From an uncultured Planctomycetaceae bacterium (GTDB lineage Bacteria; Planctomycetota; Planctomycetia; Planctomycetales; Planctomycetaceae), in assembly GCA_903871805.1 (NCBI GenBank), contig CAIQIE010000151.1, forward strand, positions 1 through 37,712: a stretch of 37,712 bases of DNA, given 5' to 3'. This document shows positions 1 to 37,712 of this stretch, piece after piece. Position 1 is the first letter of the stretch. Each line of letters begins with the position of its first letter. Under the pieces are notes generated by a model. It searched no databases, was not told the DNA's origin, and saw only the letters and a list, made by a program, of their open reading frames with translations. The position numbers and the translations under genes are program-made.

Positions 1-322
1 ACAGTTTACGAGCCCGCGTGAGTAAAGTCAAAGTAAACTAAACATCCGTACACTATCGATAAGAGAAGTTTTGCCGAGAAGTGGAGATTTGCGGATTAGA
101 GAGGAGGGGTTGGATTTCGGGAGGGGAGAAATGCCACATTCGTTGACTTTCCGAAACAGAATGAGGTTCATGTGCTAGAGTCTTTCGTCTGCAAAACTTA
201 AATGAATTGCGGCGAATAAATAGTTTTCAGTCAGAATCATTCATCTGTGAGGCAGATTCGGTTGCAAAACCGGTCAGTAGCATTCATATTCTTTCATACC
301 TTCGCTTGGAAATGGCGGAAAC
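1..322. other. Leader region upstream of the DeoR-family regulator
   Basis: No gene is supported here. The left end carries a perfect 7-bp inverted repeat, AGTTTAC at 3-9 and GTAAACT at 33-39, and the similar string AAGTAAAC recurs after the regulator gene near 1137-1144. The 200-310 part is AT-rich and holds several CATTCAT-like strings. This is where the regulator's promoter should lie, but I could not pick a convincing -35/-10 pair. An operator role for the repeat is a guess. Confidence 0.3.
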
Positions 323-1090
323 ATGATGATTGTGGATGAACGTCGATCACGAATTTTGAAACTTGCTGAAGAACTGGGCTTTGTCTCGCTGCAACGACTT
401 GTCAGCGAGTTGGGTGCCAGCGAGTCGACAGTCCGACGGGATTTGGAGTTTCTTGACGCGACCGGTCATATTCAGCGTACTCGTGGAGGAGCGTCGTTTC
501 TGGGGGATTCTCAGACCGACTTTGACGCGAGGCGGCGGTTGGCGTCGCAGGAGAAGCAGCGGATTGCCCGTCGCGTGGTGGATTTAATTTCTGAGGGCGA
601 GACGGTTTTGCTGGACGGTGGAACAACGACGCTGGAGGTGGCTCGTTATCTGGTGGGGAAATCTCTGCAGGTGCTGACAAATTCTTTGCCGATTGCGGCT
701 CTGCTGATGAATCGGGCGGAGATCGAGCTGATTTTTATAGGTGGGTACGTTTATCCGAAGACGGGTGTTGCCCTTGGAGAGCAATCGGTGGAGGCGTTGA
801 AGCGAATGCATGCGACGCGGCTGGTGATGAGCACTGGCGGGATTACCGCAGAGGGGTTGTTCAACAGCAATGCGCTGCTGGTAGAGACGGAGCGTCAGAT
901 GATCCGTGCGGCAGATCGGGTAACGCTGGTTGCTGACAGCAGTAAGTTTGGGCAGCGGGCCTTATCGCATCTGTGTTCGCTGGATGTTCTGGATGAGATT
1001 GTGACGGACGAAGGAGTGTCCGGAGAGTGGTGTCAGGTGATGGAGTCGGCTGGTGTTCGCATGGATGTGCTGGGGAGTGTGCTGCGTTAG
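323..1090 (+). CDS. DeoR-family transcriptional regulator of the BMC locus
   Basis: A 255-residue DNA-binding repressor-type protein of usual length for the DeoR family. Residues 5-58 form the winged helix-turn-helix, with the family pattern RRSRILKLAEELGFVSLQRL followed by SESTVRRDLEFLDATGHIQR and RTRGGA. Residues about 75-230 form the DeoRC sugar-phosphate sensor domain, with the typical GETVLLDGGTTTLEVARYL and VLTNSLPIA segments and LVADSSKFG near the end. The family binds phosphorylated sugars or related metabolites and usually represses neighbouring catabolic genes. It stands directly upstream of the BMC genes on the same strand, so it is the likely controller of the locus, perhaps answering to a deoxysugar phosphate. 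The start may be either of the two adjacent ATG codons at 323 and 326. Confidence 0.93.
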   Translation: MMIVDERRSRILKLAEELGFVSLQRLVSELGASESTVRRDLEFLDATGHIQRTRGGASFLGDSQTDFDARRRLASQEKQRIARRVVDLISEGETVLLDGGTTTLEVARYLVGKSLQVLTNSLPIAALLMNRAEIELIFIGGYVYPKTGVALGEQSVEALKRMHATRLVMSTGGITAEGLFNSNALLVETERQMIRAADRVTLVADSSKFGQRALSHLCSLDVLDEIVTDEGVSGEWCQVMESAGVRMDVLGSVLR

Positions 1091-1100
1091 GGGCTTGTTT

Positions 1101-1131
1101 CAATTCAGATGCGTGCGGCGCGTCTGAATTG
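1101..1131 (+). terminator. Hairpin after the DeoR gene
   Basis: CAATTCAGA at 1101-1109 pairs perfectly with TCTGAATTG at 1123-1131, and the stem continues through a G-U pair and GCG/CGC around a five-base loop. It lies 11 bases after the regulator stop. There is no T run after it, so it may be a weak or Rho-assisted terminator, an mRNA-stabilising hairpin, or a palindromic operator for the BMC promoter downstream. Confidence 0.45.
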
Positions 1132-1180
1132 AGTTAAGTAAACAACGCAGGTCACCAGCTTAAGCGAACGGTTTAGTGGC

Positions 1181-1202
1181 GGGTTGGCGGTGGGTTGGCG
1201 GT
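1181..1202. repeat. Tandem 11-bp direct repeat before the pduL-like gene
   Basis: The unit GGGTTGGCGGT occurs twice without a gap in the leader of the first BMC operon gene. The leader from 1132 to 1339 holds no other gene. A tandem repeat in this place could be a regulator site or simple sequence slippage; nothing in the sequence decides between them. Confidence 0.4.
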
Positions 1203-1339
1203 GGACTGACGGGCTTCTCGGGAGTGAGTGTCTGATCTCTCAGGGGAATTCTGTCGGTATTTGACTAAGTTGGCGGAAAGCAGGTTTCCGTGGCTGCCTT
1301 TGTGAGTGGCTTTCTTCATTGCCGGGGAAAACAGAATTT

Positions 1340-2113
1340 ATGACGACGACAACGATGCCGAATCCGGCGGATGTGGAGCGAGTGGTCCGTGACGTGTTAA
1401 CGCGTCATCTGCGGCCGAAACCGGTTTCCTCTGAGGCAGCAGCGGGTGGAATTCCTGTATTGCGGTCGGTGGTGGAGCAGGCTGTAGCGGCCACTGCGAC
1501 TTCGGCGGCGAAGCGTAATCCGCTGGTGGTCAACATTTCTGCTCGTCACGTGCATCTGACGCAGGAGCATGTGGAGATGCTCTTTGGCCCAGGCGCGAAG
1601 CTGACACCGGAAAAGGATCTGTACCAGGACGGATATTTTGCGGCGAAGGAGACAGTGGCGGTCGTGGGTCCGAGGCGTCGCATGCTTCCAAACGTGCGGG
1701 TATTGGGTCCATGTCGTCCGGATTCGCAGGTGGAGCTTGCCTTCACGGACGGCATTTCTCTGGGAATTGACCTGCCGGTGCGGATCAGCGGGGACGTGAA
1801 GGGGACACCTGGATGTGTGCTGATGGGGCCGCACGGGGTTGTCGAGCTGAAGCAGGGAGTGATCCGAGCCATGCGGCATGTGCACATGGGTCCGGAGGAT
1901 CTGGAATATTATGGAGTGAAGGACGGAGATCATATTCATCTCCGGATTGAGTCACCTGGCTGTACCACAGTTCTGGAGGATCTGGCGGTACGAGCTGGCA
2001 AGGGGATCAAGCTGGAGGTGCATCTGGACACGGATGAGGGGAACGCAGTGAACCTTGAAAAAGCCACGCAGGTGGAACTGGTAAAGGCGGAGCCCTGCAA
2101 ATGCGGGCACTGA
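1340..2113 (+). CDS. pduL: PduL-type phosphate acyltransferase (phosphotransacylase), BMC cargo
   Basis: PduL enzymes move an acyl group between CoA and phosphate inside microcompartments; here the expected reaction is lactyl-CoA plus phosphate to lactyl-phosphate and free CoA, regenerating CoA in the lumen. The core (about residues 60-250) carries the zinc-ligand motifs of the family, [13 protein letters not shown] and [10 protein letters not shown], and [12 protein letters not shown] near the second barrel. Residues 7-23 ([16 protein letters not shown]) form an amphipathic helix followed by a low-complexity linker, which is the usual form of an N-terminal encapsulation peptide. I chose ATG 1340; a TTG at 1319 in frame would add seven unremarkable residues. 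The last residues include CKCGH, an unusual cysteine-rich end. The gene begins the shell-and-enzyme operon. Confidence 0.93.
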
Positions 2114-2301
2114 ATCTCTTGTCGGCACATGGATTGTGCGGGCATGAAATGGTGATGGGAGAGCTGTACTGACCGGGACTGTCTGGCGGTGCGGCTGTGA
2201 AATGTGATGGGGTATCAATGCCGACGACGAGGGAATGTCGTTGTTCTTTTATTGCCGGACGCACATGAGGATGTGGTGTGCTGAGGCGGGAGTAATTTGA
2301 A

Positions 2302-2613
2302 ATGGCGAAATCTGTGGAAGCGCTGGGGATGATTGAAACGAAGGGCTTCGTGTGCATGCTCGAAGCCATCGATTCGATGTTGAAGGCAGCCAATGTTGAG
2401 CTGTTGTCCTGGGACAAGATTGGCAGTGGTCTGGTCACTGCGTTTATTTCCGGTGACGTGGCTGCGGTGAAGGCAGCTCTGGACGCAGGTTCAGCAGCGG
2501 CATCACGACTGGGCACCGTGATCAGTGCGGAAGTGATTCCACGTCCGCATGAAGAGCTGGCAGCCATCCTGCCAAAGGCAAAAGCAGCACCGGTTGCAGC
2601 ACCAAAGAAGTAA
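2302..2613 (+). CDS. BMC-H hexameric shell protein 1
   Basis: A 103-residue single-domain BMC protein (Pfam BMC, CcmK/PduA type) that forms hexagonal tiles of the shell facets. The signature is complete: EALGMIETKGFVCMLEAID, then MLKAANVEL, the pore segment KIGSGLVTAFISGDVAAVKA and the closing AGSAAASRLG...AEVIPRP. The pore loop reads G-S-G, as in many small polar-metabolite pores. A tail rich in lysine, alanine and proline (about residues 88-103) extends past the domain. A GGGAG ribosome site lies 9 bases before the ATG. It precedes a second, different BMC-H gene. Confidence 0.96.
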   Translation: MAKSVEALGMIETKGFVCMLEAIDSMLKAANVELLSWDKIGSGLVTAFISGDVAAVKAALDAGSAAASRLGTVISAEVIPRPHEELAAILPKAKAAPVAAPKK

Positions 2614-2828
2614 AGTAAGGCTGCGGATAGGTTTCTTCAGTGCTGAGAGCATGGTGGTGCGAGCAGCCTGAGGGACGAAAACGGTGCTGGCGTCTTCTTT
2701 GGGAACGCTGGGCGTCGGGGAAACGGGGGAGATTTCCTGTTTCCTTCTGCAGAAATTCCGGGCTCATTTTTCTGCTCGGAGATTTCATGAACCCGATTCA
2801 ACTGGAACTTTTTTCGGAAGTCAGAACG

Positions 2829-3095
2829 ATGAACGAAGCAATTGGAATGATTGAAACGAAGGGCCTGGTCTGTGCAGTCCACGCCTCTGATGCAATGTTG
2901 AAGGCTGCCAACGTGACTCTGGTAAAGCAGCTGAATATTGGTGCCGCTTACATCACCACGATTATTAAAGGTGATGTGGGATCTGTGCGAGCTGCGGTGG
3001 ACGCTGGTGCGGCTGCTGCTTCTCAGTCAGGCGAACTGGTTTGTGCGCACCTGATTCCTCGCCCGGAAGCTTCACTGCTGGAATCTGTGCTGTGA
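2829..3095 (+). CDS. BMC-H hexameric shell protein 2
   Basis: A second single BMC domain, 88 residues from ATG 2829, aligned with shell protein 1 along its full length: NEAIGMIETKGLVCAVHASD, MLKAANVTLVKQ, KGDVGSVRAAVDAGAAAASQ and AHLIPRPE. The pore segment reads NIGAAYITT, so the G-S-G of the first paralogue is G-A-A here, which should give a less polar pore. ATG 2829 starts exactly where the domain starts and has GGAAG 10 bases ahead. An in-frame ATG at 2787 with GGAG ahead would add 14 residues and cannot be excluded. The open frame further upstream has no BMC similarity. Confidence 0.93.
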   Translation: MNEAIGMIETKGLVCAVHASDAMLKAANVTLVKQLNIGAAYITTIIKGDVGSVRAAVDAGAAAASQSGELVCAHLIPRPEASLLESVL

Positions 3096-3120
3096 TGAAC
3101 TGCCGGCTTTCCGGCGGACG

Positions 3121-3195
3121 GTCCGGGAAGCTGTCTGAGTCGTATTGACGGGAACGAGCAATCGTTCGACGATCCCGGACATCGACCAGACAGCT
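3121..3195 (+). ncRNA. Possible structured intercistronic RNA element
   Basis: Three complementary pairs occur in 75 bases between the second BMC-H gene and the kinase gene. GTCCGGGA (3121-3128) pairs with TCCCGGAC (3173-3180). AGCTGTCTG (3129-3137) pairs with CAGACAGCT (3187-3195). Inside lies GAACGA-GCAA-TCGTTC (3152-3167), a six-pair stem closed by a GNRA tetraloop. The first two stems cross, so together they would form a pseudoknot, or they are mutually exclusive alternatives. No T run follows, so it is not a simple terminator. No known riboswitch class is recognised. It may control expression between shell and enzyme genes. Confidence 0.45.
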
Positions 3196-3320
3196 CGATC
3201 GGGCTAATGGGAAATACGTTCGGCAGAAGGAGTCTGTCCGGATGGTGAATTTTAACCAGGAGTTTCTGCGGTGCTGATGATTTCCTCCATCCGACCGCCG
3301 GCAGTAGGGAGAATGGAATT

Positions 3321-4517
3321 ATGAAGGTCCTTGTCGCCAATCTGGGATCCACCAGTTTCAAGTATCGATTGTTTGACCTGTCTGACGAGACGCAGATGGC
3401 CCGTGGTGGGATTGACCGCATTGGTCAGTCGGACGCCACGAGCTCCTGTTTCGTGGAGATTGGCGGACATCGAGCTGAGCTGAAGCAGGTGGTTCCGAAC
3501 CATGCGGCTGCGGTCAGTATTTGTCTGCAGCAGCTCACGGATCCTGAGCACGGATGCCTCAAGTCTGTGGACGAGGTTGGTGGGATTGGATTCAAGGCCG
3601 TGTTTGCCGGCAGTCTGAGTGGCGTTCGGATCGTCAACGAAGCGCTGTTGCAGAAGATGGAAGATCTTTCGGACATTGCCCCGGCTCACAACCCGCCTTA
3701 TGTGCGGGCCATGCGACAGCTGCAGGCAGCGTTTCCGAAGATTCCGCTGGTGGCAGCTCTGGAAACCGGTTTTCACGAAACGATCCCGTTTGAACATCGG
3801 GCGTATGCCGTTCCTTATGAATGGTATACGGATCTGGAAATTCGACGCTGGGGATTTCATGGTGCCAGTCATCGCTTCATTGCGGGGCGGGTTGCCGAGA
3901 TTCTCGGACGGACGGATCTGAAGATCATCAGTTGTCATTTGGGAGGCAGTGCTTCGATCTGTGCCATCAAAAATGGTGCCAGCATCGCGGCATCGATGGG
4001 AATGAGTCCTCAGGGAGGTCTGCCGAACAACAATCGCGTCGGGGATTTCGACGCCTATGCGATTCCGGTCATTATGAAGGCGACCGGGATGACGTTTGAA
4101 CAGGTTCTGACGGAAATGTCTTCAAAGGGTGGACTGCTGGGCATCAGCGGACTCAGCGGTGACTGCCGCGACCTTGAGGAGGCATCGGCAACGGGACATG
4201 ATCGGGCCGAGAAGGCACTGAAGCTTTTCGAAGCCTCGATCCGTACCTACGTGGGCGCATGGATGGCATTGCTGGGTGGTGCGGATGTAGTTGTGTTCAC
4301 TGGAGGAATTGGTGAGAACAGCGAACGAATCCGGACCAATGTCTGTCGCAACATGGAGTGGGCTGGCATGAAGCTCTGCTCACAGAAAAACGCTGTGGTT
4401 CGCGGAGAGACCTGTATCAGCACGGACGACAGTCGTGTGCAGATCTGGACTGTCCCGACCAATGAGGAGATTGTTGTGGCTCGGCAAACAGCGGAGGCAA
4501 TTGGCGGGCAGGCCTGA
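3321..4517 (+). CDS. Acetate/propionate-kinase family enzyme with altered active-site residues
   Basis: A 398-residue ASKHA-fold acyl-phosphate kinase, usual AckA length, probably making ATP and lactate from lactyl-phosphate. Conserved parts are [13 protein letters not shown] at the N-terminus, [11 protein letters not shown] (121-131), [20 protein letters not shown] (162-181, with His180), [13 protein letters not shown] (204-216), [18 protein letters not shown], and TNEEIVVAR near the C-terminus. The segment that reads GHRVVHGG in acetate kinases reads GFKAVFAG (90-97), so the catalytic arginine is Lys92. The catalytic aspartate of FDTAFH is Glu148 ([11 protein letters not shown]). The RSGDIDP segment is RVGDFDA, with Arg239 kept. 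No encapsulation helix is visible, so the enzyme probably acts outside the shell. I infer a substrate shift rather than loss of function, because the rest of the fold is well kept. Confidence 0.88.
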
Positions 4518-4642
4518 GAAGGCGGGTCCGGACCGGGTCGCAGTTAGTCTGCAGTCCGTCACCAAATCGCGATGGGTCGTTATTCGAGGGTTCAGAAATC
4601 GGCTGTATTCGCGGATCGAAGCAGCCGCAGAGGGCAATCATC

Positions 4643-4954
4643 ATGTTTCTGGCAAAGATTACAGGCAGTCTGGTTTCGACTCAAAAGGTCGAAGCTCTGG
4701 TAGGTCAGAAGCTGTTGCTTGTGGAACCGCTTCGGGTTGACGAGAAGGATCAGAAAAGTCTGAAGCCAACGGGTCGGTCTTTTGTTGTGGTCGACACTGT
4801 GGGGGCAGGCGAAGGGGATGTGGTGTTGATCGTGCAGGGATCCAGTGCCCGGTTTACGGCGGGAACGAAGGAACTTCCGATCGATGCGGCCATTATCGGC
4901 ATTGTAGATACGGTGCAGGTGCAGACGACAACTATTTTCAAGGCCGGTGAATAA
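4643..4954 (+). CDS. BMC-P pentameric shell vertex protein 1 (EutN/CcmL family)
   Basis: A 103-residue EutN/CcmL-type protein, which forms the pentamers at the vertices of the shell. It begins MFLAKITGSLVSTQKVEALV, continues QKLLLVEPL, and has the family core FVVVDTVGAGEGDVVLIVQG followed by SSARFTAG and the closing IDAAIIGIVDTVQV. This is the most typical of the three vertex proteins in the locus. Three distinct BMC-P genes with only two BMC-H genes are characteristic of the planctomycete-type compartment. It is 125 bases after the kinase gene and is followed by a 500-base stretch without a recognised gene. Confidence 0.95.
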   Translation: MFLAKITGSLVSTQKVEALVGQKLLLVEPLRVDEKDQKSLKPTGRSFVVVDTVGAGEGDVVLIVQGSSARFTAGTKELPIDAAIIGIVDTVQVQTTTIFKAGE

Positions 4955-5454
4955 CGGTTTTGTTCAGGGGCCTCGCAGGAAGGTCAGATATCGGGCATGA
5001 CGCCTGACGGTTTTGATCAAATACAGAAGGAACTGTTTACAGTAGGGCTGCACACGGCAGGATGGGGCTCTGGATCCAGCGTTCGCGGATAACGCGGGTG
5101 ACTGGTTGGGGGGCTATATGCGGTATTTCTGCTGATCTTTGCGGGTGCTGAGAAAGGTTTGCCGTGGCTCTTCGGTAGAAGTCGCAGGTCTGAATGCTGC
5201 GGTGAACATTCAGGGACAAAGTCAGGTTTCCAATTCTCCTGGTCTCGGTGCAGCTCGATTTGATGAGGATTTGATCTCGGTCGAACGTCATTTGCCTGTT
5301 GGATTGAAAGCAGGCCTGGGCGGTTTTCACTGTCTCAATATGGGACAGGTTTTGGGTTAGTTGGAAGGGTTTCTTCAGAAGACACATATCGCGAACGGAT
5401 GACGCGATTCACAGAGTGCGATGGGAGATATCGCGGTGCAGAGAGATTACTCAG
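4955..5454. other. 500-base interval without a recognised gene inside the BMC locus
   Basis: This stretch separates the first vertex-protein gene from the aldehyde dehydrogenase gene. Reading frames on both strands (for example 5139-5360 +) have no recognisable motifs and no good ribosome site. A weak stem GCCTGTT/AGCAGGC lies near 5296-5317. In an otherwise tightly ordered locus its length suggests a second promoter or a leader for the downstream enzymes, but no clear -35/-10 pair was found. Confidence 0.35.
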
Positions 5455-6867
5455 GTGCAGTCAACAGAACAAACAATTCGTCAGGTGGTGCAGGAAATCC
5501 TGACACAGCTGGCTGGGCGTCAGGGAAGTCCCGTTGCGTCGAACAAGTGGGGTGTGTTTGACACCGTCGACGAAGCCGTCGCAGCAGCACAAAAGGGCTT
5601 TGAGCAGCTGACTCGGGCAACGCTGGAGCAGCGCAAAACGGCGATCGACATTGTCAAGCAGATGTGCGACGATCAGGCTGAAGAGCTGGGTCGCATGGAG
5701 TTTGACGAAACAAAGATTGGCCGGCTTGAGCACAAGATTGCCAAGCTGAAGGCGATCAGGACGGTTCCAGGAGTAGAGTTTCTGCGTACTGACGCAGTCA
5801 GCGGATCCCATGGACTGACGATCACGGAATATGCTCCGTTCGGGGTTATCGGAGCGATCACTCCGGTCACGCATTCGCTGCCGACATTGGCTGGCAACTT
5901 TGTCAACATGGTTGCTGCGGGCAACACGATTGTGTGCAATCCGCATCCAAGCGGTGCCAGGATTGCCAGCGAAGGCGTACGACGCTTCAACAAAGCGATT
6001 CATGCGGCCACGGGACTGGAAAACCTTGTGACGATTATTGGAACTCCGACGATCGAATCCGCGCAGCAGGTCTTTGATCATCGCGGGGTAAAGCTGCTGG
6101 TGGTCACTGGCGGACCGGCTGTTGCCCGGGCTGCCTTGAAAAGTCCAAAGCGGGCGATTGTGGCCGGACCGGGAAATCCGCCGGTTGTGGTAGACGCGAC
6201 CGCGGACATTGACAATGCTGCGAAGTCCATCGTTGCCGGAGCAGCGTTCGATAACAACCTCCTGTGTATTGGCGAAAAGGAAGTCTTCGCCGTGAAGGAG
6301 ATTTTTGACCAGTTGATGAATGCGGTGGCAAATCACGGCGGTTATCGTCTGAATGCAGCCCAGATCGCAGCATTTACGGCAAAAGCATTCGGACCTCCAA
6401 AGGAGCCGGGTGGACACCATGTGCTGAATCGCGACTTCATTGGAAAAGACGCGGCATGGCTGGCCGCCCAGATTGGTCTGAGCATTCCGGCGGATACGCT
6501 GATTCTTTACGGCGAGACGGATGAGAATAATCCGTTTGTTCCGGAGGAGCAGATGATGCCGTTCGTGCCATTTGTCCGCGCGAACTGCAGTGATCATGCG
6601 ATTGCTCTGGCAAAGAAATTCGAGCACGGTTTCGGGCATACGGCAATTATTCATTCACGCGATGTGCATACCATCACAAAGATGGGGCGCGTGATGAACA
6701 CAACGCTGTTTGTAAAGAATGGTCCGTGTATGGCTGGGCTGGGTCTGGGCGGCGAAGGATATCTGTCCTTCAGCATCGCAACCCCGACTGGCGAAGGCGT
6801 GACCAGCCCGATGACGTTCACTCGTCAGCGTCGCTGTGTCATGGTGGACGATCTTCGAATCATCTGA
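5455..6867 (+). CDS. CoA-acylating aldehyde dehydrogenase (PduP-like), BMC cargo
   Basis: An aldehyde dehydrogenase superfamily enzyme of the PduP/EutE type, expected here to oxidise L-lactaldehyde to lactyl-CoA with NAD+ and CoA in the shell lumen. Visible motifs are [16 protein letters not shown] and [15 protein letters not shown] for cofactor binding, [32 protein letters not shown], and [14 protein letters not shown] carrying the catalytic cysteine. The N-terminus [16 protein letters not shown] is an amphipathic helix, then a short linker and [14 protein letters not shown], the standard layout of an encapsulation peptide before the catalytic domain. I prefer GTG 5455, which starts just before the helix and has a purine-rich AGAGAG ahead; GTG 5416 in frame would give 483 residues with an extra N-terminus rich in arginine and isoleucine. 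Confidence 0.93.
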
Positions 6868-6928
6868 TGGTGTGCGATCGCCGGTGAAATTGCCGGCGAT
6901 CGACAGATTTCCCGAAACGGACAGGATT

Positions 6929-7213
6929 ATGCAGATCGCACGAGTTCTGGGACATGCCACGGCGACCGTCAAGCATGACTCCATGAATGGCTGGAAGCTG
7001 ATCGTGCTGCAGCCGCTGGACATCAATTATCAGCCGGACGAGTTTCCTCAGCTGGCCATTGATCCGCTTGGCGCCCGCAAGGGAGATTATGTGTTTTTCA
7101 CCAGTGATACGAAGTACATCCACAAACTGACAGGGCGAAATGACAGCCCCATTCGATTCTCCGTACAGGGGATTCTGGACAGGGTCCCGGAATCGGTCGG
7201 GAACGGCTCCTGA
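6929..7213 (+). CDS. BMC-P pentameric shell vertex protein 2 (EutN/CcmL family)
   Basis: A 94-residue EutN/CcmL homologue. It begins MQIARVLGHATATVKHDSM, with the family pattern WKLIVLQPLDI, then LAIDPLGARKGDYVFFTSD in place of the more usual D-x-x-G-A-G-x-G-D core, and ends RFSVQGILDRVP. ATG 6929 was chosen because the fold starts there and CGGACAGGA lies ahead; the open frame reaches back to 6836 but overlaps the aldehyde dehydrogenase gene and carries no family sequence. It differs clearly from the other two vertex proteins, so the three probably have distinct positions or mixed-pentamer roles. Confidence 0.92.
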   Translation: MQIARVLGHATATVKHDSMNGWKLIVLQPLDINYQPDEFPQLAIDPLGARKGDYVFFTSDTKYIHKLTGRNDSPIRFSVQGILDRVPESVGNGS

Positions 7214-7350
7214 CGATTGCAGGCAGATACAGGCGGTTCAATCAGGGACGAGGACAGTTCCGGGCTTTTTAAGAATCACACATGGCCCGGACGGGCTCTG
7301 AATTCAGCGAATGATTTCAGGGATTTCGGACTGACAGATAAAGACAGACA

Positions 7351-8055
7351 ATGACACTCAGTGCGGCGAAGATTGACGAAATCGTGCGGAATGTTCTGCG
7401 AGAGCTGGAAGCTCGCAGAGCAGCCCCGGTGACCGCACCTGTTGTGTCGGCCGCAGTGAAGTCTGCAGAAAAGTCGGATAGTGCGGAAGCCAGTCCAGCG
7501 GTGGTGATTCGTGGACGCGTCATCAGTGAAGCGGTTCTGGCTGCGTCAGGTGCTGCCGGAAAAACCGTATCACTGATGCGAGGGGCTATTCTGACACCTT
7601 CGGGAAGAGATTACATTCGGAAGTATTCCGTGCGTTTGTCCAGTCTGCTGCCGCAACCGGAAGGTTCTGTCAGTGGTCTGGTACTGATTGCCGGGAAGTC
7701 ACCAACAGCTCAGTCTGCTGCTCAGGCGGCAGGCTGGAAAGTTGCTCCAGTGGACGAGGGTTTCGCGGCTGTTACGGCAGCACGGGCCGCTGTTGCAGCG
7801 CAGCGAGTGATTTGTGTGACGGAAGATCCATCGATTGTTGCTTGCCTGCTGAACCGGGATTCGGCGGTGCGTGCTGCTGTCGTGACGGGACAAAAAGGGC
7901 TGGACAAGCTGATTCGCACGATGCATCCAAACGTGGTGTGTCTTGCGAGCGAGGGTTGGTCGTTCAATGATCTGACGCGACTGCTGCGACTGATGTCTTC
8001 AGTCAATGGCCCTGCAGAGTCATGGAAGGAAATTGTTCCTGGAGGAACACGATGA
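7351..8055 (+). CDS. Unknown BMC-associated protein with N-terminal encapsulation-type helix
   Basis: A 234-residue protein I cannot assign to a function. Residues 4-22 (SAAKIDEIVRNVLRELEAR) form an amphipathic helix like those of the PduL-type and PduP-type cargo, followed by an alanine/proline-rich linker to about residue 50. Residues 53-90 include RGRVISEAVL and GAILTPSGRDYIRKYSV, a pattern shared with the N-terminal part of EutT/PduO-like and other BMC accessory proteins. Residues about 105-215 alternate strands and helices, and the stretch NRDSAVRAAVV...MHPNVVCLASEG resembles the C-terminal half of RpiB/LacAB sugar-phosphate isomerases. A role in the lumen on a sugar phosphate or aldehyde is a guess. 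The stop overlaps the start of the next shell gene (ATGA), so the two are probably translationally coupled. Confidence 0.85.
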   Translation: MTLSAAKIDEIVRNVLRELEARRAAPVTAPVVSAAVKSAEKSDSAEASPAVVIRGRVISEAVLAASGAAGKTVSLMRGAILTPSGRDYIRKYSVRLSSLLPQPEGSVSGLVLIAGKSPTAQSAAQAAGWKVAPVDEGFAAVTAARAAVAAQRVICVTEDPSIVACLLNRDSAVRAAVVTGQKGLDKLIRTMHPNVVCLASEGWSFNDLTRLLRLMSSVNGPAESWKEIVPGGTR

Positions 8056-8333
8056 GAATTATGGAATGTATCGGAAGAGTCACGCTTTCGAAGTGGGACC
8101 CGGCTCTGACGGGAGCTTCATGGAAGCTTGCGGTTCCTTTGATGCATTCGGGATTGAAAGGGGATCCGGCAGGACGCATGGAGCCACTTGTGCTGCTGGA
8201 TGAAATGGGAGCGGGCATTGGAAGCCTGATGGCGGTGACGGAAAGTGCCGAAGCCTCAACTCCCTTTTATCCGAAGACAAAACCGATTGATGCATACAAC
8301 GCTGCGATTCTTGACACAGTCAGTGTTGAGTAA
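8052..8333 (+). CDS. BMC-P pentameric shell vertex protein 3 (EutN/CcmL family)
   Basis: A 93-residue EutN/CcmL-type protein: MRIMECIGRVTLSKWDP at the start, WKLAVPL, then MEPLVLLDEMGAGIGSLMAVTES as the family core and AYNAAILDTVSV at the end. The start ATG 8052 overlaps the preceding gene's TGA, with a strong GGAGG at 8041-8045; the open frame extends to 8022 but that part lies inside the previous gene. It is the most divergent of the three vertex paralogues, with an extra hydrophobic N-terminal strand and the segment PLMHSGLKGDPAGR, typical of planctomycete BMC-P groups. Confidence 0.92.
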   Translation: MRIMECIGRVTLSKWDPALTGASWKLAVPLMHSGLKGDPAGRMEPLVLLDEMGAGIGSLMAVTESAEASTPFYPKTKPIDAYNAAILDTVSVE

Positions 8334-8401
8334 TCCGCAGAAACCTTTGAAAACTTATTTCCCCCGATAACTGAAGTCTGATCACTGAAAAGGCACCGAA
8401 C

Positions 8402-9292
8402 ATGTCAAATAAATGGAACAGCGGGATAAACGACCGGGCACTGAAGGAAGAAATCTGTGAAATCGGTCGGCGTGTCTATGACAAGGGGTTCGCCGCCGCG
8501 AATGATGGAAACATCAGCATTCGAGTTGGTGAAAACGAAGTGCTGTGTACACCGACCATGATCTGCAAAGGGTTCATGAAACCGGACGACATCTGTGCCG
8601 TCGATATGGATGGCAATCAGATCGCCGGCAAACGCAAACGAACCAGCGAAGTACTGCTGCACCTGGCGATTATGAAGCACCGCCCGGATGTCAAATCCGT
8701 GGTTCACTGTCATCCGCCGCATGCCACCGCGTTTGCTGTTGCCGGAGAACCTATTCCCCAGTGCATTCTTCCCGAAGTGGAAGTGTTCATGGGCGAAGTG
8801 CCAATTGCACCCTACGAGACTCCGGGAGACCAGCGGTTTGCCAGTACCGTGGTGCCGTTCCTGAAGGCGACGAACACGATTATTCTGAGAAATCATGGAA
8901 CCGTCTCTTTCGGAAAAAGTCTGGAAGACGCTTACTGGAAGACGGAAATTCTGGACGCCTACTGCCGCATCCTGCTGCTGGCGAAGCAGATTGGCCAGCC
9001 GATGTATCTGAGCGAGGAAAAGAGTCGCGAGTTGCTGGATCTGAAGAAGAAGTGGGGCTTTGACGACCCACGATTCCACAACGAAAACTGCGATCTGTGC
9101 GGTAACAGCGCATTTCGTGAAGGCTATAAAGAGAACATTCCGGTACAGCGTGCCTTTGAGGCGGCACCGGACTATCCAGGTTACCTGCAGAAGCCCTGTG
9201 GTGAACCTTGTGAAACTAAGCCGGCTGATGTCGATGAAAATCTTGTGAAAATGATCACCCAGCAGGTTCTGGCTGCAATGAGCCGAAGCTGA
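8402..9292 (+). CDS. Class II (zinc) aldolase, fuculose/rhamnulose-1-phosphate type, with C-terminal encapsulation tail
   Basis: A class II aldolase/adducin-family enzyme, expected to cleave L-fuculose-1-P or L-rhamnulose-1-P to dihydroxyacetone phosphate and L-lactaldehyde, the first step inside the compartment. The catalytic domain is residues 10-215: AANDGNISIRVGENEVLCTP binds phosphate, VVHCHPPHATAF supplies two zinc-ligand histidines (102 and 104), and RNHGTVSFG the third (His165). At 296 residues it is much longer than the roughly 215 of E. coli FucA. The extra 80 residues contain CDLC (230-233) and CGEPC (266-270), then DENLVKMITQQVLAAMSRS, an amphipathic helix like the N-terminal targeting helices of the other cargo. 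I read it as a C-terminal encapsulation peptide on a cysteine-rich, possibly metal-binding or disulfide-bearing linker. Confidence 0.93.
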   Translation: MSNKWNSGINDRALKEEICEIGRRVYDKGFAAANDGNISIRVGENEVLCTPTMICKGFMKPDDICAVDMDGNQIAGKRKRTSEVLLHLAIMKHRPDVKSVVHCHPPHATAFAVAGEPIPQCILPEVEVFMGEVPIAPYETPGDQRFASTVVPFLKATNTIILRNHGTVSFGKSLEDAYWKTEILDAYCRILLLAKQIGQPMYLSEEKSRELLDLKKKWGFDDPRFHNENCDLCGNSAFREGYKENIPVQRAFEAAPDYPGYLQKPCGEPCETKPADVDENLVKMITQQVLAAMSRS

Positions 9293-9416
9293 GGGGCACA
9301 GCAACAGGCAGGTTCCATGGGGAGCCTGCCTAAATCGAATCTGAACCAGTGTGGACGGGTTTTCCGCTTCCCATTTCCGATGTGATGAGAGATCAGAGAC
9401 AGACGGGACAACGACA

Positions 9417-10349
9417 ATGAAGGTCAGCATTATTGGTGGTGGCGGGCTGGTGGGTTCCTGTGCGGGATTCGCCCTTCAGGCCGGAAAGATTGTCAGTGAC
9501 ATTGTGCTGGTGGACGTCAATAAGGATTTGTGCGAAGGTCAGGCACTGGACCTCCTGCACGGAGCCTCACTGATGGCGCCGCAGAGAATCACGGCCGCTG
9601 GAACGGAAGCTGTGAAGGACAGTGATGTGATCGTGATCACGGCAGGCCTTCGCCGCAAGCCGGACGAAAGCCGCCTGGATCTGATCAACCGCAACGTGGC
9701 TCTGTTTCGAACCATTCTTGCCGATGTGAAAAAGCACGGCATGAAGAAGGAAGCCATTGTGTTCGTGGTTTCCAACCCCGTGGACGTGCTCACTTACCTG
9801 GCCGTAAAGGAACTCGGACTTCCGGCATCTCAGGTCATTGGACTGGGGACCGTTCTTGACACGACCCGCCTTCGCAGTATGCTGGCTCAGCGACTCAACG
9901 TTCCGCCGACTCAGGTCAGCGTGACGATCTTTGGTGAACATGGCGATAGCATGGTCCCGATCTGGTCGATGGCACAGATTGCCAACATGCCGCTCGAAAA
10001 ATATCCTGGTGTGAATCAGACGCTGGTCAGCGAAGTGGAAAAGAAGACCCGAGGCAGTGGCGCGGAAGTCATTCGCAAGAAGGGCGGCGCTGGTTTTGCC
10101 GTTGGTGTTTCCATTGCCGATGTTGTGCACAGTATTGCTCTTGATGACAACCGCATTCATCCGGTCAGCAGCCTGATGAATGGCGCCTACGGTGTTCGCG
10201 ACGTTTGCTTCTCAATTCCGACAGTGATCGGACGATCTGGTGTGAAGAGCCATATCGAAGTGGAACTGTGGTCCAAAGAAAAGACCGCATTGGTGCAGAG
10301 TGCAAATGTTCTGAAAGAGACGATCGCGACAGTTCTGAAGGGTTCATAA
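9417..10349 (+). CDS. L-lactate/malate dehydrogenase family enzyme
   Basis: A 310-residue NAD-dependent 2-hydroxyacid dehydrogenase of the LDH/MDH family, full length. The dinucleotide fold opens with KVSIIGGGGLVGS and the acidic residue in IVLVDVNKD (Asp33) favours NAD. Catalytic residues are visible: Asp148 and Arg151 in VLDTTRLR and His175 in FGEHGDSMVPIWS. The substrate-specificity loop reads GLRRKPDESR (77-86), placing Arg80 where lactate dehydrogenases have glutamine, so the sequence favours a dicarboxylate such as oxaloacetate/malate. The gene closes the BMC operon and is followed by a terminator. It lacks an encapsulation helix. In this compartment type it is usually thought to rebalance NAD(H). 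ATG 9417 is where homology begins; the frame upstream is not conserved. Confidence 0.92.
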   Translation: MKVSIIGGGGLVGSCAGFALQAGKIVSDIVLVDVNKDLCEGQALDLLHGASLMAPQRITAAGTEAVKDSDVIVITAGLRRKPDESRLDLINRNVALFRTILADVKKHGMKKEAIVFVVSNPVDVLTYLAVKELGLPASQVIGLGTVLDTTRLRSMLAQRLNVPPTQVSVTIFGEHGDSMVPIWSMAQIANMPLEKYPGVNQTLVSEVEKKTRGSGAEVIRKKGGAGFAVGVSIADVVHSIALDDNRIHPVSSLMNGAYGVRDVCFSIPTVIGRSGVKSHIEVELWSKEKTALVQSANVLKETIATVLKGS

Positions 10350-10382
10350 CCCTGTCGCTGCCGACCACAGCACACAAACCAC

Positions 10383-10428
10383 AAAGGACGCAGTTGCACT
10401 TCCCTCGGGAAAGCAACTGCGTCCTTTT
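10383..10428 (+). terminator. Rho-independent terminator of the BMC operon
   Basis: A perfect 15-bp stem, AAAGGACGCAGTTGC (10383-10397) with GCAACTGCGTCCTTT (10413-10427), encloses a 15-base loop and ends in a T run (TTTT). It begins 34 bases after the dehydrogenase stop codon. It is the strongest hairpin in the window and marks the end of the BMC transcription unit. Confidence 0.9.
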
Positions 10429-10965
10429 CTGTTTCGTCAGCAGGATCAGTCTGGCCCATTTTGGCCGCAAACCAGCACGAAGCGCCAGCGAAGACATCGC
10501 ACATTCGGAGATTACGCACATCACGGCCCGATCGCCGGCCCCGGCAATTGCCAGGCTCGTCAGCCTTTACTCGCACCGCGGTATGACGCGAACACGCGTC
10601 GCGCGAAATTGAAGCTGGTGGCCCGATTGTGGCGCCGAGCGTGCGTGTTGGGCGACATCGATTTCGTGTGGCCCGGGCTGGAACGTAACCCGTTATGAAA
10701 GTTCACGACGCACTCCACTTACAGCTCTGCCGAAATCTCAAGCCGCTCAAAAATGGGTTCAGACTCTGCAGGCATCGCTCCGCGTTTGTCAGTCCGAACC
10801 TGCCGAGCAGTGTACCAGACAATCGATAGGCACAATCCCGACGGTCAACCTGCTGGAAACGCGGGCAGCCACCGTACCGTTTCCACCTTGTTGAACCGGA
10901 AAATCTGCAAAATCGATGTTGGTTTTTCGCAATTTTTCTGGACTTCACAGCGATTTAACGGACCG
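10429..10965. other. Interval without a recognised gene after the BMC terminator
   Basis: Between the BMC terminator and the 3' end of the convergent kinase-like gene there are several open frames on both strands, but all have poor composition, no family motifs and no ribosome site. I see no tRNA, insertion sequence or clear repeat. Confidence 0.4.
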
Positions 10966-12576
10966 CTACCGTACTTCAACAGGCGCCGACGAAGCATTTT
11001 TTCGCACCAAATGTTGCAGCAGGTCTGTTTGAGTTTTCAAGGCGGTGCCTTCTGTTGGAATGCTGATCAATTCGGCGTCGGGAATTTCCTTTACAGCCAG
11101 ATATCCGGCTGCAAGCTTCTCAAAGTCTTCTTCACGCGCATCGGAAATCACCTGGCGGTTCTGATTGCGATGTCGCAGGCGATCCCGCACAGTTGCATCG
11201 CTGGCAACCGCTTCCACCCACATCAGTGAGAATCCTGCCGCGACAATCTGTCTCCTCAGGATGTCCCGATGCTCGCGATCTGAATATGTTGCGTCCAGAA
11301 TCACACAGTGGCCTGCCTGCAACCGCGCTATCGCCTGTTGCTGCAATTCCGAATAGACCTGATCCGTGATCTGGCGGCTGTACAATATCGCGCGTTCCTG
11401 ATCAGTCCCTCGGTGATACAGATCAACGCCGCCCAGAGTTTTTCGCAGGCGGTCGGATGAAAACACCAGCCAGCCTGTTTCGTCACTCAGGAATTCTGCC
11501 AGTGACGATTTACCGGAGGCAATGCGTCCGCAGAACACAAACAAGCGCGGTCTGGTTCCTGCAATTGCGTAGCGTAGCGCAAGGCGAAAGTATCTGTGGG
11601 CCAGTTCAATGGCCTCCGTGCGTTCGTTCTCCTCTGCGGTCTCGGTCACACTGTGAAGACTCTCAACCTTTCCTCGCACACAGGCCCGGTAACACTGGTA
11701 ATAGGTGAGAAGGTGCGGCAGACCGGGATCTTTCCAGGCCTCCTGCATACGCTGAATCAGGACTTGTCCCAAATCAGGACGACCGTGAAAATCGAGGTCC
11801 ATGGTCAGAAAAGCGATATCGCAGGCCACGTCGGTGTGACGCAGTTCTGCACTGAATTCCAGACAGTCATAGATTCTGATGCTGTCATCCGAAAGGTGAA
11901 TGTGATCCAGGTGCAGGTCGCCGTGGGTGTCCTGTATCCATCCCTGATTGCTGCGGGATTTCAGCAGGGCTCCATGTGTTGCCTCGAACACACAGTTATA
12001 TTCGGCGATGGCAGTCAGACAGTGTTTTGACAGTGTTCGGCCGGAAAATTGCTGTGCTATGGCGAGATTGTCGCCGGCGTGTTGATGGATGCGGCTTGTG
12101 GCAGCCTGACTTTCGGATTCCGGCAGGGGCGGTTGAGTCTGGTAGAAGCGAAGCAATCGCTCGGCAACACGGGTGATCTGCTCTGCTGTCAGACAACCGT
12201 CATGCAGTCTTTGCAGCAGAAATCCCGCGGAATCCAGCTCACGCATCCACACACACCATTCCATGACCTCCCCCTGCGGTTGAGACGTCAGCAGCAAGGA
12301 TCCGTTCACATAGCAGACAGCGGCCACACCAAGGTAAACATCTTCGGCCAACCGCCGATTCAGTTCAACCTCGGCCAGACTGTTCTCACGCCGCCGTTCC
12401 AGTGTGGTGAAGTTCAGAAATCCGAAATCGACGGGCTTCTTGATCTTGTAAACAAAGGGACTCGCCAGAAAAACCCACGAGGCATGCGTCTGCAGACGAC
12501 GTACTTCTTTGGGTTGATGAGGATACGATTCCGGGTTTGCAAGGAATTCCAGCACCCGCCTGGTGATTTCCTCCAT
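10966..12576 (-). CDS. Fused aminoglycoside-phosphotransferase-like / P-loop kinase protein
   Basis: A 536-residue two-domain cytoplasmic protein. Residues about 1-330 form a kinase-like (APH/fructosamine-kinase fold) domain: ASPFVYKIKKPVDFGFLNF near the N-terminus holds the lysine-containing nucleotide region, and THGDLHLDHIHL (217-228) is the Brenner-type catalytic loop, followed by IYDCLEF as the metal-binding segment. Residues about 340-520 form a P-loop domain with Walker A GRIASGKS (350-357) and an arginine-rich lid (RDRLRHRNQNRQV). The same fusion is widespread in bacteria as an AAA-family ATPase/APH protein of unknown substrate. A GGAGG site lies 8 bases ahead of the ATG. Convergent with the BMC operon; no functional link is visible. 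Confidence 0.88.
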   Translation of the reverse strand: MEEITRRVLEFLANPESYPHQPKEVRRLQTHASWVFLASPFVYKIKKPVDFGFLNFTTLERRRENSLAEVELNRRLAEDVYLGVAAVCYVNGSLLLTSQPQGEVMEWCVWMRELDSAGFLLQRLHDGCLTAEQITRVAERLLRFYQTQPPLPESESQAATSRIHQHAGDNLAIAQQFSGRTLSKHCLTAIAEYNCVFEATHGALLKSRSNQGWIQDTHGDLHLDHIHLSDDSIRIYDCLEFSAELRHTDVACDIAFLTMDLDFHGRPDLGQVLIQRMQEAWKDPGLPHLLTYYQCYRACVRGKVESLHSVTETAEENERTEAIELAHRYFRLALRYAIAGTRPRLFVFCGRIASGKSSLAEFLSDETGWLVFSSDRLRKTLGGVDLYHRGTDQERAILYSRQITDQVYSELQQQAIARLQAGHCVILDATYSDREHRDILRRQIVAAGFSLMWVEAVASDATVRDRLRHRNQNRQVISDAREEDFEKLAAGYLAVKEIPDAELISIPTEGTALKTQTDLLQHLVRKNASSAPVEVR

Positions 12577-12805
12577 TCGACAGTCCTCCGTTTCGGATTT
12601 CCGATTGGGGACACATTCATGCCGGAGTTCTGCATAAGCCCACAGTCACTCCGTCGCCACTGCAACGAAGCCGCTTCCGCGGCCGCAGCACGAGCATGTC
12701 ACCGCCATCGTATCACTGAACAGAGAAAGATCACTTTCCGGGTATGGAAACTGGGTATCGACTGCTGCAGAATCTTTGCGATTTCGCCAGCAATAACTGC
12801 TGCAT

Positions 12806-13672
12806 TCAGCCGGAAATGTGACTCACAGAAATGAGTGCCTGAGTGGAATGCGATTGACCAGGTTGCAGGGTCACAGCATTGGCACCGACATTTGCAGTTT
12901 CGATGCACACCATGCCCGTCCATTCGTCGTCCCCAAAGTCCGGCATGCGACGACTTTTGTCGATCCATGGGTTCCAGATGACGGTCGAACGCGATCCGGT
13001 TTTCGCAACGGTAAGCTTTCTGGCGAAGCCTGGATCCTGCAGGACCACTATTTCCTGGGTATCCATGTAAACCCGATCGGTCTCTTCAATAAATCGAAGA
13101 GTTGCTTCCGACGGCTCGCACATTTCCACCTGAGGAACTTTATTCAGATAACGCGACGTTTCCAGTCCGCTGATCGCAATGTGACGAATGTCTGAAACGC
13201 TGAAATAGGTATGCATCGCGTCTTCAAACTGTTCCGGCTTTTCCGCTGTGGGCGGAAGTGTTGTCGTCAGTGTGATGATCAGGTCGGCACCAAACAGAAC
13301 CCGATAGGACAAGTGAAACGCAGCAATCGTGGTCTCCAGCAGGACTTCGACCGCACCGTCATCGCAGCGTTGAACATCCACCACATTCCACTGGCAAATT
13401 CGTGCGGTTCCGTGTGCCGGCAAACTGTTGTCTGTTCGATGCGGCCCAAACCAGGGAAAGCAGATCGGGACACCACCACGTATCGGTCTGGACTGTTCAA
13501 ACCATGAGGCGCCGCTCATCCAGAGTACCGGCTGGTGTCCCGCTGGCTTCCATGCCGTAACATGAGCTCCCTGGAGAAAGATCTCACCGGCAGCGATCTC
13601 GCTGTTCACAACCAGTTTTGGCAGACCATTGGGGCCTGTTTCCATGCGATAAGCCTCTGCTGGTTTGTTCAT
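12806..13672 (-). CDS. D-hexose-6-phosphate mutarotase (YeaD-type aldose epimerase)
   Basis: A 288-residue galactose-mutarotase-fold enzyme that interconverts the alpha and beta anomers of glucose-6-phosphate and related sugar phosphates in the cytoplasm. Family motifs are LQGAHVTAWKPAGHQPVLWMS, RGGVPICFPWFGPH (about 65-78), AHGTARICQW with a catalytic histidine, FEDAMHTYFSVSDI with the second histidine, WNPWIDKSRRMPDFGDDEW and CIETANV, where the glutamate is the catalytic base. Length is normal for YeaD proteins. It stands in the same orientation as the fused kinase gene 229 bases downstream. A role in general sugar metabolism is likely, and a link to BMC sugar breakdown cannot be shown. Confidence 0.93.
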   Translation of the reverse strand: MNKPAEAYRMETGPNGLPKLVVNSEIAAGEIFLQGAHVTAWKPAGHQPVLWMSGASWFEQSRPIRGGVPICFPWFGPHRTDNSLPAHGTARICQWNVVDVQRCDDGAVEVLLETTIAAFHLSYRVLFGADLIITLTTTLPPTAEKPEQFEDAMHTYFSVSDIRHIAISGLETSRYLNKVPQVEMCEPSEATLRFIEETDRVYMDTQEIVVLQDPGFARKLTVAKTGSRSTVIWNPWIDKSRRMPDFGDDEWTGMVCIETANVGANAVTLQPGQSHSTQALISVSHISG

Positions 13673-13835
13673 GGTCTGTCTGTGCCCATTGAAAGTCGAA
13701 AACAGGTCTTCGGCGGGAATCGCCTTTGACTCCTGTGCCGTAACGGTCTGGTCGCCAGAGTCCGGAGACCAATGGATGCAGAGCGTTTACAGGTCGGGAA
13801 GTAACAGGGGGGAAATAAGTCACTGACATGAACAA

Positions 13836-13922
13836 ACACGACCTAACCCATCTGCGGCATCAGGCCTTAGGTGCTGCCTTCCATGGTGAGGGAACACCGG
13901 TTAGCCCTGCGCGACGACGGAA
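13836..13922 (-). ncRNA. ffs: Candidate small signal recognition particle RNA (4.5S-like)
   Basis: On the minus strand the sequence reads CUAACCGGUGUUCCCUCACC, then AUGGAAGGCAGCACCU, and closes with GGGUUAG. The central part keeps the order of bases that is invariant in SRP RNA helix 8: UCA, four or five bases, GGAAGG, one base, AGCA. The outer CUAACC and GGUUAG can pair to close the hairpin. The apical stem next to GGAA pairs poorly compared with the standard C-C/G-G closing pairs, which is the main doubt. It lies in a 256-base gap between two minus-strand genes, directly after the small unknown gene, as expected for an RNA gene. Domain borders are estimates. Confidence 0.45.
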
Positions 13923-13928
13923 CAGGAA

Positions 13929-14414
13929 TCAGGCATGTGCAGAGAACTGCTCCGCAAACTCCAGAACGAGACTGTCAACGGCCTGTCGAAAGGGCTCCAG
14001 CGTTGCTTCTGTCAGGAAGCGAAAGTTGCTGCGATTCAGAGATTCGCGATTACGAATGGTTCCCTTGGCGACAACTTCCAGGATTGCCATTTCAGAAAAC
14101 GGGCGGATTAGAATCTCGATGCGACTGTATTCGTTGCGAGCCGTACCGCGTCCCAGTCGCATGTCGTCACGCGTGATGCGAGCCCCCCAGCCCTTTTCGT
14201 TGATCACAGTCTGAAATTCAAAGCCCGGGAAATGATCGCACAGCTTACGGAGGCAGCCTTCGATGTGTTCGGTCAGTTCATTACGAAGCTGAGAATGCTT
14301 TGACCGCAATTGCTCTTCCGTGGCCGCATCATTCTGAGCTGCTGCACCGACAGCTGACCGGGTCTGATGTCCCCGTTGAATTGCCTTCTGTAATCGTTCT
14401 TCGAATTCTGACAT
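13929..14414 (-). CDS. Small protein of unknown function
   Basis: A 161-residue soluble protein that I do not recognise. The N-terminal third (about 1-55) is helical, charged and rich in glutamine and alanine (EERLQKAIQRGHQTRSA). The middle (about 60-130) looks like a mixed alpha/beta domain with FPGFEFQTVINEKGWGARIT, RNEYSRIEILIRPFSEM and LEVVAKGTIRNRE. There is no signal peptide or membrane segment. The start is supported by AAGGGGAAAG ahead of the ATG, and codon use fits its neighbours, so it is a real gene. It is followed within about 10 bases by the candidate SRP RNA. Confidence 0.75.
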   Translation of the reverse strand: MSEFEERLQKAIQRGHQTRSAVGAAAQNDAATEEQLRSKHSQLRNELTEHIEGCLRKLCDHFPGFEFQTVINEKGWGARITRDDMRLGRGTARNEYSRIEILIRPFSEMAILEVVAKGTIRNRESLNRSNFRFLTEATLEPFRQAVDSLVLEFAEQFSAHA

Positions 14415-14953
14415 TCTTTCCCCTTCGCACGTAGCGGAGAGCCTTTATAAAGACCATTTTCTGAACGGCAAACTCTAAGCGAAACAGGCGTCGCAGGAAA
14501 CACAGATCATTGTCTGGCTGATAATTTTTGCCCAGCCGACAAACCTGGCCAATCGTCGAGGGCGCGTTTCCTGCTCCGCCCGGTAACAGCCTTCTTCCGC
14601 CGGGATCCGTGCAGATTTTCTACGAGAAACGCAGGCAAAGGCCGGGTCAATTCTGAAGGACCCGCAGACTTCATCGTTCACTGGCCGACACCAGCCCCTT
14701 CGTGGAAAATCCCCACCACCGACCTGCGGCGACTTTTAATCGCATGACATCTACCAGTCCAGGAACATCCCGGCTGCGCGCACGGGTGAACAAGGGTGAT
14801 AGCGTCGGACCAATCCGCAAAATCCGCAAAGTGTATTGATGATTCCGAGACAGGAACACTTTCCCCCGGACGGGTGAACGATACACTTGGCAGTTGTGCC
14901 GTGAATTCACGTGTCACAGCACAGGCAGGCTGATCTGAAACAGGGAAAAGACA
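14415..14953. other. Divergent intergenic region without a recognised gene
   Basis: This stretch lies between the divergently transcribed small unknown and the thioredoxin-like gene, so it must hold promoters for both. A short hairpin CGGGTC/GACCCG occurs at about 14643-14664. Open frames on the minus strand are out of keeping with neighbouring codon use and show no motifs. No RNA gene is recognised. Confidence 0.35.
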
Positions 14954-15538
14954 ATGATCTCCAGGGTGCATCCGGTTTTATTGAGTCTGGCGTTGCTGCC
15001 CGTTCTTTCCGGAGCCTGGCTGGCTCCTTTGCCGGCGGACGAAAAGTCGGCTGCTGCAACCGTTGCCGCGTCCGAGTCGGTGATGCTGTCGGCGGGCACA
15101 TGGAAGGATATTGAGGCCCTGGTGGCTAAGAACAAGGGGAAGGTTGTCGTTGTGGATGTCTGGTCGACGTCCTGCGCGCCGTGCATGCAGGAGTTTCCCG
15201 GCCTGGTTAACCTGCATAACGCACATCCCAAAGACGTGATCTGTGTCAGCTTTAATGTGGACTACGTCGGCATCAAAAATAAACCCGCAGATTTCTATCG
15301 GCCGCGGGTGGAAACGTTTCTGAAGAAGCAGAAAGCGGTATTCGTAAACATCCTGTGTACCGACGAATCCGACAAGTTTTTTGCTTCACAGGAGTTGTCA
15401 TCCATCCCCGCGGTTTATGTCTTTGGAAAAGATGGCAAACTGGCAAAACGGTTCGACGAAAGTCTGCTGCAGGAAGGGCGCGAAGAAGCCTTCACCTACA
15501 AGGCAGATATTGACCCATTCGTGAAGGGGTTGCTGTAG
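14954..15538 (+). CDS. Secreted thioredoxin-like (TlpA/ResA-type) protein
   Basis: A 194-residue thioredoxin-fold protein. Residues 1-28 form a signal peptide (VHPVLLSLALLPVLSGAWLA), so the protein is exported. The redox motif is WSTSCAPCMQEF (about 90-101), a C-A-P-C active site, preceded by KVVVVDVW. The cis-proline region is SSIPAVYVFGKDGKL near 150-164. The family reduces or transfers disulfides on exported proteins such as cytochromes, but the target is unknown. An AGGGAAAAG site precedes the ATG. The mannonate-dehydratase-like gene follows 80 bases later on the same strand. Confidence 0.88.
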   Translation: MISRVHPVLLSLALLPVLSGAWLAPLPADEKSAAATVAASESVMLSAGTWKDIEALVAKNKGKVVVVDVWSTSCAPCMQEFPGLVNLHNAHPKDVICVSFNVDYVGIKNKPADFYRPRVETFLKKQKAVFVNILCTDESDKFFASQELSSIPAVYVFGKDGKLAKRFDESLLQEGREEAFTYKADIDPFVKGLL

Positions 15539-15618
15539 CAAATCCGACGGACAGCGAAGCGTCAGTTCATTTACTGGCGGTCACTGCCAGTCATTACGAT
15601 CAGGATGCGGAGACCATC

Positions 15619-16596
15619 ATGCGTCTGGGAACTGTTCTCACCCCGATGTCCAGCGAAAATCTGCAACTGGCGGCACAATGCGGTGTGACGGATATCGTCC
15701 ACCGCTATCCCGGTCCGGATCCGGAGGTTCTAAAAACATCCTGTCGCAGAATCGAATCCTTCGGCATGCGGTGCCGTGTTGTCGAAGGTTACCTGCCCAT
15801 TGAAAACATCAAGCTGGGGCGTGACAACGGGTCGGAACTGAACGCTCTGAAAGAGCTGATTCGTCAGATGGCGGATCAGGATATTCGGCTGTTGTGCTAC
15901 AACTTTATGGCGGGCACTGACTGGTGCCGGACTCGACTTGATGCACCGGAGCGCAGTGGTGCAAAAGTGACGGCCTTTGACCTGAAGGATGCTGAACGGG
16001 CTGTGCTGCTGGGATATCAGCCGACAGATCCGGAAGCGGAACGACTGTCACGACAACTGACTCCGAACAAACTCTGGGAGTATCTGGAACGTCTGCTGAA
16101 TGAACTTCTGCCTGTGGCAGAACAGTGCGGCGTTGTGCTGGCGATGCATCCGGACGATCCACCGCTCCCGCAGCTGCTGGGAAAACCCAGGATTATGCAC
16201 TGCGTGGAAAGCTTTGAACGGCTTGTGCATCTGGCCCCCAGTGAATTCAATGCAATCTGCTTCTGCCAGGGTTCCTTTGCCACCATGAACGTGGATATTC
16301 CCGCCACGATTCGGCGCCTTGGCAAACACATCCGTTATGTGCACTTTCGCGATGTCGCCGGTACACCGGAAGCGTTTGCAGAAACCTTTCACGACAACGG
16401 TCCCACGGATATGGCGGCTGCGATGCAGGCCTATCAGGACATCGGTTTTTCCGGCACTATGCGACCGGACCACGTGCCTCAACTGGTCGGCGAAGATGAT
16501 GGTGAACCAGGCTACACGATGCTCGGACGACTGTTTGCCTGGGGCTACATGCGAGGCCTCATGCATGCCATTCAGAAGAGCCCTGACAACCACTGA
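15619..16596 (+). CDS. uxuA: Mannonate dehydratase family enzyme (UxuA-like)
   Basis: A 325-residue TIM-barrel enzyme of the xylose-isomerase-like superfamily, matching UxuA, which removes water from D-mannonate to give 2-keto-3-deoxygluconate in hexuronate breakdown. Family motifs are LCYNFMAGTDWCRT (about 94-107), VVLAMHPDDPPLPQLLGKPR with the metal-binding histidine, CFCQGSFATM, HIRYVHFRDVAGT with another metal-site histidine, and GTMRPDHVPQL near the end. It is about 70 residues shorter than E. coli UxuA, mainly in loops, as in many planctomycete homologues, and a related substrate is possible. CGGAGA precedes the ATG. It fits a polysaccharide-degrading lifestyle along with the BMC. Confidence 0.87.
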   Translation: MRLGTVLTPMSSENLQLAAQCGVTDIVHRYPGPDPEVLKTSCRRIESFGMRCRVVEGYLPIENIKLGRDNGSELNALKELIRQMADQDIRLLCYNFMAGTDWCRTRLDAPERSGAKVTAFDLKDAERAVLLGYQPTDPEAERLSRQLTPNKLWEYLERLLNELLPVAEQCGVVLAMHPDDPPLPQLLGKPRIMHCVESFERLVHLAPSEFNAICFCQGSFATMNVDIPATIRRLGKHIRYVHFRDVAGTPEAFAETFHDNGPTDMAAAMQAYQDIGFSGTMRPDHVPQLVGEDDGEPGYTMLGRLFAWGYMRGLMHAIQKSPDNH

Positions 16597-16618
16597 GCGG
16601 CCCGGCCAGGAAGTTGGA

Positions 16619-18277
16619 TCAGGGATTCTGCGCGACCGTGTCTGCGACAGCACTTTCCGCAGTGTTTTCCACTGGAGTATGAGCCTCTGCCGCATTGGTG
16701 TCGTCCGACGAAGCCTGTGTGACATCCGCCGGCACAGCTTCCTCAAACTGCTTCTCAGACTCAGACTCAGTCTCCCGCTCTGGTCGCAATTCCGCCGGCG
16801 GTGTTCTGCGACTGCTCTTCAGAAGATTCAGCGGCAACGTCTGCTTCGAAGAAACGTCCTTGTCTGTGCGATGCCACTTGCGGCTGGGAACCGGTCGAAT
16901 GAATTCCCCAACGCTGCCTGAGGCCGCTGTCCATGCCGGCGATTCTCTATGTGCCACCGTATCTGTGACGCGGGCAAACTGCCGAGTGTCAGCCATTCCG
17001 GGATCCCTGAGAGAAAATGGCGTAGGCTGAAGGACAGGAAGCAGAGTTGGCGAGAATCTCGGTACAGGAATACGAAAATGTCTCGGCACTGCTCCGGACT
17101 CAGACACAAGTGTCGATGAACGCATAGCAACCGGCCGCACCGGTATCAGAGACTCCAGTTCTCCTGCAGTCGCGACAAACTCTTCGCTAGCCAGAACCAC
17201 GTTGTCGGAAACATCTGCAGGCAGCACGACGAACACGCCCCGCTGACGAGGACTCAATGGAAGCTGGTCGGGTTTTTCGACATCGTCCGAAACAGCGGTC
17301 TCGTCCACTTCCGGACTGCTGATCAGAATCCCGGACTTCACGAGTCCAAAATCTTCCGGGAAGACGGGCATGCCGACAGAGGGATCAACCCATGCAGACT
17401 CCCCGTGCTCGGACTCGTCCTGCAGCGCAGGAGGCTCCCGTGTTGAGCAGGCATCGGAAAATTCGCAGTAGGTCAAATTCGCATCGCTGGGGTCGCCTGT
17501 TTCTGCATCATTGCTCCGCATCGTGGTCAGCAGAACGGTCAGTTGTTCCGGATCACCTCCCCGAAAACTCGCCTCCTGAAACCACACCTCAGGCAGAATC
17601 TCCATGCTCTCAGGATTCTCTGCGGCGGCGTTCACGTCCTCGGTTGACTCAGGAATCCATAGCTCCGACTTATCGAAGCCCTGGGATTCTAAGCCCAGAG
17701 TGCTGACTGGAATTTCCAATCCCGGTTCCAGAGCACAGGCAATGATTTCCGGGAAGTGTGCATCAACAGGCGGGACTTCAAAGAACTCGGCCGACGCCTC
17801 ATTCACGCTTGCGACAGACTCTTCAGCAACGGCAATTTCAGGCTCTGGCAATTCGCAGGGCTCGGACGCAACATCTTCCAATTCGGACCAATCGAGCGGC
17901 TCACAGAATGCCGACGCCTCATTCATGCTTGCGACAGACTCTTCAGCAACGGCAATTTCAGGCTCTGGCGATTCGCAGGGCTCGGAGGCAACATATTCCA
18001 TTTCGGACCAATCGAGCGGCTCACAGAATGCCGACGCCTCATTCACGCTTACGACAGACTCTTCAGCAACGGCAATTTCAGGCTCTGGCAATTCGCAGGG
18101 CTCGGACGCAACATATTCCAATTCGGACCAATCGAGCGGCTCACAGAATGCCAGCGCGGAGACCTCGGTGGAAGCCGCGGACAGCAACGTTCGCGTATGC
18201 AGGACTTCCACAACGTCTAAAATGCCCACGGTCATTGCGGGGTTCCGACGATTTTTTCGGGTCGAAGGGAACTTCAT
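16619..18277 (-). CDS. Acidic repeat-containing protein with planctomycete RTLLSA-type N-terminus
   Basis: A 552-residue, strongly acidic protein rich in Glu, Ser, Ala, Val and Pro; function unknown. The basic start MKFPSTRKNRRNP is followed by ILDVVEVLHTRTLLSA, a variant of the 'LEPRxLLSA' motif found at the N-termini of many large secreted planctomycete proteins. Residues about 43-162 are three 40-residue repeats (FCEPLDWSELEYVASEPCE and PEPEIAVAEESVASVNEASA), each with two cysteines. The rest is low-complexity with no domain I can name; near the C-terminus lies a basic patch (SRKWHRTDKDVSSKQ) then a second acidic run. ATG 18277 is chosen because the motif follows directly and AAGGTG stands ahead; the frame opens at 18343. 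Surface or extracellular placement is inferred from the motif only. Confidence 0.75.
   Translation of the reverse strand: MKFPSTRKNRRNPAMTVGILDVVEVLHTRTLLSAASTEVSALAFCEPLDWSELEYVASEPCELPEPEIAVAEESVVSVNEASAFCEPLDWSEMEYVASEPCESPEPEIAVAEESVASMNEASAFCEPLDWSELEDVASEPCELPEPEIAVAEESVASVNEASAEFFEVPPVDAHFPEIIACALEPGLEIPVSTLGLESQGFDKSELWIPESTEDVNAAAENPESMEILPEVWFQEASFRGGDPEQLTVLLTTMRSNDAETGDPSDANLTYCEFSDACSTREPPALQDESEHGESAWVDPSVGMPVFPEDFGLVKSGILISSPEVDETAVSDDVEKPDQLPLSPRQRGVFVVLPADVSDNVVLASEEFVATAGELESLIPVRPVAMRSSTLVSESGAVPRHFRIPVPRFSPTLLPVLQPTPFSLRDPGMADTRQFARVTDTVAHRESPAWTAASGSVGEFIRPVPSRKWHRTDKDVSSKQTLPLNLLKSSRRTPPAELRPERETESESEKQFEEAVPADVTQASSDDTNAAEAHTPVENTAESAVADTVAQNP
17790..18149. repeat. Three tandem 120-bp repeats within the acidic protein gene
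   Basis: Units lie at 17790-17909, 17910-18029 and 18030-18149, exactly 120 bp each and nearly identical at the DNA level; only a handful of scattered substitutions separate them. Each encodes 40 residues. High DNA identity points to recent duplication or ongoing gene conversion, so copy number may vary between strains. Confidence 0.95.
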
Positions 18278-18578
18278 ACAGACACCTTTTTTCAGGGTCA
18301 GAAACCAATCGAACTTCGACACAGAAGCAATGGCCAGCAGCAACCGGCGTCTTCTATGAGGTTCGTGCTTTTAGCTGAGAAAGCTGAGCAGATCACTGTG
18401 GGAAATCCCGGAGTGCTGCGTTGGCAACGGCAGGAATCTGATTCGCAAGGAGTTTTGGCCCCGGGAATCGGCGGAAGCTGCTGATTTTCAATGTACTCCG
18501 TGCACATAACAGCGACGGCATGGAATTCGCTCGATCAGCAACTTCCGACTCAAAGTTCTGGTTTTTCGGATATCCGCC
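18278..18578. other. Divergent promoter region between the acidic protein gene and the PRPP-synthetase-like gene
   Basis: About 300 bases without a gene between two divergent starts. It must contain both promoters, but I did not find a clear sigma-70 pair. No repeats or RNA structures stand out. Confidence 0.35.
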
Positions 18579-19565
18579 ATGAGCAATAATGGTCCGGTTG
18601 TCTTTGCGCTGAACACCTGCCGCCCATTCGGGGAAGCTGTTGCGTCGTCCGCTGCCATGGAACTGATGGCTCATGAGGAACGCGAATTTGAGGACGGTGA
18701 GTTCAAGATTCGGCCACTGGTCAGTGTCCGAAACCGGGACGTGTTTGTGATTCAGTCTCTGTATGACGATGGGGAGCAGTCGGTCTGCGAAAAACTGTGC
18801 CGCCTGCTGTTCTTTGTCGGCGCGCTGCGAGACGCCTGTGCGGAACGGATCACGCTCGTTATCCCCTATCTCTGCTTTGCACGGAAGGATCAGAAGTCCA
18901 GGTCCCGTGATCCGGTAACCACTCGCTATATCGCATCGATGATGGAAAGCGTCGGCGCAGACCTGGTGGTGACGATGGATGTGCACAATCTGGCCGCATT
19001 CCAGAATGCCTTCCGAATTCCCACGGAACATCTGGAGGCTCGTCGATTGTTCGCAGAACACCTGAGCCGACTGGTATTGGACGTGGATGTTGTCGTGGTC
19101 TCACCGGATGTCGGTGGTTTGAAACGCGCGAACGCGTTTCGAGATACACTGTCTCGCCGCACCCGACAGGTGATTTCCACCGCGTACATGGAAAAATATC
19201 GCAGCGTCGGAATTGTCAGTGGAGAAACGGTGATTGGCGATATTGAGGGAAGAACCGTAATCATCCTCGACGACATGATCAGCCGGGGTACTACGCTGGC
19301 CCGCACTGTAAAGGCCTGTCGTGATCGTGGCGCTGTGCAGGTGTATGCCGCTGCCACTCATGGCGTTTTCGCGGCTGATGCGGAAGAAGTTTTGTCTGCG
19401 GCAGGAGTGGACAAGATCATCGTCACGAACTCCATTCCACCAGTTCGTCTTTCGAAGGAATTTCGGGATCTGCGAGTTCGCGTCATCAGCGTCGCCCCCC
19501 TGTTCGGAGAAGCCATTCGCAGAATTCATGAAGGCCAATCTATCGTGGAGCTGGTGGAAGGATAA
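18579..19565 (+). CDS. prs: Ribose-phosphate pyrophosphokinase (PRPP synthetase) homologue
   Basis: A 328-residue homologue of Prs, which makes phosphoribosyl pyrophosphate from ribose-5-phosphate and ATP for nucleotide, histidine and tryptophan synthesis. The N-terminal half has FEDGEFKIRP and the ATP-loop region PYLCFARKDQKSRSRDPVTTRY, then VVTMDVHNLAAFQNAF with the metal-binding histidine. The C-terminal half has VVVVSPDVGGLKRANAF and the PRPP-binding segment VIILDDMISRGTTLARTV. The usual form of this last motif is DDMIDTGGT, so the phosphate-binding loop reads ISRGTT here. With the rest well kept, the protein is either a divergent Prs or a paralogue with another role; a second canonical prs elsewhere in the genome would favour the latter. 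Confidence 0.85.
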   Translation: MSNNGPVVFALNTCRPFGEAVASSAAMELMAHEEREFEDGEFKIRPLVSVRNRDVFVIQSLYDDGEQSVCEKLCRLLFFVGALRDACAERITLVIPYLCFARKDQKSRSRDPVTTRYIASMMESVGADLVVTMDVHNLAAFQNAFRIPTEHLEARRLFAEHLSRLVLDVDVVVVSPDVGGLKRANAFRDTLSRRTRQVISTAYMEKYRSVGIVSGETVIGDIEGRTVIILDDMISRGTTLARTVKACRDRGAVQVYAAATHGVFAADAEEVLSAAGVDKIIVTNSIPPVRLSKEFRDLRVRVISVAPLFGEAIRRIHEGQSIVELVEG

Positions 19566-19636
19566 TGGCCATGCAAACGGAGTCGTTCATTGAACGATGA
19601 GATCCGATTCCGGCTGCGGAACACCGCTGCGCCCCG

Positions 19637-20566
19637 TCACCGTTCTATGCGACTGTTCTGCCTGATATGAGCGAATGGTCCCACGGTGCAGTGTTCGGCA
19701 ATCACTGTTCCCTTTTCAATAACGGTAAACGGACGAATGGTCGTGTCGCGACCAATCGTCACACCAAAGTCGATGCTGGTCTGAGCCGGGTCTTCAATTG
19801 TCACGCCCGCCAGCATCAGCTCCTGGTGAATGCCCCGCTGAATGCTCATACGCACCTCGGCCAGCTGGGCACGAGTATTCACGCCGAGGGCTTCTTCCAG
19901 GGTCAGCGTACAGGCGGCATCTACGGAATGCCCGTTATCCATCAGAATCCGCGGACAATCCGTCAGATAATATTCCGACTGACTGTTGTTCGGACGCAGG
20001 CTGCGCAGAGACTGAAGCAGCAGAGGCGCCGAGAAGGCGTAACATCCGGTGTTGATCTCTGTAATGCGTTGCTGTTCCGCAGTGGCGTCCTTCTGCTCAA
20101 CAATACATTCAAAACGTCCGTCTGCGTCTCGTACAACGCGCCCAAGGCCTTCATTATTTACTGTGTTCGCAGTACCAATCACGCAGGCCGACCCTGTCTG
20201 TTCGCGGCGATCCAGCAGGGCTCGCAGTGAACTGCCCTTCAACAACGGAGTATCCCCTGCCAGAATCAAAACAGAACCATTGTGCCCCGCCAGCGACGAT
20301 TCGCTCATCATCACCGCATGGCCCGTTCCTTTCTGCTCCGTCTGCTCTGCAAACACAACATCCGCGTGATGCTGCAAAGCGGATCGCACAAGATCCGCGC
20401 GATGGCCAACCACCACCACAATCCTGTCCGCTCCGGCCGAACGAGCCGAATCCAGAACGTACTCAATCATTGGTCGGCCGCACACCGGATGCAGAACCTT
20501 GGGAATGTCCGACTTCATTCGAGTACTTTTTCCCGCGGCTAGTACAACAGCCATCACACCGAACAT
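19637..20566 (-). CDS. GlmU-type sugar-1-phosphate uridylyltransferase lacking the acetyltransferase domain
   Basis: A nucleotidyltransferase like the N-terminal half of GlmU, joining UTP and N-acetylglucosamine-1-P to give UDP-GlcNAc for cell-envelope sugars. Motifs: AVVLAAGKSTRMKSDIPKVL with the signature nucleotide-binding loop, HPVCGRPMIEYV, EQTEQKGTGHAVMMSES, LILAGDTPLL, GRVVRDADGRFECIVEQKDA and ITEINTGCYAF. Only the first hexapeptide turns of the left-handed beta-helix are present (TIGRDTTIRPFTVIEKG) before the stop, so at 309 residues it lacks the GlcN-1-P acetyltransferase half of the roughly 450-residue bifunctional enzyme. ATG 20566 has AGGA 8 bases ahead; ATG 20554 and TTG 20572 are alternatives. 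No matching continuation is visible in other frames just downstream, so a fresh frameshift is unlikely. Confidence 0.87.
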   Translation of the reverse strand: MFGVMAVVLAAGKSTRMKSDIPKVLHPVCGRPMIEYVLDSARSAGADRIVVVVGHRADLVRSALQHHADVVFAEQTEQKGTGHAVMMSESSLAGHNGSVLILAGDTPLLKGSSLRALLDRREQTGSACVIGTANTVNNEGLGRVVRDADGRFECIVEQKDATAEQQRITEINTGCYAFSAPLLLQSLRSLRPNNSQSEYYLTDCPRILMDNGHSVDAACTLTLEEALGVNTRAQLAEVRMSIQRGIHQELMLAGVTIEDPAQTSIDFGVTIGRDTTIRPFTVIEKGTVIAEHCTVGPFAHIRQNSRIER

Positions 20567-20693
20567 ACACAAAATCCTGGTTCAGAAAAAAGCCCGGACA
20601 GTTCCGGGAATCTGTTGACACAGCTGACCTCTGTCGAAACTGCATAACCCGTCGAGAGGCAGACCCATTCAACACAAACAGACACGGAATTGC

Positions 20694-22040
20694 TCAGTAT
20701 CGCAGGCCAATCTGACCAATGAAGCCGGAATTGACATCGACTGCAGTCGGCGAGGAGGCGTATTCAATGTTGCGGTCCAGAATCCAGCCACCTTCAATAA
20801 ACCAGCTGTAAAGACCAGCGTTCATTTCGAAGCCACCCAGAATTCGGTAGTCAGAAAATTCCACCTGAGTATCCTCGGTCACACCGCCATTGGTGCGCTC
20901 TATCCCATAGGCTTCCACATGATAGGCCGCACGCACATAAATCCACTTGGACCAGTAGGCCTCGTTGCCCAGGAACAGCCGGACTCGCGATTCCGGATAC
21001 ATCAGCTGCCACTCCCAGTAATCGTCACGATAAATCAATCCCGCATACGGCAGCACCCGATCATTCACCCGATCCCAGTACATTGCTCCAAGCCCAAGAG
21101 TCCAGAATTGGTCCATCTTGAACAGAAGAATGCCGCGTCCGTCCAGCTGAAAACCTTCACTCCAGACATTCGATGAAAAATCGGTATTGATCGAAGGAGT
21201 GATTCCGAGGCTGAGACTGACGGGACCTGCTGATGGACTCTCCAATTCCAGATCCACACCAAATCGAAACAGACTGCGAGGCAGATCAAAGGAACCAATA
21301 CCACCATTGACGTTGCGATAGGCAAACTGATTCGTCCAGTTGAATACCCACCCCGTTGGCAGTGGTGAAGAATAAGCCAGGTCGTAGTCGATTCCAAAAG
21401 CCTCAAACTTGCCCGCTGCCGGATCTGACAGATCCGATGATGGCAACCACGAAACATCAATTCGGTTGTTCCACCCAAATCGATATGGCTCAGCAGGGTT
21501 CGCACCGTAACTGTACAGCCCCTGTGCAGGCATCCCGGGCTGGTAAGGGTTCATTGGTGCCGACTGCATTCCCTGTGTTCCCTGCATTGCCGGATCCCCC
21601 AGAAATGGATCGCCATTCATCGGGGGCGAGAAGGCGTTCCACGTCGTTCCCTCCTGGAAAATCGGCCCCGTTGCCGCTGGAGTTCCACAACATCCCTCCG
21701 AGGTTGTCATCGGCCCCTGCATTCCGGACATTCCAGACACCGTGTTGTCCGGCATTACAGAGGTTGATGGCTGTATCGCAACTCCCGAGTTCGCCGGGGC
21801 GGCTTCCGCGTCCGTCGGAATTGGAACTCCTCCCTCCTGAAACAGCGAAACAGATGTCAGCTGCGGTTGATACACCGGAGCTGAAAACTGACGAGGCGCC
21901 GCCATAGTCATGGGACGAGCCCCATAACCATAGGCCCCGTTCATGCCAGAGCCTGCCGGATAGCCGTACTGAGCTAAACAGGAACGCGACAGCATTCCCA
22001 GGGCAACAGAGGCAATCAACACGGGAAGGATGCTTTTCAC
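20694..22040 (-). CDS. Outer-membrane beta-barrel protein (DUF6268-like)
   Basis: A 448-residue exported protein. Residues 1-23 are a signal peptide ending SCLA. Residues 24 to about 175 are a low-complexity Met/Pro/Gly/Gln-rich segment (repeated GMQGPM/GMQSAPM types). From about 185 the sequence alternates polar and aromatic residues in beta-strand-like runs: WVFNWTNQFAYRNV, RFGVDLELESPSAGPVSLSLG, WTLGLGAMYWDRV, YWEWQLMYPESRVRLFL and the terminal GFIGQIGLRY, ending in an aromatic residue as outer-membrane barrels do. The pattern matches planctomycete DUF6268-type barrels. Substrate or pore role unknown. The start is GTG with AGCAGGTG ahead. Confidence 0.83.
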   Translation of the reverse strand: MKSILPVLIASVALGMLSRSCLAQYGYPAGSGMNGAYGYGARPMTMAAPRQFSAPVYQPQLTSVSLFQEGGVPIPTDAEAAPANSGVAIQPSTSVMPDNTVSGMSGMQGPMTTSEGCCGTPAATGPIFQEGTTWNAFSPPMNGDPFLGDPAMQGTQGMQSAPMNPYQPGMPAQGLYSYGANPAEPYRFGWNNRIDVSWLPSSDLSDPAAGKFEAFGIDYDLAYSSPLPTGWVFNWTNQFAYRNVNGGIGSFDLPRSLFRFGVDLELESPSAGPVSLSLGITPSINTDFSSNVWSEGFQLDGRGILLFKMDQFWTLGLGAMYWDRVNDRVLPYAGLIYRDDYWEWQLMYPESRVRLFLGNEAYWSKWIYVRAAYHVEAYGIERTNGGVTEDTQVEFSDYRILGGFEMNAGLYSWFIEGGWILDRNIEYASSPTAVDVNSGFIGQIGLRY

Positions 22041-22506
22041 AACAGCACCTGCTGAGAAGGGGGAGAGAGAACGGGCGGGATTTCTGGATCGATGGCCGCA
22101 GGACCCGCGATTGCGAGTCAGGAAAGGAGAGAACTCTGCGACTTGAGAGAAGTTCCCGGAATTCTGCGGATTCGGCCATTCTGGTCAACACCAAGACTGC
22201 CGAACCAGGCAAAAGTCACCGGACCCCTTCACCATTCGGCGATCCTGAACACCTCCTTCCGGCGGTTACTGCCGATCTACAAGCACCAATCCCGCTCAGA
22301 CTCCCCGTCTTCACCAGACTCGCTATGTTAATACGGGTAAACCCCGCTGTATTTGCATCAGTCAGCCGGTGCCCTGACCAAAACGCCGCATCCGTGTGGA
22401 CTGAATTTCTTCCGACGCCTGACACAACCCGGGACGCACACAGTTGCTCGACCCTGAAAAGCCTGCCAAAATCCTTATTGGGTAATGTTTTAAGGCTTCT
22501 TCAGGA
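22041..22506. other. Divergent region between the barrel gene and the DUF1643 gene
   Basis: No gene is supported. Near the right end AAGCCT (about 22459-22464) can pair with AGGCTT (about 22492-22497), and CCTTA/TAAGG inside the same stretch can pair in an alternative way, just ahead of the DUF1643 start. These could be a leader structure, but they are short. Confidence 0.3.
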
Positions 22507-22992
22507 GTGGCGGGGTTGCAGCGATCAGCCCAATTGTCTCGATGTGGTCGATACCGCTATTCCCTGTCCCGAGCCTGGGGCTGCGGCGCCGCCGTGGCCT
22601 TTATCGGGCTCAACCCGTCCACTGCCGATGCCAACGAGGATGATCCCACGATTCGACGCTGTGTCCGTTTTGCTCAGAGCTGGGGTTTTGACGGCCTCCT
22701 GATGCTCAACGCGTTCGCCTTTCGTTCCACGGATCCCGGAGGTCTTTTTGAGGCACCTGATCCGATAGGTCCGGGAAACGACAGGGCCCTGCGTCGTGGC
22801 TGCCGACAGGCCAGCCTGATTATTGCGGCATGGGGAAATTACTGCCCCGAAAATCGGCTCGCACAAATTCTGACTCTCACCGAAAAACCACTCCACTGCC
22901 TGACCAGAAATCAAAACGGCTCTCCCCGACATCCACTCTATGTCCACAGCTCCACAGTACCGATTCTGTACGCTGATCCGGCAACTCGGTAA
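22507..22992 (+). CDS. DUF1643 domain protein
   Basis: A 161-residue soluble protein covering the full DUF1643 family, whose biochemical role is unknown. Family motifs are RYRYSLSRAW, VAFIGLNPSTADANEDDPTI, RRCVRFAQSWGFDGLLMLNAF, AFRSTDPGGL and DPIGPGND, then IIAAWGNY. GTG 22507 is the longest start, but AGGAG at 22503-22507 is far better placed for the TTG at 22516, which would give 158 residues and still leave the domain whole. The members are often found near phage-defence or mobile genes, but nothing of that kind is next to this one. Confidence 0.82.
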   Translation: MAGLQRSAQLSRCGRYRYSLSRAWGCGAAVAFIGLNPSTADANEDDPTIRRCVRFAQSWGFDGLLMLNAFAFRSTDPGGLFEAPDPIGPGNDRALRRGCRQASLIIAAWGNYCPENRLAQILTLTEKPLHCLTRNQNGSPRHPLYVHSSTVPILYADPATR

Positions 22993-23372
22993 TTGACGAT
23001 CCCGTGAATCAGCAAAGCCGAACTCAAAGCGTCCCCGTCACGTCCCCGTCCCGAATCGACCGACTGGAATACCGCCTTTGACGACGGGATGTTGGCACCT
23101 TCCCTGTGCCGTTGCCGGGCCCTGAAATTGCAAAGAATCTCATCGCTGGCAATGGGGAAATTCCTGCGGTTTTGGTTTTTGTCAGGCTCGTTGGGAATGC
23201 TCCCCGTGCATCGTTTGTATCCTGGGAGGGTGTCGGCAAGAATTCCGGCAGTGGCAGTGTTCATAGAACGTATTGCGCGGCCGATGGCAATTCCTGCGGA
23301 CCTGAAGATTCAGGTTCGTCAGATCGTCAGCTGGCCGAATTTTTTTGATTGATTAAATTCAAAGGAGTAGTA
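22993..23372. other. Interval without a recognised gene before the FKBP gene
   Basis: Short open frames on both strands (for example 23089-23352 +) show no recognisable domain, and their predicted products are arginine-rich and unlike the neighbouring proteins. A small CCTGA/TCAGG hairpin lies near 23301-23314. The FKBP ribosome site AAAGGAG is at 23361-23367. Confidence 0.35.
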
Positions 23373-23783
23373 ATGGCTGACGACGGACAGGTTCCTTTTC
23401 CGGTTCTCCCTGCCGGTGCTGGCAGTATGGATGCTGATGCGCCCGGAACTTTTACCTCCACTGCGTCCGGTCTGGGTTACCGGATTCTTCGAGCCGGTGC
23501 GGGGACAAAGCCCTCAGCGTCACAGTCCGTGGAAGTTCATTACCATGGCTGGCTGGACGATGGACGCGTGTTCGACAGTTCCTACCGTCGGGGGCAGACG
23601 ATTTCCTTTGGCCTGCATCAGGTGATTAAAGGCTGGACAGAAGGCATGCAACTGGTGGGCGAGGGTGGGATGATTGAGCTGAAGATCCCTTCAGATCTTG
23701 GCTACGGAACACGCGGAGCTCCGGGTGTCATTCCGGGAAATGCGACGCTGCATTTTCTGGTCGAGCTGATCAAGGTCAAATAG
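23373..23783 (+). CDS. FKBP-type peptidyl-prolyl cis-trans isomerase
   Basis: A 136-residue single-domain FKBP. After a 30-residue leader it carries the complete FKBP fold: GLGYRILRAGAGTKPSASQS, VEVHYHGWLDDGRVFDSSY, GLHQVIKGWTEGMQLVGEGG, IPSDLGYGTRGAPGVIPGN and LHFLVELIKVK. The enzyme speeds rotation at proline bonds and helps protein folding. The tyrosine, aspartate and tryptophan lining the active site are present (YHG, VFDSS, GWTEGM). No clear signal peptide is visible, so it is likely cytoplasmic. ATG 23373 is favoured by the ideal AAAGGAG; the frame opens at a TTG at 23349. Confidence 0.93.
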   Translation: MADDGQVPFPVLPAGAGSMDADAPGTFTSTASGLGYRILRAGAGTKPSASQSVEVHYHGWLDDGRVFDSSYRRGQTISFGLHQVIKGWTEGMQLVGEGGMIELKIPSDLGYGTRGAPGVIPGNATLHFLVELIKVK

Positions 23784-23822
23784 CAATTGCGTACTGCCAG
23801 CATGCTGCTGTTGATCTCCCCG

Positions 23823-23890
23823 GTGGTTCCCGCGCAGGCGGGAACCACGTGGTCACCACACACTCCGTCATTCCCACGTCGGCGGGAACC
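23823..23890. repeat. Pair of REP-like palindromic elements
   Basis: The first copy is a perfect 11-bp stem with a four-base loop: GTGGTTCCCGC (23823-23833) and GCGGGAACCAC (23838-23848). A second, imperfect copy with the core TTCCCACGTCGGCGGGAACC lies at about 23871-23890 in the same orientation. The core TTCCCGCG-AGGCGGGAA is the common bacterial intergenic repeat of the REP type. It sits in the gap between the FKBP and hydrolase genes. It may also act as a bidirectional terminator or RNA stabiliser. Confidence 0.75.
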
Positions 23891-23939
23891 GAGCGACGAA
23901 CTTCCGAAAGTAGCTCCAATTCCCCTTTCGGGGCCTCCC

Positions 23940-24851
23940 ATGAAACTCGGTATTTCTATCATCCTGCTGCTGTTGATGATCAGCCTGACTCCCCTGAAGG
24001 CTCAGGAATCAACACAACCCCGGTCAACATTTTCTGACGTGGCTTACGGTTCACACGCCCGGCATGTGCTGGATTTCTGGAAGGCTCCCGGAGATTCCCC
24101 CAGACCTCTGCTTGTCTACATTCACGGAGGTGGCTGGCTGACGGGGGACAAGACAAAAAAGGGTCCGGCCATTCAGCCGTTTCTTGACCGCGGAATTTCC
24201 TTCGCTGCCGTGAATTATCGACTGACACCGGAACATCCTCTGCCGGCGCCCGTTCATGATGCCGCAAGAGCGATTCAGTTTCTGCGAACAAAGGCCGCCG
24301 AATGGAACGTGAATTCCCGCCGAATCGCCTTGACAGGGCCCAGTGCCGGCGCCTGCACCTGCATGTGGCTGCTGCTGCATGATGATCTGGCCGATCCACA
24401 GGCCAGTGATCCAGTGCTCCGTGAATCCACTCGCGTTTGTGCAGCGTCGGTCATGGTTGGGCAGACCTCAATCGATCCCCCGGTGATCCGCGACTGGATG
24501 GGTCCGGCTGTGCTGGAGCATCCCATGATTGCTTATGCCGTCGGCGAACAGTCGATTGAGCCCGTTACGAAGAACTATGCTCGCTATCGCGAGCTCTACA
24601 CAGAATTCTCACCCATCAATCACGTGGATGCGGGCGATCCACCCCTGTTTATGACCTGCAGTGCAGAAATGGATTTGCCAGCAAGAGATGCGGGGCACGG
24701 CATTCATCACCCCATTCACGGCGTCCGGCTTTTTGAAAAATCAAAATCGCTGGGACATGAATGCCATCTGGTGGTTCCCGGGTATTCTCAATCCATGCGG
24801 TATTCGGATGGAAATGACTTTCTGATGAAGTCGCTTCTGGCGGCGGAATAA
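23940..24851 (+). CDS. Secreted alpha/beta hydrolase (esterase/lipase of the HSL-BD-FAE type)
   Basis: A 303-residue exported hydrolase. Residues 1-22 are a signal peptide (LGISIILLLLMISLTPLKA). The oxyanion motif is VYIHGGGWLTGDK (about 54-66), and the nucleophile elbow is TGPSAGACT (G-x-S-x-G) near 124-132. The usual acid falls in the segment CSAEMDLPARDAGHG and the histidine in GHECHLVVPG near 280. The family cleaves ester bonds, for example acetyl groups on polysaccharides, consistent with a planctomycete degrader, but the substrate is unknown. ATG 23940 is chosen because the signal peptide starts there; the open frame reaching back to 23787 runs through the REP-like repeats. Confidence 0.88.
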   Translation: MKLGISIILLLLMISLTPLKAQESTQPRSTFSDVAYGSHARHVLDFWKAPGDSPRPLLVYIHGGGWLTGDKTKKGPAIQPFLDRGISFAAVNYRLTPEHPLPAPVHDAARAIQFLRTKAAEWNVNSRRIALTGPSAGACTCMWLLLHDDLADPQASDPVLRESTRVCAASVMVGQTSIDPPVIRDWMGPAVLEHPMIAYAVGEQSIEPVTKNYARYRELYTEFSPINHVDAGDPPLFMTCSAEMDLPARDAGHGIHHPIHGVRLFEKSKSLGHECHLVVPGYSQSMRYSDGNDFLMKSLLAAE

Positions 24852-24957
24852 GCTTCGCACAGGAAAAAATTTCAGGAACATTTTGCTGCTTCGTCGCCAG
24901 GGCGGCAGGCAGAAAATGCCTCATCGTCAGGAAAAGTAGAAGGACTTCTCGTGTGTT

Positions 24958-26076
24958 TTATCCGCGACCGGCATCTTCACGATTCAGTCGCAGTTGTCCG
25001 CAGGCCGCATCAATATCGGCTCCTTTGCGTTTACGCACAGTGGCCGGGATGCCTCGATGCATCAGGATCTCCAAAAACTGCTGCGTCTGTGGTTCCCTCG
25101 GTGCTGTCATGACCAATTCACTGACTCCGTTCATTGGAATCAGATTCACATGCGCCGTTCGTCCCTGAAGCAGTGACGCCAGTTCTTCAGCATGTCGGGG
25201 CTGATCATTGATGCCTGACAGCAACACGTATTCCCAGGAAATCCTTCGCCCGGTGATTTCGTGATACTCTTCTGCAGCATCCAGAATTTCACGAATGCCG
25301 ATGTTTTTATTGACAGGCACAATCTCCGTGCGCAACTGGTCGTTGGGGGCATGCAACGAGACCGCAAGGTTGTACTGCTGACCCGACTGTGCGAACTCTC
25401 GAATCTTTTCGGGCAGGCCGACTGTCGAGACCGTGATTCGTCTGGCTCCCAGACCAAAGCCATCTTCCGCCGTCAGCAGACTTAAGGCCGTCATCAGCGA
25501 TCGGAAATTGGCCAGAGGCTCACCGATGCCCATCACCACGATGTTGGTGATCTTCTCGTCGTCAGCCATCAGTCGGTGCAGAACCAGCACCTGTTCAAAG
25601 ATTTCGGCAGGAGTCAGGTTGCGTTTCACTCCCCGCAGTCCACTGGCGCAGAAAACGCAGCCCATGGCGCAGCCCACCTGAGTGCTGATGCAGACGGTTC
25701 TGCGGCCCGGGTCACGCATCAGGACACATTCCACCAGTTCCCCATCGTGCAGTCGCAGCAGAAGTTTTTCCGTGCGATCGCCGGCAATCTGATGACCAAC
25801 CGTTTCGAAGGAACAGAAGCGAAACTGCTCCGACAACTGCCGTCGCAGAATCACCGGAAGATCACTCATCTGGTCAAATGCATTGATCCGTCGCTGGATG
25901 AGCCATCTGCGGACCTGCTGAGTGCGAAAGGCCGGGTAACCATGTGCTTTCAGCCAGTCAGCCAGTTCCAGCGCGGAAAGGTCCAGAATGGGGCGCAGTG
26001 CCGCCGGGGACGCCGGTATGTCAGCGGCACTGAGCACTGGAAGGGTGACGTTCTGCGGATCCAACTCTGTCTTCAC
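24958..26076 (-). CDS. rlmN: 23S rRNA (adenine2503-C2)-methyltransferase RlmN
   Basis: A 372-residue radical-SAM enzyme that methylates A2503 of 23S rRNA (and A37 of some tRNAs). The iron-sulfur motif is CAMGCVFC in the segment QVGCAMGCVFCASGLRG (about 134-150). Other family parts are VVMGIGEPLANF, RRITVSTVGLPEKI, NLAVSLHAPNDQLRTEIVPV, WEYVLLSGINDQPRHA, VNLIPMNGV and RKRKGADIDAACGQL, whose cysteine is the methyl-accepting residue. Length is normal. The GTG start overlaps the TGA of the giant DUF4175-like gene upstream (GTGA), so the two are cotranscribed and coupled. Confidence 0.96.
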   Translation of the reverse strand: MKTELDPQNVTLPVLSAADIPASPAALRPILDLSALELADWLKAHGYPAFRTQQVRRWLIQRRINAFDQMSDLPVILRRQLSEQFRFCSFETVGHQIAGDRTEKLLLRLHDGELVECVLMRDPGRRTVCISTQVGCAMGCVFCASGLRGVKRNLTPAEIFEQVLVLHRLMADDEKITNIVVMGIGEPLANFRSLMTALSLLTAEDGFGLGARRITVSTVGLPEKIREFAQSGQQYNLAVSLHAPNDQLRTEIVPVNKNIGIREILDAAEEYHEITGRRISWEYVLLSGINDQPRHAEELASLLQGRTAHVNLIPMNGVSELVMTAPREPQTQQFLEILMHRGIPATVRKRKGADIDAACGQLRLNREDAGRG

Positions 26077-29000
26077 GGCTTTTGATCTGTCTTTCCGGAT
26101 GGGCTTTGATTGCGATTTCGGGCCAGATCACGACGATAACGTCGAATCATTTCCGAATACTCGCTGTCCAGAACGTCGCGTCCGCCATCCTGAACATCGT
26201 TGTCCAGTTGGTCCTGAAGCTGTCCCCACTGGCGTCGGCGCCCCTTCTTTACCGTAGACATCGGGTTGACACCATCGAAGACGGCAGGATTCCCTTCGGA
26301 TTTCGGATCACTGGAAGCCTGACTACTGTCGGCGCTCAGCTGCCCCGGAGAAAATCGATTCGGCAAAGCCCCTTTTGCCGCACTTTGCAGTGACCTGGCC
26401 GCCTTCGCAAGTTGTTGAGGCGAACCGGAAGGACTTTGACCCGGGGATCTACCCTGCCCCTGTTGTGCCTGTCCTTCCGAAGATTTTCCGGCCTGCCCTG
26501 CGGACGTCTTTCCGGATTTCTGCTGCCCATTCATTTGATTTTCTGCAGATGTCTGGTCTCCGGGCTGCTGTCCTGGCTGCCCTTCCCCGGACGACTGTTC
26601 CGGTTGGCTCGCCGAGGCCTGCGGATTGTCGCCAGGCTGTCCCTGCTGTGGTTGGCCCTCGCCTGGCTGACCGTCCGCGCCTGCTTCCTGAGCATTCGGT
26701 TCGGTCTGTGCAGATGCGGCTTCCTGATTCATCAGCTCAGCGGCTTTCTGCAGACTCTGCAGAGCATCTCCGACACTTTCACCAACGTCTGCCGGAACAG
26801 GGTTTCCCGGATCGCGGTATCCCTGCGCGGCCTGTTGGGCCAGCTGCGCCGCCCGCTGCAGTTGGCTGGCAGCTTCCTGTGCCGACTGACCTGCCTGCTG
26901 CAGTTGTGTATTCTGCAAATTGTCAGAGGCCTGGTTGCCACTGGCGGCACCCTGCTGCGCGGCCTGCGCAGCGTCTCTGGAAGGTGCTGCGAGGTTCTGC
27001 ATTCCCAGGGCCGGGCTATTGAGCCGCTCTGCAAGATCCTGAAGCGAAGCGGGAATCTGTGCGGCCTGATCTGCCACATTCCGCTGCGCCTGCTGCTGCG
27101 TGGCAATCTGCGCCGCACTGTCATTCTGAATCTGGCGGAAGGAGTCAGCGAGTCGGTTCAGATCGTCGCGCTGCCGCAGAAGCTGCGCCTGCCGATCCTG
27201 CAGTTCCGGGGAATTGAGCTGGTCAGCGGCCTGTGATGAGTCACCAGCGGAATTTCGCATTCGTTCGGCCGCTTTCTGAAACTGTCCGGCCTGGGCACTT
27301 TGCATCGCTTCTGCGGCCCGTTGCGCTGCCTGCTCAGCACTGTTTCCGGCGCCATTTGTAAGCTTCGAGTCTGCCTTCAGTGCCTCGGCCTGCTCACGAG
27401 CTGCCTCGGTTAACTGCTCAAGCTGTTCCAGCAGGTTTTCGGCGACCTCCCTGGCTTTCGTGGCTTCCGACGCCTTTGTCGACTTTGCTGCGGACTCACC
27501 AGGTGTTCCGTTTGGGCTGCGTGGCATGCCGGCATCCCCTTCATTCTGCGGAGCCGCTTCAGCCTGCGATTGCTTTGGTGATGCCGGTTCACCACGATCC
27601 CCGTTTTCCGCTCGGGCTTGTACCGCGTCTTTGTCGGCCTGCGGCATCGTGCTGCTGTCTGCTGCGTTCTGCGGGGGACGATTGTCGTTCCCGCCGCGGT
27701 TCTGAGCCAGCTGTTCAATCCGTTCAGAAATCTGCTTCAGCTGCTGTGCTGTCTCAGCGGATTTCTGCGACAGTTCCTGTCGGCGCGTGTTCTGTGAGTC
27801 AAGAGCCTGCTGTTCGGCAGCCCTCGCAATGTCATTGACCGGCATGGTCGGATCCTGTGGTATCAGTTCAGCAGGTTTCGAAAGCTGTTTTGCTGTGGCA
27901 TTCAAATCCTGCTGTGCGGCCTGAAGACTTTTTTGCGGTGTTGCCAGATTTCCCTGCCGCAAATCCCGAATGGCTTCGTCCAGCGGCTGAAGATTTGGCC
28001 TGGTGACCTCCTTTGCCTGCTGTTCCACCTGTTGCCCAATCTGTTCGGCCTGCTGTCGGGCCTGCTGCAGTTCATTGGCCAGGGCGTCCGCGTCATGGCT
28101 GGCATCCCGCGCTTCTTCTGACACTCCTTCGGCAAGCTGCTGCTGCTGCTGAGCGAGTTGCTGCAATTGTTCGGCGGCTTCTGCGGCCTGATTCAACTGA
28201 GCCTCACGTGCCGCCTGAAGCAGTTCCTTCCGACGCTGCAGCAATGAGTTCAGATCCTCACTGAGTTCCAGCTGGTCAGATTGCAGACGCTGCTGCTGCT
28301 GATTCAGCTCCTGATGAAACTCCTGCGGTGATTGCCCGTCTTCAGGCTTTCCGCTTTCGCGTTTCCGGCGAAACTCGTCCGAATCTTCTGCAAGCTTCTG
28401 AGCGTCCAATGCCAGTCGATTCAGTTCTGCCAGTTCCTGTTCCAGCTGGGCCGCTTTCTGAATTTCGTCCGTGGCTCGATTGAGGTCCTCTCGAATTCGG
28501 TTGAGCTCATTGCTGGCGTCCTGCAGGTTCTGTGCTGCGGGGTCAGCTTCTGCCACGGCGGCCTGATCCAGTTTTTCGGGGACGTTTTCACGTACCTGCT
28601 GCGCCAGCGCCGACAGCCTGGTGGCCTGCTTCTGCATCAACGGGTGTTGCCCCACTTCTTCAGCCAGCTTCTGCAGCGTGTTGCCCTGCGTCTGTTCCTT
28701 TTCGCTTAAGGCTCGCACCTCGTCACGAACGTCCTGTTTCCAGTCACGCTGCGCCTGTTCACGCAGTTGCGCCGCCGTCACGGCATCCTGACCAAGTTGC
28801 TCGGCAAGCTTTCGCAGCGAATCCACAAGCTGCTGATCTGCTTCCCGCAGGGCTTTTTGTCCGAGCGGTTCTGCGTTGTCCGAGATGCGAAGGATCCATG
28901 GTCCGGCCCAGACCACTTGCGGCCCGGGCTCCGGTCGCTCATCTGCGGCTCGGACCCGAAATTCAACCGTATCGCCATGAGTCAGAGATAACGTTCGGAG

Positions 29001-30557
29001 ATCAATGTGGAATTCGTGCGAAACTGTCGTTGCGCCGCGCTGCATCGGAACCGCAGGCTGCACGCGCAGGGCATCCTGATTCTTTCGAAACTGCAGTTCC
29101 AGCAAGCCGACACCAATATCGTCGGTCGCCATGCTGTTCAGAGGAACCACGTCGTCAGGACGCACTTCCAGACCATCAGACACTCCCGTCACTTTCAGGA
29201 CGGGCGGAGTATCCCGGCTGACGGTCAGCCGTCGATCGGTCATTTCTGAATTCTGCAGCCCATATTCGTCAGTGGCATGGAATTCGAACTGACCGCTTCC
29301 CGTGGCCTGCATACGAATCAGGGCTGCCAGACCATCAGGTGACAGGACTATGTCGGCCGTGGGCGGCTGGTCATCAGCGCGATCACGCTGGGCACCCATT
29401 CTGACGCCACTGGCAGCTGCGGCAATCTCCTCGGGCAGCAGCGATCCGTTTTCTCCCGGAACCATCTCTTCGCCAGTGACTGCAACGGATTCTCTGATCG
29501 GCTGATAATTTTGCCAGGCAAGTTCGACAGTCCTGATCGGCTTGCTGAAGCTCAGCTGGATTTCCAAAGCGCTGCGTTCAAAAACAAGGATTTCGCCGAC
29601 CACGCCATCCACGGTCTGAATCGGACGTCCCGTGTAGGCCGGCGGCGTTTCAATCAGAGTCGCCCCCAGAATTCGTGGGGGATCCGCGACAACCAACGAA
29701 TACCACTCAGTCGCAGCACCACCGCCGGTCACACGATACTGCACCGTCTGCCGGGCATCCTGAAGCCGACCGTGATACTGTTGTTTGTTTTCATCCCAGG
29801 CCATCGGTATCAGTTCGCTGCGGTCGTCACTTGTACGCAATTCGACAGTGACGTCGTCAGGTCGCACGCCGATCCTTCCGTTTCTCCAGCGAGGAATTGC
29901 GGCAAAGGATACATCGGTGCCTGTGGCAACAATGCGATCGGCATCCGGGATTTCGAAAAACAGATTCGTCGGTGCTGCCAGATTTGCAAATGGCATCAGC
30001 AGTCGCTGAATCAGCAGTCGTGATCCTTCAGGCCACATCAGCAAGGGAGCCATGGTGATCAGCAGACTGACAGCCGCCACGCTTGCGCGATGCACGACCG
30101 GCTGCACCTGAATCACATCTGCAGGACGAATGCTTCCCACCCGCGACTGAACCTGCTGCTGCAGTCTCTGCTGCATCAGTGGAGATCCGGCTTCCGAGGC
30201 GGTGATATCCATTCGATTCAGAGAAATCAGTGTGGCCATCGCTTCGTGCAGATCCGGAAAGCGAAGGTCAACCGCCGCACCAAGTTCTTCTGGTGCAGCG
30301 GAGGTGAGCAGCGGGAGGATGAGTCGCCTGGCAAACACAACGGCCGTCAGCAGTGCAGACGTTGCCAGCAGGATGCAGCGCAGTACGCCGGGAAGAACCA
30401 CGAGAAAGTCGAGCAGGCAGGAGACCAGCAGGCAGAACGCAGCCATGCTGACCACATCGGCGCATCCACGAAAGAAAGAGTAAATTCGAATCCGCCGCTG
30501 GCATTGCCCCAGTAGCTTCTGAATCGCCGGTATCCGCAAAAGCACACCTGAAGACAT
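26073..30557 (-). CDS. Giant glutamine-rich coiled-coil protein, DUF4175-like
   Basis: A 1494-residue membrane-anchored protein. Two hydrophobic segments at about 35-85 and another near 155-175 give an N-terminal membrane part. Residues about 190-560 contain beta-rich, Ig-like segments (WSLVVADPPRIL-type, VTGVSDGLEVRPDDVVPLN, LELQFRKNQDALRV). From about 570 to 1440 the protein is built of Gln/Ala/Glu-rich heptad-like helix (QLAQQQQQLAEGV, RAAQLAQQAAQG), then a Gly/Pro/Gln/Ser-rich low-complexity segment (GQPGEGQPQQGQPGDN), and a basic end with RRRQWGQLQDQLDNDVQDGG and EYSEMIRRYRRDLARN. The layout matches planctomycete DUF4175-family proteins, typically near BatA/VWA-type genes, with an envelope or structural role suspected but unproven. 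GGAGCTGGAAG stands ahead of the ATG. Confidence 0.85.
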   Translation of the reverse strand: MSSGVLLRIPAIQKLLGQCQRRIRIYSFFRGCADVVSMAAFCLLVSCLLDFLVVLPGVLRCILLATSALLTAVVFARRLILPLLTSAAPEELGAAVDLRFPDLHEAMATLISLNRMDITASEAGSPLMQQRLQQQVQSRVGSIRPADVIQVQPVVHRASVAAVSLLITMAPLLMWPEGSRLLIQRLLMPFANLAAPTNLFFEIPDADRIVATGTDVSFAAIPRWRNGRIGVRPDDVTVELRTSDDRSELIPMAWDENKQQYHGRLQDARQTVQYRVTGGGAATEWYSLVVADPPRILGATLIETPPAYTGRPIQTVDGVVGEILVFERSALEIQLSFSKPIRTVELAWQNYQPIRESVAVTGEEMVPGENGSLLPEEIAAAASGVRMGAQRDRADDQPPTADIVLSPDGLAALIRMQATGSGQFEFHATDEYGLQNSEMTDRRLTVSRDTPPVLKVTGVSDGLEVRPDDVVPLNSMATDDIGVGLLELQFRKNQDALRVQPAVPMQRGATTVSHEFHIDLRTLSLTHGDTVEFRVRAADERPEPGPQVVWAGPWILRISDNAEPLGQKALREADQQLVDSLRKLAEQLGQDAVTAAQLREQAQRDWKQDVRDEVRALSEKEQTQGNTLQKLAEEVGQHPLMQKQATRLSALAQQVRENVPEKLDQAAVAEADPAAQNLQDASNELNRIREDLNRATDEIQKAAQLEQELAELNRLALDAQKLAEDSDEFRRKRESGKPEDGQSPQEFHQELNQQQQRLQSDQLELSEDLNSLLQRRKELLQAAREAQLNQAAEAAEQLQQLAQQQQQLAEGVSEEARDASHDADALANELQQARQQAEQIGQQVEQQAKEVTRPNLQPLDEAIRDLRQGNLATPQKSLQAAQQDLNATAKQLSKPAELIPQDPTMPVNDIARAAEQQALDSQNTRRQELSQKSAETAQQLKQISERIEQLAQNRGGNDNRPPQNAADSSTMPQADKDAVQARAENGDRGEPASPKQSQAEAAPQNEGDAGMPRSPNGTPGESAAKSTKASEATKAREVAENLLEQLEQLTEAAREQAEALKADSKLTNGAGNSAEQAAQRAAEAMQSAQAGQFQKAAERMRNSAGDSSQAADQLNSPELQDRQAQLLRQRDDLNRLADSFRQIQNDSAAQIATQQQAQRNVADQAAQIPASLQDLAERLNSPALGMQNLAAPSRDAAQAAQQGAASGNQASDNLQNTQLQQAGQSAQEAASQLQRAAQLAQQAAQGYRDPGNPVPADVGESVGDALQSLQKAAELMNQEAASAQTEPNAQEAGADGQPGEGQPQQGQPGDNPQASASQPEQSSGEGQPGQQPGDQTSAENQMNGQQKSGKTSAGQAGKSSEGQAQQGQGRSPGQSPSGSPQQLAKAARSLQSAAKGALPNRFSPGQLSADSSQASSDPKSEGNPAVFDGVNPMSTVKKGRRRQWGQLQDQLDNDVQDGGRDVLDSEYSEMIRRYRRDLARNRNQSPSGKTDQKP

Positions 30558-31039
30558 CTTCCAGCTCCCGCCATTCGCCAGGCGAAAAAACGCCCCTCTT
30601 GCACAGTCGTTTAGAAAGCCGCTTTAGATTCGCCCGCAATTCAGGAAACATCCTCAGTCCCCTGTCCGGCAGTCTACCGTCGGAAGATGCGGAATTGCCA
30701 TGGAATCCGGAAATTTCCGAGTCTGGATGAGCCGATTCGAGGCTCGGGACGCGACTGGCTGCACTTTTCCGACCAGTCCTGCGAAACCAATAATCTCCGG
30801 CGTTTCGCCGCGACGGTTTTTGACGGCTCCCGTTTCGTCGTATGCGTCTTATGATACACTCAGGAAGCAACCGGTATTCCGCCAACTGCGGACGCTATTG
30901 CTTCCCTGGTTTCGCCCAGTCCACGGAATTTCGCACGGAAGTCCGCGTTATGGCAATCCAGAACGCTCACCGATGAAACGGAAATGACGGCCTGACTTCC
31001 CTCCGGACGTTCTTCATCTGACCGAAAGTTTCAAACAAC
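30558..31039. other. Divergent promoter region between the DUF4175-like and CRTAC1-like genes
   Basis: No gene is supported; the minus-strand frame reaching in from 30268 is a shadow of the giant gene. A TTGACG hexamer at 30820-30825 and TATGAT at 30850-30855 stand 24 bases apart, too far for an ordinary sigma-70 promoter, so neither is called. Both flanking genes must be transcribed from here. Confidence 0.35.
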
Positions 31040-34000
31040 GTGACGCCTCGCCGAAACACCCTACAGAAGTTGCTGATACCTGCAGCAGTCGTCGGAACAG
31101 CAGTTGGGCTGTGGTTTATGATCCACCTTCGTCAGGAATCGAAACGTGCACGCATTGCAGAAGAAACTCAGCGCGACGTCGAGGCACTGATTGCGCGGGC
31201 CGAACACGCGTCACAGCAGGGAAGCGATGCTGCCGCAGCAAAGCACTACGAAAAGGTCCTTGCTCTGGATCCGGACAATGTCAAAGCGCTGCTGTTCCTT
31301 GCGGCAGTTGCGCAGCAAAATGGTCAACCAAATGATGCAAAGTTGCTGCTTGCCCGCGTCACCAACACCACAGATCAGTTTGCGGCCACAGCAAAGTTTC
31401 TGGAAGGAACCATCGCCCTGGAAGAACATCAGGCGCGAACAGCCGAAGCCCTGTTGAAAGAAGCACATCGGATTCGTCCCGCATGGATTCCACCGCTTCG
31501 CGAACTGCTTCAGCTCTATTCGCTGCAGCTTCGCGATCGGGAGCTGACGGCAACGCTGGAACAACTTCAGGAACTCAGACCACTCACCCCTCAGGAACTG
31601 GCCACAAAACTGCTCGCCGGTCGCCCGCTTGTGGAAGCGACGCTGGCCGTGAAGAGGCTCGAAGCCTTCACATCAAAGGATCCACAGGATATTCACAGTG
31701 CTGTTGCCCTGCTTCGCAGTTATCTCGATGAAAATGAAGATCAGAAGGCCACTGAATTGCTGACAACGTTTGCGTCACTGGAAGCTGGCAGCCCGGACCT
31801 GCAGGCGATTCGCGCGTTGCTTCAGGAACGCAGGGGAGTCACAACGCTGACAAGCCCCTTTACGGCTCAGTTGCTACTGAATCAGCAGGCTGCGACAGAA
31901 GCGTGGGAGGTGGCGCTGCAACGAGCTGTCCGAAACATGGAAACTGAACAGGCGTTGCAGATTGCACAGTACCTGATGACACGGCAGCCGTTTTCCACAA
32001 CAGCCAGTCACGCATTGGCTCTGGCATGGGAACACTGCGGAAACAAGACGGCCGCAGCGCGGCAGCATGACATCACCCGACATCTGGATCAAATCGAACT
32101 GCTCGCCTACCGGATGTTTCGCCCACAGGCTCAGATACCGGAAATGGCACTTCCCGTGATGCTGGAAATTGCCGATCACCTGCAGGCGATTGAGCGGAGT
32201 GACGACAGTCAGCAGTGGCTGCAGGCTGCAAGTCGGATAATGCCCGCAGATCAGACTGTGCAGTCTCGTCTGAAAAGTCTCTCCGAGACCTCACAGAAAT
32301 CCGTGCTGCCTGCAGGAGTTGCCCCCGTCGTCGTATCTCCTCCGTCTGTACCACCGCTGGTCCTGACGGTGTCGTCCCCTGCTGCTTCAGATGCGAGAGT
32401 GGTTTCAAATGATGCGGTATGGAACTTTCAGGACGTCGCCGCCGAGGTGGGACTGACGTTCACCTACCATAACGGAGAGAGTCCCGGAAAGAGAATCCTG
32501 GAAACAGTCGGTGGCGGTTCCGCAGTACTGGATCTGGATGGCGACCTCTGGCCGGATCTCTATTTTCCCCAGGGACAGTACGCTGATGATGCAGGGCAGA
32601 ATATTCAGCAGAACGAATCACAGAACCCAGCCAGAGATGCTATTCAAAGACCGGTTCTGACGGATCAGATATTTCGTAATCGCCAGGGAGTGTCCTTCCA
32701 TGATGTGACCGTGCCGTCCGGTATCCACGAAACCTCACACAGCCTTGCGGCAACCGTTGGGGACTTCGACAGCGATGGATTTCCGGATGTCTTTGTGGCC
32801 AACGTCGGCTCGTGTCGCCTTTATCACAACGCAGGCGACGGAACCTTTCAGGATGTCACTCCTGCTCAGATCAACGCAAACCAGAATTGCAGCAGTGGCG
32901 CCTGCTTCGCAGACCTGAATGCTGATGGGTTGCCCGAGTTGTTTGTGCTGAATTATGTAGAAGACTGGAATCGTCGCTGCGTCAACAGTGAAGGTCAGTT
33001 TGCGACCTGCGATCCAAGAGAACTGAAGCCGGCCATCAACCGTCTGTATCAGAATCTTGGTGATGGTGAGTTTCAGGACATTACGGACAGTTCGGGCTTG
33101 TCGGCGATTCCCGGGCGCGCACTTGGAGTCATTGCGGCAGATCTGAACGGTGACGGCGGAACAGAACTCTTCGTGGCCAATGACGGAATGCCCAATACTC
33201 TGCTGACAGTTGAATCGCCAGTACCAGCCGATCAGTCGCTTCGGCTGAAGAATATTGCAGTACAGTCAGGCGTTGCAGTTCCGGAATCAGGACGCGCGCA
33301 TGCCGGAATGGGTGTCGCCCTTGCAGATTTCGATGCCAATGGGCTCCCGGATCTGTTCGTGACAAATTTCTACAGGGAGCAGAACACGCTTTATCAGGGG
33401 ATCGCTCCCGGTTTGTTCCTTGATGCCTCACTTCGGTCCGGACTGGGCCCCCCAAGCCTGCCCTACCTCGGCTTTGGGACTCAGGCCATCGATGTTGAAG
33501 GCGACGGAGATTCCGACATCGTAATTCTCAACGGAGACATTGACGATTATTCAGCCACCGGGCGTCCATGGAAAATGCCGATCACGGCCTTTAGAAATGC
33601 CGGCAACGGACAATTTGATGAAATGACTGGCCGCTGTGGAACCGACTTTGCGCAGCCAATGCTTGGGCGTGGCCTGAGTCTGGCAGATTTGAATGGCGAT
33701 CTGGCAGATGATCTGATCGCTGTGCGACACGATGGCCCGGTGCGGTTGCTGCAAAACCGGACCCCGCAAAAACGACCGGGAATCTGCCTGCGATTTGTCG
33801 GCCGTTCAGCACTGCGGGACGGCCGCAGTATCTCGGTAAACTGGCAGACTTCGGATCACACAGAAATCATATGGCTGGCCGCTGGCAGCGGCTTTTCTGC
33901 CAGTAACGAACAGAGCGTGCGACGGCACACCACTGAAGGTGCGACAACGGCACTGGATGTCCACTGGGGACACCGTGCAGCGCGGTTAGTGCTGGAAAAA

Positions 34001-34069
34001 ACTTTTCTGCACGGTGCGCTTTGGGAACAGCCAGACGCCAAATTCGGCTTTTTGCCACTTGTCCGCTGA
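31040..34069 (+). CDS. CRTAC1-like protein with TPR, FG-GAP and ASPIC/UnbV regions
   Basis: A 1009-residue, probably envelope-bound protein. Residues 10-28 form a hydrophobic anchor (LLIPAAVVGTAVGLWFMIH). Residues about 40-410 are TPR-like helices (AAAKHYEKVLALDPDNVKAL, AEALLKEAHRIRPAW). Residues about 460-905 carry FG-GAP/VCBS-type calcium-binding repeats: SAVLDLDGDLWPDLYF, VGDFDSDGFPDVFVANVG, FADLNADGLPELFVLN, AADLNGDGGTELFVAND, ALADFDANGLPDLFVTN, DVEGDGDSDIVILNGD and LADLNGDLADDLIAV. The C-terminal 100 residues match the ASPIC/UnbV domain in shortened form. The combination is abundant in planctomycetes; cell-surface adhesion or protein binding is inferred. The start is GTG with a poor ribosome site; no better in-frame start is visible. 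Confidence 0.85.
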   Translation: MTPRRNTLQKLLIPAAVVGTAVGLWFMIHLRQESKRARIAEETQRDVEALIARAEHASQQGSDAAAAKHYEKVLALDPDNVKALLFLAAVAQQNGQPNDAKLLLARVTNTTDQFAATAKFLEGTIALEEHQARTAEALLKEAHRIRPAWIPPLRELLQLYSLQLRDRELTATLEQLQELRPLTPQELATKLLAGRPLVEATLAVKRLEAFTSKDPQDIHSAVALLRSYLDENEDQKATELLTTFASLEAGSPDLQAIRALLQERRGVTTLTSPFTAQLLLNQQAATEAWEVALQRAVRNMETEQALQIAQYLMTRQPFSTTASHALALAWEHCGNKTAAARQHDITRHLDQIELLAYRMFRPQAQIPEMALPVMLEIADHLQAIERSDDSQQWLQAASRIMPADQTVQSRLKSLSETSQKSVLPAGVAPVVVSPPSVPPLVLTVSSPAASDARVVSNDAVWNFQDVAAEVGLTFTYHNGESPGKRILETVGGGSAVLDLDGDLWPDLYFPQGQYADDAGQNIQQNESQNPARDAIQRPVLTDQIFRNRQGVSFHDVTVPSGIHETSHSLAATVGDFDSDGFPDVFVANVGSCRLYHNAGDGTFQDVTPAQINANQNCSSGACFADLNADGLPELFVLNYVEDWNRRCVNSEGQFATCDPRELKPAINRLYQNLGDGEFQDITDSSGLSAIPGRALGVIAADLNGDGGTELFVANDGMPNTLLTVESPVPADQSLRLKNIAVQSGVAVPESGRAHAGMGVALADFDANGLPDLFVTNFYREQNTLYQGIAPGLFLDASLRSGLGPPSLPYLGFGTQAIDVEGDGDSDIVILNGDIDDYSATGRPWKMPITAFRNAGNGQFDEMTGRCGTDFAQPMLGRGLSLADLNGDLADDLIAVRHDGPVRLLQNRTPQKRPGICLRFVGRSALRDGRSISVNWQTSDHTEIIWLAAGSGFSASNEQSVRRHTTEGATTALDVHWGHRAARLVLEKTFLHGALWEQPDAKFGFLPLVR

Positions 34070-34159
34070 ATTTACCCTCAGAAAAGTTTTTTCAATGGTC
34101 AGATGAACAGTTTTCAATCAAATAATGCCGAATGATTAAGCAAAACTGCCTGCTATTTA

Positions 34160-34188
34160 TTGACTGCGATTGCGACTCGTGTTAAATC
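34160..34188 (+). promoter_or_regulatory. Predicted sigma-70 promoter for the first DUF1559 gene
   Basis: A -35 hexamer TTGACT at 34160-34165 and a -10 TAAATC at 34183-34188 are 17 bases apart, and the -10 is preceded by TG one base ahead, as in extended -10 promoters. It lies about 124 bases upstream of the DUF1559 start in an AT-rich gap. A short CCTGA/TCAGG hairpin plus six Ts at 34275-34296 sits between it and the ribosome site and might attenuate transcription. Confidence 0.55.
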
Positions 34189-34311
34189 TTGGCGAGGAAA
34201 TGGCGTCTCCCTGCAATTTTTTCCTGTAACCAGGACGTTGTTTCCCACATTAGGTAATGCCTGCGTTCTGTTTTCCTGATTTTTCAGGCGTTTTTTGAAG
34301 GGAGCCACCAG

Positions 34312-35391
34312 ATGGCAAAACAAGGTCGACTAAGAGGTAAATTGCGGGGTTTCACGCTGATCGAACTGCTGGTGGTGATCGCGATCATCGCCATTCTGGT
34401 AGCGCTGCTGCTGCCAGCGGTACAGCAGGCGCGCGAGGCGGCACGTCGAACACAGTGCAAGAACAACCTGAAGCAGATCGGGCTGGCGTTGCACAATTAC
34501 CATGACACACACGGCCGGTTCCCGCCGACGCAGATCATGGTGGCGTATCTTGGAGCCAACAACACAAGTCCGGTTCCTCGCAACCATACATGGGTGTCAC
34601 TGATCCTGCCGTACCTGGAACAGGCAAACATGTACAGCGCCATCAACTTCAGCCTGCCGATGTTTGTTCAGGCATCCAATACCTACCAGACGCTGCCAAC
34701 CGGAGAAACGATCGTTTCTCGCAAGCTTCCGACGCTGCAGTGCCCGTCGGACCCGGGTTTTGGTGGTGGTGTTTCAATTCACGGCTTGTCTCACATGAAC
34801 TATGCCGGCAACATGGGCTGGGACTGGCACTACCGCGGTCCCCACTGGGCGCAGGGACCGTTCCAGAACGGTTCGGAAGGAACTCGGCTTGAAGACGTGA
34901 AGGACGGCACATCCAACACGATTGCAGTCGCTGAAACTTCCACACAGGGCTTCCAGCCACGTGCTGGTGCTCCAAGTCATCAGGCGATGGGTGGAATTAT
35001 CCGTGGCAGCGGTGTAACCAACTCCGTATTCCGCACACCATTTATTGATCCAGGCAGCAACGGCGACGTGATGGACTCAGCGGCTCTTCGAGGTATCGGC
35101 CAGACTGGAACTCGCGTTTGGCTGCGACCAGACGGTCAGTCTGCCGGTTACTGGTGGAAAGCCTCTCCGTATGCTCACCCACCAACCTACCTCGCCTGCT
35201 TCGGGCTGAACAACAACTGGCCAGGCGCCAGCAGCGTTCACACCGGTGGTGGCCAGGTTCTGCTGTGCGACGGCTCCGTCCGATTTCTCAGCGAAAACCT
35301 CCAGGGAGCTCAGCAGCCATCTGTCTGGTTTGCTCTGCACACCTACGTTGGTGGTGTTGAAGCCGGTCAGCCAATCGTTGGCGAGTTCTGA
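34312..35391 (+). CDS. DUF1559 (H-X9-DG) pseudopilin-like protein 1
   Basis: A 359-residue type II secretion/type IV pilin-like protein. The prepilin signal is [20 protein letters not shown], cleaved before the phenylalanine by a prepilin peptidase, with the usual glutamate five residues on. The next segment [20 protein letters not shown] and NLKQIGLALHNYHDTHGRFP are hallmarks of DUF1559. The C-terminal family motif is [19 protein letters not shown] (H, nine residues, DG). These proteins are present in tens to hundreds of copies in planctomycete genomes; individual functions are unknown. A clear GAAGGGAG ribosome site precedes the ATG, and the codon use looks that of a well-expressed gene. 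Confidence 0.95.
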   Translation: MAKQGRLRGKLRGFTLIELLVVIAIIAILVALLLPAVQQAREAARRTQCKNNLKQIGLALHNYHDTHGRFPPTQIMVAYLGANNTSPVPRNHTWVSLILPYLEQANMYSAINFSLPMFVQASNTYQTLPTGETIVSRKLPTLQCPSDPGFGGGVSIHGLSHMNYAGNMGWDWHYRGPHWAQGPFQNGSEGTRLEDVKDGTSNTIAVAETSTQGFQPRAGAPSHQAMGGIIRGSGVTNSVFRTPFIDPGSNGDVMDSAALRGIGQTGTRVWLRPDGQSAGYWWKASPYAHPPTYLACFGLNNNWPGASSVHTGGGQVLLCDGSVRFLSENLQGAQQPSVWFALHTYVGGVEAGQPIVGEF

Positions 35392-35422
35392 TTTGCACTC
35401 AGGCTGACGGTGAACAAGCTTC

Positions 35423-35468
35423 AAACTCCCGGTGTTCAGGGACCCATATCCTGCATCGGGAGTTTTTT
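35423..35468 (+). terminator. Terminator after the first DUF1559 gene
   Basis: AAACTCCCG (35423-35431) pairs with CGGGAGTTT (35457-35465), followed by a run of six Ts. The loop can form a further CAGG/CCTG stem, making a long imperfect hairpin. It begins 32 bases after the stop and probably attenuates rather than wholly separates the lipoprotein gene downstream. Confidence 0.8.
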
Positions 35469-35535
35469 CGTTCATCGCTGCAAAATGACGTCGCATGCGT
35501 CCACCTTTTTCCACGTGTCAGAAGGAGTTCTTTTC

Positions 35536-35994
35536 GTGCTGAGATCATTCTGTTCTGTTGTTGCGTGCCTCGCCCTCCTGCAAATCGCCGGTTGCTCCGG
35601 TGACGCCGCTGTCGGCGAGAAGGTGAAAACCGTTCCCTTTACGGGCAAACTCTCACTGGACGGTAAACCCTATGGTTCCGTCAAAGTCCAGTTTCTGCCA
35701 CAGGGATCTGACGGCGGTGTTCGAACTGCCTACGCAGAAGTCAAAGAAGACGGCAGTTTCTCTGCCACAACGTACGTGACCGGCGACGGTATCGTTCCCG
35801 GTAAGTACACGGTGCGAGTCGGTTCGGAAGGAGATGGTGCCTCCACCGATCCCTCGCAGATGATGGCGGCCGTCGCCGGTGCTGCGATCGACTCATTCGA
35901 GGTCGATGTTCCTGCAGAAGGACTCACCGACATCGACCTGAAACTCACCAGCAGTTCCAAAAAAGGCAAAAGCGGCGGCATGCTTGGACAGTAG
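35536..35994 (+). CDS. Small lipoprotein with transthyretin/carboxypeptidase-regulatory-like domain
   Basis: A 152-residue exported lipoprotein. From GTG 35536 a short signal peptide LRSFCSVVACLALLQIAGCSG ends in the lipobox I-A-G-C, the cysteine being lipidated. The mature part has PFTGKLSLDGKPYGSVKVQF, VKEDGSFSATTYVTGDGIVP and GKYTVRVG, the pattern of the beta-sandwich proteins that commonly stand right after DUF1559 genes in planctomycetes. The tail is lysine/glycine-rich. GAAGGAG at 35521-35527 decides the GTG start; the frame opens at 35410 but that part overlaps the terminator. Partner of the pseudopilin-like gene ahead; role unknown. Confidence 0.87.
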   Translation: MLRSFCSVVACLALLQIAGCSGDAAVGEKVKTVPFTGKLSLDGKPYGSVKVQFLPQGSDGGVRTAYAEVKEDGSFSATTYVTGDGIVPGKYTVRVGSEGDGASTDPSQMMAAVAGAAIDSFEVDVPAEGLTDIDLKLTSSSKKGKSGGMLGQ

Positions 35995-36027
35995 TGTCCA
36001 ACTCCGTTTCTAAAACGCCTTGCAGAC

Positions 36028-36058
36028 AAAAGCCCGGGCCTCCATAGCCCGGGCTTTT
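36028..36058. terminator. Bidirectional terminator between convergent genes
   Basis: AAAAGCCCGGGC (36028-36039) pairs perfectly with GCCCGGGCTTTT (36047-36058) around a seven-base loop. The stem ends in As on one side and Ts on the other, so it can stop transcription both from the lipoprotein gene (+) and from the second DUF1559 gene (-). Confidence 0.9.
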
Positions 36059-36141
36059 GCATTGCGTGTCGAGGAGAGGTCACCAGCCAGAATCGTTTTC
36101 CGGCACTCGGTCAGACCGATAGTCTGAACCTTGATTGCGCA

Positions 36142-37086
36142 TCAAAAGTCTTCAATCACCTGCAGATCTTCTCGGCTTCCCAGCAGCGACAGCACCTGCG
36201 GGGCAATGTATTCGCTGAGAAACCGCACAGATCCATCGGCCAGCACAAACTGGGCGCCTCCGGTGTGTTGGCTGCTGAAACCGCCGGTGGCCGTGTCAGA
36301 AGGGGCCTGAACGGGTGCGGGGGCCACACCGGCGACAGGTACACCAGGGATGTCCCAGCCCTTGTTGATCGGGACACCTGTATTTCGCAGAGTCGATCGA
36401 TTTCCGGAGATCCAGCCGGATTCGAAAGTATTCTCTATCAACCGTTTTTCTCCCGCAAGAATTGTATTGGATGCCCCGTCACGAATCTGTCGATAAACGA
36501 CGCTGCTGTTCAGAAACAGGCAGCCATCATTCTTCAGGTCGATCGGCACATCGGAACCAGCGAAGCACCCCGCATAGTTCGAAGATCCCATGGTCAGTCT
36601 CCACGGAAGGGACTCGCTGTTCACCGAATCACTCGGACACTGCAGCACTGGTATGCGACTTTGACGGGCCGTAAAATTGCATGGGGAAAAGGCCCCTTCT
36701 GTGAAGTTGACTTTCATAGACCGGACTGCTGGTTCCATCATCGGCAGCATCTGCACGATCCAGCTCATCTGGTAACCTTCCTCGACATTTCTGATGGGGC
36801 CCGTGGAATTCAGGGTGCCCGGTGGAAGTCGATCAAAGGTCAATTCGTATCCGTGCACAGCTACGCCAATCTCCATGAGATTGTACTTGCACTGAGTTCT
36901 TCGGGCGGCTTCTCGAGCCCGTCCAGTTCCCGGCAACAGCAGAGCCACCAAAACGGAAATGATGGCAATCACGACCAGCAATTCAATCAGTGTAAAGCCC
37001 GTTTTGTGATGGGAACGGGTTGCTGAAGTTGACAGCGAAGTGGACGAGGCCTTCAAACTGATGGTGAAGTTCTGAGATGTGTACAT
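36142..37086 (-). CDS. DUF1559 (H-X9-DG) pseudopilin-like protein 2
   Basis: A 314-residue paralogue of the pseudopilin-like protein at 34312, on the opposite strand. A 28-residue basic/serine-rich leader precedes the prepilin signal [20 protein letters not shown]; the longer leader is unusual for the family. It keeps [20 protein letters not shown] and [28 protein letters not shown] and the C-terminal [19 protein letters not shown] (H, nine residues, DG). AGGAG lies about 10 bases before the ATG. Sequence outside the motifs differs strongly from the first copy, so it is not a recent duplicate. Confidence 0.94.
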
Positions 37087-37391
37087 GAACTGATGGCTCC
37101 TGTATGAGTCATCCGGCAGGTCTGAGCAGACCCGGCAGGAATTCTGGCAGTGACAATCAGCGTCGTCTGGCTGACAGCGATCCGGATGGCGGTTGAATTA
37201 GTCTGTTGAATCATTTCGGCTGGCAAATTTTGGCTGATTATTTCGAACAACCGACGCCCCTGACAGTGTGGATAACCCGCCGGGTATATTTGCCTGTACT
37301 GATATCCGGTGCCATGCACCTTGACGGAGGAAATGAGTCTTTTTATTCTTACGAAGAGGGTCTTCCATTTGCATTTTGCGGAGCGACAGGT
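37087..37391. other. Divergent region before the transposase-like gene
   Basis: No gene is supported. A short palindrome GGTCTGAGCAGACC, flanked by direct CCGGCAGG copies, lies at about 37113-37139, in the leader of the second DUF1559 gene. No terminal repeat of an insertion sequence is recognised. Confidence 0.35.
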
Positions 37392-37712
37392 ATGCCACGG
37401 GTCAATCGTCGAGAGATCGTTGCTGATGGGGAAATTCAGGTTTTCCATGTCGTTAACCGCTGTGTCCGCAGGACGCATTTGTGCGGGAAGGATCGGCAGT
37501 CGAAAAAAGATTACTCGCATCGCAGGGAGTGGATTCGCCGACGGCTGGAATTTCTGGCTGGTGTGTTTGCAGTGGATATTCTGGGTTTTGCGGTGATGAG
37601 CAATCACGTGCACGTGGTGGTCAGGACCCGGCCGGATGTTGGTGCTTCCTGGTCGGATGAAGATGTGGCTCGACGGTGGTGGAATCTGTTTCCGAAGCGA
37701 AAAAACAAAGAC
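37392..37712 (+). CDS. IS200-like/REP-associated (RAYT) HUH transposase, 3' end cut off by the window
   Basis: An open frame of 107 codons runs off the right edge without a stop. It begins MPRVNRREIVADGEIQVFHV followed by VNRCVRRTHLCG, then RREWIRRRLEFLAGVFAVDI and GFAVMSNHVHVVVRTRPD, which contains the H-V-H metal-binding pair of the Y1 transposase (HUH) family. The pattern is that of the roughly 300-400-residue 'transposase' proteins common in planctomycetes, related to the REP-associated tyrosine transposases, which usually are single-copy and not flanked by an insertion sequence. The catalytic tyrosine would lie beyond the window. GGAGCGACAGG stands ahead of the ATG. Confidence 0.85.
   Translation, partial: MPRVNRREIVADGEIQVFHVVNRCVRRTHLCGKDRQSKKDYSHRREWIRRRLEFLAGVFAVDILGFAVMSNHVHVVVRTRPDVGASWSDEDVARRWWNLFPKRKNKD

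Follow-up and report, generated by a model that had tools for sequence, protein, structure and literature searches.

The window, a stretch of 37,712 nt from a freshwater planctomycete (genome assembly 87.5% complete), begins at base 1 of contig C151, with 322 bases visible upstream of a gene for a DeoR-family regulator. This regulator is the first of 12 genes, all on the + strand, read from the open reading frames of 323–10,428 and ending at a strong terminator (Table 1). Pfam families were assigned to 10 of the proteins (without the aldolase and the LDH/MDH homologue) and NCBIfam families to 10 (without BMC-H2 and BMC-P2), while the start codons of PduL (~1340), BMC-H2 (2787), the CoA-acylating aldehyde dehydrogenase (AldDH; GTG, 5455), BMC-P2 (6929) and LDH (9417) were placed from relatives and Shine-Dalgarno context. 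ORFs, Pfam and NCBIfam confirm the complete Planctomycetes-Verrucomicrobia type microcompartment (BMC) gene set, on one strand from DeoR to terminator, that the initial annotation had proposed. The ORF at 7351–8055 and the leader hairpins had not been named there. No known RNA family was found in 1–11,000 at the gathering threshold.

Table 1 Genes, leader hairpins and terminator of the microcompartment operon, with positions in the window.
Feature	Position	Strand	Evidence or remark
DeoR-family regulator (pvmA-like)	323–1090	+	PF00455 161 bits, PF08220 51 bits
PduL-type phosphotransacylase, N-terminal encapsulation-peptide-like helix	1340–2113	+	PF06130 236 bits, above cut-off
BMC-H1 leader distal hairpin	2222–2243	+	Loop AGGGA, GGA at -70; U-rich tract TTCTTTTATT next
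BMC-H1 leader proximal hairpin	2261–2281	+	Loop GGA at -33
BMC-H1 Shine-Dalgarno GGGAG	2288–2292	+	Third GGA at -13
BMC-H1 shell protein	2302–2613	+	PF00936 97.4 bits
BMC-H2 shell protein, short N-terminal extension	2787–3095	+	PF00936 87.8 bits; start read from sequence
Acetate/propionate-kinase family protein	3321–4517	+	PF00871 350 bits; TIGR00016 above cut-off
BMC-P1	4643–4954	+	PF03319 106.6 bits
Spacer without membrane-protein gene	4955–5387	+	Nearest kin L036/L038 have one there
AldDH leader hairpin A	5388–5408	+	Loop AACGGATGA, GGA at -58
AldDH leader hairpin B	5417–5435	+	Loop TGGGAGATA, GGA at -31
CoA-acylating AldDH, GTG start, N-terminal encapsulation-peptide-like helix	5455–6867	+	NF011927 608 bits vs cut-off 403; start as in relatives
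BMC-P2	6929–7213	+	PF03319 76.6 bits
Predicted cargo protein: encapsulation-peptide-like helix, linker, small middle domain, RpiB/LacAB fold	7351–8055	+	
BMC-P3	8052–8333	+	PF03319 49.8 bits
Class II aldolase (signature enzyme), C-terminal encapsulation-peptide-like helix	8402–9292	+	NCBIfam class II aldolase matches
LDH/MDH-family dehydrogenase (predicted NADH recycling)	9417–10,349	+	TIGR01771 304.2 bits
Intrinsic terminator	10,383–10,428 (stem)	+	Fold of 10,350–10,440, z = -6.4, 0/200 shuffles equal; not listed by simple pattern scan

The genes by which PVM loci are recognised were found here, namely a class II aldolase, a core of AldDH and PduL and an LDH/MDH-family gene predicted to take the AlcDH role, together with the ancillary DeoR regulator and acetate kinase homologue. 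The ten-gene order is the same in 51/51 planctomycete loci spanning DeoR to aldolase, and 323–10,428 is therefore a PVM-type metabolosome operon, of a kind already known. PVM loci with the same kind of content appear in the available text of PMC4207490 and PMC8217296, and in that of PMC11958385 DeoR is the first gene of the P. limnophila pvm cluster. By description in these sources, the operon shares with PVM BMC (P. limnophila pvm; the Axen 2014 and Sutter 2021 loci) DeoR in first position, PduL, AldDH, an acetate-kinase family protein, a class II aldolase, an LDH/MDH-family protein, more BMC-P than BMC-H genes (here three and two) and no BMC-T, but has 12 genes where P. limnophila has 13 (pvmABDEGHIJKLMNO; PMC11958385). 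Gene order and a content like that of the published loci, as far as their text was available, support the earlier reading as the planctomycete deoxysugar compartment type. All PF00936 (two) and PF03319 (three) matches in the 87.5% complete assembly lie within the locus, and thus no BMC-T was found by this search.

A gene for a predicted four-helix membrane protein lies between BMC-P1 and AldDH in 39/65 loci, whereas the operon here has only a spacer, and a profile of 29 members gave no match in its own genome (87.5% complete). For the protein itself, no PDB fold match was obtained below E 0.4 and no Pfam family is common to >2/29 members (best single match DUF2975, E 2.9e-4, in one member). 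The spacer was rejected as a repeat or mobile element (4955–5415 is single copy in the genome) and also as a decayed membrane-protein gene: DNA identity to L038 falls to ~54% (forced alignment) from ~80% on either side, blastn gives no match, the profile finds nothing, and a remnant is visible in G151, not here. A coding extension of AldDH was likewise rejected for the block 5380–5480, as relatives begin at a (G/A)TG equal to 5455.

The BMC-H1 and AldDH leaders each carry at least two GGA in hairpin loops, as is characteristic of CsrA targets. At BMC-H1 a further GGA overlaps the Shine-Dalgarno sequence, while that of AldDH (AGAGAG) has none. Under a hairpin rule fixed after sight of the AldDH example, at least two GGA-loop hairpins were found between -95 and -5 in 13/57 BMC-H1 leaders, 8/64 AldDH leaders and 5/326 leaders of non-operon ORFs, and GGA ranks top among the 64 loop trinucleotides in both leaders (the runner-up reaches 5 and 4). 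Within a clade picked after the scan (19 loci), BMC-H1 GGAs lie at -67 to -74 in 15 loci and -32 to -35 in 18; outside it, two-hairpin BMC-H1 leaders number 0/38 and one-hairpin leaders five, even though all 21 genomes searched have csrA. For AldDH (20 loci, the clade plus L049), 14 loci have a GGA at -53 to -61 and 11 have one at -28 to -32. The AldDH hairpin pair is patchy across loci, with no strict hairpins in L040, L044–L046, L048, L055, L056 or L058.

Base pairing in the distal BMC-H1 hairpin was counted in the 10 of 15 distal-GGA loci that share the commonest register (8 distinct rows; L040, L042, L043, L047 and L052 left out). Its seven pairs are 92.9% standard and the loop positions A, G, G, A are invariant; four of the seven change on both sides, a number reached by 59/500 shuffles, and covariation is 0.704 vs 0.393 (0/500 shuffles). 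By eye, the distal hairpin of the five omitted loci pairs in a register shifted by one. The AldDH leader alignment is too gapped for pair counting, and covariation there was judged by eye only. Three held-out BMC-H1 leaders all have GGAs in the predicted ranges, both in strict hairpins in two and one in the third; two of the three are related to scanned leaders (L170, 76% to L043; L171, 84% to L045), while L172, which has both hairpins, shows only short weak similarity to them. Hairpin counts in the three held-out AldDH leaders are two, one and zero. ANGGA is kept in 8/9 lineages, yet in 1/3 held-out distal sites. Ensemble sampling placed both GGAs in apical loops (P at least 0.7) in 8/19 BMC-H1 and 5/20 AldDH leaders, both leaders of the window included; by folding z-score most leaders do not stand out (-0.90 and -0.77 in the window).

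These hairpins are putative sites of CsrA-type translational control of BMC-H1 and AldDH, as for Salmonella pduA and eutS, whose transcripts CsrA binds according to the available text of PMC10433801. csrA is present in 21/21 genomes searched; the window's own genome has six matches, of which five were verified by an MLVL(S/T)R start and R44 and the sixth was not recovered by that pattern. The chances appear about even that compartment assembly in this lineage is controlled post-transcriptionally, one of several CsrA paralogues clamping both the BMC-H1 leader with its Shine-Dalgarno site and the AldDH pair, with carbon status setting the two outputs. A CsrA paralogue would then control how strongly BMC-H1, the first shell gene, and AldDH are translated. 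In each leader its dimer would bridge two hairpin-borne GGA sites separated by ~27–37 nt, and at BMC-H1 it would also reach the Shine-Dalgarno GGA; production of shell and core enzyme would be limited to carbon states in which CsrA is freed (or engaged). We infer both the binding and the sign of such control.

Alternatively, though with distinctly lower probability, the leader hairpins may be transcription attenuators or RNA-stability/processing elements in which the loop GGA is incidental, since the distal hairpin (2222–2243) precedes TTCTTTTATT and is listed by a terminator scan, and similar U-rich tracts occur in several kin. However, in the 10 loci counted the stem covaries around an unchanging AnGGA loop, L058 and L059 have no U-rich tract yet retain the GGA hairpin, no such tract follows the proximal or the AldDH hairpins of the window, and the first rank of GGA in both leaders also argues against an incidental loop.

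Under CsrA control, the operon would share with Salmonella pdu/eut (PMC10433801, available text) a leading shell-gene transcript as predicted CsrA target, with GGA in hairpin loops. In Salmonella binding was demonstrated by EMSA and reporters, with a positive effect, whereas here it is predicted from sequence, for a planctomycete PVM operon whose host genome carries five or more csrA paralogues, and the leading shell gene is third in the operon rather than first. No description of CsrA control of a PVM compartment was found in the literature searched, nor was a study of planctomycete CsrA recognised there by title or abstract start. The available text on PVM loci makes no mention of GGA hairpins in leaders; for P. 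limnophila pvm, PMC11958385 reports that glucose reduces a rhamnose-induced pvm reporter, and interprets this as pointing to catabolite repression as a further control. That reporter carries the pvmA and pvmB upstream regions only, and is therefore no test of the leader described here.

Encapsulation-peptide-like helices were identified in PduL (where the hydrophobic moment peaks in an N-terminal 14-mer), AldDH and the ORF at 7351, and a less marked one at the aldolase C-terminus. The LDH/MDH homologue is barely at the LDH cut-off (304.2 vs 303.55 bits) and also above that of a malate dehydrogenase subfamily (286.7 vs 283). The aldolase is of class II, yet falls under the cut-off of every family among the best 25 of 30 NCBIfam families matched, the top match being 3-oxo-tetronate 4-phosphate decarboxylase (145.5 vs 250). 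Its motifs HCHP and SE(V/I)LLH are found in 80/80 relatives, and the third His, in (N/G)HG, in 72/80 by the pattern used. The expectation that a sugar kinase and an isomerase would be encoded elsewhere held for the kinase, a rhamnulokinase on contig C408 (542.7 bits vs NCBIfam cut-off 527.95), but not for the isomerase: RhaA, FucI (Fucose_iso_C) and RhaI gave no match in the window's own genome (87.5% complete), RhaA being searched in this one genome only. Across the genus, Fucose_iso_C matched in 2/18 genomes, and RhaI weakly in 1/13 (20.6 bits) and over cut-off in 0/13.

We infer the identity of the sugar and the encapsulation from these assignments. The cytosolic rhamnulokinase would supply 6-deoxyketose-1-phosphate, which the aldolase, kept inside by its C-terminal helix, would split into DHAP and L-lactaldehyde; AldDH would oxidise lactaldehyde to lactyl-CoA, from which PduL and the kinase homologue would form lactate, recycling CoA and yielding ATP. 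NADH would be re-oxidised by the LDH/MDH homologue, and DeoR would act as a sugar-responsive repressor. The isomerase searches in the genome and genus, together with the sub-cut-off best match of the aldolase, would also fit a compartment for another aldolase substrate, for example a ketose or sugar-acid-derived phosphate, with no classical aldose isomerase step. This seems unlikely, as the genome has a rhamnulokinase above cut-off, close relatives of the aldolase sit in the locus type shown for fucose/rhamnose (published work, available text), and the RhaA search covered one genome only.

The ORF at 7351–8055 is predicted to encode a fast-evolving cargo protein with an RpiB/LacAB fold in its C-terminal part. 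The fold was matched by Foldseek (E 7e-5) and by Pfam LacAB_rpiB in 32/78 family members at E up to 0.1, while sequence matches to RpiB/LacAB PDB chains are weak (best E 0.16). In RpiB, the CGTG loop and His are catalytic. The CGTG loop and next His align to positions of the family profile without those residues, and the catalytic loop looks to have been lost. Compared with RpiB/LacAB isomerases (including RpiB of SPU BMC loci), which share this fold, the protein thus differs in its unconserved catalytic loop, the added encapsulation-peptide-like helix and middle domain, and its fast divergence. Although the fold, and the many sugars isomerised by a number of RpiB proteins (PMC4207490, available text), could suggest that the pathway's missing isomerase, acting on the sugar or its phosphate, is this protein as an RpiB-family enzyme inside the shell, this is highly improbable given the unkept loop and His, invariance of only T82, P83, C165, N168 and R169 in the family, and a location within the shell that would place isomerisation after phosphorylation.

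The locus as a whole is probably explained by a PVM metabolosome for a 6-deoxysugar in which CsrA may set translation of BMC-H1 and AldDH. By itself, it extends a known organelle type by one well-supported member. Its leaders suggest what the csrA paralogues of the 21/21 genomes searched might act on, and a way, open to test, in which a planctomycete could restrain a costly shell under better carbon. If the CsrA reading is true, CsrA would have a target in Planctomycetota, and its action on the leading shell gene of a BMC operon would be known from two independent cases, this one and Salmonella pdu/eut.

All genes named in the initial annotation, including two BMC-H and three BMC-P genes, were recovered by ORF, Pfam and NCBIfam analysis, and profile searches found no further shell genes in the source assembly (6.5 Mb, 87.5% complete), in which the window is contig C151. 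The assignment to the PVM type is upheld: gene content fits the locus as described in PMC4207490 and PMC8217296, and DeoR stands first, as at the head of the P. limnophila pvm cluster in PMC11958385. An aldolase scan of genome contigs gave 99 confirmed relatives, and the best 80 of the 99 were used. Among these, the ten-gene order is identical in all 51 loci spanning DeoR to aldolase, 45 of which match the ORF between BMC-P2 and BMC-P3, and the LDH/MDH gene is matched in 47 of 63 loci with >2.5 kb beyond the aldolase. The other 16 (L065, L088–L090, L094–L098, L101, L102, L105, L106, L108, L110 and L113) carry no such match, so NADH recycling there may differ.

One genome (L037 and L041, both in MAG CAIOKE; G153, contigs C29 and C119) shows two AldDH/aldolase loci of PVM type, either because the compartment is duplicated or because binning was mixed. 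Five loci (L043, L044, L090, L100 and L101) come from MAGs titled Candidatus Kuenenia stuttgartiensis, with aldolases 76–90% identical to that of the window; these titles look misassigned.

Coordinates of features in the window
Feature	Position	Observation
PVM locus, DeoR to terminator	323–10428	+ strand
BMC-H1 start codon	2302	
BMC-H2/kinase spacer	3100–3199	91/99 aligned bases same as in L038, conserved like coding sequence; no known RNA family matched
AldDH start codon	5455	
ORF between BMC-P2 and BMC-P3	7351–8055	
LDH/MDH homologue	9417–10349	motif GLRRKPDESRLDLI
Terminator	10383–10428	confirmed; folds far better than shuffles

Kinase and isomerase genes supplying the sugar phosphate had been expected elsewhere in the genome. 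The kinase was located, as the source genome has four FGGY kinases, of which the one on contig C408 is a rhamnulokinase exceeding its NCBIfam cut-off; the isomerase was not, searches for RhaA, Fucose_iso_C and RhaI returning no match in this 87.5% complete assembly. RhaA was sought in the source genome alone, while Fucose_iso_C was found in 2 of 18 genus genomes (34–35 bits, over its cut-off) and RhaI in 1 of 13 (20.6 bits, far below cut-off); AldDH was present in 18/18 genus genomes searched. At the LDH/MDH motif, 54 of 60 relatives read RRKP and one RRRP (five unreadable). Arginine at this position is typical of malate, not lactate, dehydrogenase, which puts a lactaldehyde-reductase role in question.

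Many relatives carry a gene for a putative membrane protein of ~150–200 residues between BMC-P1 and AldDH, predicted to be all-helical with four helices (mean pLDDT 89.3) and without a consistent Pfam family or PDB fold match. Profile scanning and inspection of open frames placed it in 39 of 65 loci, the window being among the 65: 35 inside the gap and four (L048, L063, L068 and L091) in frames opening just before it, with a remnant in L044 included. Of 18 genus genomes, 12 have it if the remnant of G151 and a fragment at a contig edge in G153 are included, and a profile search found no match anywhere in the source genome. The remnants in L140 (G151) and L044 each lie in two pieces in the gap, suggesting recent loss. 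Overall, the gene seems to be accessory, with several separate losses.

The ORF between BMC-P2 and BMC-P3, which as a single query matched neither Pfam nor NCBIfam, has matches in 47 of 148 genomes of the class (source genome included). A structure model built from an alignment of 78 sequences (mean pLDDT 83.7, pTM 0.59) retrieved RpiB or LacAB isomerases, by name, in 40 of the first 42 Foldseek rows (best E 7e-5), the remaining two being another ketol-isomerase (4u8f); LacAB_rpiB itself matched 32 of the 78 family members at E ≤0.1 (best 5.6e-6). The CGTG loop of RpiB is not conserved in the family. The hydrophobic moment of the protein peaks in the N-terminal helix, which aligns weakly to the N-terminal end of the light chain of ethanolamine ammonia-lyase (E 0.025). 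Identity is 67–68% in the two nearest loci (L036 and L038) and 41–46% in eleven others (L037, L039–L047 and L115), where the aldolase is 89–96% identical. We read the product as a predicted structural or regulatory cargo protein and not as an established isomerase.

The block directly 5′ of AldDH is 93% identical to L038, versus ~80% over the rest of the locus, and folds as two hairpins with GGA in the loops. Under a rule set after this example was noticed (stem ≥5 pairs, ≥3 of them G-C; GGA inside a loop of 4–10; −95 to −5 from the start codon), at least two such hairpins precede AldDH in 8/64 loci and BMC-H1 in 13/57. Counts for the other operon genes, based on unrefined start codons, were 0/51 (DeoR), 3/45 (PduL), 0/59 (BMC-H2), 0/59 (kinase), 0/68 (BMC-P1), 1/17 (BMC-P2), 0/60 (the cargo ORF), 1/77 (BMC-P3), 0/81 (aldolase) and 1/61 (LDH); outside the operon, 5 of 326 leaders of ORFs of at least 250 residues qualified, as did 0–2.4% of shuffled clade leaders. 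GGA ranked first among all 64 loop trinucleotides in both AldDH and BMC-H1 leaders.

All 13 two-hairpin BMC-H1 leaders lie inside the 19-locus clade of the window (with L036–L040, L042–L048, L052, L055, L056, L058, L059 and L115), against 0/38 outside it. Across the clade, GGA occurs at −67 to −74 in 15/19 loci and at −32 to −35 in 18/19, in most with a Shine-Dalgarno GGA downstream of both. Stems vary between lineages and the distal hairpin covaries: in ten loci sharing one register, both sides changed in 4/7 pairs, covariation was 0.704, shuffles averaging 0.393 (0/500 as high), and pairing fell from 92.9% to 20–70% on sliding the strands. The distal GGA has an A at its −2 position in 12/15 loci and 8/9 lineages, versus 20.4% across all GGA; ANGGA is the CsrA consensus form. 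Two results count against the hairpin reading: in ensemble sampling both GGAs reached a loop probability of at least 0.7 in 8/19 BMC-H1 and 5/20 AldDH leaders, and the AldDH pair is absent in much of the clade. The BMC-H1 leaders of L044–L046 share the distal stem of L171, with loop AATGAC for AAGGAC, and seem to have lost the distal GGA while retaining the hairpin.

For three further genus leaders (L170–L172), scanned over −100 to −5, the prediction was written before retrieval. The BMC-H1 GGAs fell inside the predicted ranges in 3/3, both in strict hairpins in 2/3 (one in the remaining leader), and ANGGA was kept in 1/3; the AldDH leaders had two, one and no hairpins. Two of the three are akin to scanned leaders (76% and 84%); L172, with only short weak matches to scanned leaders, agreed with prediction at both BMC-H1 and AldDH.

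The source genome has six CsrA matches; the five read all have the conserved start and R44. We found no recognisable published report of the GGA leader elements, or of the RpiB fold in a PVM locus, subscription papers and supplementary tables lying outside the search, and earlier notice is possible. The main rival to CsrA control is that the hairpins form an attenuator or stability element, as a U-rich tract follows the distal hairpin in the window. PMC10433801 describes CsrA targets as presenting GGA in the loops of hairpins, one GGA frequently lying at the Shine-Dalgarno site, and shows that CsrA binds the Salmonella pduA and eutS transcripts; both window leaders have GGA in hairpin loops, the Shine-Dalgarno sequence holds a GGA at BMC-H1 and none at AldDH, and CsrA binding to these leaders is predicted. 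Given these hairpins and the csrA genes of the source genome, the best reading, with roughly an even chance of being right, is that CsrA would control translation of the shell and AldDH.
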